Positions 1 through 64,000 of a stretch of 64,000 nucleotides of DNA are shown in pieces. The notes below the pieces were generated by a model, which was not told the DNA's origin, ran no database searches, and saw nothing but the letters and a program-made list of their open reading frames with translations. The stretch's first letter is position 1. Each line of letters starts with the position of its first letter. The stretch comes from Wolfiporia cocos (lineage: Eukaryota; Basidiomycota; Agaricomycetes; Polyporales; Phaeolaceae): assembly GCA_029448655.1 (NCBI GenBank), contig JACCLO010000007.1:2046001-2110000 (forward strand), written 5' to 3'. Both the position numbers and the translations under genes were made by a program.

Positions 1-135
1 AACGGCCGGCTGACCTGAACCGTTAGGGGTTGGTACAAGCTGGTTGACCTGAACCGTCACCTACTGTCACTGAATGGGCTCGGAAAGATAGGTAAAAATA
101 TAGGAAAATTTGTAGAATGTCCCAGATCTGTGACA
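1..135 (-). repeat. LTR fragment, 5' terminus at 135
   Basis: Reading the minus strand, the fragment starts with TGTCACAGAT at 135 and runs off the window. The AT-rich run before it (about 85-115, with repeated GGTAAAAAT/GGAAAAT) matches the same part of the solo LTR at 8777-9359. The left end and target duplication are outside the window. Confidence 0.6.
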
Positions 136-503
136 ATCATAAGAGTGGTTTTGAGTGGTAGGTCCACATTGTGGTTGTGGCTGGAGGCGATGAGTAAGCG
201 TGATAAGCATGATAACATATGCCAGTATCAGGAAATGAGTCATGCTAAGCCATTAGCTTGTAATTATCGTGTAGGCTGCTGAGGTAAGAGTGTTTGACAA
301 TGCCCAGTATATTGGTAAGATACATGACCTCGGAGATTAGTCCACTGAGTAGTATGAGATTACTAGCATGTTGTTGTCATGTTATTTGTGCAGGTGCACG
401 TGTCTACAGGTGCTTAGCAGTGTAAACGCAGATATGTTTGTAGAAATGCCAGAAAAATAGGTAAAACATGGGAAAGATTGCCCATGTCACTACATCTGTG
501 ACA
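136..503 (-). repeat. Older LTR fragment
   Basis: A second LTR terminus (plus-strand CTGTGACA) ends at 503. The body resembles the 8777-9359 and 55479-56177 LTRs: a 'gtccacattgtggttgtggct' type segment, 'gtgataacatatgcc', and 'gtgcacgtgtctacagg'. The LTR fragment at 1-135 probably inserted into this one. The missing half would lie left of the window. Confidence 0.5.
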
Positions 504-1019
504 ATGCCCCCAAAGCCTACAATAACAAGATTGAGGTGTAACCCTCAGTTGCTCCACAATATATACATGATGTGCATCAGATGTGTAAGTACTACCTTAA
601 ACAAAATATCCTGTGCACCCAGTAGTGGGGTACTGTAATTATGATAGCATAAATACTGCGCAGTATGCATGAAAATCAACAATGAGATAGCAATATCATA
701 TCTATTACCCTTCTGAAACCAGGCAGCTGCCAAAGTGGCTGTAACAGCTCTTGTTGCTAATGGAGGGTGCTTTGTGTATCTCCTAAGTGTGTTCAATAGG
801 CCTACTTCACAAACCTGTAATAAAATGCTAGAAAATAATAAGTCATCACTTTTCCATGACAATACTAAATTTACCTTTTGTCACAGAATGCCCCGTGGGG
901 CTGTCTCACCTACAGGCGCACACCAAGAATGCTTGGGAATCCTAAGAGGATTCCACTGGGAGTACCAAAGGTACTCCGCATGGGCACTCGAGGTTTGCTG
1001 AGGAGAATAGAACTAAGTT
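504..1019. other. No gene recognised
   Basis: I see no coding signature or RNA gene. A plus-strand TGTCACAGAATGCCCC at about 880 resembles the start of the 32518-33099 LTR family, but no matching end was found. Confidence 0.4.
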
Positions 1020-1983
1020 AATGAGTGTCTAGCTCAGACTTATATACATACATGAATAGGTCATGTGCTACTGTATAGTACATACCTAAGAAGGAATGTG
1101 TGGCTTGGTTGCCATAAAGGTGACCAAGGTACATGTGCTACTCTACAAAGGCCGTGGTCCGCCGGTAATGGCCGGACCAATGGTAAAAGACATAGTGTGT
1201 GGTTCCACCATGAGGCGGACATGAACATGCGGGCGCAGCCCGGGTATAGACAAGGCCGGTAAGCCGGTACCTTGAGGGATCTCTGCTATTGGCCAGAGAT
1301 ACGTGTTGACAAAGGCGAGACACCGAGTCAGATATGCCATTGGCTACCCCTAGTCTCATTACTAAGGATGGTAGCTAGGCTGTGATGTCATAGACCGGAC
1401 TGGATGGTAACCGATCATGACGGAGCGGTCTGTGACCGGGGATTGGACTTCACTGGAAGGCTAGAAGCCCGGGACTCTGCAAGTGCCAGAGCCGATTGGT
1501 AACCGGAGTGAGCTGGACCAGTAGCATTAATAGTGTAGAGCTATTATTATGCCATGGCACCATTCTGTTGTAAGGATGGTGCGCCATATGACATCATCTT
1601 CTGATAGAACAATGATGTAATGGTCTGGCCTGTAGGGCTGGACCGGTTGACATAGCGATGACGTAGCTGGGTCTGGACTATGGTGCAATATCATAGCTAG
1701 GATAGCTGATGGTGACATTGCCGTGATGTCATTAGTCTGGGCTGGGGCCATGATGGCTGTAGCTATGACGTTGGGATGACATAGAAGTCCTGACTAGTGT
1801 GTTATGCATAGTCATGGGAGCTTAGTAGCGTGTCATTACATTATGTAAGCTATAAGGCCGTGTTAGGACCTTATTGTGTGGCAATATGGGATAAGTCCCG
1901 GATAACTTGTAGGTAGACGTATAAATCCCAGGTAAAATGCCAGAAATAGCGGAAAAATGCTAGTCCCAGATAGATCTGTGACA
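1020..1983 (-). repeat. Decayed LTR of the ~1.1 kb family
   Basis: The minus-strand LTR begins TGTCACAGAT at 1983. The part around 1050-1270 (GGTCATGTGCTACTGTATAG, GGCTTGGTTGCCATAAAGG, the GCCGGTAATGGCC motif, GCGGGCGCAGCCCGGGTATA) is homologous to the reverse complement of element C's LTRs. The left boundary and target duplication could not be fixed. It is more diverged than other copies. Confidence 0.55.
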
Positions 1984-3145
1984 TGGATATCGTATCCGAC
2001 CACATGGTCTGAACCTTGGTAGGGCATCTTTCCATTTGATCCTATTGCGAACTCCAAGCAGGAGTTGAATTGGGTTCCTTACAGTACAAACTTTCCGTAT
2101 AGATCTCTGATTACCCATTGATGTTCCTTCTTTTGTTCCTTATTACTCATGGAGGACTTCATTGTTGGCCATGTGTTCGCACTAGTAATCTATTACTAGA
2201 TCCTCCGTGTGGACTAGGTCTTCTTTGTTCTTCCACAAATCTTGTTATAATCCTTCCATTGAGCCAGGAGTTGTAATTTTCCTTGTGCTGTATAGCAATG
2301 GTTGAGCATGGCTTTCACTTTGAATTCTCCATCTTCATCAGGTTTGGCCGTAGGTTGTTCACTGGTGTAAGGTACTAATTTGAATGCGTCGAAAATGGGG
2401 TGATAGGCCCAGTACTGCTCATCCATGTGTAACTGGAAGGTTACTGATAGTTTTTCAACTATCTTGAATGGGAGAATGTACCTGGGTGTCAGACTCCTTT
2501 CCGTTGTCTGGTAGTCATGCACATCCATCATCACTTTGTCACCAACCTTGAAGGGCACTGATTGCGCCTTCTGGTCATAGTACCATTTCATCCAGCTCAC
2601 TGCTATTTCCATAGCTGCCTTAGCCTGTTCTTGAGTGTTCCATTGGTCATGTGCGATTTCATTCGAATCAGCATTTGCCAAGAATGGAAGATCTGCTGGC
2701 CCAGCCTTGGGGTGTCTACCTAACTCCATATAGAAAGAGGAGAACTTCATGGATTCTGATTGACACAGACCTACAGTCTGTGTGACTGGCCCAGCTGGGA
2801 ACCCTCCAACCCTGGGAGCACCACTGTTGAGCATACGGTGACTGTACCAGGCCGCTCAGATCCCCCAGTCTAGCAAGTGAGAGAAGGAGAGTGTCGGTGT
2901 CAAACTGGCACGTGCAGAACGAGAAGGAAAGGGGCCTAAGCCCTACTGCCGAAAACCTGAGAGATGAGGTTGTAAGACCTCATTGCCCTACTTATATACA
3001 TGCCAGTAGTGCCTGTAATGGCTGCCCTAAAGATGAGGCCTGTGCGCCGTATCTAAGAGACCATGTGATACAGTGACTACAGTGATGTGGTATGTAACTA
3101 AAGTAATGAGCAGTGACCATCATGTGAGTAAGGGAAGTGCATGCC

Positions 3146-3571
3146 TGACACAAAACTGTCATTACACACTATGTTATAACGCCGGGTTATAGTCCATACA
3201 CCGAGTCACTAAGAGTGTAGTGCAGAGGGCCCCAGTCTAGCATGCATGAGAGAGTTAAGAGGGACTGAGCCCAATGTCTAGTATCTTCAGTCTGAGGTAG
3301 TAAGACCTCAGACATTGCTACTTATACATGTGAGGCGGTACACTATTCACAGAGGGGGCTGCCCTAAAGGCGAGGTCCATGCATAGTGTAACTAAGGGCC
3401 TTAGGTAAGCATGTATGTAGCCGCTGGTAGGTGCCATGACTGTCAGGGTATAGTGACGTGCTCCCACTACACTACCGGGTCTCCAAGTCATGTGACTACT
3501 AAACATAAGTACCCATGTTTGACTCCCGCTAGGGGGAGGTACCTAGTCATGCCACAGAATAATCTGTGACA
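3146..3571 (-). repeat. Nested solo LTR, 426 bp (TSD ATGCC)
   Basis: Starts TGACACAAAA and ends AATCTGTGACA. ATGCC is duplicated exactly at 3141-3145 and 3572-3576. It lies inside the 2761-4121 LTR. Confidence 0.85.
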
Positions 3572-3688
3572 ATGCCTACCCAAGTGGTGCAGGTGACTGG
3601 TCAAGGCATCTAGACTTGAGGCAAGGGGAGAGGACATAGAGATGGGTGTGGCTACATGCGGATCTTTGCCTACTGCAGTAGAACTCCT

Positions 3689-4075
3689 TATCACGGTACC
3701 ACCCTACCGGGATACCGGCCTTGCTGTAGGCCCCTAAGACTACCCGCAGGCCCAGACACCAGTTCAGCAGAGTAGAGGTGAGGCGCAGCCAGCACACCAG
3801 TCAGGGAGATACCAGGGACTGGCCCTGAGGATGAGAATAGTATGTCTGAGGAGTACGCCTCAGACATCGCACTACTATGTACATGCTGCACCGCTAGCTA
3901 GGTGCCTGCCCTCAAGAGGTCAGTGCACCTGTAACTACTGTAACTAAGGTGACACTGCATGTAACTACTGTGATCGGTGATGGCGCTAACGCCCCTACGT
4001 TATCTACGACATGTCCGATATCTAATCTAACAGGTCACGTTACAATGCAACCAGGTGTGCCACATTTCTGTGACA
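3689..4075 (-). repeat. Nested solo LTR, 387 bp (TSD CTCCT)
   Basis: Starts TATCACGG and ends TTCTGTGACA, flanked by CTCCT at 3684-3688 and 4076-4080. The unusual TATCAC end (TG...TA when read on the minus strand) is shared with the TRIM2 LTRs at 57463 and 58129. Confidence 0.8.
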
Positions 4076-4300
4076 CTCCTGGGGAAAATGATGAGACTGC
4101 CCCATGGGGCGTTCTGTGACACTGATGCTATGTTATTGTATGCAAATTCAGCCATAGGGAGGTACTGAGACCAATTGTCCTTTTGGTAAGAATTCACATA
4201 ACACCATGTCACAGATTTATCTGGGACATCCCCTCAACTTTTACTAAAGAATTAAAGTTGTGCAGCAGTCATACTATTGACCCTTCACCTCCAGAACACA

Positions 4301-5890
4301 TGACACAGACGTACCAACATCTGTGGGACCTGCCCTAGCAGGGGAACCCCATGCAATCTACGTTGAAGTCGATTCCACACCAGCGGTAAACCAAGAGCAG
4401 CAGCAGAGGGTGACAAGGCTTCCCCAGCTCAGGGTCAACTTAGAGAGAGCGAACAGGGATGCAAGGCCAACAAGGAGCCCCCAAGGGAGTGGCACACAGA
4501 GAGGTTAGACAAAAGGGGCCTAAGCCCATTGTTGAGAATCCCAAAGATGGGGAGTAAGCCCCATCTTGTCGTACATATACATATGAGCATAGCACCTACT
4601 AGCCCAGTCCTAAAGTACCAGCCTGTGCACAGTAACCAAGGAGACATGTGGCTAGCAACACTATGTACCTACATGACACATGCTGCAACCTAAGACACAC
4701 ACCCGGGGGAAGGGGGCTCACTCAAAGGCGCCTTCCTGGTCCGGAGCATTGAAGGCTGAAGAGGCCAAGACAAGTCTGAGGTTCGCTCAAGACTGTCTGG
4801 CGCTTATATAGACTCTACCTATTTGTACATGTTATGCTGTGTGGCTGGTAAGGGCAGTAGGTGCAGTGTGATTGGTCTAAGCTACATTGCCCGTAGGCAA
4901 GGAGTGACTAAGCCGGTAATGCATCGGAGCAGTGATGTCCATAGTGATGTAGCGGATCAGGCCCAAGTCAGTGGTTCTCGTCAATTGGGGGTTCACCGGT
5001 AATGGTGGGGTTCTAAGTCCGTGATTGGGGCATCTGCAGTCCAGGTTTCCAAGGGATCGGTACTGAGGAGTGGTGTTAGCTGGGAACATGGACTGGCCAG
5101 TACGGGCCATGCATGATGTAGGGTGATTGAGCATGATCGGCTGTGATCGGTACATAGCACCTTGTGACTGCTAGGGTTCTCAGTTGTACAAGGCTGGGTT
5201 TAGAGCCTCCCTAGGCTATTGCGTGGGTACGCTGGGGTTTAAGGCCTCCCATGGGCCATAGTTTGTATTGTACATAGTCCGTGCCAGTAATGGCGTGAGT
5301 CCATTGGCCGGTAATGACCGTATAGCTGGTAATGGCTGTAGTTTGTGGAGATGGGAGGCATAGGGTTCGATTGGTTGGGTGGATGTGGTCCTAGCCATGA
5401 GTCTGTGTGGTTGTGACGTGATGAGGTATGGTCCAGGTAGCAGGGGGTTGGTTGGGTTAGGTGCTACTGGGCTCATCATACTTGGTTGGGGTCACGTGAC
5501 TGCTGTTGGCTTTGTACTGGACCGAACGTGTGGTCTGGGACTAGAGTTGTTGGGCATGGCTGGTGATGCTGTTAGCTAGTGCCTGTGGTGGTGCATATGT
5601 GGGGCTTGGATCTAGCTGAGGCATCAGGTTTCCAGCCTCGGGGGTGCTCTCAATGACCAGAAAAGGTACTGTGCCTAAAGACTTGAAATTGGTGTGTGAC
5701 ACTACATGTGACTGTGGTGTAGGTAAGTGGAGGCACGCACTACCCTACGTGCTAATCTAACAGGTCAGATGGCATCTAAGGAGCAGACGTGGAGGAGACC
5801 TGTAAGTAAAGACTTAGCCCCATGCTCAGGGGTGCTTCTGCATAACAAGTGAGGGATGTTGTAGAACCCCCTACGGGCAGTTCTGTGACA
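4301..5890 (-). repeat. Solo LTR (TSD ACACA) split by another LTR
   Basis: TGACACAGACGTACC at 4301 to TTCTGTGACA at 5890, with ACACA at 4296-4300 and 5891-5895. It has the same start as the LTR at 33589. The 4674-5701 LTR is inserted within it, leaving about 557 bp of its own sequence. Confidence 0.85.
4674..5701 (-). repeat. Nested solo LTR, 1028 bp (TSD CTACA)
   Basis: TGACACATGC to GGTGTGTGACA, with CTACA at 4669-4673 and 5702-5706. An inverted second copy of this family lies at 35950-44106, where element C and a further solo LTR have been inserted. Confidence 0.88.
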
Positions 5891-6008
5891 ACACAAGCAT
5901 CTATTTTACCCAGATCTCTGGAAGGTGGTAGAAGAATATTGAATCATGTGACCTACTGAATTGAAGTCATGTGACCCACTAATTTTCTAGATTAGATAGT
6001 GCTACTAG

Positions 6009-6568
6009 TGTCACAGACTTACTCGTCTGTGCGACCCTGGACTCAGGGGGAATCCCTAACGCCCTACAAGACGTGTGCGAAGCCGCGCCAGCGGTGACCT
6101 TGTCGGCTGTACCCTAAAGAGGGACTCCTAGAGGCGACTTAGAGAGACGTCACACAGTCAAGCAAGACAAGAGGGGCCCTCGGGCCAGAGCACGCGCAGG
6201 GAAGTAGTAAGAGAGGCACTATGTGCATTGACGAGAATCTCAAGGATGAGGATGTAAGTCCTCATCCGTCGTACTTATACATGGTGAGTTGGCCAGTAAT
6301 GGCCGCCCTAAAGTAGTGGCCTGTGCGCCGTAACTAAGAGGGCACATGATACATGTAACTACAGTGACCATTGTAACTAGTGTGACCGTAACGTGAGATA
6401 CCTGAGGCGCGCGCTACCCTACAGCGCTAACCTAACAGTCAGGTGACCAACAAACTAGAGAGACGCACGAGGAGGTGGCTGAGGACCAGAGACGCGGCGT
6501 ACGCCTAGCGCCGCATGTGGAACCTATAGCGAGGGAAGTACAGTGGCCCCCTGGGCACATCCGTGACA
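6009..6568 (-). repeat. Solo LTR of the TRIM1 family, 560 bp (TSD ACTAG)
   Basis: TGTCACAGACTTAC to CATCCGTGACA, with ACTAG at 6004-6008 and 6569-6573. The body matches the 559-bp LTRs of TRIM1 (GTCTGTGCGACC, GGCGCGCGCTACCCTACAG, CGGCGTACGCCTAGCGCCG). This shows that TRIM1-type elements have transposed elsewhere. Confidence 0.88.
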
Positions 6569-6573
6569 ACTAG

Positions 6574-7168
6574 GTACCATCATAGGGCACCATGACAGGT
6601 GACTCTATCTTATTCACATAACTACTTGATTGTCAATGGCTTCCCACTCAATGATGTCACCCCCTAAAAATAAGATGAGTGACCTCATAAGCATCTGGAC
6701 CATTACTGGCCTAGAATATGACCTCATAGGTCTATATTTAGCATGGCCTGCTTACCCAATAGGTATGACAGCACAGCCTGCTTATTACCTACATATGACA
6801 CATAATCACCATCACAACACAGAAGTGCCACCATTTTTGGCATTATGGCACCATAATATGCATGCAGACCAGATACATTAGGGTAGACAGTTCTACTAGT
6901 ATTAGAAGGTCTTGTATGTATATAAGAAGTAGGTCTAAGCACCCTGAAGGCCTTAGACTTAGCAATCTAAGTATTTAAAATTGACTATGGGGGCATTTCC
7001 CCATCCTTCCTCTTGAAAATTTGCCTCTTACTGTTTGTACTATGCGCCCCTCTGGCTTATAGCCCTCTAGTGTTGGGCTCCCCTTTGGACTATGTGCTGA
7101 CAGTTTGAGACGTCACTAGGATTGTGACATATCCTATCTCAGAAGTTTCCATACAGTCACATGTCTAG
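6574..7168. other. No gene recognised
   Basis: AT-rich spacer between two solo LTRs. I see no conserved coding or RNA feature. Confidence 0.4.
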
Positions 7169-7173
7169 ACTCT

Positions 7174-8317
7174 TGACACAGACCTACTGTCTGTGCGACC
7201 GGCCCAGCCAGGATCCTCTAACCCTGCTAACAAGATGGTTGAGATGGCACAAGGCAGTGGATTCAGGTCACCAGGTGCCCCAGACTAGCAAGTAGAAGAG
7301 AGAGAAGTGTCAATCTGGCACATGCAGAGCAAGAAGGAAAGGGGCCTAAGCCCAATTGCTGAGAATCTTAGAGATGGGGTTGTAAGACCCCATCACCCTA
7401 CTTGAATACATGTCGTAGTGACCGGTAATGGTTGTCCTAAGGATAGTGATGTGCAAAGCACGGCTCAAAGCCGTGAGCCGGGCCTAGCCGAGCCGACTTA
7501 AGCCGGGCCGAGCCGAGCCTGGGGGGGCGGCTTGAGACGGCTCAGGGCCCGGCTTGGATCGTGAGCCGGCCGTAGCCGAGCCCTGAGCCGGCGGCTTTAG
7601 GCGCGCAGCTGTGGTGTTGTTAGAATTAGCGAAAATGGGCCCTTTGGTTTAAGATTTTGCATCAATTCACCTTATATGATCTCAGCGACCATTACAATGA
7701 CCTGTGATCTGCTAACACGGTGCGGAATGTTGTGACTATAGTTGCGATCGGGGTTGTGATCGAGATCTGGATTTTCGGTCAACATCATAAGCAGCTGTAA
7801 AAACACTTGTAGATCAGAATAACAACAAATAGTAGACATATAAGCATTCTGAATATGTTGTGCTGTCATTTGAACTGCACAAGCCAATAATTTCGAGTTC
7901 CTACATGATTACCCATAAGCCCCGGCCTGAGCCTGAGCCGGGCCCAAGCCGGCCTGAGCCGTCAAGGAGGGCCCGGCTTGACATTCCGCTGAGCCTGAGC
8001 CCTTCAAAGCCGGGCCCAAGCCCCGGGCTTTGAGCCGAGCCGTGCTTTGCACATCACTACCTAAGGATATGGCATGTGCGCAGGTATCTAAGGGACCATT
8101 TGACTACCTAACTACAAGTGACGATGTAAGTAACTAAGTAACAGGCAGTGACCGTGATGTGAGTAAGTATGAATGCACACCTACCCAGAAGGTGCAGGTG
8201 ACTAGTCAAGGTGTCTAGACAGAGGCAATGGGAGAGGATGCAGAGGCGGTGTGGCTACCTACAGCAGTTGATGCCTGGGGACAATGGTGAGACAGCCCCA
8301 CAGAGTGTTCTGTGACA
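7174..8317 (-). repeat. Solo LTR (TSD ACTCT) containing a hAT MITE
   Basis: TGACACAGACCTAC to GTTCTGTGACA, with ACTCT at 7169-7173 and 8318-8322. The LTR itself is about 520 bp once the MITE (7444-8059) and its 8-bp duplication are removed. The LTR therefore predates the MITE. Confidence 0.88.
7444..8059. mobile_element. hAT-type MITE, family 1 (TSD CCTAAGGA)
   Basis: A 616-bp element with inverted ends TAGTGATGTGCAAAGC and GCTTTGCACATCACTA and an exact 8-bp duplication CCTAAGGA (7436-7443, 8060-8067). Both features are diagnostic of hAT transposition. The terminal 150 bp on each side are packed with GAGCCGGGC/GCCGAGCC motifs that make long imperfect hairpins. The core (about 7610-7900) is AT-rich and non-coding, so it needs a transposase from elsewhere. 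Other copies are at 44107-44659 and 45265-47158. Confidence 0.9.
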
Positions 8318-8322
8318 ACTCT

Positions 8323-8771
8323 AGCCAATCAGACATCTTGTCCATAGCAGTCAGCATAACAATGTCAACGGACTTGGCGCTGGTCATGCCCTTGGTTACT
8401 AATGACAACAAGCACAATCTGCTATTGGAATGGCCTTCACGGGCATACCTGTATTCCGGTATTGATTGGTATATAGTTTCCTTGTGTATTACTAAGTACT
8501 TAGGTCTCTGGGGACTTGTACGGCATATTAAGATTACTTGTATTTTCTAATATGGTGTTAGGGGTACTTAGATTCATGTATATATACTGGATTTGCTGAG
8601 TACTATTGCCTCAGTTCTATTCATTGCATTCATACTACGAGTTAACAACTCAACATATCTTGATACTTCTACTCTCTACAAAGCCTAGCTTCGTACTTCA
8701 AGCCAAATATCTAGTGAATATTGTGTCTTGTGTTACATGTGCTATTGATGTTTTTGTGAGCTAACTGCAAG
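8323..8771. other. No gene recognised
   Basis: Spacer between two solo LTRs. No open frame with protein-like composition was seen. Confidence 0.4.
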
Positions 8772-8776
8772 CTTAC

Positions 8777-9359
8777 TGACGCAGATAGACTGTGGGACTC
8801 ACTTTACTCGACTGAGAAGCTTGAGGGGCTTGAAGCAAGGTGAGGGGTCTAAAAGCACAGCAGGAGTGTTGTGCAGGAGTTGCAAATGCAAGAGAACAAA
8901 TCTAAAGAATAACGTAGTGCTATTCCTACTTATATACATGTAGCAACAGCAGCCAGTAATGGCTTGCCCTAAAGTACTGGGTCTGTGCGCTTGTACAGGA
9001 ATTATGGCTAAGTCGTAAACTACAATAGACCATGTGCACCGGTAATGGCCGCACCAATAAGAAACATGCTTTGGACCAGTAGGTCCATGTTGATGTTGTG
9101 GCTACAAGGGTTTGTAAGCCAAGTAAGCGTGATGACATATGCCGATATTGGGATATGTGTAATCTAAGACATAGACTTGTGATAAACCTGTAGGCCACTT
9201 ACACATAGTACATTACTAGTGTGTTATGTATATGTTGTTTGTGTGCATGTACGTGTCTACAGGCGCTTAGAGCAGCAAGCTTGAATATGCTCATAGAAAT
9301 GCAGGAAAAATAGGTAAAAAAATATAGGAAAATTCGTAGAATGTCACAGATCTGTGACA
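8777..9359 (-). repeat. Solo LTR, 583 bp (TSD CTTAC)
   Basis: TGACGCAGATAGACTG to ATCTGTGACA, with CTTAC at 8772-8776 and 9360-9364. Inside are a TATATACATG box on the minus-strand promoter side (about 8935), the GCCAGTAATGGC motif and CCGGTAATGGCC. It is a relative of 34012-34590, 29871-30487 and the D element LTR. Confidence 0.88.
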
Positions 9360-9364
9360 CTTAC

Positions 9365-10301
9365 CACAAGATATGGGTGCTTATTTCGTGACCCCTACTG
9401 CAAGGGTATTGACTAGGAATGCTTCTGTTTTATTCTGTGCTATGCAAACAAATGCTTACCATGTGTGATTCAATATGTAACATCACAGATAACACACTGA
9501 ATTTACCATCAGATACCCAGCTATATGATCACTGTATGATCACTGTTGAGAGGTCTTTCCACCTCCACAACCCCCCCTTGTGACCCTCATCCCTGTGTCC
9601 ACATTCCTCTAATGGTTTCATTCTGTATTCCAGGTAATTGGTCACCCCACCCAGCATTCCAGGTACATAGAAATTTGGTTGGTGGGTTGACTGGGGCTCA
9701 CAGAAATGTGGGCCCCATGACCCCCCATCAGCCCACCCCATGTTCCAGGTACATTGACACAGAATCCCTCCCTCTCACCAGGTTATATCATTATACCATC
9801 CCCCTGGCTTGATCTCATGGACTCACGTCTAGTAGTCACATGACTTACCTAGCTAATGCGTATATACAGTGGACCATTATACCATAGCGACACCCCCAGT
9901 CACATGACAGTAGGCTACAATATCATCGTTACATGTCAGGACTATATCATACACTACACACAGACCACCTTAGGGCAGGGTTGGTCTTATATCATTAGCA
10001 CATAGCACCTCTCATGTATATATTACCTATATCTGCTGAGCATTACAGCTCAGCATTGTCAATCTCACTACAGGGGCAAGTCCCTGGGTTCATACTCTCT
10101 ATGTGTGCTTGGCTGGGAACTCAACCTATGGCTTAGCCCATAGTGTCCTTTACACTGCATCTTATACCATCTGGGGTAGCCTCTGAGGTGGCGGCCCTAG
10201 GCCCCCTCTTGCATGTGTGATCACAGTGAGTAAAATCTGTGGCATATGTAGATTTTTGGTTGATGGGCCAACTGGGGCTCACAGCAAAATGGGCACCATG
10301 A
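9365..10301. repeat. Non-coding spacer with degenerate ~100-bp repeat units
   Basis: Segments at about 9640-9757, 10248-10309 and 11321-11440 share the order GGTACAT, GGTTGGTGGGTTGACTGGGG, CCATGACCCCCCAT and CCCACCCCATGTTCCAG. They look like copies of one non-coding unit, split by the hAT MITE at 10310. No gene was recognised. Confidence 0.45.
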
Positions 10302-10309
10302 CCCTCCAT

Positions 10310-11320
10310 TAGTGTTGTGAGGTCCGGTCCGGTCCGGTCTTTTGCATATTTTGGGCAGGACCGAGGACCGGGACCAGGACCGGACCGCCATGGGCAACGA
10401 GGGACCGGACTGAAGACCGGTCCCAAATAGGACCGCGGTCCTATAGCGGTCCTAGGACCGGTCTGGACCGGTCCAGGACCGATCAAGTGGTTATTGACTT
10501 AACTATAGTTTTATATGTCAGAAACTGCAACAAAAGTGTACTTACTACTCGATATATACCAGAACATACTAAGTACAGCCAAAAAATTGGCTATGGTGCA
10601 CTGATTCTTGATTTCTGAAAGTAAAATTGTATACTGAAGTCAACACACAGAAATGAGACTGCAGTAACTGCACACCTCAAGTTGTATCTGATGAGATCAT
10701 GTGTTGCATTTTTGTATGTGCCGCAATGAGTAGCATATAACTACCGCTAAGCAGCGCTCTGCCAATAACTGGGTGATATTGAATGCACCATGCATGTGTA
10801 CCATAATATGTGAGTGTTTACACTACTGGATGGGAGAATACACAACTGCATGTCAGTCAGCAAAACTAGTGATAATATGAGGACAACCTGTGTGTGCCAA
10901 GCATTGCCCAAGACAATAGCAGTGCTTCATTGTATCATAAATTAGAAGGTTTTTGGTTTTTACTATTCATATCAGCTTCTGTCTGATGTGTTTACCCTAA
11001 TAGCCAGTGGTATATACATGATGCAGACCCACTCTAGGGGGTCTTAAATACTTTGGTTTTATTGTATATTGGTCAGTCATGGTTCCCTACCTTGGAGTAA
11101 CCGCATTATAAGTGCTATTCTACGATAAATCCGGGACCGGTCCAGGACCGGTCCAGACCAGTCCTTACCGGTCCTGCAAAATCTGACCACTCAGAAGGAC
11201 CGGGACCAGGACCGTGTCAGGACCAGGACTGGACCGGACCGTTGAATCGGTCCTAGTCAGTCCGGTCCTGGTCCGGTCCTTGGTCTTTAGCGGTCCTTGA
11301 GACCGGACCTCACAACACTA
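10310..11320. mobile_element. hAT-type MITE, family 2 (TSD CCCTCCAT)
   Basis: A 1011-bp element with ends TAGTGTTGTGAGGTCCGG and CCGGACCTCACAACACTA, and an exact 8-bp duplication CCCTCCAT (10302-10309, 11321-11328). Both termini are arrays of GGTCCGGTC/GGACCGGTCC. The core is AT-rich and I see no transposase. A left-truncated copy is at 47159-47695. Confidence 0.9.
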
Positions 11321-11440
11321 CCCTCCATTGGCCCACCCAGCATCCAGGTACATGAACATTTGCTGAGTGGGCTGACCAGGGGCTGTGGCAACATGGGCAC
11401 TGTGACCCCCCATTGGCCCACCCCCATGTTCCAGCTACAA

Positions 11441-12530
11441 GGATCTGGTGGGCTGACAGGACATACAGACAATGAGGGATTTGTCAGCTGACATCAGCTC
11501 TGCTGGTGTACAAGCCCATTGTACCCATTGGTTGACTGGCTGTTCCAGTTATGGTGACTGAATGGGCTCGTGAGTAAGCATACCAACCATAGGCATCAAA
11601 GTATTTCGCAATGAAACACAACAAAGTGCAATATGCTGGTTGGAGTCAAACCCAATGGTGGGAGAATGGGGGTGTAGGTACATCATTTTAAACCCCAATA
11701 GGGACTAGGTGGTGTGCACAGCACTCTATGCAGCACTCTAGATTTTATTGAGCACTCTAGAGTGCTCAATATAATCTAGGGGGCTGGACAATAACTCTGA
11801 TGATGTGCTGATTACTCTGATGCTGCACAAAAGACCCTATTTTTATGCTGATGACTCTACTTTTGTGCTGATATCGCTAGCGCTGCGCTGCATATTACTA
11901 AATGTACAATCCGGCGGTCATATACCCATGGCATAAGTGCCGGAGTATCATTGTGATAATGTAAGCACAGTCACTTCAGTCCTGTTGGAGCTTCAATATT
12001 ATGCTGTAAGTGGCATCCGGCATTACAATTAAGGCATATACGTTGAGGTCCAGTATCACACTTCGTCATGAGACTCAATATACATTATAATGTTCAGCCG
12101 TAATGGAACAGGCTATAGCTACTGCACCGGGGGGGGGGCACAATGTCAATTCTGTTAGCATATGTGGGTCTCAGTATTCAACCTATTTTTGGCACATGGT
12201 CGTGACGTGTTTGTGACATTCAGCGGGGTCCGCCGGACACCGCCGGACACCAGAATTCCGGTGTTCATGCAAGTCCTGGTTAAGGAATCACATTTGATAG
12301 CGCATTTTGCGGCTAAGATACTCCTTGCTCGTCATGCCAGAATACAAGCTTCTATTAGGGGCTCGCTGTCAGTGAAGATATCTCGTGTGTGTTCAGTATT
12401 GACATAGCACCCCAAACTTGAACGTTACTTCTTACATAGCGCCCAGGCTGTCAGAACTGATGTACTAATGAAGGCACCTTGTTAAGCGGTACAATTTACA
12501 CAAAGTGTCAAGACACTTGATGGAATGGCT
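11441..12530. other. No gene recognised; contains a perfect palindrome
   Basis: Non-coding spacer. It includes a 24-bp perfect palindrome at 11747-11770, centred on CTCTAGAG and extended by partly matching AT flanks. There is also a run of ten G at about 12129 and a duplicated CGCCGGACAC near 12229-12249. No gene is supported. Confidence 0.4.
11747..11770. repeat. 24-bp perfect palindrome
   Basis: ATTGAGCACTCT followed directly by its reverse complement. The flanks (GATTTT and ATAATC) almost continue the symmetry. It could form a cruciform or be a relic of a MITE end. Confidence 0.7.
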
Positions 12531-12665
12531 GTCGTTATATTGACATCCCGAGCAGGCCTGAGAATGTGCCAGGAACCCAATGCATCTATCATCGCTGACA
12601 TTATATTGACATGCCGGGCAGGCCTGAGAACATGCCGTGAACCCACCACATCTATCATTCCTGGT
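12531..12665. repeat. Tandem duplication of ~68 bp
   Basis: Two adjacent copies (about 12531-12598 and 12599-12665) share TTATATTGACAT, GGCAGGCCTGAGAA and CATCTATCAT. On the minus strand one frame reads a Cys-rich repeat (DRCGGFTACSQACPACQYN, then a variant). There is no independent evidence that it is translated. Confidence 0.5.
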
Positions 12666-12779
12666 ATATTCATTCAATAACCGAAGGTAAATAGGCTATG
12701 CAGCCACGGTATATAACATAGCTTGTCGCAGGGGCAATGATGTGCATCGCAATTCCCTGGTTCTCTATCAACACTCCTA

Positions 12780-14544
12780 ATGGCAACTAAAACTGCACGT
12801 ACAGAGGCCGCATCGTATTCGGAGGATGAGCTGCCCGAGTTCTCGCCTATGCCGTGGTGAGTACGTGGACATTCCACTGGCAGATTTTGTGCAACGGTAG
12901 CGCTGAACTATCATGCAGGATGCTGAGTGAGATACGATCAGCCATTCCTGCTCACCTACACGTTCGTCGCACTTGGAAAGGCTTGTTATACCTTGTCCGC
13001 GACGTGACAATGGCCTTCGGATTTTGGAGAAGCGCTCTTTACATTGACTCTTCGTTCACCGACCATCAAATAGTATATGTCCTGACACCTATGGGCGCCA
13101 AGCTCGCTTGTTATGTAGCTTGGATGGTATAGTGAGCTGCTTGTGCTTTCTCTTAAATTGATTGATTCACTAAATGATCCTTGCGCCTAAGTTGGTGGTT
13201 TCAAGGTCTGACATTTACCGGAATCTGGGTTATTGGTCACGAAGTGAGGAAATTTGATTTTCGTATCAGTGCGGGCCTCAATTTGCGCTAGTGTGGTCAC
13301 TGGGCTTTCTCCTCTAACAAATTTCTCTGTGATGCTATTGGATATGTGAGCCTCGCAATTACCAAGGATGCGTGCTGATTGGCTAATAAACTGTAAGACA
13401 TTGCATACCTTCCTCTTGACTCCATATTTTAGCTGGCAAATATCGCATCATCGACATCACAGCAACCATGCATCCATGGAACGCGACGAGGTCTACGTGC
13501 CACACACTCGTAGTGAGCTTGGAATTCCTATGGACGACACAAACAAGATCGATTGGGGCGGAACTTTGGCGATACCCCCATCTACACAATCTGCATGCTA
13601 CTTCGTCAGCAATTTTTAGGGTTTCTGGGCTACCTGCGTACATTACATTCACTGATTTCTCCTTCCCCGATCTGAGTGAAAAGTCAACCAGTGTACAATG
13701 CTTCTGGCCAGCCAAAATACCCGAAATTCACAAATCACTTCAATCGTGCGCATTATACCTCCATCGATATATGCAGTTTTAAAGCTCACATTTTCCGCAG
13801 CAAACGCTGTTCTCTTCAGTAAAAAACAACGGAACGTGGTGTTTCTCTCCGACGTTGGGATTGCAGCTATGATTTGGGCTATCTCTCTTTCTGTATCTAG
13901 ATGGGGTACAGCCGCAGTCATCAAGTTATATATCATTCCTTGGGTCTTGGTCACGCATTGGTCAGTGCGTTAACCAAAAATTGGTCTTCGACACATACTA
14001 AGCCATGTCTACGGCGTCTAGGTTCATAATGATTACATATCTGCACCACACGGACGTGGGAGTTCCTCACTACCGCAACAAGGAGTGGAATTTTCAACGT
14101 GGGGCAGCGGCAACGATCGATCGTGATTTTCTTGGATGGCAGGGAAGGTTCTTCTTACATGACGTAGCGCATTTTCACGTCGTTCACCATTTCTTCCCAA
14201 TGATGCCATTCTGTAATAGTGCTTGTCTCTTTGGGTCAAATGCTCTGGCTGACATCTGCCAACAGATAACGGCTCTGAGGCAACTAAATATCTCGAGGCG
14301 TTCATCGGAGAGCATTATCGGCATTCTACCAAGCCAGTATTCCATGCCCTTTGGGAGTCGTACAATCATTGCCAGTTCGTGGATGATGCAGGTATATGTC
14401 GTGTCATTGGACGATCCGCAAAAATGAGTAACTTGCAACTTATGCATAGGTGACATCGTCTTTTACCGTGACCGCAAGGGTCAAGCTAGATGTCGACCTT
14501 CGGCAATGTACAGGGTTCCGGATGCAACAGTTTCTCCATCGTAG
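12780..14544 (+). CDS. FAD2: Δ12 fatty-acid desaturase (FAD2-like), one frameshift
   Basis: Membrane desaturase that introduces the Δ12 double bond of oleate to make linoleate, normally in the ER. Ten exons: 12780-12856, 12919-13131, 13192-13243, 13292-13345, 13398-13637, 13692-13745, 13801-13960, 14022-14212, 14266-14391 and 14450-14544. All introns are 48-62 bp with GT-AG ends. The splice gives about 420 residues, near the family's usual length. Histidine box I HECGH spans the exon 3/4 junction (about residues 113-117). Box II HHRHH (about 149-153) is followed by [13 protein letters not shown]. Box III HVVHH is near 336-340, after ITYLHHTD and ATIDRD. The C-terminus reads [17 protein letters not shown]. 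The one defect is in exon 5. Between 13550 and 13575 the frame must shift, equivalent to a 1-base deletion, to reach GDTPIYT, and exon 5 is one base short for its phases. It is either a young pseudogene or an assembly indel. The start ATG opens a frame with a typical hydrophilic N-terminus. Confidence 0.88.
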
Positions 14545-15388
14545 CAAGCAGCACCCTAGTAACATAGGGTATACTCTCCATACAGTGACTAAATCGTTAT
14601 GCTGCGTTCGTCTTTGTATACTTTGGAAGTGATGTTCGAAATCTGCAAATACCTAAGCTCAGTTACAGTACTGTGGCAATTCATGTGGTTAGACTGCTGG
14701 AATTCAAAGTTCAGCCACCGGTATTAGTGGGGGAGGACACAGTTGTCAGGCACGGATTAGTGCCAGACATATCGGACGGTATGGACGGCGGGTAGAAGCA
14801 AACGGGACGTGTTTCGGTCATAGAGCTAAAGAGAGGTCGTCAGGACTGAACTGGCGTTGAAGGCACCAAAATGATGATACCTCACAGCGGGAGCTCATGA
14901 TCTTCCCAACAATTTCTACTGATGTACCGACCACTAGAAGCGGCGTTCCTTTGCAGATATCGGCTATGCACCAAGGTCTCGTCAGTACAGCTACGTTGCG
15001 GCTCTGCGAGGGACTTCAGTCAATTATCTTGATCTGCCAACTGCCCCTCGCCAAAGAAATGGCAGTTGCGGGCTAGGTTTGCACGCAGATTACAGCTATT
15101 TCGGAAATTCATGACACAACGCATTTCTCTCGATCGTGTCAACCAATAAGGAAGCTACTATTTAGGGTATGTGCACGTGGCTGTAGCGCGCCGTAGCCTG
15201 TGCTTGTGTCCCAGCTCCGATATGGTCTGTCGACACATCACTCAATGCTTATGCACTAAGGGCAGTACATAACGCAATGCTTGAAGCCGCCTGCATTTAT
15301 TTGCATCTGCAGAGCGAAAAGTCGCGAGAATTACTCACGAAATTTGCTTCGCACACTCAGCTATGGCACATCCCTGTCGCATCAGCAA
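14545..15388. other. Spacer; includes a MULE terminal-repeat relic
   Basis: No gene was recognised. Positions 15008-15095 (AGGGACTTCAGTCAATTATC through GTTTGCACGCAGATTA) match the terminal inverted repeat of the MULE-like element at 45425-46693. This is a solitary end left by another copy. Confidence 0.6.
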
Positions 15389-15396
15389 AGTGCGAG

Positions 15397-16036
15397 TAGT
15401 GATCTGCCAGGCCCGGCCCGGCTCAAAAGCCCCGGCTTTGGCCCGGCTTTGGACGGCCTTGGCTTTTCAAAACCTCAGGCCGGGCCCCCATTGACGGCCC
15501 ACGGCTTGGCCCGGCCCGGCCTGGGGCTTGCCCGGGGCCTGGCACTGTGAGGATGATCATCACTGTAGCCACACAAACTCATAACGTACCTTCTCCAACT
15601 ATGTTCTGACAAAGCCAAGCTCCAGTATCTTCAATAATTAGTGGAGTATAGTGTGAAATCATCATTTCACCGGCATGGTGCTCTGTGGCGCGCCTTCCAA
15701 ATGGGGCATCGTATAGGCGCCCAAAAGTGAGCGACAGGCTTCAGCGCCAAGAATTCAATCCATGGGACTATCCTTTTGCTTGAATTTAGAAATATAGACA
15801 TAATACATTGGAATATGGCATACTGCTACTATATATATCCTTATATCATAGTTACTAGACATTTTATCTGTTAGAGCTTTCAGGCCCGGGGCTCACGGCT
15901 TGGCCCGGCCCGGCTTGAGACACAAGCCGGGCCCTGGGCCGTCTCAAGCCGTGGTGTAGGGCCCGGCCTGGCCCGGCCCAAGTAGGGCTTGGCCCGGCCC
16001 GGCCTATGGCCCAAAGCCGGGCCTGGCACATCACTA
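15397..16036. mobile_element. hAT-type MITE, family 3 (TSD AGTGCGAG)
   Basis: A 640-bp element with ends TAGTGATCTGCCAGGCCC and GGGCCTGGCACATCACTA, and an exact 8-bp duplication AGTGCGAG (15389-15396, 16037-16044). Termini are arrays of GGCCCGGCC, with an AT-rich core at about 15560-15870. No transposase. It has the same layout as families 1 and 2 with a different GC motif. Confidence 0.9.
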
Positions 16037-16136
16037 AGTGCGAGACTGTAGATCTACTAGTATCTACGTAGATATACCAAGCAGGTCCTGTAACTGTAGC
16101 CGGACCGGTATACTCATGTATAACCCCCTTATAGTA

Positions 16137-16275
16137 GCAGGTCCTCGCAATAGCAAGCGCCCAGGGGATGGGTTTCTGCAAGGACCTCACCTGAGGCCCA
16201 TGCTGTTGTGAGGACCTCACCTGAGGGCCTTCGCTACTGCGAGGACCTTAGCTGAGGTCCTTGCTATTGCAGGGA
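16137..16275. repeat. Short minisatellite, ~31-bp unit
   Basis: At least three head-to-tail units contain GAGGACCTCACCTGAGG and CTTGCTATTGC, with a degenerate unit on each side. Each unit is itself partly palindromic (GGACCT...AGGTCC). It lies downstream of the truncated gene at 16600-17180. Confidence 0.6.
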
Positions 16276-16599
16276 CCACACAATAGTGATTCCCTGGGCA
16301 GTCTGCGGGGGGGCCGCTCTAGGGTACCGGTTCCAGGAATGCAGCTCATAGAATATATTAATACACATAGTACAGTGCCAATAAAAGTACGATTTTATTA
16401 GTAGTACACATGCGCACAACACCATCAGAAGAGCCGGCTCCTGAGCAGATGGGGCCACCAAGCACATATCACAGAGCACTGAGGATCAAAGAGTCGAGCA
16501 CAAGACAGCAGCCTGATGGAGCAAAGTAGCAGTGCGTAACCAGAGCCAAAAGTTGCCAGCGAGCCAAAGCAGTCCAAGTATGCCATTGTGCACACCGAT

Positions 16600-17180
16600 C
16601 TAGTCGTCCTCTTCCTCACCATCTTCCTCACCGTCTTCATCTTTGTCCTCGGCATCGGCCTCATCGTCGCCAGTCTCCTCCTCTCCATCCTCTTCCATGA
16701 GCTCGTCTACACCCTCGCCCTGCTCACCGTCAACCTGCTCCTCCACCTGCTCCTCACTGTCAACCTGCGCAGCAACCGCCTCCTCATCTTCGTCGTCGTT
16801 AAAACTTTCAAAGAGCCCCAGCAGTGATTTCCTCCGAAGAGGGATGGGTAGGTCATCACTCTCGGGGTGGGAAGTGGCCTTGGAAGCTTCAGCGAGCCGC
16901 TTGTTGATCCTCTCAATGAGAGACAGTCCCTCGCGCTTGCAAATTTTGACACCGTTCGGTGCGACAGTCTGCATACCCTTGCCATAGACCTCCCTAGATA
17001 GAACAGTTATATTACCATAGAATTAGCACAAGTACTCACTTGTTGAACCAGGCCAGCGTCCGCACACCCCAATCAGCATCCTTCTTGAGCACGTTCAAGA
17101 TGTAATTATAAAATTCTGTGCCGAGGAATGTGCCGTCATTATTGTCCCAGATGTTCCGGGACGTGTATCCGAAGCGAGTC
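16600..17180 (-). pseudogene. Truncated host gene with acidic C-terminal tail
   Basis: Two exons read on the minus strand: 17040-17180 (cut at its 5' end by the LTR at 17181) and 16600-16993. They are joined across a 46-bp intron with GTGAGT donor, a GCTAATTC branch-like site and a CTAG acceptor. The frame is kept across the junction (WFNK to EVYGKG). The conserved-looking part includes FLGTEFYNYILNVLKKDADW and GVRTLAWFN. The last ~50 residues are almost all Glu/Asp (for example EDKDEDGEEDGEEEDD). I do not recognise the family. An acidic tail is common in chromatin- or histone-binding proteins, but that is only a guess. The 5' part of the gene is absent, so it is probably not functional. Confidence 0.6.
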
Positions 17181-17884
17181 TGTTACGGGTCGAATACCCG
17201 TTTGTATATTCAACTCGCGAATATAAATCGTTCTTTTGTGCGTAAGCACATTCGAGGCAAATACTCGTTAGATGCCTTTCAAGCCCTAGGTAAGGTTCCT
17301 AGGAGATCGATTGATATCCAATACGCGTTAGAGGATATAAACTGTTCAAGTGCGAGTCTGATAGAATATAAGACTCGCCTAAGTCCGAGAAGTCAGGGTG
17401 CACTTCGAGGACTTAGTCGTCTGGGTTGCTCGAGCGTGAAATACTAAGCGTAGTTTCCTACATTTGAGAACGAGTATAAGACTTCTTGTTTGTACAACAA
17501 GGTCGAGCTGGAGAGCCTCGACAGTAATACATGAGTTTATATACCACGCTGGGTTTTTGGGGTCGAGTCCATCCCAGATGTCACCGCTACTATCTACGCT
17601 ATAGTACCAAACGTTTGATAGGTATGTAGTGATATATCTGAAACAATAGATAGGAATGATGATGGCGGTTGGACGCCATCTGTCAGTTACGAAACGATAG
17701 AGATGAAACGGTGGCAGAGTTGTATCTGCCAAAGGTAAAACACGTCCTATAAGCTAGTACAACTGGGGATGCGCCCAGTAGAGTCACGAGTAGCCAGGGG
17801 GGTTGGTTGCGCAACAAGTCCCTGTATCGTATTCACCCCATGGTGAGTTCTGCCAGCGTTCGAAAAATCAAAATAACCGTAACA
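17181..17884 (-). repeat. LTR, probable 3' LTR of element A
   Basis: 704 bp, from TGTTACGGGTCG to AACCGTAACA (plus strand). The sequence just right of it reads GGAGGGAGCTGA on the minus strand, a plausible polypurine tract feeding into the LTR start. Its left edge cuts the exon at 17180. It is the same family as 53916-54626 and B's 5' LTR. Confidence 0.8.
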
Positions 17885-18791
17885 TCAGCTCCCTCCTAAG
17901 CATTCGTCATCCTCGACGAATTCCCCAAGCCCCCTCCTTCAGAGAGCCTTGGTGTCCTGTTCATTGTAGATGTCTCCGTTCCCGCTGAGAGACGGGGTCA
18001 TAGGTGTCACGGATCTCCTTGTGATGTCTTATCCCTATGGTTCAAGCTTGTCGCACTAGACTTAGGCTGCAATCCAACTAGGAAGCGGCTTATTCAAGGC
18101 AAACAGGTGGCAAAGAGGTAAAGGGTGGAGAGGAAATAGGGAAAGGGGAAACACCCCCAACACTCATAGTAGAATGCTTAGAATATTGAGTCTAAGGTTT
18201 TAGACCCTAGACCATCTGGTTATATACATATTTGGAAACCTTGTACTACTGGTAGCAATGTCTGCCCTAAATGTAGCTGGTCTGTGCGCATATATCATAA
18301 TTGCCAATAATGGCCTCATAATGGTGTGCTCATGGCTAATCCATGGCTTGGTAAGTGGAAATGCTATTGTTAGCATTTATTAGTAAGTAATGACCTCAGA
18401 ACCACATCATGTGTGATGTCATAGTGGATCTGTGGTCTAGATGATGATATCATATAGCTCTGGCCTCTTTGATATATGTAATACCTGTGGGAGGGGTAAC
18501 TATGTAGATAGGTTTCAGCCCTGTAATTGGACCTGCTACGTATAGGCCTCTAAAGATAGGCCTGATGTCATAGACTGGACCTGTATGGGCCCTGATGTCA
18601 TGATGATGTCAGTGATCTGGACTCTTGATGATGTCATGCCTCAGGAGGCCTTTGATGACTAAGTCCTTAACCAGATAAGATTTTGGGCACCTGACAAGGC
18701 ACCTGTGTTGGTGCCTAGTGCCGCTATCTAATCTAGAAGTTTGGTAGGTCACGTGATCCGATAACTTTTTGGGATGCTGTAGCGCCCTCAG
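17885..18791. other. 3' non-coding part of element A, with an LTR-like remnant
   Basis: No gene was recognised. Positions 18170-18330 repeat the promoter-side pattern seen in many LTRs here (TATATACAT, then GCCCTAAATG, then GGTCTGTGCGC). This suggests another, strongly decayed LTR. No boundaries were found. Confidence 0.4.
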
Positions 18792-19971
18792 TTATAAGGC
18801 TAGTACCCGCATATAGGGGTCTAAAGGGCTAAAATGGGGGTTGCACGAATAAATCTGTGGCAGTAGGAGTTCGCCATACGAAGTGTTGGCGGCATTCATT
18901 CTGTCAATGACCCAGTTGATTGAGCCCACAAGCTCTGCAAATGTAGTCGGGGCAGTCGAGGATCCAGTGGCTAGCGGAGCCACATTGTCGACAGGGTTGT
19001 TCTGGTGAAGGCCTCGCTGGTACCCGTAGGGAAGGGATGTCCCGTAGGTATTCGTTGTGCCGGTATCGCCAATGGTGGGCTGCGCGGTGTAAGTTTTGTG
19101 CCGCCCATGTGGGTAGGGAGGCGGTGTCTCGTTTGTGTTCCCTCGCACCTCGCTCAAACTCCTCGCGGGTAATGCTCTGCACCGATGGAGATCGTCGAAT
19201 AGGCGGTGTGCTATTTGCTCTTCGGTGTGGAGCTGGGGCAGCCCTAGGGCTCTCCTGGCGTGCTGGTGGTTCATGTCTCCCATTGCCTCCCATACCAGGA
19301 ATACGTGGCGTCGGGTCTCTAACTCCTGTTTGGCGGGCTCTCTGAGTCTCGGTAGGCAGTGGAAATAATACTCAATCGCGTTTCATAAAATCAAACAGCC
19401 TTGCAACTCAGCGTCATTTGTCGGTGGTGAAAAAGCGGGCGGGTCGTGGTACGTATTCGGGTCGGTTGGGAGTAACGTGCTCTCGATCCTCGAAGTCATT
19501 GAGTGCGTGTCGTAGTCAGGCCGTTGTGGTGGCGGCCAGTCGGTCGATAAGTCTGTCTGTGAGTAGTTCGAGTCCCTCCCTCTGCGCTCTGATCTGCCCC
19601 TCCATTCGGACGAGGTCCTCAGTGATGTTCTGGTATGAGCTGTAGACGTGGGTGAGGTCCTGTGCGATGTCGAAGAGGGCCGTCCAGCCATCGGCTCGGC
19701 CAGCAAAGGGTCCCTCAGCCCTGTACCAGAGGAGGGTGTGTCTGATCTGCAGGTGCTGGGGGGAGTATCTCCTCGGTGGCGTACCTCTAGGTCGTCCTTC
19801 CCAGCAACCCGCGTCGCTGTGGGGGGTCATGGTGCGGCGAGGTAGTTGGTGGCGAGTCGTCGACATACTATTACTGTTCGCCTTTCGAGTGTCAGGGTTG
19901 TCCTGACTTGCGTCCTGTGGTAATCTTTTATCGATTCCTTGGAGTGCTCCAAATTTCCCTCGTCTTCCCAT
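18792..19971 (-). pseudogene. Extra reading frame downstream of pol, with CCHC knuckle
   Basis: On the same strand as pol and directly after the chromodomain there are protein-like frames separated by frameshifts: 19516-19971 (Arg/Pro-rich start, then an amphipathic stretch DLVRMEGQIRAQREGLELL), 19383-19550, and 18904-19293. The last contains a perfect CX2CX4HX4C zinc knuckle (CRQCGSASHWILDC) followed by CRACGLNQLGH. Standard Gypsy elements end after the integrase/chromodomain, so this is an additional gene of unknown role in the position env occupies in errantiviruses. I see no signal peptide or membrane segment. It could also be a captured or older host gene. Confidence 0.5.
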
Positions 19972-21745
19972 GAGTTATCGGCCGTGGCATAGCCTTTCCA
20001 TTAAGATATTGATGCTTCTTCCCTCTCCATCTGTCAGCGACGATGGCTTCGACTTCATATTCTTCTTGTCCCTTGATAACATCAGGTGGCGGCCACAGAT
20101 AATTGGGTCCGTGCACCCTTGTTTCTTTGAACGGTTTTAGTAAGGTGACATGGAACACTGGGTGTATCTTCCATCTTGTCGGCAATTGTAGCTGGTACAT
20201 CGTGGGCCCCATCTTTTCTGTAATGGTGAAGGGTCCTTCCCTTTTCGGTTCCAGCTTGCTTGATTCGTATGGGATCGTTAGATTTTTTGCATCGAGCCAA
20301 ACCTTGTCCCCTTTTTCGTTTCGGTAGTTCTCTGAGGAAGTGTCCTGCCATTCTTTTTTGGGCTAGTTCGTGTGCGATGAATGCCATCTTTCGCGCCTCC
20401 TTGATCTTTTTGATCCTATCGATTGCTGCTGGGACGTTTCCAATTCTGTCATAGTCTGGGAATCCTCTCGGGACGTATCCTAGGATTATTTCGAGCGGCG
20501 CGGGTCTGGTTTCCGTTCGCCTGGTGTTGTGTGCGAGTTCGACGTCGGATAATCGTTGTACCCATTGAAAGGGGTCGCTCATACAGTATATCCTGAGGTA
20601 GACTTCAATTTGTTGATTCATCCTTTCTGTTTGCCCATCTGACTGTGGGTGATACGCTGTACTTAGTGCTGATTCCGTTCCCTGTAGCTTGCATAATTCC
20701 CTGAAGAGTTTCGATGCGAATTGTGGTCCCCTGTCCGAGATGATCTTTCGGGGGATGCCGTACTGTGAGTATATCTTTTGATGGAATATCTCTGCTGCCC
20801 CTTCGCTTGTGATTGTTTTGTTGCATGGGGTGAGAGAGATTGCCTTGGATAGGCCATGGTCGACGATCACCATCATTGAATCGTACTTTCCGACTTTTGG
20901 CAAGTCGGTGACAAAATCGACTGAACCTTGTGAGAAGGGAAGGGTGTCTTCTCTCGTTGGTATTGGTTGTAAGGGGGGTTTCATCGGATTCCAATCAGGT
21001 TTCATCTGTTGGCAGGTGGCGCAGCCCCTGACATACTCCGCTATCGTTGTTCCCATGTCGGGCCACCAGAAGTGGGCCTTAACTTTTATCATTGTCCCCC
21101 AGATTCCAGGGTGTCCGGCCGGGATCGAATCGTGGTACTTCGAGATGACGTCTCGTCGGAGGTCCTTGTCTCTCAGCACGTACATCCTATCCTTGTAGAG
21201 GAGTACTTCATCTGTTTCTTGCCAGTCATCTGCTTTGGTTCCTGAGGGGAACTCACCTTCGTTTCTTAGTGCTCGGAGAGCCTGTTCCGCAGATTGATCT
21301 CGATCTTTGGCGTTCTTGATCCGATCGATGATCGGGATCTGGATCGCATGTATTACCAGCTCATCTGGGATCATTGTTATTCCTTCGTTGTCCCCTTCAC
21401 TTTCATCAAGGTGGTACAACCTAGAGAGCATGTTGGCCATGACCAACTTCCTTCCAGGGACGTGCTGTAATTTCAGATTGAACTGCGAGAGAAACAGATG
21501 CCATCTCGCTTGTTGTCGGTTTAGGCGCTGTGGGCTTCTCCAGTATGTCAGGTTCTGATGATCACTTCGGATCAAGATCCGATGCGGTGCTCCTTCTAAC
21601 AGGTGCTGCCATTCTTCTAGCGCGCGGACAATTCCGAGTAGTTCGTAATCATAGATTTCATAGTTTCGTTCGGTCGACGTTAGGGATTGTGAGAGATATC
21701 CCACTGGCTGCTCACGCCCCATTTCATCTGTCTGTTTCAGTACTG

Positions 21746-22304
21746 TGACACAGACTTACTGTCTGTGCGACCCCTGGGCTCAGGGGGAACCATACTCGAC
21801 ACCAGTCGAGCCTACAAGGCACCGCGCCAGCGCTGAACGCAGAGGCAACGTGGGATTGGCAAGATCCCTTGTGTACGTCGAGATAGCGGCGGTGGCTCAC
21901 AGACAAGGGCGCAGAGATGTGGGCCCCGGGCCAGCAAGTCACACAGCGTTAAGTAAGAACGGGTTATACACCATTGTCGAGAATCTGAGAGATGGGGTAT
22001 TAACCCACATCTCGTCGTATTATATACATGCTTGTATCTACTACCGAGACCGCCCTAAAGACGTGGTCTGTGCACCGCTATCTAATGGGTCATGTGCTAG
22101 GTAACGAGACATGTAACAATGTGACCATAAGTGACGGTACCTGAGGCGCGCGCTACCCTACAGCGCTAACCAGGCGACCAGGTGACCTGCAATAACTGGG
22201 AGACGCTGGAGGTGGCTACAGCGCAGAGACGCGGCGTACGCCTAGCGCCGCGCGTGCGTCCTATAGCGAGGGAGTCCAAACCTGCATAGAGAAAGTCTGT
22301 GACA
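21746..22304 (-). repeat. TRIM1 3' LTR (559 bp)
   Basis: TGACACAGACTTACTG to AAGTCTGTGACA. It has the same length as its partner and contains the TATATACATG and GCCCTAAAGACGTGGTCTG promoter-side block on the minus strand. Confidence 0.9.
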
Positions 22305-23063
22305 TTACCCCCCCTCTCGAAAAACGTCGTCCCTGACGTTCTACCTATCTTCCTACGACCCTCGCATCCTTGGTTGCTTGTTTGACACACGGCCCATCCT
22401 TTGCAACGTAAGGTGGGGAGCGTCCGTGTGCACGGTCCGTCCGCCGGTGGAGGAGTGAAGAAAACGTCCCCCCATCCCGCAACGTGAGTGAACGAGGCCC
22501 TCCAGAGGTGAGCGGGCCCATCGGAGGTTGTGGTAATGCTTGTTCATTCCGCCTCCTAGGACTGACGCCGACATAGATGGACGTGGCGCACCGACCTCGG
22601 GGTATGTGGTTGGTTTTGTCGGAGAAGTAGTCGGTCGTCGAGGATTGCTTTCTGACCTTTGTGATCGTCGGTGTGGGGTTGGAGACCCTTGCGGGTTCCT
22701 TCGCATACCCACTGATCATCAGTTCTTGGTGATACCCTGCCGCCCAGGGGTAAGTGGCCGGACTGCCCTAGACCTCCACACGCGCGCGCATTCCCTTTGC
22801 AGGGGTGACGGCGGCGGGTCCTCAAACGAGGCTTACGTCGGTTGACCCCTTCTACCTTGCGTTCGAAAGGGGGCGGACTTGCTTGCTCACTCCGCACGGG
22901 TACTTCGCCTGGTGTAACGCTTCGTGGGGGCTCGTAAAACTACGGACCTCTGGCGCTTCTACCAGAGGCTGCCCCGCCGCGTTGCCATGGCACCCTGTAC
23001 GTGGAGAACCCTCGGCCCCAGCGCAGGTGGCGCCGGAGGGGAGGTAAGATATCTCTCAGATTA

Positions 23064-23622
23064 TGACACAGACTTACTGTCTGTGCGACCCCTGGGCTCA
23101 GGGGGAACCATACTCGACACCAGTCGAGCCTACAAGGCACCGCGCCAGCGCTGAACGCAGAGGCAACGTGGGATTGGCAAGATCCCTTGTGTACGTCGAG
23201 ATAGCGGCGGTGGCTCACAGACAAGGGCGCAGAGATGTGGGCCCCGGGCCAGCAAGTCACACAGCGTTAAGTAAGAACGGGTTATACACCATTGTCGAGA
23301 ATCTGAGAGATGGGGTATTAACCCACATCTCGTCGTATTATATACATGCTTGTATCTACTACCGAGACCGCCCTAAAGACGTGGTCTGTGCACCGCTATC
23401 TAATGGGTCATGTGCTAGGTAACGAGACATGTAACAATGTGACCATAAGTGACGGTACCTGAGGCGCGCGCTACCCTACAGCGCTAACCAGGCGACCAGG
23501 TGACCTGCAATAACTGGGAGACGCTGGAGGTGGCTACAGCGCAGAGACGCGGCGTACGCCTAGCGCCGCGCGTGCGTCCTATAGCGAGGGAGTCCAAACC
23601 TGCATAGAGAAAGTCTGTGACA
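23064..23622 (-). repeat. TRIM1 5' LTR (559 bp)
   Basis: Partner of 21746-22304 with no difference seen by eye. It is followed on the right by the duplication TACTG and then the resumed RNase H coding sequence of element A. Confidence 0.9.
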
Positions 23623-23753
23623 TACTGCCCCTGTGGCATACTGGGATGCATCTGTTTCGAGGATGAAGGGTTTCTCCTTATCTGGGGTTCCTAGTACTGG
23701 CACCGTTGTGAATGCCTTTTTCATGAAATCAAACACCTTTTGTTCTTTGTCTG

Positions 23754-24853
23754 TGTCACAGATTTATCTGGGGCTTACAGCATTTTTCCTATGATTATAG
23801 CAATTTACCTGGGATTTATACGTCTAACTACAAGTTATCTACGGGTTAACTCCCATTGCCACCACGACAAGCTCTTAACTGGGCTTATCAACCACATGAC
23901 TAGCTTACGTAATGCTACGGTACAACCACGTCCAATAGCAACACTACAGCATACGTCATACAGGTCTCGCCCGTCAGAGCAAGACCAGCCACGTCATAGA
24001 TCTTAGATCATAATGATAGGCCGAGCGCGGCACGCTCGCATAATAATGTCCATATGTACAAACAGCGCCTTGCGGCCTTGTACTATTGGGTCGGCCTTCC
24101 CGGCTTCCCACCGCCATAAGATCCTTGATCACAATGGCACCTCAGGCGCGCCACGCCTTCGCATAATAATGCCAACACGGCCAAATAGTACTATATTAGC
24201 ACCAAGGCAATATCGCTATAGGCTCGGCCTTCTCGGCCATCCCACGGACTTGGCATTCACCAAGTCCCGGGCTTCTGCCATCACGGCGTTGCCCAAATAC
24301 CGGTCCTCGCCTCACGGCTAAGACCAACACATGTCCCGGTTACCTTTCGGTCCAGACATATCATATGCTACGGTACCTAACGGTCCAATAGCATAACGAC
24401 CTCGGCATCCCGCCTTGGTCATCCAACGAAGCACGGCCAATCGCCATTATGCCGCAAGGTATCCGGCAACCGGCTTCACCTATACCCGGGCTGCGCCCGC
24501 GTTAAGCAACACAATAAAGACATAATCCCTCTATTACGATCGGGTCGGCCATTAGGGCCTTCCACGGCCATTCTAGATAGAGTAACTAAACATCAGATAA
24601 GATAGCGCTTCGCCCCTTGGCAAAGCCACATAACCCGGAATGGTAGTACTAGTTAGTAGCACGTGCCATCCGCATAAAACATGTATATAAGTAGGGGCTT
24701 GACGCCCTTTAACTTCAGTTCTATTCTTCTCGGCGTACGCCGTAGAAGAACCTCCTACCTCCTATAGCGTCTGATAACCTCTTCCTCACCTAAGTCGCCT
24801 TAGTTCATCGCAAGGATACTGGCTTGGTGAGTCCCACAGAGCCATCTGTGTCA
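23754..24853 (+). repeat. Solo LTR, 1100 bp (TSD GTCTG)
   Basis: TGTCACAGATTTATCTGG to CCATCTGTGTCA, with GTCTG at 23749-23753 and 24854-24858. It splits pol of element A between RT and RNase H. A TATATAAGTAGGG promoter box lies at about 24683. It belongs to the family of element C's LTRs and is opposite to A in orientation. Confidence 0.92.
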
Positions 24854-26883
24854 GTCTGTCCACTGGAATCCTGTCCCCATGACGGTTTTCGTGAGGTCTA
24901 TCAGGGGTCGTGTGTGTGTTGAATAATGATCTATAAACTTCCGGTAGAAATTTGCAAACCCCAAGAAGGATCTGACTTCTTTGAGGTTTTGGGGAGTCGG
25001 CCATTCTTTGATTCCCTTGAGTTTCGCTGGGTCCATCTGGATATTTCCCGGGGTAATGACTAGCCCTAGAAATTCGACCCGGTCGACGCCGAATGCACAT
25101 TTTTCTGTTTTTACGAAGAGGTGGTTGTCTACCAACCTCTGGAGGATTCGCCGTTCTCGCTCCTTGTGTGTTTTCTTGTCTGACGAGAAAATGAGGATAT
25201 CGTCCATGTAGACGAGCACCCATCCTTCAAGGATTTCTTCTTTCAGGATTTCATTCATCATGGCTTGAAAGGTTCCTGGCGCGTTGCACAGTCCAAAGAA
25301 CATGACAGTAGGTTCGTACAACCCGCGGTTTGTTTTGAAGGCCGCTTCCCATTCGTCCCCTGCTTTGATCCGAACGTTATTGTATCCCGCCCTAAGGTCC
25401 ATCTTTGTAAAGATTTTCGCCCCTTTTAGCTTTTCTAGGAGTTCTGATATGAGTGGCAAGGGGTAGACGTTTTTTATCGTCCACTCGTTCAGGTAACGAT
25501 AGTCCTGACATGGTCGTAGGCCGTCGTCCTTTTTTGGAACGAAAAAGAAGGGCGACGCCATCGGGGATTTCGAAGGGACTATGAATCCCTTGGCTAGATT
25601 TTCTTTTAAGAACTCGTCCATTGCTTGTTGTTCTTTCGGGGATAGTGCATAGACTTTGCAATCCTTTGGTACGAAGTCAGGTTTTAATTCGATTGCGTGG
25701 TCCCATGGTCTCGAAGGAGGGAATGCCGTTGCGGCTTCCTTACTGAATACTTTGGCAAAATCTAGTAGGTGTTTTGGGACCATTTCTTCAAGCGTTTTCT
25801 CTGGTTCGGGGGTTTTCTTCGCAAATTCCCGGGACTTTGTCAATGCTTTCCTGACAGCGTTGATGATCTATATTTTTGTTTGGAATTTTCTTTGCATCTC
25901 CCCTTTCTTTCCTATGATCCTAGGGGGATTTTTTGCGAAGCGTCGAATCGCTTTGTATTCTTCGGGAGTGTACAACCGTTGAGCTGTTTCTTCTGGTTGG
26001 TCTGTGGATCCGAATCCCCCTTCCCCCCTTTCTGTTTCGTCTAGGTTTTCAACCTTTACGATGTCGGGGGTAAGGTGTCGTTCGAATATTATCTGGGCTA
26101 TCCACATGCCCGGGATGATCCTATGCGTTTTATCTGAATAGTTGAAGATGATGGCCCCAACGTTTCCTCGGTAATCTGAGTCTATGACTCTGGCTTGGAC
26201 TACCAGTCCATGTTTGAGGGTGTTGCCTGATCGCCCTGCCAACCTTCCATATGATCCCCTTGGGATTTTCATTTTCACTCCTGCGGGGACCAGCTTCCAT
26301 CCTCCCGCAGGGATCTCAGTTTCTTCTGCTGCGTAAAGGTCGTAACATGCCGCTTCCTGGGTTCCTCGGGTTGGGATTTTCCCTCCAGGGGTAATTACCA
26401 TTTCAACCGTATCCATTCTGATCGTGGTTTCTGTTTTTCTTTCTTCTGCCCCTAGTACTGATCGTACATCGACTGTTTGGTCTTTCCAATCGATTGTAGG
26501 GTTTTCGTCTTTCAGCCATCCATACCCTAGAATCATATTCTCTGTGCCGATTGATCCTACTAGGAATCGGACCTTTCGCGTCTTTTGGGTTTTTGGATAT
26601 CGTAGTAATATGGTGGCTTCCCGATCTATTCGTCCATCTTTGTTTTCTGTTCCGTCGACATTCTTGACAATGATTGGGTTCTTCAGGGGTTGTGTGGGTA
26701 CTTTGTATTTTTCCACCACTTTACTGTGGATCAGGTTCGACATTGCTCCTGAGTCGATTAGTGCGTTGCATTTCACGGGTTTTGCCAGCATCATGATTAC
26801 CGGAATGAAGAGGGGTCGATTCTTCTCGAACGAGGTAATTACATGTGCTGCTTTCTCGGAGGGTAAGACCGTGGGCTCCCCTC

Positions 26884-28680
26884 CTAGGCAAAATCCTGTT
26901 CTTCTACAAGCTGTGCTAGGAGTTTGGGGTTCTTGGCTTTCAGAGCTCTGATTTCTGTGACCGCTCTGTTCGCGGTGATATATTCTGTCTCTTCCTCGGA
27001 GACTTCTTCGATGTGAGCTTCTTGCTCGGCTTCCTCTTCTTCGATTTTTCGAGTGGTTCGTCTGGGACGCGCTGCTTTCCTTGGCTTCTTCGGGCAGTCC
27101 CTAGACATGTGTCCTGGTTGGTGGCAAGTGAAACACTTGATGTGATCGTCCCTTTCTTGGGTGGTCATTCAATCTACATCCATCGCATTCGGATCCTTCG
27201 GCGTTGTTGTTTGTGGAGCGCTGGTGCGTCCGTTACTCTGGTTCGGGGCTTGCCAAGCCTTCTTCTTGATAAATGCTTTATCGCGTTTCAAGAATATCTT
27301 GTATGTGTTTTCATAGTACGATGCTGCGGATTGCCATTCGTCTATGGTTGCTGGCAGTGGTCGCATACCGATGATGTATCGGGTCGTATGTTCTGGTAAC
27401 CCCTTCTCGAAGAGGGTTATGAGCAGTGCGTTTCCGTCTGCACTGTATCTGTCATATTGGGCCTTTCTGGCCAAGTTATTAAACTCGGTGATATAATCAT
27501 CGATGTCTTTTCGATCTTGGGCTACGTCCAAGATTTTCTTTCGTGCCTTCTGTACTTCCTCGATGGCTCCAAAGGCTTTCTGGAAGTCTGCATCGGATTG
27601 TGCGAGACTAAGCGGGAAGAATTGTTTTGTCAAAGGGTTTGTGTAAACCCGGTGATAGTTCTGTTTCCATTGGCCCATTTTCCCCTTGTTCGAAATATAA
27701 GAGAGGATAAAGATCACTCTCTGAACGTCATTCTGGAACAACATTTCGTACATCATAAACCAGGAATTCCACTGGTTTATGAAGTTCTGCATGTCAGATC
27801 GTTCCCCGTCGAATACGTCTGGGGGGTTGATCTTTATCATCGGGGGCCAATAGTACGGGTTCGGCGCCGGAGGTTGGGGTAGCAGCGCATTCTGTGGTGG
27901 AGGTCCTCCTGGGGGTCCTCCTCCTCCAGGGTTCCCTGGGTTTCCTCCAGGGTTTCCTCCTTCGGGGTTTGCTGGGTTTCCTCCTCCGAGTCCTCCAGGA
28001 GGGGGGGCATCTCCTCCTCTGAGTCCAAGGTTTCCCCCCAGTCCTCCTCTGCCTGTATTTGCGGAGGTTCGTCCAAATAGGCCTGAAGGCCACGTTCCTG
28101 GGTTTGCTGTTCCCATTCCTCCGCTTGGGCTAGTCCAAGACGGATTTCCTCCGCTACCCATTCCGGGTGTGTTCTGTGGAGGGTTTCCAAAGAGGTCTGT
28201 TCCTCCAGCCACAGCCCCAATCCCACTCTGCGCAAAAGCAGATATAAATCCTGGAGGGTCCTGTCCTCCGGTCTGGCTGTTATCTGTTCCTGTAAAGCTT
28301 CCAGGATTTCCCCCATCATTTCCGATGCGCTCAATTCCTGCCATTCTTGTGGCACCCGAAGGCTGATTCGTATTTCCATCGCATCGGAGGTTCTGTTGAT
28401 GGTTTCGGTTTCTGTCAACGTCACAGTTGACATCGGAGGGATTTCTCCGAATCGTTCGAACGCTTCCCGCGTTATTTCCCAAGCGGTCATTCCTGCAGAG
28501 GGATATACTTCTACCCACTTCGCTGCCCTATCTTCTCTGAGGATGACAACAATTCCTCCGCAGTTACAGAAGGCTCCAATGGTGTCAGTCCACTCGTATC
28601 GGTGGAGTCTGTAACTCCCTGAATGTCCTCGGGCAAGAGTTCAATCAGTCGTGCTGGGAATTCTGGTCCGAATATCATAG
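26884..28680 (-). pseudogene. gag of element A
   Basis: The start MIFGPEFPARLIELLPEDIQ is at 28680, matching element B's gag start. The core (INPPDVFDGERSDMQNFINQ) is at about 27830-27760. A CCHC knuckle CFTCHQPGHMSRDC is near 27135-27095, and EEQDFA precedes the stop at 26884. Relative to B it has a 1-base loss near 28616, another near 28382 and a TGA near 27170 where B has CGA. Gag would form the virus-like particle and bind RNA. The Gly/Pro-rich linker (27845-28360) also has a long open second frame (27837-28490), discussed as a finding. Confidence 0.88.
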
Positions 28681-28725
28681 GCCCTTACACCGTGGTAGGT
28701 GAGGGTGTGATGAGTTCGACCTTCT

Positions 28726-29594
28726 TGACACAGAACTGACTTGATATGCCTAAGGGTCTTGCTTATAGCTGAAGGGCTAAGGTTGGGCAAGAAGGCGGCT
28801 CAATGATAGGGTCAAAGGTTAAGACCAGAGACTAAGGAGCTAAGCAAGTAGTTGAGGTACTGATTGGACCTTGCTAGGGTCTGAGTATAGCAGAGGAAAC
28901 CTAAGTAGACCTTGACAGGTACTACAAAGGGTGGTAATAAGAGTAATCGTCGAGATTAACTAGTCTGAGCCGTAGTGACTCAGAGTACAGTATATATACA
29001 TCAGGGCTAGGTACTATGATGTAGGACTAATGATACCTCTAATACAGATAAGTAAAGTGGTGTCATAAGTATTGCGGCCAATAGGGCCGCAGGGCATAGG
29101 GCATACTACATAGGCATGTGATTACCGACCAGTAATGGCGGCAAGGTGATTGGTTGGTCTTAGACATGTGATGACTGAGTCATACACCGACCGGGGTATG
29201 TCTTGATATATGACTATGCGGTTTGTAAGGCGCTACAGTCAAGCACGTCACGTGCTGTAACCGGTAATGGTGTACTGTAGTAGTCATGGTTATGGTATCC
29301 AAGTTACATAAGCGTAAGGCTAGAGCTCGATGAGATAGCTACTCGGTATTGGCCATTGATGACGATCGAGCCATACCCCTGACGGGGTATGCCGGCCACA
29401 ATGATTGTGTTACTACGTGATAAGATGAGATGTAACTACAGAGATAAGATACTATCTTAGATAAGATAAGGTCACGTGCTAGATGAGGCTGTAGGGCGTC
29501 AACTAGCGTAAAGCATTGATATTGAGCTAACAAATGGGATAAATTGCTAGAAATAGCAAGGAAATTATAGGAAACAGATGTAAAATCTGTGACA
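28726..29594 (-). repeat. Solo LTR, 869 bp (TSD CTTCT)
   Basis: TGACACAGAACTGAC to AAATCTGTGACA, with CTTCT at 28721-28725 and 29595-29599. It sits exactly at the junction between A's 5' LTR and its leader. This was confirmed by the uninterrupted sequence at 58831-58845 in element B. Confidence 0.92.
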
Positions 29595-29598
29595 CTTC

Positions 29599-30932
29599 TG
29601 TTATGGGTCAAATACCCGTTCGTATATTTGAGTCGTGAATATAAATCGTTCTTCTGCACGTAGGCATGTTGCCATATGCGAGGCAAATACTCGTTAGATG
29701 CCTTCAAGCCCTATGTGGGATTCCTAGGAGATCGGTTGATATCCAATACACGTTAGAGGATATAATCTGTTCAAGTTGCAAGTCTGGTAGAATATAAGAC
29801 TTGCCTAAGTCCGAGAAGTCAATGTGCACTTCGAGGACTTAGTCGTTCGGTTGCTTGAGCGAGAAATACTTGTCACAGATTTGGGACATGCCACTATTTT
29901 TCCCGTATTTTTACCTATTTATCTGGTATTTCTACGACCTTGTAGACGTTTACGCTGCTAAGCGCCCGTCTACACGTACACGCAACCAAACAACACGTAC
30001 ACAACGCGGTATACGTCCACCTGTCATAACAACACGTACATAACACTACAATTGGATAAGCGGCCCGCTCATTATCACATGCCAATGCCCTTACGATTAC
30101 TCATATTCCGATACCGGTATATAAGAATCACATGCATGGCTTACTAACGTAGCTACAGCCACTTCCACAACATGGACCTACGGTCCAAACAAACATTCTT
30201 ACTGTTGCGGCCATTACCGGCGCACATGGTCTACTGTAGTTTACGACTTAGCTGCATTAGTTATGTCTGCGCACAGACCGTCTTCATGTTTGGCTCCCTT
30301 ACTGGTAACCAAACAAAGCATGTATATAAGTAGGGCTATCACTACGATAAGCCTTAGATTTGTTCTCTGCATTCGCACAGTTACATAACATCTCTGCTTG
30401 CGCCCACTAGTCTCCTCACCAACCTCAGCAACTCCTTCAAGTCGCCTATAAGGTTATAGTGTGAGTCCCACAGTCTAGTCTGTGTCAATACTGAGTGTAG
30501 TTTCCTACGTTTGAGAACGAGTATAAGACTTCTTGTTTGTACAACAAGGTCGAGCTGAAGAGCCTCGACAGTAAGTACATGAGTTTATATACTACATTAG
30601 GTTTTCAGGGTCAAGTCCGTCCCAGATGTCATTGATACCTATCTATGTTATAGTACCAAACGTTTGATAGGTATGTAGTGATATATCCGAAACGATAGAT
30701 AAGAATGATGATGGCGGTTGAACGCCATCCGTCAGCTAATAAATGATAGAGATGAAATGGTGGCAGAGTTGGATCTGCTAAAAGTGAAACACGCCCTATA
30801 TGCTAGTACAACTGGGGATGTGCCCAGTAGAGTCACGAGTAGCCAGGGGGTTGGTTGCGCAACAAGTCCCTGTATCGTATTCGCCCAATGGTGAGTTCTG
30901 CCAGCGTGCGAGAAATCAAAATGACCGTAACA
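29599..30932 (-). repeat. 5' LTR of element A, split by a solo LTR
   Basis: Left edge TGTTATGGG, right edge GACCGTAACA. After removing the inserted LTR 29871-30487 and its duplication it is 712 bp, compared with 711 bp for B's LTR and for 53916-54626. Confidence 0.88.
29871..30487 (+). repeat. Nested solo LTR, 617 bp (TSD ATACT)
   Basis: TGTCACAGATTTGGGAC to AGTCTAGTCTGTGTCA, with ATACT at 29866-29870 and 30488-30492. It is the same family as the D element LTR (55479-56177). A TATATAAGTAGGG box is at about 30323. Confidence 0.92.
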
Positions 30933-31629
30933 GTATATGAAGGCCGGATGACCAGTACCTTGAGGAATATTGGCAATAGGCTGTATCCGTGTACTGAGTA
31001 AGCTAAAGCACCAAGTCAGTAATGCTATTGGCTAAGGCCATGAGGCTATAGCTATGACAAAGTGGCCTAGAGGCCAGGGACTGCTGGGCCATGAGGCTAG
31101 GTGGTCCAGGACTTGGCTTTCACTGGGTCTAGAGATGGTCCGCGAGTGCTGGACCAATAGCAATAATGTTGTAAGGCTATTATTATGCTATGGTGCCATG
31201 GTTGTGCAAGAATGGCATGCTCAGTGACATCATTGGCCTGGAAGGCTGTGATGTCATGGTCTGGCCTTGTGGGCTGGACTGGTTGACATAGCAATGACGT
31301 AGCTTGGTCTGGACTTGTAGTGACATAGTACTAGGCCAGGTCATATGACTTGGCAGATGGTGATATTGCTATGTGGTCATAAGTCTGGGCTGGGCCTGGA
31401 AGGCTTGTAGCTATGACGTTGGATGATGCATAAGTCCTGACTAGCATGTTATGCTGAGTCATGATTGTTTACTAGTGTGTTAAGCTTATGTAATTGATAA
31501 GTGCCTTCAATAGCTCGGCATGTCAGCAATGAGGGATAGCCCTCAGATAACTTGTAGTTAGATGTGGTAATTCCGGATAAATTGCTATAATTGCGCAGAA
31601 AATTGCTAGTCTAAGAATGTTCTGTGACA
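30933..31629 (-). repeat. Decayed LTR of the ~1.1 kb family, truncated by element A
   Basis: Starts abruptly at GTATATGAAGGCCGG, which matches the interior of the LTR remnant at about 1246, and ends GTTCTGTGACA at 31629. The half that should lie left of element A is not at 17180. Confidence 0.6.
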
Positions 31630-32512
31630 TCACTGACCTCAACATTAGGACTTACAGCCTACCTTATAGGTGGTAGATGCCACATTACCAGCATTATGCA
31701 CTGCCAGGCATGTTTGTGTCAGATCGAGAGAAACCACTGTTCATGTAACTTGATAATGGAAAATGACTAAATTTGTTATGTGGCTACAGGTCCATGTGAA
31801 GTAAAAGAAAATACCAGATGGAAGCCATGGCATCAGCACAGACACATTCACCATACCATCAGGTGTACAAAATGTGCAATGGCTCGGATTCCATCCATGA
31901 TGTCAAGACCATGCCCTATGTACATGCACATCTCACTGCCCTCAAGCATGGGAACATTGGTCTGTATTGTCACAGATCCTACTTTACATTTGCATACTGC
32001 TCCCTCAGGACATGTCTTGCACACTGGTAGAGTTGATAGGGAGATATTGATACAGTAAGAAAATAAGCGAAATGCCAAATATAATGAAAAAGCACAGGAT
32101 GATGGCAACATATGGGTGCTGTACACTTGATGGAGTTCTTGCGAATCTGAGTGTTGAAACTACCCCTCCACAGCGTATAAATGAAGTGGATTGAACTGGG
32201 GACATAATTGTCAGAGTCACTGCCTTATATACATGTGTGAGGGGACACCAGTTACCAGTAATTATATTATGTGACACAAAGTGGACCCAATGTAATAGTG
32301 TACATGACAGGCATTAGCCACTCCTCTAAAGGGGCTACAATCTCAGCTTATGCTGAGATGTGGGTCCTGTTATGGGTCATATGCCCATTCTTGTTTTATA
32401 TTTGAGCACATGAATTCAACACCAAGTCCAAGGGACTAGTGCTTCATTCGATACCCGGTTCTACATTCTGGGATATAAGTGTCACAGATTTAGTGACATG
32501 GCTTTTATACAG
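31630..32512. other. No gene recognised; LTR scraps
   Basis: No convincing coding region. TGTTATGGGTCATATGCCC at about 32368 resembles the end of the A/B LTR family, and TGTCACAGATTTAGTGAC at about 32480 resembles the other LTRs. Both look like fragments. Confidence 0.4.
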
Positions 32513-32517
32513 GTTTT

Positions 32518-33099
32518 TGTCACAGAACGCCCTGTGGGGGGGTCTCGACATCCCTTGCTACACTGCAGAAGCGCCTCTAGGCTGCGAGGCTAAGTCTTCA
32601 CTTGTAGTTACCTCTCGTTGCACCTATGCTATCTTATCGGACCATCTGACCTATTAGATTAGCACTGTAGGGTAGCGTATGCCTCAGGTACTCACGTTAT
32701 GGTCACAGTCTGTACATGTTATGTTATAGGTAGTTACTTGTCATATGACCTCTTAGTTACTGCGCACAGGCCAGTACTTTAGGGCTAGACTACTCGGTGC
32801 TACCTCATGTATATAAGTACAACGAGATGAGGTCTTATACCTCATCTCTAAGATTCTCAGCAATGGGCTTAGGCCCCTTTCTCCTGACCTCTCTGTGTGC
32901 AGTGCGGTCCTTACTGCTTGGTCTCTGACTCGCTAGTCTGTGTGTCACACCCACTTGCTACGCCGCTCCTGGCCTGGGGGGGCCTAGTCAACCTCTGCCA
33001 TTAGAACTTGAGTCACTGCTGGCAAGTGCGGTTGTTGCTCGTCTGGCAGGTTAGATCCCCGGCAGGGCCAGTCCCACAGATGTCCATGAGTCTGTGTCA
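32518..33099 (+). repeat. Solo LTR, 582 bp (TSD GTTTT/GTTTC)
   Basis: TGTCACAGAACGCCCTG to GAGTCTGTGTCA. The flanking 5-mers differ at one base (32513-32517 GTTTT, 33100-33104 GTTTC). A TATATAAGTACAACG box is near 32811 and GCCCCTTTCTCCTGACC lies downstream. Confidence 0.8.
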
Positions 33100-33104
33100 G
33101 TTTC

Positions 33105-33583
33105 CCCTGTGTCTCTGGACCCCCCCTTTATCCTTGATGCTGATAAGCACTTGCACTCATCCTCTAGCATCCAGCCACCTCCTATGGGTCTAAACACCCA
33201 AGCCAGCACCCATGCCATGGTGCATGGCCAAGTCACATGGTAGTATAGTCATATATGTTTAATAGTGTAGCTAGCACCTGGGACCATAGTTATGTTACAT
33301 ATGATTATGGCACATGGATGGAGACCACACTGACCATGCCTTTAGGGCAAGCCTCTAGTATACTGTGTAGTAGCTCCTCCATGTATATATGTCCTATGCA
33401 TTCTGGGACCCCAGAACTATTCACCTTGGCATCCACTGACATACTGGTGGCGCTGCCTTTATGACTCCTCTCTTTGAGTGATGCCTTGCTACTTAGTCCC
33501 TGTGTGCTAGTCTGGGTATCACCCTTGCCTTATGTCGACCCTAGTAGGCCCCTTTAGGATGTCTTAGGCCCTAGCAGGAGTAT
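33105..33583. other. No gene recognised
   Basis: Spacer between two solo LTRs. It contains a TATATATG-type box near 33383, probably of an old LTR. No protein-like frame. Confidence 0.35.
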
Positions 33584-33588
33584 ATAGG

Positions 33589-34742
33589 TGACACAGACGT
33601 ACCACATCTGTGAGACCTGCCCAGCAGGGGATGCTTCATGGCCTAGTAAGTGACAGCGGACTCTACCAGTGGTGAACATGCAGCCAATGGGGGCAACCAC
33701 ACCCCAGCATTGAGTCAATGTAGCAGAGAGAGAGTGCACCAAAAAGGCCAACAAGGAGTCCCAGCACAAGTAGCACACAGAGAGGTGATAAGAAAGAAGG
33801 GCCTTGCCCTAGATTGTCAAGAATCCTAAAGATGGGGAGTAAGCCCCATCGTCTGCCTACTTATATACATGTGTTGAGAGCGGTACGGGTATGCCCTAAA
33901 GTAATGGTCTGTGCACACTACAGAACGTAGCTATGGGTTATTTAGAGGTAATGCTACATGTAACAAGTGGGTGACCAATCATGTGAGTACCTCGCAACAT
34001 GTGCTACCCTGTGTCACAGATCTGGGACATCCTACGAATTTTCCTGTATTTCTACCTATTTTTCCCGCATTTCTACGAGCATATTCAAGCTCGTTACTAT
34101 AAGCGCCCGTAGACACGTACATGTACGCAAACAACACGTACATAACACGCTTGTAATGTACTACACGTAAGCGGCCCGAGGTTTATCACAAGCCTTCACC
34201 TTAGATGACTCATATCCTGGTATCGGCATATGTCATCACGCTTACTCGGCTTACAAACCCTTGTAGCCACAACATCAACGTGGACCCACCGGTCCAAAGC
34301 ATGTTTCTTACTGGTGCAGCCATTACCGGCACACATGGACTACCATAGTTTACTTAGCCATAATTCTTGTACAAGCGCACAGACCCGGTACTTTAGGGCA
34401 AGCCATTACCGGCTGCTGTCGCTGCATGTATATAAGTAGGAATAGCTCTACGCTATTCTTTAGATTTGTTCTCTTGCATTCGCAACTCTTGCACACCACT
34501 CCTGCTGTGCTTAATAGCCCCTCACCTCGCCCCTCAAGCTCCTCAAGCTTATTAGCCGAGTAAAGTGAGTCCCACAACTAGTTTGTGTCACCCTGGGGCA
34601 CTAATCTAGTGGGTCAGGTGGTATCTACAGTATCTAGGGAGTGGTGCGAAGAAACCTGTAAGTAAGGAGTTAGCAGTGCATGCAGCAGCACTTTTTCAAT
34701 GCAAGTGAGGGTCGTTGAGACAGCCAGAGGCATTCTGTGACA
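33589..34742 (-). repeat. Solo LTR (TSD ATAGG) containing another LTR
   Basis: TGACACAGACGTACC to CATTCTGTGACA, with ATAGG at 33584-33588 and 34743-34747. After removing 34012-34590 and its duplication about 570 bp remain. It has the same start as 4301-5890. Confidence 0.9.
34012..34590 (+). repeat. Nested solo LTR, 579 bp (TSD CCCTG)
   Basis: TGTCACAGATCTGGGAC to AGTTTGTGTCA, with CCCTG at 34007-34011 and 34591-34595. It is an inverted relative of 8777-9359. Confidence 0.92.
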
Positions 34743-34789
34743 ATAGGAGGCTAGGGGTATGTTTTGTGTCAGCCACAAATTTTGTGTTC

Positions 34790-35720
34790 TAGGACTTGTC
34801 ACTCATCTCTGCCCACTCAGCCACTTCCTCTACCTTGCTAATGCTCAGTAGAGTCATCACTGAGCTTATAATACTTTGCAATTGACACACACACCTTGCA
34901 GGCGCTGGGCATGGGAACCATCTAGTGCTGGTGGGCACCCTATGGATGCCACATGGCAAATGTGGACATCAGATGCACTCCACATGACCTGTCCCATGTG
35001 AGCTCCCATTATAGTCAGGACTAGCTTAATCACCTGTGGCTTCACCACAAATGTTGTGTTTTAGGACTTGTTGCTTATCTCTGCCTGCTCAGTCACTCCT
35101 CCACCTTGTGTCACAGTTTTATCTGTAGACATGTATTTCTCTATTCCACATTATGTTATGGCTGTTACCAGCCTTACATCCCCTTTTACACCCCTTGGGA
35201 TAGTGCCCGGTCACATGAGTTTGGCAGGTGCCATTACTGGTGCCCTGCTCATGTTATAGGCATTAGGCCATAGTGTAATGACCAGCCTGTAGCAATGCTG
35301 TCAGGGCTGCACACAGACCAGTACATTAGGGTAGACACTTAGCATAGTAGTCTAACCCATGTACATAAGCCACTGGTTCTGAGGTTCTCACCTCAGGACT
35401 CTCATTGTCATGGTAGGGCACCTTTGCCCCTTACCCTCTCTGCATAAGCATGCATCCGTCTGCCTTAACCTGTCTCATCTCTCTCAGACATGCTAGACTG
35501 GAGATTGCCCCTCAACTATACATCTTGGTGCACCCTGGCACCTACGGCTTCCCCTGCTATGTGGGCTCCCAGATTGTTTGTGATGCCTCGCTGATGCTTG
35601 GTAGAGTCATTGCTCCACTTGTAATATCTTGTAATCAGCACGTGCACCTTGCAAGTGCTGGGTTTCCCCAGTGCACACTCAATGAGCACCCTACAGATGT
35701 CACATGGCAAACATGGCCAC
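34790..35720 (+). repeat. Dispersed non-coding repeat, interrupted by an LTR
   Basis: Two CpG-poor copies, about 34790-35040 and 35041-35720, share GGACTTGT...CTCTGCC..CTCAGCCACT, CCTTGCAGGCGCTGGGC and CACATGGCA. The second is split by the LTR at 35109-35585. A CpG-rich copy lies at about 49998-50270. I do not recognise the repeat; it has no coding frame. Confidence 0.6.
35109..35585 (+). repeat. Degenerate solo LTR, ~477 bp (TSD CCTTG/CCTCG)
   Basis: Starts TGTCACAGTTTTATCTG and ends near GTTTGTGATG. The flanks CCTTG (35104-35108) and CCTCG (35586-35590) differ by one base. The interrupted repeat resumes in register with the copy at 50070. Confidence 0.65.
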
Positions 35721-36061
35721 CAGGTGTGTTTTTTGTGTGCAATATGTGATGGCTCCCATGTTTGTTGAACCTTATATTTGAATATCGCCTTGTGATAGCC
35801 TTGTGGTATTGGGTTTATTCTTCTAGGGATTCTGAGATGCTATGATATCGTTATGGGATTGTTATAGGGTCTGTGTGGAACTGGTTTGTCTTTGGATTGA
35901 ACCATTGAGGTATGGGCTGAATTGGAATTGTTATAATTGGCTAGAAATCTGTCACACGCCAATTTCAAGCCTATAGGCACAGTACCTTTTCCAATCATCG
36001 AGAGCACCCCCGAGGCTGGAAACCCGATGCCTCAGCTAGATCCAAGCCCTACATATGAAAC

Positions 36062-37157
36062 TGTCACAGATTTATCTGGGGCTTACAGCATTTTTCCTAC
36101 GATTATAGCAATTTACCTGGGATTTATACGTCTACCTACAAGTTATCTACGGGTTAACTCCCATTGCCACCACGACAAGCTCTTAACTGGGCTTATCAAC
36201 CACATGACCAGCTTACATAACGCTACGGCACCTTCCGGTCCAATAGCAACACTACAGCTACGTCATATAGGTCTCGCCCGTCAGAGCAAGACCAGCCACG
36301 TCATAGATCCTAGATCATAATGATAGGCCGAGCGCGGCACGCTCGCATAATAATGTCCACACGTACAAACAGTGCCTCGCGGCCTTGTACTATTGGGTCG
36401 GCCTTCCCGGCTTCCCACCGCCATAAGATCCTTGATCACAATGGCACCTCAGGCGCGCCACGCCTTCGCATAATAATGGCAACACGGCCAAATAGCACTA
36501 TATTAGCATCAAGGCAATATCGCTATAGGCTCGGCCTCCTCGGCCATCCCACGGACTCGGCGGTCTCCAAGTCCCGGGCTTCTGCCATCACGGCGTTGCC
36601 CAAACACCGGTCCTCGCCTCACGGCTAAGACCACCATATGTTCCGGTAACCATCCGGTCCGGACATATCACATGCTACGGTGCCTGCTGGCCCAATAGCA
36701 TTACGACCTCGGCGTTCCGCTTTGGTCAGCACACGATGACCGGCCAATCGCCATTATACCTCACGGTATCCGGCAACCGGCATCCCTTATACCCGGGCTA
36801 CGCCCGTCTTCACATGTCCATCTAACGATGAGACCACACGCTCTCTCTTTTACCATTGGCTCGGCCATTACCGGCGGGTCACGGCCTTTGTAGAGTACTC
36901 GTATCACTTGGTCGCCCTTATGGCAACCAAGCCCACACTCCTTATCGGGCATGCACTATACAGTAGCACATGACCTGATATTATTATGTATATAAGTAGG
37001 GCCTTGACGGCCTATAACTCTAGTTCTATTCTTCTCGGCGTGCGCCGTAGAAGAACCTTCCACCTACTACCGTGCCTGATAACCTCTACCTCACCTCGTC
37101 GCCTTAGTTCATCGCAAGGATACTGGCGTGGTGAGTCCCACAGAGCCATCTGTGTCA
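36062..37157 (+). repeat. Element C 5' LTR (1096 bp)
   Basis: TGTCACAGATTTATCTGG to CCATCTGTGTCA. The probable core promoter TATATAAGTAGGG is at about 36988. The GGCCATTACCGGCG motif lies upstream at about 36868. Confidence 0.92.
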
Positions 37158-40100
37158 TAAGAATAGAACTACCTACCCCCCTGCGCCTCCTTAACTGGTG
37201 GCGCCTGGGTTTTTCCTCCAATAGGTGTCTGAGATAGCGCAGGGGCCGCTACTCTCCTGCAAAGGGGATGTATGCTCCGTGGTTGCGGATATGGGATACA
37301 TCGGCGGCGGGCTTAGCGGCCTGCTGCCACCCAGTGGGGCGCTGCTTGCCTAATCAGCAGCATGCGTCCTGCGAACCCGGACTCCAGGGTTAAGGAGAGG
37401 CGCCGGCTTCCTGACAAGGTTGCTGGTGCCAGCGGTTGAGACCCGCCTATTGGGAAAAGGGGACCGTCTGCCTGTGTGCGCGCAACCCCCTGTCTTGGCA
37501 AGCCCTGTTCAGGGCCCCAACACTACCAGTAGGATCCCCATAGGGATATGCGCTTCGGCGTATTCCCTTAGTTGGGTGTGGGAATCTTCCAAAGCCGCCC
37601 CCCAGGCGTAAGGGGCCCGCTTGGGATCTCCTTTGGGGAATCCAAGTGGTGAGGCGGTGAGACTCGCAAGGTCAAACCGGCCGAGGTCACTCGCGGTAGC
37701 CAATAGCGTAAGTCCTACGGGCAGCTCGGCGTGCGAGCCTGGGTTAAACCGAGTTGGGGCCCCACCGGAAGCATGCGGCGTTGCCCACCATCTTTGATGT
37801 GTGGAGCGCTCGTGAATGCGCGATCTTAGATCGACGGATGGTTTTTTAGCCCTGATGTGACACCCAGGTGGCTATAGATGGCAAGCCTTACCACTAAAGC
37901 GTGGACCGGTCGCGGTGTAATACTGCGACCACTTTCCAGCTCCTCTCCGCGAGGAAATGGGCTGTGTATCCTATTCCCAACCATGTGACCCAGCCTGTCA
38001 AATGCTGGCAGTCACCGACTCTCTTTCTAGAAGGAAGTCGCGCGCTTCGATGAAGACACCTGTCGGCTAAATTCCGCGCGGCGTCCTGACAAGGGCGCCC
38101 CTAACCATGCCCCCGTTCTTCTTGTGTTAGACATGACCACTCAGCGTTGATCGCTGATGACGAGCTCTCTTTCAGGTACCCTGGTATCCCAGTCCATAAG
38201 TAGATAAATATGTAGTTTTAGCGACGGCTCCTAGTAAATAGCAATACTTGTATTAGCTTAGAAACCGTCCAATAGCATTTGTATTCGCCTCTGGAAATCC
38301 TGCGTCACCTGCTGGTTCCCAGGTTATCTAGCCTGGTTAAGGTCGCCTATGTACATAAAAGGCAACCTTTACGTCTTACGGGTACACTTAGTCAATCGAA
38401 GAACGATACTAGTACCTGTTCCCTTAGACGTAGGATCGCGTACGCTTGGCAAATATATGCTTATAACTATTATTACTATGGGAATGCCTAAGTACCAAGT
38501 CGATTAGGATTCACATAATCCGTCGGCGCCCGTTTGACTTCGGTCTTCACTCCTGAAAAGGGGATTCGGGTTATTTGAGCATCTGTCATCTGGTCACATG
38601 TCATAAGAACCTTTGAACGGGGGCACCCCTTTCGGTAATGGAATTCCTGACAAGGAAATTACCATCCGTTTGGGAAGAGACGTCTGACAAGCGTCTATAA
38701 ATAATTGGGTACAGCGCTGTTTCCACCAGCCACCCATGTACAAACAGATCGCAACAAGATTACTTCATTGAATCTTGCAATCTGGGTTAGAGGAAAGGAA
38801 AACAAGGGACACACGCTATTGATACGCGTTCCCTTGAAGTGTAGCGGAGGCCGCAAGGCTTCTAGAATCACACTTCATTCGGCATTCTCGCACAATCGCC
38901 GAATCTACACCGGTTTCCACACCGGTTCCCCCCTGTATTGAAATCGACAATTTCGCACGCCACTCGCAAAATTCGTCACGAGGCTAGCTACCTCACTTTT
39001 GATTTCACTTCGATTCAACTTTTCTCTGTGGGGAGAATAACCGAATTCGAAAAATACACCTTAGCAATTCAATGCGATCGTCCGCAAAAGGTCTCGAAGA
39101 AGCACTCGAAAACTTCCAGAGATAACAAGGGAGCCCCCCTTATTAGGACAATCAAGCCGATTTGGCAATCGGTTATCATTTATTTGCTTGGTTTACGGAA
39201 ACCTGCGCCGTCGAGACGCGCAATAAATAAATCCGGATCTGTATCCTTACGACAAGAAAGGATTACATCTCGTCACTACATCGAATATGGGCCTGGAAAA
39301 CCCTTCGATTCCGACAAACTAGGGCTTGGAAACCTTAGTATAAAAATCTGGTCGCATATGCGAGCGACTACTGGATACAGCCGTATATGGATATACGTCA
39401 AGAATACCTTCGGCCCACATCCACCCACCCTTATCTGGGTATAGAGGCGGTTTAACCTCTTTAAAAACCAAAACCATCTGGATAGGTTCGATCGGGAGAT
39501 CAAACGTGAAAGAGGGGGTGGAAACCCTAATTTCGCACCTAGGACCTTAACAAGTCCACTATCCCACGCTTACAAATGTGCCTTACGGTCATTAAAGCAA
39601 CCAACGACATGCACTAAGAGGCCTGATTACCCTCATTCATGCTCGTACTGTCCTATTCGTATATGGACGACAACCCTGTAATAGGAATATAGTAGCTATC
39701 TATCCAATAGCGAAATATATCCTTCCCCAACGATCATCCCAGTTCCCACGCTTACAATGTCATACTCAATCGAAGAACGACTTTAACGACATACAAGCAC
39801 ATTGGAAACTACCGTCATCGCCACCACGTGACTTCAGCCCTTACGGGATATACCTTTACGAGACAACTCCTGACAAGGATGTATGTTCTCACGGTTACCC
39901 AATAAGGCCTCACTACGGCAACGACACTACAGTACTAGGGAATAGCCTACTCGTTAATAAATAAGTGCATACAACCACGAAGGCACAGCTTCATTCCGGA
40001 ACTTACGACTCCGAAGAGATCGCTACATTGAAGCAATCTAACTAGGGGACACAACCCCTGTAACAAATGGGCATTGACAAATGTCTCACGCTTAGTACTT

Positions 40101-40960
40101 GCGATACTAGGGAGGCGACGCCTCACAAACGTTCATAAGGCGACGCCCTTTAACAACCGTTCAACCGCATAAGTCGTACAAAGTAGGATTACCCCTGTAC
40201 AAGCACAAAGCCTAAGACACCCGCCACGCGAATGAAGGAACTTGCAATCCCATTCACCGCTAAGGCAATAGACGTCGAAAAAGCACCGCTATGCTACACT
40301 CAATGGGTACTACGCATAAGCAACATATCCGCACAAGGGCTCGAAGAGACACTAGAAAATCTCCAGAGCTAACAGTGAAGCCCTCACTCTAAGGAATATC
40401 GCACAATGCTATCCGAAAACTGTACAACGACACAATGCACCCTCCAATATGCTTGGCAAGCTATTGGAGCACAGATTACTAGTAGACTCAAAGGCACTAT
40501 ATGATGTACATTCCATATCGCCTTCTACTACGAGTAACGTCATAAGCAAAAGCAACAATCCGCCCAAGGTCGCGAAAAGGCACTAGAACACCTTCAGCGA
40601 TAACAGGAAAGCCCTTCCTCTTAGGATCCGCGTGCACAATGACAATACACTCTAGTAACAAGACTACATCTCCCTAACAACGGCATTTGACCTTTCGGTC
40701 ATCACGCGTTGATAATCGCTAGTAACGGCATTTAGCACTCTGCTATCACGCGTTACAAATCACAATAAGGAATAAAATCGCCTTCCACGCTCAGGCTCCA
40801 CTACAAGTCCTGAAACTCCCATTTATCCCTGTTCAATTGAAAAATTGAAGCAGCACCATAACGGCATTTGACACATCGTCATCACGCGTTATACCGCTCT
40901 TGGGACGTACATAATGAGGAATAGTTTCATCAGGGACGATGAAACCTAAAGCGGGGGTAA
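37158..40960 (+). other. Element C interior: non-coding, with short internal repeats
   Basis: The longest plus frame (38938-39444) has no recognisable domain and no homologous frame elsewhere here. Three ~55-bp degenerate units occur at about 39090-39150, 40335-40390 and 40570-40625 (CTCGAAGA-CACT-GAAAA-CTCCAGAG-TAACA...AGCCC). Three ACGGCATTTGAC...ATCACGCGTTAT units lie between 40680 and 40895. Their repetition in a region free of coding constraint suggests cis-acting or RNA-structural roles. Confidence 0.6.
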
Positions 40961-42056
40961 TGTCACAGATTTATCTGGGGCTTACAGCATTTTTCCTACG
41001 ATTATAGCAATTTACCTGGGATTTATACGTCTACCTACAAGTTATCTACGGGTTAACTCCCATTGCCACCACGACAAGCTCTTAACTGGGCTTATCAACC
41101 ACATGACCAGCTTACATAACGCTACGGCACCTTCCGGTCCAATAGCAACACTACAGCTACGTCATATAGGTCTCGCCCGTCAGAGCAAGACCAGCCACGT
41201 CATAGATCCTAGATCATAATGATAGGCCGAGCGCGGCACGCTCGCATAATAATGTCCACACGTACAAACAGTGCCTCGCGGCCTTGTACTATTGGGTCGG
41301 CCTTCCCGGCTTCCCACCGCCATAAGATCCTTGATCACAATGGCACCTCAGGCGCGCCACGCCTTCGCATAATAATGGCAACACGGCCAAATAGCACTAT
41401 ATTAGCATCAAGGCAATATCGCTATAGGCTCGGCCTCCTCGGCCATCCCACGGACTCGGCGGTCTCCAAGTCCCGGGCTTCTGCCATCACGGCGTTGCCC
41501 AAACACCGGTCCTCGCCTCACGGCTAAGACCACCATATGTTCCGGTAACCATCCGGTCCGGACATATCACATGCTACGGTGCCTGCTGGCCCAATAGCAT
41601 TACGACCTCGGCGTTCCGCTTTGGTCAGCACACGATGACCGGCCAATCGCCATTATACCTCACGGTATCCGGCAACCGGCATCCCTTATACCCGGGCTGC
41701 GCCCGTCTTCACATGTCCATCTAACGATGAGACCACACGCTCTCTCTTTTACCATTGGCTCGGCCATTACCGGCGGGTCACGGCCTTTGTAGAGTACTCG
41801 TATCACTTGGTCGCCCTTATGGCAACCAAGCCCACACTCCTTATCGGGCATGCACTATACAGTAGCACATGACCTGATATTATTATGTATATAAGTAGGG
41901 CCTTGACGGCCTATAACTCTAGTTCTATTCTTCTCGGCGTGCGCCGTAGAAGAACCTTCCACCTACTACCGTGCCTGATAACCTCTACCTCACCTCGTCG
42001 CCTTAGTTCATCGCAAGGATACTGGCGTGGTGAGTCCCACAGAGCCATCTGTGTCA
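40961..42056 (+). repeat. Element C 3' LTR (1096 bp)
   Basis: Partner of 36062-37157, preceded by the polypurine tract at 40951-40960 and followed by the duplication GAAAC. Confidence 0.92.
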
Positions 42057-42152
42057 GAAACACCATGGGCACTAGCTAACAGCATCACCAGCCACACCTA
42101 AGAACCCTGGTCCCAGACCACACATCCAGTCCAGTACAAAGCCAACAAGAGT

Positions 42153-43242
42153 TGTCACAGATTTATCTGGGGCTTACAGCATTTTTCCTATGATTATAGC
42201 AATTTACCTGGGATTTATACGTCTACCTACAAGTTATCTACGGGTTAACTCCCATCGCCACTACGACAAGCTCTTAACTGGGCTTATCAACCACATGACC
42301 AGCTTACATAACGCTACGGCACCTTCCGGTCCAATAGCATAGTTACAGCTACGTCATACAGGTCTCGCCCGTCAGAGCAAGACCAGCCACGTCATAGATC
42401 TTAGATCATAATGATAGGCCGAGCGCGGCACGCTCGCATAATAATGTCCACATGTACAAACAGTGCCTCGCGGCCTTGTACTATTGGGTCGGCCCTCACG
42501 GCTTCCCACCGCCATAAGATCCTTGATCACAATGGCACCTCAGGCGCGCCACGCCTTCGCATAATAATGGCAACACGACCATACAGCACTATAATAGCAC
42601 CAAGGCTATATCGCTATAGGTCACGGCCTCCTCGGCCTCCCACGGACTCGGCGCTCTCCAAGTCCCGGGCTTCTGCCATCACGGCATCGCCCAAACACCG
42701 GTCCTCGCCTCACGGCTAAGACCAACACATGCCCCGGTAACCCTCCGGACCGGGCTGTAACACATGCCACGGTACTTCCTGTCCAATGGCATAACGACCT
42801 CGGCGTCTCGCCTTGGTCATCCTACGAAGACCGGCCAATCGCCATTATACCTCACGGTATCCGGCAACCGGCTTCTCCATATACCCGGGCTGTGCCCGCG
42901 TTCATATGATAATACACACAAATCCCTCTCCTACGATTGGTGCGGCCATTAGGGCCCATCACGGCCATTGTAGATAGAGTAACTAAACATCAGATAAGAT
43001 AGCGCTTCGCCTCTTGGCAAAGCCACATAACCCGGAATGGTAGTACTAGCTAGTAGCACGTGCCATCCGCATAAACATGTATATAAGTAGGGCCTTGACG
43101 GCCTATAACTCTAGTTCTATTATTCTCGGCTTGCGCCGTAGAATAACCTCTCACATCCTGCTGCGCTGGTATTGCCTCCTCTCTAAGTCGCCTTATCTCA
43201 ACAATATAGGCACTTGGTGAGTCCCACAGGCGTACTGTGTCA
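42153..43242 (+). repeat. Solo LTR, 1090 bp (TSD AGAGT)
   Basis: TGTCACAGATTTATCTGG to GCGTACTGTGTCA, with AGAGT at 42148-42152 and 43243-43247. It is in the element C LTR family but clearly more diverged. TATATAAGTAGGG is at about 43080. Confidence 0.92.
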
Positions 43243-44106
43243 AGAGTCACATGACCCCAACGAAGTACGATGAGCCCAGTAGCACCTAACCTAACCAAAC
43301 CCCTGCTACCTGGATCATACCTCATACACATACCACACTGTCTGAGCGCACCATGGTCACTAGACCCATGGCTAGGACTATGTCCACCCAACCAACCGAA
43401 CCCTACACCTCCTGTCTCCATGAACTATAGCCATTACCGGCTACACGGTCATTACTGACCATGGACTACACACCATTACTGGCAAGGACTATGTACTATA
43501 TGGACCATGGCCCACGGGAGGCCTTAAACACCAGCATACCCACACAATGGCCCAGGGAAGGCCTTAAAATCCACAGCACCCAGGTCAATGAGGAACACCG
43601 ACCTCAGGCAGCCCTTGTATGACTGAGAACCCTAGCAGTCGCAAGGCGCTATGTACCGATCACAGCCGATCATGCTTGATCACCCTACATCACGCACGGC
43701 CCGTACTGGCCAGTCCACGTTCCTGGCTAATGCCACTCCTCAGTACCAATCCCTTGGGAACCTGGACCGTAGATGGCCCAATCACGGACATAGAACCCCG
43801 CCATTACCAGCAAACCCCCAATCAACAAGAACCACCAATCCGGGCTTGATCCGCTACGTTGCTATGGACATCACTGCTCCAATGCCATTACTGGCTTAGT
43901 CACTCCACACCTATGGGCAATGTAGCTTAGACCAATTACACTGCGCCTACTGCCCTTACTGGCCACGCAGCATAACATGTACAAATAGTTTAGAGTCTAT
44001 ATAAATGCCAGACAGTCTTGAGTGAACCTCAGACTTGTCTTGGCCTTTTCAGCCTTAGATGCCCTGGACCAGGAAGGAACCTTTGTGTGAGCCCCCTTCC
44101 CCCAGG

Positions 44107-44659
44107 TAGTGATGTGCAAAGCCTGGCTCAAAGCCGTGAGCCGGGCCTGGCCGAGCCAACTTAAGCCGGGCCGGGCCGAGCCTTGGGGGCGGCTTACAAC
44201 GGCTCAGGGCCCAGCTTGGATTGTGAGCTGGCCGTAGCCGAGCCCTGAGCCGGCGGCTTTAGGCGTGCAATTGCAGCTACATTGTAGTGAGCGAAAATAG
44301 GCCCGTTGGTACAAGATTTTGCATACTTTCAACTTAAATATTCTCAACAACCATACAATAACTTGTGGTTGGTGCAGAACTTCATAACTATTGCGATCGG
44401 GGTTGTGATCGAGGTTGTGATCGAGACCTGTATTTTCCGTCAGTGTCTGAGCAACTGTATAAGTACTTGTAGATCAGGACAACAATACATAGCGGACATA
44501 TATTCATCCTGGATGCATTGTGCTGCAATTTTGAGCTGTACAAACCAATAACTTCAAGGTCCTTCCTGATTGCTCATAAGCCCCAGCCTGAGCCTGAGCC
44601 GGGCCCGAGCCGGCCTGAGCCGTCAGGCTTTGAGCCGAGCTGGGCTTTGCACATCACTA
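44107..44659. mobile_element. hAT-type MITE family 1, second copy
   Basis: TAGTGATGTGCAAAGCC to GGCTTTGCACATCACTA, 553 bp. It has the same AT-rich core and GAGCCGGGCC arrays as 7444-8059. The flanking 8-mers do not match, so it was either rearranged or later truncated its neighbour. Confidence 0.82.
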
Positions 44660-45264
44660 GTGATTAGCCAGATGACCGCTCAAGCTCAAGGGGCGTCTCT
44701 GGATTTTTAGTGTCTTTAGCAACAGTGCATACCATACACTGTTACAATCTTCCCTTGACTGTATTGAATTAGTTGCTGTGATGAGCAGCAAGTTAAAGGC
44801 ATCCTTCGCAGAAACTGCTTTAATGCCATTGGCTGATTGCGATTCTTGTCCCATTTACGTGCGCACCCTCTTGTCCGGGTCAATACCAGCCAGGACGGTG
44901 ATTTTGTATGGCAGCGGTACCGGAAGCTCAAGTGATCGAAGCTGAACGCGCGATAAACTATATTCACTCACCAATGTCAGCTTGTGAGAAGGATGCCTTG
45001 CTATGCAATGTGGAATGCGGGGAATATGGCTAGTGCAGTGCTACAGCTGAGTGAACATGGGTAAGGCCAACCTTGGACAGCTAAGCGTGCGGCAGTGTGC
45101 AAGGCCAAACACTAGGCCGGATCAACAATGTATCACCTACTAGCCTACATATCTCGACTCATCACTGTAAAGCATTTTGCCTTCATTCTCATCACTGTCA
45201 TGGACTTGCGGTCAATCATCCAAGTTCCTTGCCAACAGCCAATGCTCAAGATTGTCATGAGAGG
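44660..45264. other. Spacer with a possible exon remnant
   Basis: On the minus strand at about 44935-44865 a frame reads LPVPLPYKITVLAGIDPDKR and stops soon after, preceded by an acceptor-like GCGTTCAG. The composition is protein-like, but no family is recognised and no further exons were found. Confidence 0.25.
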
Positions 45265-45551
45265 TAGTGATGTGCAAAGCACGGCTCAAAGCCATGAGCC
45301 GGGCCTGGCCGAGCTGACTTAAGCCGGGCCGAGCCGAGCCTGGGGGGGCGGCTTAAGACGGCTCAGGGCCCGGCTTGGATCGTGAGCCGGCCGTAGCTGA
45401 GCCCTGAGCCAGCGGCTTCAGGCGAGGGACTTCAGTCAATTATCTTAATCCGCCAACTGCCCTTCGCTTAAGAAATCGCAGTTGCGAGCTAGGTTTGCAC
45501 GCAGATTAATCTGCTAGCTGCGGCAGATTAATCTACTGTGACAATAAAATG

Positions 45552-46100
45552 TGTCACAAATTATCCTACTAATAGTTTGTACTCCCTCGCTATAGGATGC
45601 ACGCGCAGCGCTAGGCGTACGCCGCGCCTCTGCGCTGTAGTTACCTCCAGCGTCTCTCCCAGTTATTGCAGGTCACCTGGTCGTCCGGTTAGCGCTGTAG
45701 GGTAGCGCGCGCCTCAGGTACTGTCACTCATGGTCACACTGTTACATACTCGTTACCTAGCACATGACCCATAGTTACATGGTGCACAGACCAGTAGTTT
45801 AGGGTGGTCTCGGTAGTAGACACTAGCGTGTATATAGTACGACGGAATGTGGGCTTACTCCCCATTCCTAAGATTCTTGACAATTGGGCATAGCCCCTTT
45901 CATATTCTGTCTTGTGTGCGTCTCTGGCCGGGGGCCCTTCATCCCTTGCTCGACTGTGTGCCGGCTCCCTTGGCTGCCCTAGGAGTTCCCTCGCTAGGGA
46001 TACAGCCGACCGGTCGCCTTTGAGGCTTGTACACCGCCCTGTAGGGGGTGTAGGGACTCCCCTGTTGTACAGGGTCCCACAAACGAGTACGTTTGTGTCA
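45552..46100 (+). repeat. Solo LTR of the TRIM1 family, 549 bp (TSD AAATG)
   Basis: TGTCACAAATTATCC to CGTTTGTGTCA, with AAATG at 45547-45551 and 46101-46105. It is an inverted relative of the TRIM1 LTRs (GCGCTAGGCGTACGCCGCG, GCGCTGTAGGGTAGCGCGC). It lies inside the MULE terminal repeat. Confidence 0.92.
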
Positions 46101-46103
46101 AAA

Positions 46104-46193
46104 TGGTACATCCAGGATTCGAACTGAGGACCTTAGCACAGATCAGAATAAGAGCATCGCAGCATAATTAGCCAGCTGAGCCATAGTAGCAAC
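46104..46193 (-). ncRNA. tRNA-like module in left MULE repeat
   Basis: On the minus strand: A-box-like TGGCTCAGCTGGCTAA, a V-region AAGGTCC, the T-arm-like AGTTCGAATCC and a terminal TGTACCA. Acceptor halves do not pair well, so it is tRNA-derived and not a functional tRNA. It points outward to the element's left end. Confidence 0.5.
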
Positions 46194-46480
46194 AGTAACC
46201 CCTGACCAATCAAAATATATATAACGCAAATTTTACACACAATTTCCGCAAATCATCAAGGCAACTAACTGCTACAACAAGCATAAAGAAATCAATGATA
46301 GTGGTAGCTTGATTTACCATGCTTGACCTGGAGCAACTCACCATGGGAAAGCTGAATACACTGGAATCACAGGTCTTTAGAGGCAGATTCATTTGTATTT
46401 GTGTTATGGAAGATGTTAAACTGCGAAAATGAAGTTTACAAAATACTCTATATATTGCTTAAAATGGGGCAGACACTAGT

Positions 46481-46568
46481 TGCACTGTAGCTCAGCTGGC
46501 TAATGTATGCTGCAATTCTCTTATTCTGATCTGCACTAAGGCCCTTGGTTCGAATCCTGGATGTACCA
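46481..46568 (+). ncRNA. tRNA-like module in right MULE repeat
   Basis: A-box-like TAGCTCAGCTGGC (46488-46500) and a perfect B-box GGTTCGAATCC (46547-46557), ending ATGTACCA. The acceptor stem is degenerate. It points outward to the element's right end and mirrors 46104-46193. Confidence 0.55.
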
Positions 46569-47158
46569 TTTTATTGTCACAGTAGATTAATCTGCCGCAG
46601 CTAGCAGATTAATCTGCGTGCAAACCTAGCTCGCAACTGCAATTTCTTAAGTGAAGGGCAGTTGGCAGATTAAGATAATTGACTGAAACTCTACTTCAGG
46701 CGCGCAGCTGTGGTGTTGTTAGAATTAGCGAAAATGGGCCCTTTGGTTTAAGATTTTGCATCAATTCACCTTATATGATCTCAACGACCATTACAATGAC
46801 TTGTGATCTGCTAACATGGTGCGGAACGTTGTGACTACTGTTGTGATCGGGGTTGTGATCGAGATCTGGATTTTCGGTCAACATCGTAAGCAGCTGTAAA
46901 AACACTTGTAGATCAGAATAACAACAAATAGTAGACATATAAGCATTCTGAATATGTTGTGCTGTCATTTGAACTGCACAAGCCCATAATTTCGAGGTCC
47001 TACATGATTACCCATAAGCCCCGGCCTGAGCCTGAGCCGGGCCCAAGCCGGCCTGAGCCGTCAAGGAGGGCCCGGCTTGACATTCCGCTGAGCCCGAGCC
47101 CTTCAAAGCCGGGCCCAAGCCCCGGGCTTTGAGCCAAGCCGTGCTTTGCACATCACTA

Positions 47159-47695
47159 TGCACCATGCATGTGTACCATAATATGTGAGTGTTAACACTA
47201 CTGGATGGGAGAATACACAACTGCATGTCAGTCAGCAAAACTAGTGATAATATGAGGACAACCTGTGTGTGCCAAGCATTGCCCAAGACAATAGCAGTGC
47301 TTCATTGTATCATAAATCAGAAGGTTTTTGGTTGTTACTATTCATGTCAGCTTCTGTCTGATGTGTTTACCCTAATAGCCAGTGGTATATACATGATGCA
47401 GACACACTCTAGGGGGTCTTAAATACTTTGGTTTTATTGTAAATTGGTCAGTCATGGTTCCCTACCTTGGAGTAACCACATTATAAGTGCTATTCTACAA
47501 TAAATTCGGGACCGGTCCAGGACCGGTCCAGACCGGTCCTTACCGGTCCTGCAAAATCTGACCACTCAGAAGGACCGGGACCAGGACCGTGTCAGGACCA
47601 GGACTGGACCGGACCGTTGAATCGGTCCTAGTCAGTCCGGTCCTGGTCCGGTCCTTGGTCTTTAGCGGTCCTTGAGACCGGACCTCACAACACTA
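47159..47695. mobile_element. hAT-type MITE family 2, left-truncated copy
   Basis: Matches about 10787-11320 with few changes, from TGCACCATGCATGTGTACC to CCGGACCTCACAACACTA. The left terminus is missing where the family-1 MITE abuts it. Confidence 0.85.
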
Positions 47696-48564
47696 GGTTG
47701 TAGCGTGTGTCAAAATCCTGACAGGAAGACTGAGGGAGAGAGAGCACATAGCACAAACTATGCAAGTACTCCATGATTATGTAAGTGTCCGTTTGGTAAG
47801 TAGCAACTATCACCTCATGGCGCGCAGTGGCGCGACGCGCGTACATGTGTCTAAGTGCCGCTGAATCACTTGTGACTTCCAACAGTTTGATCACTGCCTT
47901 CACTTTCACAACTTAGCATCACATGCCCACATGTTCATGCCGGTGTTGTTCTCCTAATCTGTAATCCTGCACTCCGCCGCATGTCCATCATGTACCCACT
48001 GCGCATCGTGTTGCCGCTGCCTTTTGGCATGACAAGCCCCGAGGGCAACACTCGACTAGCAAATTCTCATATACTCTAGGAATATAAACGGAGAAATGTA
48101 CAGATGAACATTACGGAGCAGTGACATGATTTATCTTGTTCTGTGTCATTGTTATCCTACGTTTTAACGCTTAATCACCGCTGATCTCATTTGTTTCTTC
48201 GCTCAGCCTTATGCTTAATCTGAGACGTGCTATTAAGGATGTATATGAGAGCCTATAGGAGAATTATCTGATTTCATAAGATTCTTGTTGAATTGGGAGC
48301 ATGCTTCACAGGAATTAATCTATGTCCCTATGTCAAGGATAAGATGCATTTCCGAAACTCGAGATACATATATGGACGGTTAGCTCCTAGCCGTACAAGG
48401 CGCGGGTGGTATTCTCAGCCGCAATGCAGGCACGAATAAAATGACGTCTCAATGGCCAATGACGTTCAACGGCCGTTAGACGTCCTTGAGTTTGTTACGG
48501 ATCATCACGGCAGTGAATTGATCAAGGCCGTACATCTTCGTGAACCAGGAGTCCTAGGAACGCA
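47696..48564. other. Intergenic, downstream of the AYR1-like gene
   Basis: No coding or RNA feature was recognised. Contains the 3' flank of the minus-strand reductase gene. Confidence 0.4.
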
Positions 48565-49766
48565 TTAAGATAACTTATCTAACGGTCCAAGAGTGCAACG
48601 TACAAAACCGCGCCTCCCAAAGAAGGTCTCGATGATCCAGACGAACAATGTCCGGTTTCCTGCCCAGAGCCAAGCACGCGGCTTCGGCGACAAGGCTTCG
48701 GCGACAACATCGATCGCATACCGGTCCGGTTCCATGGCACCCTCTGCAAGAAGGGTGGAATGTCATCAGCTGAATTATCAGGGCCCTGAGAGCTAGGAGA
48801 CATACGCTGAGCCATATTGAGACGCTTCTCCTTGTATTGTTTCTCCATGGGGAGATATAGAGAATCGCGAGGCATTGTACGCGGCTTTACGATGTTCGTT
48901 TTGACAGCTCCGGTAACGACCTAGAGTATTTTTAGAGCTACTTTAGCAGATTTGATGGGGTTATATACCGTCAGCACTTTGATTCTTGCAACATACATCA
49001 GGGTAAGTATACTTCATAGCTACCGTTTGTGACTTACCCAAAAGGTTCCAACTCAATGCGCAGTGTATTGCCGTACATATGCAGCGCGGCTTTGGATGCG
49101 TTATAGGCAGCACTGAAAGGAATAGGGCAGACACCAGCGAGACTCCCTATCTGCACGATCCGGCCGTCTCCAGATGAAATGAGCATGTGGATTAGTTCTT
49201 GAACCAAAGTCATCGGGCCGAAAACATGAACTTCAAATAAATTCCGGACTTCTGCCATGTTGAAATCCGTTGCAGCGACAGTGTAGGCTTAAAATAGTCA
49301 TATATATTAGCCAACCGATGAACGAAAGCGGGCTTGAACGACACCTTGACCACTAAAAATAATCACAAGTCTACTCCAAAAGATGGCTGGATTGTACGTA
49401 CGCATTGCTCACAAGCACATTCAGTTTACCACCAGTAATCTCTGAAACCTCGGCCTTGACTCGTCGGATCGCTTCGAGGTCAGTGACATCCAAGGCCATT
49501 GTTTTGATCCCTAGCGGTACCAGATGTTCCATACTCTCCAGAGTTCTGGACGTGGCAAACACTTGTAGTCCTGACGATGTCTTTAAACAACGAAGGGGAA
49601 GATTCCCAACAATCGGCATTCGTTACCTTGCTCATGAAAACGTCGCGCAAGGGCATCTCCGATACCCCCTCGGCTGCAGCTATATACATGGAATGAGAGC
49701 TGTCACAACATCAATAGTGGGGATAGCGTACCCAGTGATAAGAACGCTCTTGCGGGACGATGACAT
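48565..49766 (-). CDS. AYR1-like short-chain dehydrogenase/reductase
   Basis: Eight exons (minus strand): 49732-49766, 49627-49679, 49402-49570, 49345-49352, 49038-49287, 48969-48984, 48806-48920 and 48565-48743. They join in phase to 274 residues ending in TAA. The nucleotide-binding motif TGCSRGGIG is at residues 11-19. Next come ALDVTD and a conserved NAG. The catalytic Ser (IVQIGSLAG) and YNASK follow in E5. TVVTGAVKTNI and a C-terminus (EPDRYAIDVVAEAL, then WLWAG and a hydrophobic FVWIIETFFG) match the 1-acyldihydroxyacetone-phosphate reductase group. Members reduce acyl-DHAP with NADPH in ER or lipid droplets for phosphatidate synthesis. Substrate here is inferred from similarity; other fungal SDRs in this subgroup act on secondary metabolites. 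Odd points are an 8-nt exon and a 16-nt exon, both needed to keep frame. The divergent P450 starts about 1.35 kb away. Confidence 0.85.
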
Positions 49767-51118
49767 TATGGTGGGATAGTGAATGAACAGGAGCGAGCAG
49801 TTGAGAGCAGTCTCTGGGACCCGGCTGGAAGACATTATACCTGTGGCGCCTGCAGCTCGGACATATCCGGGCGGAGTCCTAAAAACATATTGCAAGCAGC
49901 CACTGTACAACATATGTTTTTCGCACTCCGCTCGGGTTCTCCCGAGCGGCAGCAGCCACGTGCAAGGGCTGGGGACGAGACTAGATCTTACTAGCTTAAT
50001 TACCTGTGGCTTCGCCACAATTTTGTACTTTAGGAGTTGTTTATCTCTGCCCGCTCAGCCACTCCTCCACCTCGCTGACGCTCGGCCTCGTCGTCGCTTC
50101 GCTTGTAACACCTTTGCAACCGGCATGCGCGCCTTGCAGGCGCTAGGCGTGGGAATCCACTGGCCAACTTCCCGGGTCGGTGGCGCGAGCCCTATGAGAC
50201 GACGGACAGCACGTGGCACACGTGGAAAAGCACATGGCAGTTCCCACGCAATCCACGGCCCTTTAGTGCCGTAACAAACTCTAAACCCCAGTGCGGAAAG
50301 CGCCGTGCGTGTCATCCCAGGCATCTGCTTCGAGGGCAGAACTATGGACAACGTAGACGTACGGCGACCTTGCGGTGATTGCTACCTGCCAGTGCTGTAA
50401 GTGTTACAGTGCACAGACGCGACGTTGACGCAGGCATGCGTAAAGATATGTCAAACGAGGTGTCATACGTAGACTGAAATAGGGTCGCTTGCATGAGTAG
50501 AAGGCCATAGCCTTCAAGACCGGTCAGCGCGCGATGTGATGAACAAACTTTACCGCTAAATATATGCATGCGCGGGTGCACCGTTGCCGTGCAAATATTA
50601 GGAACTGAACTGTCAAATGTGGCGTGTATTAGGCGCCTTTGACCGACGCTGCCGGCGGAGATGGGGCTAGAATTACCTCAGATCACCTCCCACGAACCCT
50701 AATATGACAGTGAACTTCTTATATCTCACGTCATGTCCATTTTCATCAGTTGTCTTACTATCCCTGGTGCATGTGCCCACGCTGTCGACCCTCAAAGCCG
50801 CACCCATCGTGATCCCAGTGCCACCAATTTCCGACCGGCGGTGATAACAAATCGCATACGCCTGAATCGCGAGTGGCACAATTTAAAGTGGCACGACAAC
50901 CTCGTGCTAATGCTGGTGCTCAGTAAAGTCGTATTTCTCCCGCTGGGCGAGGCTCCACGGTAGCCGGCTGTGGTATTGTAGGCACTATTAGTAAAGCTCT
51001 CCTGACTGTCTGTGGCTGACTTATGATGCCTCTACGAGCAGAACGGCACTAGATTGAATCGATACGGCTATGTTTTCCAGCGGCTATTTGGTGTGCATAG
51101 GCTGTTTCTCTCTGGTTC
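49767..51118. other. Divergent intergenic region with a CpG-rich dispersed repeat
   Basis: Positions 49998-50270 are the CpG-rich copy of the repeat seen at 34790-35720 (TGTGGCTTCGCCACAA, CGCTGACGCTCGG, GGCGCTAGGCGTGGGAATCC). The rest should hold promoters of both flanking genes; no specific site can be asserted. Confidence 0.5.
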
Positions 51119-53227
51119 GTGGACCATAGTACTCCCGGAGACCCCATCGCTGATCTATGGCATGGTGCTATTCAGGCTTCTCACTTGTGGTTTAAACACC
51201 TAGAGCCCACAGATTTGCATTCAGTGATCGCCCTGCTGGGTGTAGTCCCAGGCGTTGCCGCTGTCCTTGCTTGCGTACTGTTTGGCACCACGCTGAGCAC
51301 CATCCCGACTACGTATTCATGCTACTACGCCATTCTGCTCTTGTCTATCACTTTGTATCGCTTGTCTCCCCTGCATCCACTGTACAGATTCCCTGGTCCC
51401 TTACTCTGCAAGATCTCGAAGTTTTGGATAGTCTATAAGACATCACAGGGCAGTCTGCACCGGTATTTCAAGGACGTTCATGACAAACACGGACCAGTGG
51501 TGCGAATTGGTGCGTCTGGAGAGCTTGGCGTGCTCTGCTAGTTACCTAGAACTAATGTTGTAGGTCCGAACGAACTGTCGATCGTGGACGTCACCTTGCT
51601 TCCGCGCATCTTGGGCGTTAACGGGATGCCCAAGGGTCCCTGTAAGCACCTACATGAGTGATATTCCAACATCATCACTAAAGTTTTTCTCATAGTATGG
51701 GACGGTAGGCGTATCAAGAGAGGATCGGATGCAGAGCAAGTGAAGAGTAACCTTATTGGCGCTCGTAGCTCGAAGCAGCACGCCGAAGCGCGGAAGGTCT
51801 GGAATCGCGCATTCACTTCTGCTTCTGTGAGGCGATACGAGCCGATTGTGATACGAAGGGCAACACAGCTAGTCGAGGAGCTTCAAAACCGATGTATAGA
51901 GCTCTCGAATGGAAAGCGGTCGACAACGGTAGATATGGCTGAATGGCTGAGTTTTTTTTCGTGCGTTTGCTGCTGTCTTGGGTTGGACACATGGTTATCT
52001 AAATATTCGGAAGCTGGGACTTTATGGGCGACTTTGTGTTAGTGGTCACATGTTCCCTTTCAATATTCGGACTCACCCCGTCATCCAGCTTCGGTGGCGC
52101 ATTTGAACTCATGCGTGACGGTGACAAGGGTGGCCTCCTGAAAATGATGGACGAGGGCCTCTTGTATGCAAATCTATTTAGATTATCCGATACCTACTCA
52201 TTTATCGTCTCAGCCTGCCAGCGCTGACTCAACATATTCCTTGGTGTATCAGCGCGTTGTCGTACACCCCGTTCCTAGGCAAAAATATGAAGAAACTCGG
52301 AGAGTTCGCTTATAAGCAAGCTACAAGACGCGCAGAACAAGGACCGGTACACGACGACTTGTTTTATCATCTCGTGGGTCTATCCCGTTTCAATGTTGAG
52401 CACATATAACCCTGTACACACTCAGAATGATGAGGGCCGTGTAGACTCGGAGCCACCGTCCATGGCCGCGGTAATATGGAGTACTATCGTTGCGATCATT
52501 GCAGGCTCAGATACCTCAGCATCTGCGCTGAGCAACGCGATCTATTTCTTGATCAGCAATCCGTCCTACCTCGAACGTCTACGCGCCGAGGTGGATGCAG
52601 CATTCCCGCCGGGCAGCACAGAGCCATCTGACTCGGCAAAACTTGCACAATTGGAACTCCTTGGCGCAATAATGTCAGTGGCGCGATCGAAGTGCTTCTT
52701 CTAACTAACGTATATATATAAGTAACGAGTCCATGCGACTTTACCCTCCGGTAGCGACATCGTTGCAGCGAGCTCCTGCTGCTGGTAGTGGAGGCCATTT
52801 GATTAGTCCTAAGTGCGCTATCACTACGGAAATCGAATGCCTATGCCGACTAACAGTTATTAGCATATATATCCCAGAAGGGACGGCCGTTTACGTCTCG
52901 CCATACGCCTACCATCGAGACCGCCGTTACTTTCACCCAGACCCGGACAGTTTCTGGCCCGAACGATGGCTTGAAGGCCAACATCATGACATTGTACACA
53001 ATGCCGACGCTTTCCTTCCGTTCTCAAATGGGCCTACGAACTGTGTCGGAAGGCCACTTGCTTTGATTGAGATGCGCATGGTGCTAGCATATTTGGTACA
53101 GGCATTTGATATGACTTTTGCGGACGATTCTGAGCCGAGACAGTGGGAGAGAGGACTCAAGGATTTCTTTGTCACACAAAGAGGCCCCCTTCCAATCGTC
53201 CTTTGCCGAAGGTCGTTGAGCGTGTAG
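51119..53227 (+). CDS. Cytochrome P450 monooxygenase, microsomal type
   Basis: Nine exons: 51119-51509, 51564-51641, 51696-51960, 52014-52037, 52089-52163, 52214-52373, 52426-52673, 52723-52812 and 52864-53227. They join in phase to about 564 residues. Hydrophobic N-terminal segments (VIALLGVVPGVAAVLACVLF and YYAILLLSITLY) indicate ER anchoring. PLYRFPGPLLCK is the proline hinge. The oxygen-binding I-helix AGSDTS is at about 357, the ExxR motif ESMR at 416, PERW follows, and the heme loop FSNGPTNCVG has its Cys near 504. The stop is TAG at 53225. Oxygen insertion with NADPH-P450 reductase is established for the family; the substrate is unknown. The first codon in frame is GTG (GTGGACCAT) with a stop 18 bases upstream and no in-frame ATG in exon 1. 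Either an upstream exon supplies the start, or ATG mutated to GTG. The divergent reductase gene may be co-regulated. Confidence 0.88.
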
Positions 53228-53910
53228 TCCCCTTCAGCGAATATTCCTCAATGTCATTGATCAATATGTGTTCTTATATAGTTTCGTAGCTCGAGGGGAT
53301 TTAGTCAGTGAGATGCATCTTGTAAAGTAAAAAACGATTAGGAAATCCCCTCTCACACCGTTGAGCAGCATCCTAAGTCGCATGCATCACGTGATTCTGG
53401 GGAGAGAGAGAGACAAACATTTATATCCAGTGAAAATTCGAGGTATTTAAATACAATGAATCCTGATGTATGTAAATCTATCCAGAAAAGTTCGATGTAC
53501 CGAAATCTATCCAATGTAATCCAAATGTATCTCCAGATCATGTGACCTGCTCTGTAGATTGACATATGCCATTGAACGACAGATCTTACGGTAAGGTTGC
53601 GGTTACGTTGCATACGTGTATGATTGTGTAACGCAATTTTGTACGAGCAAGGGAGTTGCATCTAGAGTCGTGCATATATTGTTGTGGTTAACGTGCTTAC
53701 GGTGCTACACTTCGTTGCCACCCTCTGTACTGCCAAACTACTGTTTATGCGTCCATCCATACCCCTGCTTTTGATCAAATCATTGCAAATACATTATACC
53801 TGTAGAAATTGGACTAGTACTTATCTTTGTGGCTGAGGTGAACAATTCCAGAAGAGGATCTCTCTTTTTATGGCAAAAGCACCTTCTACAGCCACACAGC
53901 AGTCAAGGCA
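53228..53910. other. Downstream flank of the P450 gene; no gene recognised
   Basis: AT-rich, with short GA-rich runs (about 53400) and scattered GATGTA/ATCCA repeats. No coding feature. Confidence 0.4.
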
Positions 53911-53915
53911 TATTG

Positions 53916-54626
53916 TGTTATGGGTCGAATACCCGTTTGTATATTCAAATCGCGAATATAGATCGTTCTTCTGCACGTAGGCGTGTAGCCGTATGCAAGG
54001 CAAATACTCGTTAGATGCCTTCAAGTCCTAGGTGAATTCCCTAGGAGATCGTATAATATCCAATACGCGTTAGAGGATATAATCTGTTCAAGTGTGAGTC
54101 TGTTTAGAATATAAGACTCGCCTAAGTCCGAGAAGTCAGTGTGCACTTCGAGGACTTGGTCGTTCGGTTGCTCGAGTGAGAAATACTGAGCGTAGTCTCC
54201 TACGTTTGAGAACAAGTATAAGACTTCTTGTTTGTACAACAAGGTCGAGCTGAAGAGCTTCGACAGTAAGTACATGGGTTTATATACTACGTTAGGTTTT
54301 CGAGGTCGAGTCGGTCCCAGATGTCACCACTACTATCTACGCTATAGTACCAAACGTTTGATAAGTATGTAGTGATATATCCGAAACGATAGATAGAGAT
54401 GATGATGGTGGTTGAACACCATCTATCAGCTAATAAATGATGAAAGATGAAACGATGGCAGAGTTGGATCTGCCAGAGATGAAACACGTTCTGTACGCTA
54501 ATACAACTGGGGATGTGCCCAGTCAAGTCACAAGTAGCCAGGGGGTCAGTTACACGACAAGTCCCTGTATCGTATTCGCCCGGTGGTGACTTCCGTCAAT
54601 ATTCAAAATCTGGAATAACCGTAACA
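53916..54626 (-). repeat. Solo LTR of the A/B family, 711 bp (TSD TATTG)
   Basis: TGTTATGGGTCGAATACC to GAATAACCGTAACA, with TATTG at 53911-53915 and 54627-54631. It has the same length as B's 5' LTR, which supports the family definition. Confidence 0.93.
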
Positions 54627-54631
54627 TATTG

Positions 54632-55478
54632 TGCACCATCCACGTCAGGTTTTTCGTGTATATTAAGCACGTTTTCGCTGATGACGCAGCTTGCAACCGA
54701 CTCTTTCTCATCTTCACGTCACACCTTAGCCACAATCTATTTATGGTAACACTTCTACCTGAACTCACAATATCATCACGTCATTTCATGACTTCGTTTT
54801 AGGTTCATTCACTATTCTGTCACCCCTTGAACTTTATTTCACTACACATAAACGGGCTCACAGCACAGTGCAGTCTATTTTGTCTTCTCCCTGTGCTTTT
54901 CTCACATCCAGTTGGTCTCTGGGTCTTGGCGAGGCAACTCCATCCCCTCTAGCTTCAAGAGGAGCTAAATGACCACACGTGAGTGGATGACCACCCGTGC
55001 GCATAAGTACTTAAGCCGTTAGTTTTTAGTTTTGTCTTGTCTACTTACATTTGGTTAGTGTGCAACTGTTCTTATTGTGAGATGTAACCGCTACAGTGAA
55101 CAGACTGGTATGTATTTCATCACTCCGAAATATCCTAAAAATACTCATTCATATACTGCAGAATGCAAGACAATTCTATGAACATGCAGAAAACTGTCGG
55201 TTTTCCGCAATGGGGATTTGGGGCAGGGAGTAGGGACAGGGAGCAGGCATGGGGGGAGCATGAATATAGGTAAATTGAGATATTTCTGGGGTGCATTCAG
55301 GTACCGCCGGTAGTATATGTCGATACTTTTGTATGCATTAGGTTACATCTGAATACATATTTTGAGCTATATTGAGCTACATTGAAGGATATCTCTGAAC
55401 CTTCTTATGCAACACTGAGGATACACTCAGATATATTTGATGTATCAAAACTTCTCCGAGATACATTTGGATACATTT
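54632..55478. other. No gene recognised
   Basis: AT-rich sequence leading up to the D element LTR. Some GATACA-type repetition at 55300-55470. No protein-like frame. Confidence 0.4.
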
Positions 55479-57199
55479 TGACACAGACTAGACTGTGGGA
55501 CTCACACTATAACCTTATAAGCGACTTGAAGAGGTTGCTGGAGGTTGGTGAGGAGACTAGTGGGCGCAAGCAGAGATGTTATGTAACTGTGCGAATGCAG
55601 AGAACAAATCTAAGGCTTATCCGCTGAGATAGCCCTACTTATATACATGCTTTGTTTGGTTACCAGTAAGGGAGCCAAACATGAGGTTGGTCTGTGCGCA
55701 GACATAACTAATACAGCTAAGTCGTAAACTACAATAGACCATGTGCGCCGGTAATGGCCGCACCAGTAAGAGCGTTTGTTTGGACCGTAGGTCCATGTTG
55801 TGGAAGTGGCTGTAGCTACGTTAGTAAGCCATGCATGTGATTCTTATATACCGGTATCGGAATATGAGTAATCGTAAGGTCATTGGCATGTGATAACGAG
55901 CGGGCCGCTTATCCAATTGTACTGACATAGCCCGGTATCGGGATATGAGTAAGGCGCGTGACACCGGAGGTTAGTCCGCTGAGTCATTGACGCGTACAAG
56001 TGTGTTATGTACGTGTTGTTATGACAGGTGGACGTATACCGCGTTGTGTACGTGTTGTTTGGTTGCGTGTACGTGTAGACGGGCGCTTAGCAGCGTGAAT
56101 GTCTACAAGGTCGTAGAAATACCAGATAAATAGGTAAAAATACGGGAAAAATAGTGGCATGTCCCAAATCTGTGACATTACCCCCTCTTCAGGTTTCATT
56201 GTCCCTAATGGAACGATTACTTTCCTGTGGAGCCGAACCCACCAGTACCACGCTCGGATTTAATCTTTTCAAAGTAAGATTTTCCATGTAGCGTAATGTG
56301 CGGGTCCTTAGCAACTTCGCAGATGAGCTGAGCAATCTTATCACCGGCCCGAATATCGATAGATATGTCGGAGTGATTCCGGAGAATGATGATTACTTCG
56401 CCTTGATAATCGTGGTCGATAACGCCACCCATTATGTCTATGCCTTTGCGGGCGAGACTAGAGCGGGGGGCGATACGTCCGTAAGTGCCGAAAGGTACCT
56501 GGATCTTCAGTTTGGTGTTGTATTCTGTCTGCCCGTGAGCTGGCAGAACGTCGCCTGTTGCAGTGTACAGGTCAAATCCAACCAAGTCCTTGGTTCCTTT
56601 TTCCGGCATTCGGCCGCCTTCACCGACTACGATTTTCAAGTCCGCGTTTTGATTAATGTCAGCTGACATCCATCCCCCGTCGGGGTGTCTAATCATGCGC
56701 TGCTTAGGATCCTTCGCAAATTCTTCGCGATACTGCAGCCAGTCGTCTGGCCACGTGCATTCGTCGGCTTCCCAGTCGTCGCTGTCAGGGTCGAAGACGT
56801 GAACTGCTTCTTTCCTTCTAGCTGATCGCCTGAGGGGGACATCCTGCATGGGAATGGCGTGTGAAGCCTTGTATTCCTGCAGAATGTCATATGCCGTGTC
56901 GAGGTCGGCTTCGCGTACCCAGGAGTCGTCATTGATACCAAATCCTTTCCATCGGATTCTGTATTCAACTCTTCCTGCGCGGAGACGATGATCTAAGATC
57001 TTCTCAACTTCCCATAATTCTTCGCCGTCGACCATTTCTGGTTGAGGCTCTGGTTTTTTCTGATGCACCGGGTCCTTGTACATGACCAACTTGGAAGCGT
57101 GGAATACTGGGTGATAAGCCCTGTATTGCTCGTCCATGTGTACCCTAAAGGTGACCGGAGATAATTGTTCAATTATCTTAAATGGTCCCAAATAGCGTG
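55479..57199 (-). mobile_element. Element D: 3' part of a chromodomain Gypsy element with C-terminal dUTPase
   Basis: A 3' LTR (55479-56177, 699 bp; TGACACAGACTAGACTG to AATCTGTGACA) is followed on the right by the minus-strand polypurine tract GAGGGGGTAA and the end of pol. Element B's 5' LTR interrupts pol at 57200, with 57195-57199 (GCGTG) as the left target copy. The rest of D lies beyond the window. It has the same terminus and tract type as TRIM1, TRIM2 and element C. Confidence 0.88.
56217..57199 (-). pseudogene. pol of element D: integrase C-end, chromodomain, dUTPase (split by B)
   Basis: Open from the B junction to the stop at 56217. The integrase C-terminal part is FKIIEQLSPVTF and HPVFHASKL. 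A chromodomain follows (WEVEKILDHRL, then YRIRWKGF and DDSWV; about 57030-56900). After an acidic/Trp linker (VFDPDSDDWEADECTWPDDW) comes a complete trimeric dUTPase as the last ~140 residues: VGFDLYTATG, GRIAPRSSLARKG, GGVIDHDYQGEV, GDKIAQLI and RGTGGFGSTG directly before the stop. dUTPase hydrolyses dUTP to dUMP and so limits uracil in cDNA. The upstream half was displaced by B. What remains is free of stops, so D may have been intact until B inserted. Confidence 0.9.
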
Positions 57200-58835
57200 T
57201 GTTACGGTTATTTTGATTTTTCGAACGCTGACGGAACTCACCACTGGGTGAATACGATACAGGGACTTGTTGCACAACCAACCCCCTGGCTACTCGTGAC
57301 TCGTACTGGGCTCATCCCCAGTTGTATTAGCGTAGAGGGCGCGTTTCATCCTTGGCAGATCCAACTCTGCCCTCGTTTCATGTTCATCGTTTATTAGTTG
57401 ACAGATGGCGTTCAACCGCCATCATCATTCCTATCTATCGTCTCAGATATATCACTACATACTATCACAAGACGCGCTGCGGACCCAATGCAACGTGCTT
57501 ATGAGTGGCATAATAGCCACTCCCCCAAAAGGGCTACGATAACAGCTCATGCTGCTATCGAGGGTCCAGCTATATCTGCAGTTCATATTCCCACGCTCGG
57601 CGCCTATTAGACACTCTATGGTGTAGGCCATGTATGCCAGCGCCACGTACGGGTAATGTACCCTAGTTATTGCTCCGTAACGTCTATGATATTATGCTTT
57701 CGCATTATCTGTGACATTACCCCCACTTCAAGGATTAACCGTCTCTGGTTAAGGAGATAACTTAGGCTGCATCAAGCCGCCCCCGGTACTAAGTATCACT
57801 TCTACTATGCTTTGTCATTGTGCCTGGTGAAGGGTACCCCCAATCCCTTATACCATTTGGCTTATGACGTGTGTGCCAACCTCTTGAAGGCCCGACTTAC
57901 ACCCTGGATTTTGGGTGCGGGTTAAGGCTATTTAATAGTAGTTTTTACCACGCAAGCTTTGACCAATCTTATCCCCTGATACCTTACGGTTATAGAGGGG
58001 CCCCATGATACAGGGGGTCACGTGGTGGGTACTTTTCCCTCAGCCGCCAGTGGTTCGGAAGCGCCCCAGGCAGTGGAAATATTTGCCACCACCCAGGTTC
58101 GAACCGGCGACCGGGTGAGCTGTTATTATATCACAAGACGCGCTGCGGACCCAATGCAACGTGCTTATGAGTGGCATAATAGCCACTCCCCCAAAAGGGC
58201 TACGATAACAGCTCATGCTGCTATCGAGGGTCCAGCTATATCTGCAGTTCATATTCCCACGCTCGGCGCCTATTAGACACTCTATGGTGTAGGCCATGTA
58301 TGCCAGCGCCACGTACGGGTAATGTACCCTAGTTATTGCTCCGTAACGTCTATGATATTATGCTTTCGCATTATCTGTGACACATACTTATCAAACGTTT
58401 GGAACTATAGCGTAGATAGTAGCGGTGACATCGGGGACGGACTTGACCCCTAAAACCTAACAAAGTATATAAACTCATGTACTTACTGTCGAGGCTCCTC
58501 AGCTCGACCTTGTTGTATAAACAAGAAGTCTTATACTCGTTCTCAAACGTAGGAAACTACGCTCAGTATTTTTCGCTCGAGCAACCGAACGACCAAGTCC
58601 TCGAAGTGCACACTGACTTCTCGGACTTAGGCGAGTCTTATATTCTATTAGACTCGCACCTGAACAGATTATATCCTCTAACGCGTATTGGATATTATAC
58701 GATCTCCTAGGAACTTCACCTAGGACTTGAAGGCATCTAACGAGCATTTGCCTTGCATACGGCTATACGCCCACGTGCAGAAGAACGATCTATATTCGCG
58801 ACTCGAATATACGAACGGGTATTCGACCCGTAACA
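57200..58835 (+). repeat. Element B 5' LTR, containing TRIM2
   Basis: TGTTACGGTTATTTTG to CGACCCGTAACA. Pieces 57200-57462 and 58388-58835 (after the duplication) join to 711 bp, matching 53916-54626. TRIM2 inserted at CATAC, so transcription of B from this LTR may be altered. Confidence 0.9.
57463..58382 (-). mobile_element. TRIM2: 920-bp LTR mini-element (TSD CATAC)
   Basis: LTRs 57463-57716 and 58129-58382, 254 bp each and identical by eye. The interior is only 412 bp. CATAC is duplicated at 57458-57462 and 58383-58387. On the minus strand the polypurine tract GTGGGGGTAA abuts the 3' LTR, and the interior starts TAATAACAGC after the 5' LTR. No coding capacity. About 30 bases inside the 5' LTR there is a tRNA T-arm/B-box-like GGTTCGAACC (58098-58107). 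It is the youngest insertion in this nest. Confidence 0.93.
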
Positions 58836-58881
58836 GAAGGTCGAGCTTATCACACCCTCACCTATCACGGTGCAAGGGCCC

Positions 58882-60723
58882 ATGATATTTGGACCAGAAT
58901 TCCCAGCACGACTGATTGAACTCTTGCCCGAGGACATTCAGGGAGTCTACAGACTCAACCGATACGAGTGGACTGACACCATTGGAGCCTTCCGTAACAG
59001 CGGAGGAATTGTTGTCATTCCAAGAGAAGATAGGGCATCGAAGTGGGTACAAGTATACCCCTCCGCAGGAACGACCGCTTGGGAAATAACGCGTGAAGCG
59101 TTCGAACGATTCGGAGAAATCCCTCCGATGTCAACCGCGACGTTGACCGAAACCGAAACCATCAACAGAACCTCCGATGCCGATGGAAATACGAATCAGC
59201 CTTCGGGCGCCACAGGAATGGCAGGAATTGAGCGCATCGGAGATGATGGGAGAAATCCTGGAAACTTTACAGGAACAGATAACAGCCAGACCGGAGGACA
59301 GGACCCTCCAGGATTTATATCTGCTTTTGCGCAGAGTGGGATTGGGTCTATGGCTGGAGGAGCAAACCTCTTTGGAAGCCCCCCACAGAACGCACCCGGA
59401 ATGGGTAGCGGAGGAAATCCGTCTTGGACTAGCCCAAGCGGAGGAATGGGAACGACAAACCCAGGAACATGGCCTTCAGGCCTATTTGGACGAACCTCCG
59501 CAGATACAAGCGGAGGAGGACTGGAAGGAAACTTCGGACTTGGAGGAGGGAACGCCCCTCCTCCTGGAGGATTCGGAGGAGGAACCCCCGCGAACCCCGG
59601 AGGAGGAAACCCTGGAGGAAACCCAGGGAACCCCGGAGGAAACCCAGGAAACCCGGGTGGAGGATACCCGGGAGGAGGAGGACCCCCAGGAGGGCCTCCA
59701 CCACCGAATGCGCCGCAGCCTCAACCTCCGGCGCCGAACCCGTACTACCGACCCCCAATGATAAAGATCAATCCCCCAGACGTATTCGACGGGGAACGAT
59801 CCGACATGCAGAACTTCATAAACCAGTGCAATTCCTGGTTTACGATGTACGAAACGTCATTCCAGAACGACGTTCAGAGAGTGATCTTTATCCTCTCTTA
59901 TATTTCGAACAAGGGGAAAATGGGCCAATGGAAACAGAATTATCACCGGGTTTATACGAACCCCGTGACGAAACGATTCTTCCCGCCTAGTCTCGCACAA
60001 TTCGATGCAGACTTTCAGAAGGCCTTCGGAGCCATCGAAGAGGTACAGAAGGCGCGGAAGAAAATCCTGGAAGTAGCCCAGGACAGAAAGGACATCGATG
60101 ATTATATCACCGAATTCAACAACTTGGCCGGAAAGGCCCAGTACGATCGATACAGCGCGGACGGAAACGCGTTGCTCATAACCCTCTTCGAGAAAGGGTT
60201 ACCCGAACACACGACCCGATACATCATCGGTGTACGGCCGCTGCCGGCGACCATTGACGAATGGCAATCCGCTGCCTCGTACTATGAAAATACGTACAAG
60301 ATATTCTTGAAACGGGATAAGCCGTTTATCAAAAAGAAGGCCTGGCAAGCCTCGAACCAGAATAACGGACGCACTAGTGCTCCTCAGACGACCGCACCAA
60401 AAGATCCGAACGCAATGGATGTAGATCGAATGACCACCCAGGAAAGAGACGATCACATCAAGAAGGGAAAATGCTTCACCTGTCATCAGCCAGGACATAT
60501 GTCGCGAGACTGCCCGAAGAAGCCGAGGAAGCCAGCCCGCCCTAGGCGGACTACTCGAAAGACCGAAGAAGAAGAAGCCGAGCAAGAAGCTCGCATCGAA
60601 GAAGTCTCCGAGGAAGAGACTGAATACATCACCGCTAACAGAGCGGTCACAGCAATTAGGGCTCTGAAAGCCAAGAACCCCGAGCTCCTAGCACGGCTAG
60701 TAGAAGAACAGGATTTTGCCTAG
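58882..60723 (+). CDS. gag of element B
   Basis: 613 residues from ATG at 58882; the frame also extends to an upstream GTG, but ATG matches A's start. The N-terminal part (MIFGPEFPARLIELLPEDIQ) is followed by a Gly/Pro/Asn-rich linker (about residues 100-290). The capsid-like core follows (INPPDVFDGERSDMQNFINQ through PLPATIDEWQSAASYYENTY). A CCHC knuckle CFTCHQPGHMSRDC begins at residue 531, then comes a Lys/Arg patch and an acidic end. Gag assembles particles and binds the RNA. The stop is TAG at 60721-60723. Pol overlaps in the -1 frame. Within the linker a second frame (59177-59761) is fully open. Confidence 0.92.
   Translation: MIFGPEFPARLIELLPEDIQGVYRLNRYEWTDTIGAFRNSGGIVVIPREDRASKWVQVYPSAGTTAWEITREAFERFGEIPPMSTATLTETETINRTSDADGNTNQPSGATGMAGIERIGDDGRNPGNFTGTDNSQTGGQDPPGFISAFAQSGIGSMAGGANLFGSPPQNAPGMGSGGNPSWTSPSGGMGTTNPGTWPSGLFGRTSADTSGGGLEGNFGLGGGNAPPPGGFGGGTPANPGGGNPGGNPGNPGGNPGNPGGGYPGGGGPPGGPPPPNAPQPQPPAPNPYYRPPMIKINPPDVFDGERSDMQNFINQCNSWFTMYETSFQNDVQRVIFILSYISNKGKMGQWKQNYHRVYTNPVTKRFFPPSLAQFDADFQKAFGAIEEVQKARKKILEVAQDRKDIDDYITEFNNLAGKAQYDRYSADGNALLITLFEKGLPEHTTRYIIGVRPLPATIDEWQSAASYYENTYKIFLKRDKPFIKKKAWQASNQNNGRTSAPQTTAPKDPNAMDVDRMTTQERDDHIKKGKCFTCHQPGHMSRDCPKKPRKPARPRRTTRKTEEEEAEQEARIEEVSEEETEYITANRAVTAIRALKAKNPELLARLVEEQDFA
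60660..60723 (+). promoter_or_regulatory. gag-pol overlap (-1 frame)
   Basis: The pol frame is open from 60660 and gag ends at 60723. The only homopolymer is GATTTTGCC just before the gag stop. The recoding mechanism is not evident from the sequence. Confidence 0.5.
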
Positions 60724-63700
60724 GAGGGAAGCCCACGGTCTTACCCTCCGAGAAAGCAGCGCATGTAATTACCTCGTTCGAGAAGAATCGATCCCTCTTC
60801 ATCCCGGTAATCATGACGCTGGCAAAACCCGTGAAGTGCAATGCACTAATCGACTCAGGAGCAATGTCGAACCTGATCCACAGCAGAGTGGTAGAAAAAT
60901 ACAAGGTGCCCACGCAACCCTTGAAGAACCCGATCATCGTCAAAAATGTTGACGGAACAGAAAACAAAGATGGGCGAATAGACCGAGAAGCTACCATACT
61001 ACTACGATATCCGAAGACCCAGAAAACGCGAAAAGTCCGATTCCTCGTAGGATCAATCGGAACAGAAAATATGATTCTAGGGTATGGATGGCTAAAAGAC
61101 GAAAACCCCACAATCGACTGGAAGGACCAAACAGTCGATGTACGATCGATACTAGGGGCAGAAGAAAAGAAACAGGAAGCCACAATCCGAATGGATACGG
61201 TGGAGATGGTAGTTGCCCTGGAAGGAAAAATTCCAACAAGGGGGACCCAAGAAGCTGCGGGATATGACCTTTACGCCGCAGAAGAAACCGAGATCCCCGC
61301 CGGAGGATGGAAACTCGTCTCCACAGGAGTAAAAATGAAGATCCCGAAGGGATCGTATGGAAGGCTGGCCGGACGATCAGGCAACACCCTCAGACACGGA
61401 TTGGTAGTACAAGCCGGAATCATAGATTCAGACTACCGAGGAGACGTCGGTGCCATCGTCTTTAACCACTCAGACAAGGCGCATAGAATTATCCCGGGCA
61501 TGCGAATAGCCCAGATAATTTTCGAACGACACCTCACCCCTGACATCTTGAAGGTCGAAGATCTAGATGAAACAGAACGAGGGGAGAAAGGGTTTGGATC
61601 CACAGACCAGCCAGAAGAAACAGCGCAGCGGCTCTATACTCCCGAAGAATACGAAGCGATCCGACGCTTCGCAAAAGATAACCCTAGGATCATAGGAAAG
61701 AAAGGGGAGATGCAAAAGAAGTTCCGAACAAAGATACAAATCATCAACGCTGTCAGGAAAGCGCTGACGAAATCTCAGGAATTCGCACAAAAAACCCCCG
61801 AACCAGAACGAACAATTGAAGAGATGGTCCCGAAACACCTACTGGACTTCGCCAAGGTGTTCAGTAAGGAGTCCGCAGCAGCGTTCCCCCCGTCGAGACC
61901 ATGGGACCACGCAATCGAATTAAAACCCGATTTCGTGCCGAAAGACTGCAAAGTCTATGCACTCTCGCCTAAAGAGCAACAGGCGTTGGACGAATTCCTA
62001 AAAGAAAACTTGGCCAAGGGATTCATAGTCCCTTCAAAATCCCCGATGGCGTCACCATTCTTTTTCGTCCCAAAGAAAGACAGCGGCCTACGACCCTGTC
62101 AAGATTATCGATATCTGAACGAAGGGACGATAAAGAACGTCTATCCCTTACCACTGATCTCGGAGCTCCTGGAAAAGCTAAAAGGAGCAAAGATCTTCAC
62201 AAAAATGGACCTTAGAGCGGGATACAACAACGTGCGAATCAAAAAGGGAGACGAATGGAAGGCGGCCTTCAAAACAAACCGAGGGTTGTACGAGCCCACG
62301 GTCATGTTTTTCGGATTATGCAACGCACCCGGGACCTTTCAGGCAATGATGAACGAAATCCTGAAAGAAGAAATCCTCGAAGGATGGGTGCTTGTTTATA
62401 TGGACGACATCCTCATTTTCTCAGAAGACGAGAAAATACACAAGGAACGGGAGCGGCGGATCCTTCAGAAACTGGTGGATAATCATCTCTTTGTGAAACC
62501 CGAGAAATGCGCTTTCGGTGTCGACAGAGTTGAATTCCTGGGACTAGTCATCACCCCAGGAAATATCCAGATGGACCCAGCGAAACTCAATGGGATTAAA
62601 GAGTGGCCGACTCCCCGAAATCTCAAAGAAGTCAGATCCTTCCTAGGATTTGCAAACTTCTATCGGAAATTTATCGATCACTACTCTACGCACGCCCGAC
62701 CCTTGGTAGACCTCACAAAAACGGTCACAGGAACAGGATTCCAATGGACGGAGAAAGAACAGACGGCATTCGAATTCATGAAGAAAGCATTCACAACGGC
62801 GCCCGCACTAGGAACACCGGACAAGGAGAAACCATTCATCCTCGAAACGGATGCATCTCAGTTCGCCACAGGAGCGGTACTGAAACAGATAGATGAAACA
62901 GGGAGCGAACGGCCGGTGGGATATCTCTCACAATCCCTGACACCAACAGAACGGAATTACGAAATCTACGATCGCGAACTACTCGGAATAGTCCGAGCAT
63001 TAGAAGAATGGCGGCACCTATTGGAAGGAGCACCGCATCGGATCTTGATCCGAAGCGATCATCAAAACCTGACGTACTGGAGAAGCGCACAGCGTCTAAA
63101 TCGGCGGCAAGCGAGATGGCATCTATTCCTTTCGCAATTCGACCTGAAATTACAGCACGTCCCCGGAAGGAAACTAGTCATGGCCGACACGCTTTCCAGG
63201 TTGTATCACCTGGACGAAAGCAACGAAGACAACGAGGGAATCACCATGATTCCAGACGAACTCGTCGTCCACGCAATCCAGATCCCGATCATTGATCGAA
63301 TCAAGAGTGCTAACGATCGAGATGAATCTGCGGAACAGGCGATCCGTGCCCTAGGGGGCACAGGCGAATTCCCCGCTAGAACCACCGCGGATGAATGGCA
63401 ACAAACGGATGGTATACTGCTCTACAGAGGCAGGATGTATGTGCCGAGGGACGAGGGCCTTCGACGGGACGTCATCTCAAAATACCACGACACGATCCCG
63501 GCCGGACACCCTGGAATCTGGGGCACAACAGTACAGGTTACGACTCACTTTTGGTGGCCTGACATGAGAACAATGATAGCGGAATATGTCCGGGGCTGTG
63601 CAATCTGTCAACAGATGAAACCTGATAGGAATCCGCTAAAACCCCCTTTGCAACCAATACCGACACGGGAAGACGCCCTCCCCTTCTCACAGTGCTCAGT

Positions 63701-64000
63701 CGATTTTGTCACCGACCTGCCAAGAGTCGGAAAGTATGACTCCATGATGGTGATTGTCGACCATGGCCTATCCAAGGCCATCTCTCTCACCCCATGCGAC
63801 AAGACAATTACGAGCGAAGGGGCCGCAGAAATATTCCATCGAAAAATATATTCGCAATACGGCATTCCCCGAAAGATTATTTCAGACAGGGGACCGCAGT
63901 TTGCATCGAAGCTTTTCAAGGAATTATGCAAGCTGCAGGGAACGGAATCAGCAATGAGCACGGCGTACCATCCACAGACCGACGGACAGACAGAAAGGAT
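60660..64000 (+). CDS. pol of element B: PR-dUTPase-RT-RNaseH-IN (runs off window)
   Basis: This frame is -1 relative to gag. It opens after a TAG at 60657, overlaps gag by about 60 bases, and has its first ATG at 60813. It has no stop to 64000 (more than 1060 codons from that ATG). Residues below count from that ATG. The aspartic protease has ALIDSGAMSN (about 13-22). The dUTPase motifs are AGYDLYAAEE (149), GRLAGRSGN, GIIDSDYRGDVG, RIAQIIFER and GEKGFGSTD, the last a weaker form of the usual glycine-rich motif 5. The RT has YMDD at 529-532 and [11 protein letters not shown] before it. RNase H shows LETDAS, NYEIYDRELLG and IRSDHQN. The integrase HHCC finger (GHPGIW...CAICQQMK) is followed by VDFVTD and IISDRGPQ; the Glu and the chromodomain are at or past the edge. 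Expression presumably needs -1 frameshifting or reinitiation. No canonical X XXY YYZ heptamer was seen in the overlap. Confidence 0.93.

What the first reader, a model, noticed from the sequence alone, without database searches (positions are those of the whole stretch)
56217..62000. Two Gypsy lineages in one locus carry dUTPase at different positions in pol
Elements A and B encode a trimeric dUTPase between protease and RT. Element D encodes one at the extreme C-terminus, after the chromodomain, and ends on the glycine-rich motif 5. The motif texts also differ (GRLAGRSGN against GRIAPRSSLARKG), so these look like separate captures or a domain relocation. From memory, dUTPase-containing Metaviridae have been described in Phanerochaete chrysosporium; I cannot say whether the C-terminal arrangement has. 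Selection for low dUTP during reverse transcription in non-dividing hyphae would be a reason for repeated capture.
Basis: partly seen in the sequence, partly recalled or inferred. Interest (0 to 1): 0.78.

Follow-up and report, generated by a model that had tools for sequence, protein, structure and literature searches.

The report
dUTPase at three places in retrotransposons
This fungal genome carries several families of retrotransposons with a built-in nucleotide-cleaning enzyme (dUTPase) placed at one of three spots in their polyprotein, an arrangement already reported in another wood-rot fungus, so it is mostly a confirmation of a known pattern with a few new details.

Summary
A and B carry a dUTPase between protease (PR) and reverse transcriptase (RT). 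D carries one at the end of Pol, after the chromodomain, in one frame with integrase; at least 112 D-type matches exist here. The window's D is a dead copy: B is inserted in it at 57199/57200. The same three positions were published for Postia placenta in 2010 (PMC2864245), so the arrangement is not new.

Position follows RT lineage in all 14 carriers placed. The history is unsettled. One RT clade of carriers is rejected (p 7e-6), largely because complete non-carriers sit among D's relatives; but one old gain with losses only in D's clade is not rejected (p 0.14). The dUTPase trees lean D towards E/F, not B (support 96/89, 89/68), yet one C-terminal dUTPase clade is not rejected (p 0.14, 0.35). 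So relocation and separate capture both stay open; separate gains are favoured, not shown. Two relatives of D end in decayed, apparently inactive dUTPases.

The parts
56217..57199 (-). Element D, 3' part of pol (SH3/GPY-type integrase end, chromodomain, linker, dUTPase, stop 56217-56219)
   Evidence: D homology to L051 and L023 ends at 57199
56223..56612 (-). D dUTPase domain, last 130 residues of Pol
   Evidence: PF00692, E 2.9e-32; model pLDDT 88 matches solved dUTPases
56865..57014 (-). D chromodomain
   Evidence: PF00385, E 1.8e-11
55479..56177 (-). D 3' LTR (approximate limits)
   Evidence: repeat matches; 541 bases of it have 40 scored matches in the genome (of 1068 candidates), nine pairs of them 9.2-9.3 kb apart by hand count
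57200..58838 (+). B 5' LTR, beginning TGTTACGG directly at the break in D, with about 914 extra bases (57468-58381) inside
   Evidence: blastn against L057 and window copies; sequence
58834..60723 (+). B gag frame with CCHC zinc knuckle
   Evidence: Retrotrans_gag, zf-CCHC
60660..63998 (+). B pol frame: PR, dUTPase, RT, RNaseH, integrase (runs off the window)
61224..61604 (+). B dUTPase domain between PR and RT
   Evidence: PF00692, E 3.9e-37
26003..26380 (-). A dUTPase domain, after PR
   Evidence: PF00692, E 2.2e-34
25058..25540 (-). A reverse transcriptase
   Evidence: RVT_1, E 1.4e-29

Best explanation
These are dUTPase-carrying chromoviruses (Ty3/Gypsy LTR retrotransposons with a chromodomain) of a basidiomycete, a known kind. 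Three pol lineages each hold a dUTPase at their own place: before PR (E, F), between PR and RT (A, B, G), and at the end of Pol after the chromodomain (D). Shown: the coding order, one open frame from PR to dUTPase in D, a dUTPase fold in D, all five motifs recognisable in D, B, E, F and G, and position that follows RT lineage in the 14 carriers placed. Inferred: Pol is cut by PR, the dUTPase trimerises (in D possibly while still joined to integrase, its free C-terminal motif 5 reaching the neighbouring subunit), and removes dUTP near the reverse transcriptase so that uracil stays out of the new DNA. Also inferred, and only favoured: separate gains in the three lineages followed by losses in the D lineage, with P0270 probably a fresh capture of a host gene. 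Movement of the domain between the E/F and D places, or one old gain with moves and losses, is not excluded.
For: Domain order by Pfam in pieces and in relatives. RT tree of 73 rows: A/B/G/P0270 one clade 99/96; E/F/P0241/P0242 inside a 19-row clade 100/99; D/P0122/P0126/P0127/P0128/P0133 inside a 28-row clade 100/96. On 38 rows (14 carriers, 17 D-clade non-carriers complete at the C-terminal end, 7 outside rows covering all three places) AU rejects one clade for all 14 carriers (p 6.9e-6), for C-terminal plus pre-PR carriers (8e-45) and for the six C-terminal carriers alone (1e-4). P0270 dUTPase with the host gene 99/96. A one-residue gap after motif 2 is shared by D, E, F, P0241, P0122, P0126, P0127, P0133 and Wolfiporia P0001 (also Pandoravirus P0037 and the unnamed P0022), and absent from A, B, G, P0270, P0242, the host gene and the named cellular rows shown. 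Selection: 29 D copies hold 26 DNA versions of the dUTPase, 39 variable sites all at third codon positions, one protein; B 15 copies pN/pS 0.073.
Against: Several origins are not forced. On RT, pre-PR plus PR-RT carriers as one clade is not rejected (p 0.129), nor is one side holding both of these and the whole D clade (p 0.137); the rejections come mostly from non-carriers among D's relatives, i.e. they may be losses. The dUTPase alignments (135 columns) leave one clade of all transposon dUTPases at p 0.053 (present unsupported, 35/82). Even P0270 grouped with A/B/G (p 0.18) and P0242 with E/F/P0241 (p 0.186) are not rejected. Absence of dUTPase could not be judged in the 15 non-carriers of the E/F clade, whose proteins are too short at the N terminus. 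The D and B copies used for selection were chosen by protein or domain score, which favours unchanged proteins. No activity, expression or processing was tested. P0127 and P0128 keep a dUTPase-like domain without motif 5 and most active-site residues.
Confidence: 0.7

Rival explanations
1. Relocation: the C-terminal dUTPase of D came from a pre-PR (E/F type) element by recombination between retrotransposons, not from a cellular gene.
For: D and Wolfiporia dUTPases group with E/F at 96/89 and with E/F/P0241 at 89/68; shared one-residue gap; D and E/F types are both multi-copy in this genome.
Against: Support is moderate and falls with added rows; P0122, P0126 and P0133 share the same gap without grouping there; D with the other C-terminal dUTPases is not rejected (p 0.138, 0.352).
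Confidence: 0.3
2. One ancient gain in a common ancestor of the three lineages, then movement of the domain within pol and losses in the D clade.
For: Not rejected on RT when the whole D clade is held with both other carrier sets (p 0.137). 17 non-carriers of the D clade have a chromodomain and end 8-40 aa after it, so absence at that place is real in the predicted proteins. One clade of all transposon dUTPases is not firmly rejected (p 0.053).
Against: Needs 12 losses on the 38-row tree rooted at the midpoint, against 7 gains without loss or 3 gains with 6 losses, plus two moves within pol; P0270's dUTPase groups with the host gene (99/96), though its place with A/B/G is not rejected (p 0.18).
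Confidence: 0.22
3. D's dUTPase is a host gene that happens to abut an element.
For: None found beyond the general similarity to cellular dUTPases.
Against: Same frame as integrase and chromodomain in L051 and in frames of the same length in 81 of 112 scored matches by hand count, about 45-50 bases before the 3' LTR; a separate, intron-split dUTPase gene lies at C45:2395300-2397300.
Confidence: 0.01

Closest known systems
PosPlaTy3-4 of Postia placenta (chromovirus; Novikova et al. 2010, PMC2864245)
   Same: dUTPase at the carboxyl terminus of Pol (statement read), as in D
PosPlaTy3-5 and PosPlaTy3-3 of Postia placenta (same paper)
   Same: dUTPase between PR and RT (as A, B, G) and at the amino terminus of Pol (as E, F)
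   Different: Sequences not compared
dUTPase-containing Metaviridae of Phanerochaete chrysosporium (Novikova and Blinov 2008) and Tmt1 of Tuber
   Same: Fungal LTR retrotransposons with dUTPase; cited in PMC2864245, papers themselves not read
   Different: Positions not seen by me
Retroviral dUTPases: betaretroviruses (before PR), non-primate lentiviruses (in Pol), MuERV-L (after IN); Jern et al. 2005, PMC1224870
   Same: Three positions ascribed to three acquisitions (passages read); two of the places are the same as in the fungal elements
   Different: Retroviruses; the third retroviral place lies inside Pol in non-primate lentiviruses, whereas the fungal one lies between PR and RT
Juno, Vesta and TelKA elements of bdelloid rotifers (PMC5408684)
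   Same: dUTPase between PR and RT (passages)
   Different: No chromodomain

Membership tests
Chromovirus (chromodomain Ty3/Gypsy) | Pol order PR-RT-RNaseH-integrase | tested here: met
   L051 in pieces
Chromovirus (chromodomain Ty3/Gypsy) | Chromodomain after the integrase end | tested here: met
   D 44 bits and B copy L057 56 bits, cut-off 25.1. E only 18 bits, below the cut-off, and none in F at E 0.01, so the feature is unsure in E and not found in F
Chromovirus (chromodomain Ty3/Gypsy) | Long terminal repeats flanking the element | tested here: met
   Nine D LTR pairs 9.2-9.3 kb apart by hand count; a 300-base stretch identical 7298 apart in E loci L053 and L054; B LTR. None found in the stretch held for F locus L056
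Trimeric dUTPase (PF00692) | Five motifs including the motif-3 aspartate and C-terminal motif 5 | tested here: met
   D, B, E, F, G in alignments; not met in P0127 and P0128. Motif limits are recalled, not from a call
Trimeric dUTPase (PF00692) | Fold | tested here: met
   D model pLDDT 88.4, best match 4ooq_A E 8e-12; the last residues, motif 5, are modelled with low confidence
Trimeric dUTPase (PF00692) | Homotrimer and dUTP hydrolysis | not testable with these tools
   No biochemical data
PosPlaTy3-4 | Sequence identity or same clade | not testable with these tools

The most novel reading that the evidence does not exclude
The place is a stable property of each pol lineage while its content turns over: enzymes are lost, refilled from different sources (P0270 from a fungal host gene; P0242, without the gap, beside gapped P0241 at the same place), and in the C-terminal lineage sometimes kept as an apparently dead dUTPase fold (P0128, a cluster of 43 member sequences; P0127). 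If real, the C-terminal domain has a second, non-catalytic job, for example holding integrase-chromodomain units together as a trimer.
Probability: 0.12. Interest if true: 0.6.

Novelty: new member of a known kind. Interest (0 to 1): 0.32.

Why it matters
It shows, in one genome and with trees, that the dUTPase position is a lineage marker in these fungal chromoviruses, and it sets out which histories the data still allow. The pattern parallels the three retroviral positions. The decayed C-terminal dUTPases make a testable question of whether the domain has a role apart from catalysis.

Tried and rejected
The first dUTPase tree (41 rows) gave strong AU rejections, but I had left the Wolfiporia row, which belongs with D, outside the tested groups, so I discard those tests; two of its tests did not finish. 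For one search, 16 of 41 rows were dropped (25 kept) and for, 20 of 44 (24 kept): P0127 and P0128 as decayed long branches, two near-copies, four arthropod or nematode rows, and 12 unnamed standalone dUTPases, some of which may be element fragments.

In one search I had labelled P0270 as pre-PR; one search shows PR-dUT-RT, and searches use the corrected label. On the 73-row RT tree AU also rejected all carriers as one clade (1.5e-6), C-terminal plus pre-PR (6.9e-6), C-terminal plus PR-RT (1.3e-8) and the C-terminal carriers alone (0.0023); two other tests there did not finish. That check also brought the two non-rejections (0.129, 0.137) that weaken 'at least three acquisitions', which I had first written; I raised the single-gain rival from 0.12 to 0.22 and lowered the best explanation from 0.72 to 0.70.

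The first substitution counts upstream of the D dUTPase and in B PR/RT were spoiled by frameshifted copies; keep only copies in register. The D integrase-core segment still gives an odd pS of 0.28 (26 of 29 copies), unexplained. Linker similarity between chromodomain and dUTPase was found among P0122, P0127 and P0128 (0 of 2000 shuffles each), not for D, P0126 or P0133. P0124's short tail resembles P0128's (2 of 2000), mostly in residues common to the clade, so I do not use it as proof of loss. A sample of D copies chosen by LTR, to avoid the selection bias, could not be fetched.
Full report
What is there. The window carries several Ty3/Gypsy elements. D (56217-57199, minus strand) is the 3' end of a pol frame: SH3-type integrase end, chromodomain, a linker of about 82 residues and a dUTPase ending on motif 5 just before the stop. 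B (57200 to beyond 63998, plus) has gag, then PR-dUTPase-RT-RNaseH-integrase. A (minus) has PR-dUTPase and RT in two successive frames. B's LTR begins where D homology stops, so B is inserted into D in the opposite orientation. A second D LTR on the same strand lies 18.7 kb from D's 3' LTR, against 9.2-9.3 kb in nine other pairs and 10.0 kb in one (hand count); that fits one element inside the other, but I did not read the far junction. The window's D is a broken copy; statements about the full order come from other copies.

The D family. The D segment has 112 scored matches in the genome, of 3606 candidates; by hand count 81 of the 112 lie in frames of 1528-1531 aa. In L051 the pieces read PR, RT, RNaseH, H2C2, rve, SH3, chromodomain, dUTPase. 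The dUTPase model (pLDDT 88.4, low in the last residues) matches solved dUTPases, best 4ooq_A at E 8e-12.

A third position. PF00692 has 150 scored matches here, of 1428 candidates. Besides B-like copies these include E (L053, frame 2347 aa) and F (L056, frame 2256 aa), each with the dUTPase before PR. A pattern search found G, a sister of B with PR-dUTPase-RT, and a separate dUTPase gene that reads as intron-split and is taken as the host's own.

RT trees. The 73-row tree used 6 window or genome rows and 67 of the 228 pol-type hits held (P0121-P0348). It gives three carrier groups: A/B/G/P0270 (99/96, 4 of 4 rows), E/F/P0241/P0242 (4 of 19 rows) and D/P0122/P0126/P0127/P0128/P0133 (6 of 28 rows). 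Position follows lineage in these 14 carriers. Whether the others truly lack the domain was checked: 17 of 22 non-carriers in the D clade have a chromodomain and end 8-40 residues after it; the other 5 are incomplete; none of 15 in the E/F clade reaches far enough before RT. A second tree of 38 rows keeps the 14 carriers, those 17, and 7 outside rows that cover all three places. There one clade of all carriers is rejected (6.9e-6), as are C-terminal plus pre-PR carriers (8e-45) and the six C-terminal carriers alone (1e-4). Pre-PR plus PR-RT carriers are not rejected as one clade (0.129), nor is a side holding both and the whole D clade (0.137). Counts on this tree, rooted at the midpoint: 7 gains without loss, 3 gains with 6 losses, or 1 gain with 12 losses. 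So RT shows gains or losses within the D clade, but does not by itself prove separate gains in the three lineages; that reading rests on the three different places and, weakly, on the dUTPase trees.

dUTPase trees. The domain is short. B/A/G is solid (100/100). P0270 joins the host gene (99/96), a probable capture from a basidiomycete, although P0270 with A/B/G is not rejected (0.18). D with Wolfiporia joins E/F (96/89), or E/F/P0241 (89/68). One C-terminal clade is not rejected (0.138, 0.352), D with B/G (0.064) and E/F with B/G (0.090) are borderline, and all transposon dUTPases as one clade are borderline (0.053). A one-residue gap after motif 2 separates D, E, F, P0241 and the C-terminal relatives P0122, P0126, P0127, P0133 (also Pandoravirus P0037 and the unnamed P0022) from B, A, G, P0270, P0242 and the named cellular enzymes. 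It suggests two dUTPase types in these elements, but short gaps can recur.

Selection. In 29 D copies the dUTPase has 26 DNA versions, 39 variable sites, all third codon positions, and one protein. Mean pairwise synonymous difference is 0.096, against 0.039 overall in part of the LTR, where 325 of 406 pairs were used and pairs with 80 or more differences in 400 bases dropped. The neighbouring chromodomain and RNaseH segments give pN/pS 0.016 (29 copies) and 0.024 (25 of 29). B has pN/pS 0.073 (15 copies), near its RT value of 0.052 (12 of 15); G 0.141 (7 of 9). The D and B sets were chosen by protein or domain score, so the constraint is overstated.

Decay. P0127 and P0128, in the D clade, carry a C-terminal dUTPase-like domain matching only positions 4-109 and 11-109 of 129, without motif 5, with residues of motifs 1-3 changed; P0128 stands for 43 member sequences. 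The linker before the domain is alike in P0122, P0127 and P0128, so these probably share one junction. Whether the decayed domain is still used is unknown.

Known or new. Novikova et al. 2010 (PMC2864245; passages found by search, not the whole text or the supplements) state that in Postia placenta the dUTPase lies at the amino terminus (PosPlaTy3-3), the carboxyl terminus of Pol (PosPlaTy3-4) or between PR and RT (PosPlaTy3-5), that elements seem to acquire it independently, and give the non-dividing-cell argument. Jern et al. 2005 (PMC1224870, passages) describe three retroviral acquisitions at three places, the third after integrase in MuERV-L. Passages of PMC5408684, PMC2774666 and PMC4531489 were also seen. 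Library searches listed no later survey of dUTPase position in fungal elements, judged by titles and the starts of abstracts; the library is open-access only, and several listed papers were not opened. The D arrangement is therefore a new member of a known kind, and the host may even be the same or a near species: D's best dUTPase hit is a partial protein of Wolfiporia cocos, 75% identical over 78% of the domain. I could not name the host.

Noticed in passing
P0127, P0128 (relatives of D found): C-terminal dUTPase domains that lack motif 5 and most active-site residues but still end the open frame; P0128 represents 43 member sequences.
   Followed up: partly
L057:8004-9152 (B copy): B Pol continues about 380 residues past the chromodomain, up to the LTR, with no other Pfam match.
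   Followed up: partly
57463-57716 and 58129-58382: An exact 254-base direct repeat inside about 914 extra bases in B's 5' LTR.
   Followed up: no
L064 (C3:1382374): A degenerate dUTPase remnant with stops that looks unlike the other families by eye.
   Followed up: no
L022-L050: D copies differ by about 10% at synonymous sites while encoding one identical dUTPase, with a continuous spread of differences (0-17 per pair) rather than a few subfamilies.
   Followed up: partly
P0270: Its dUTPase resembles the fungal host gene, including the run GIVFVLL, suggesting a capture from a host.
   Followed up: partly
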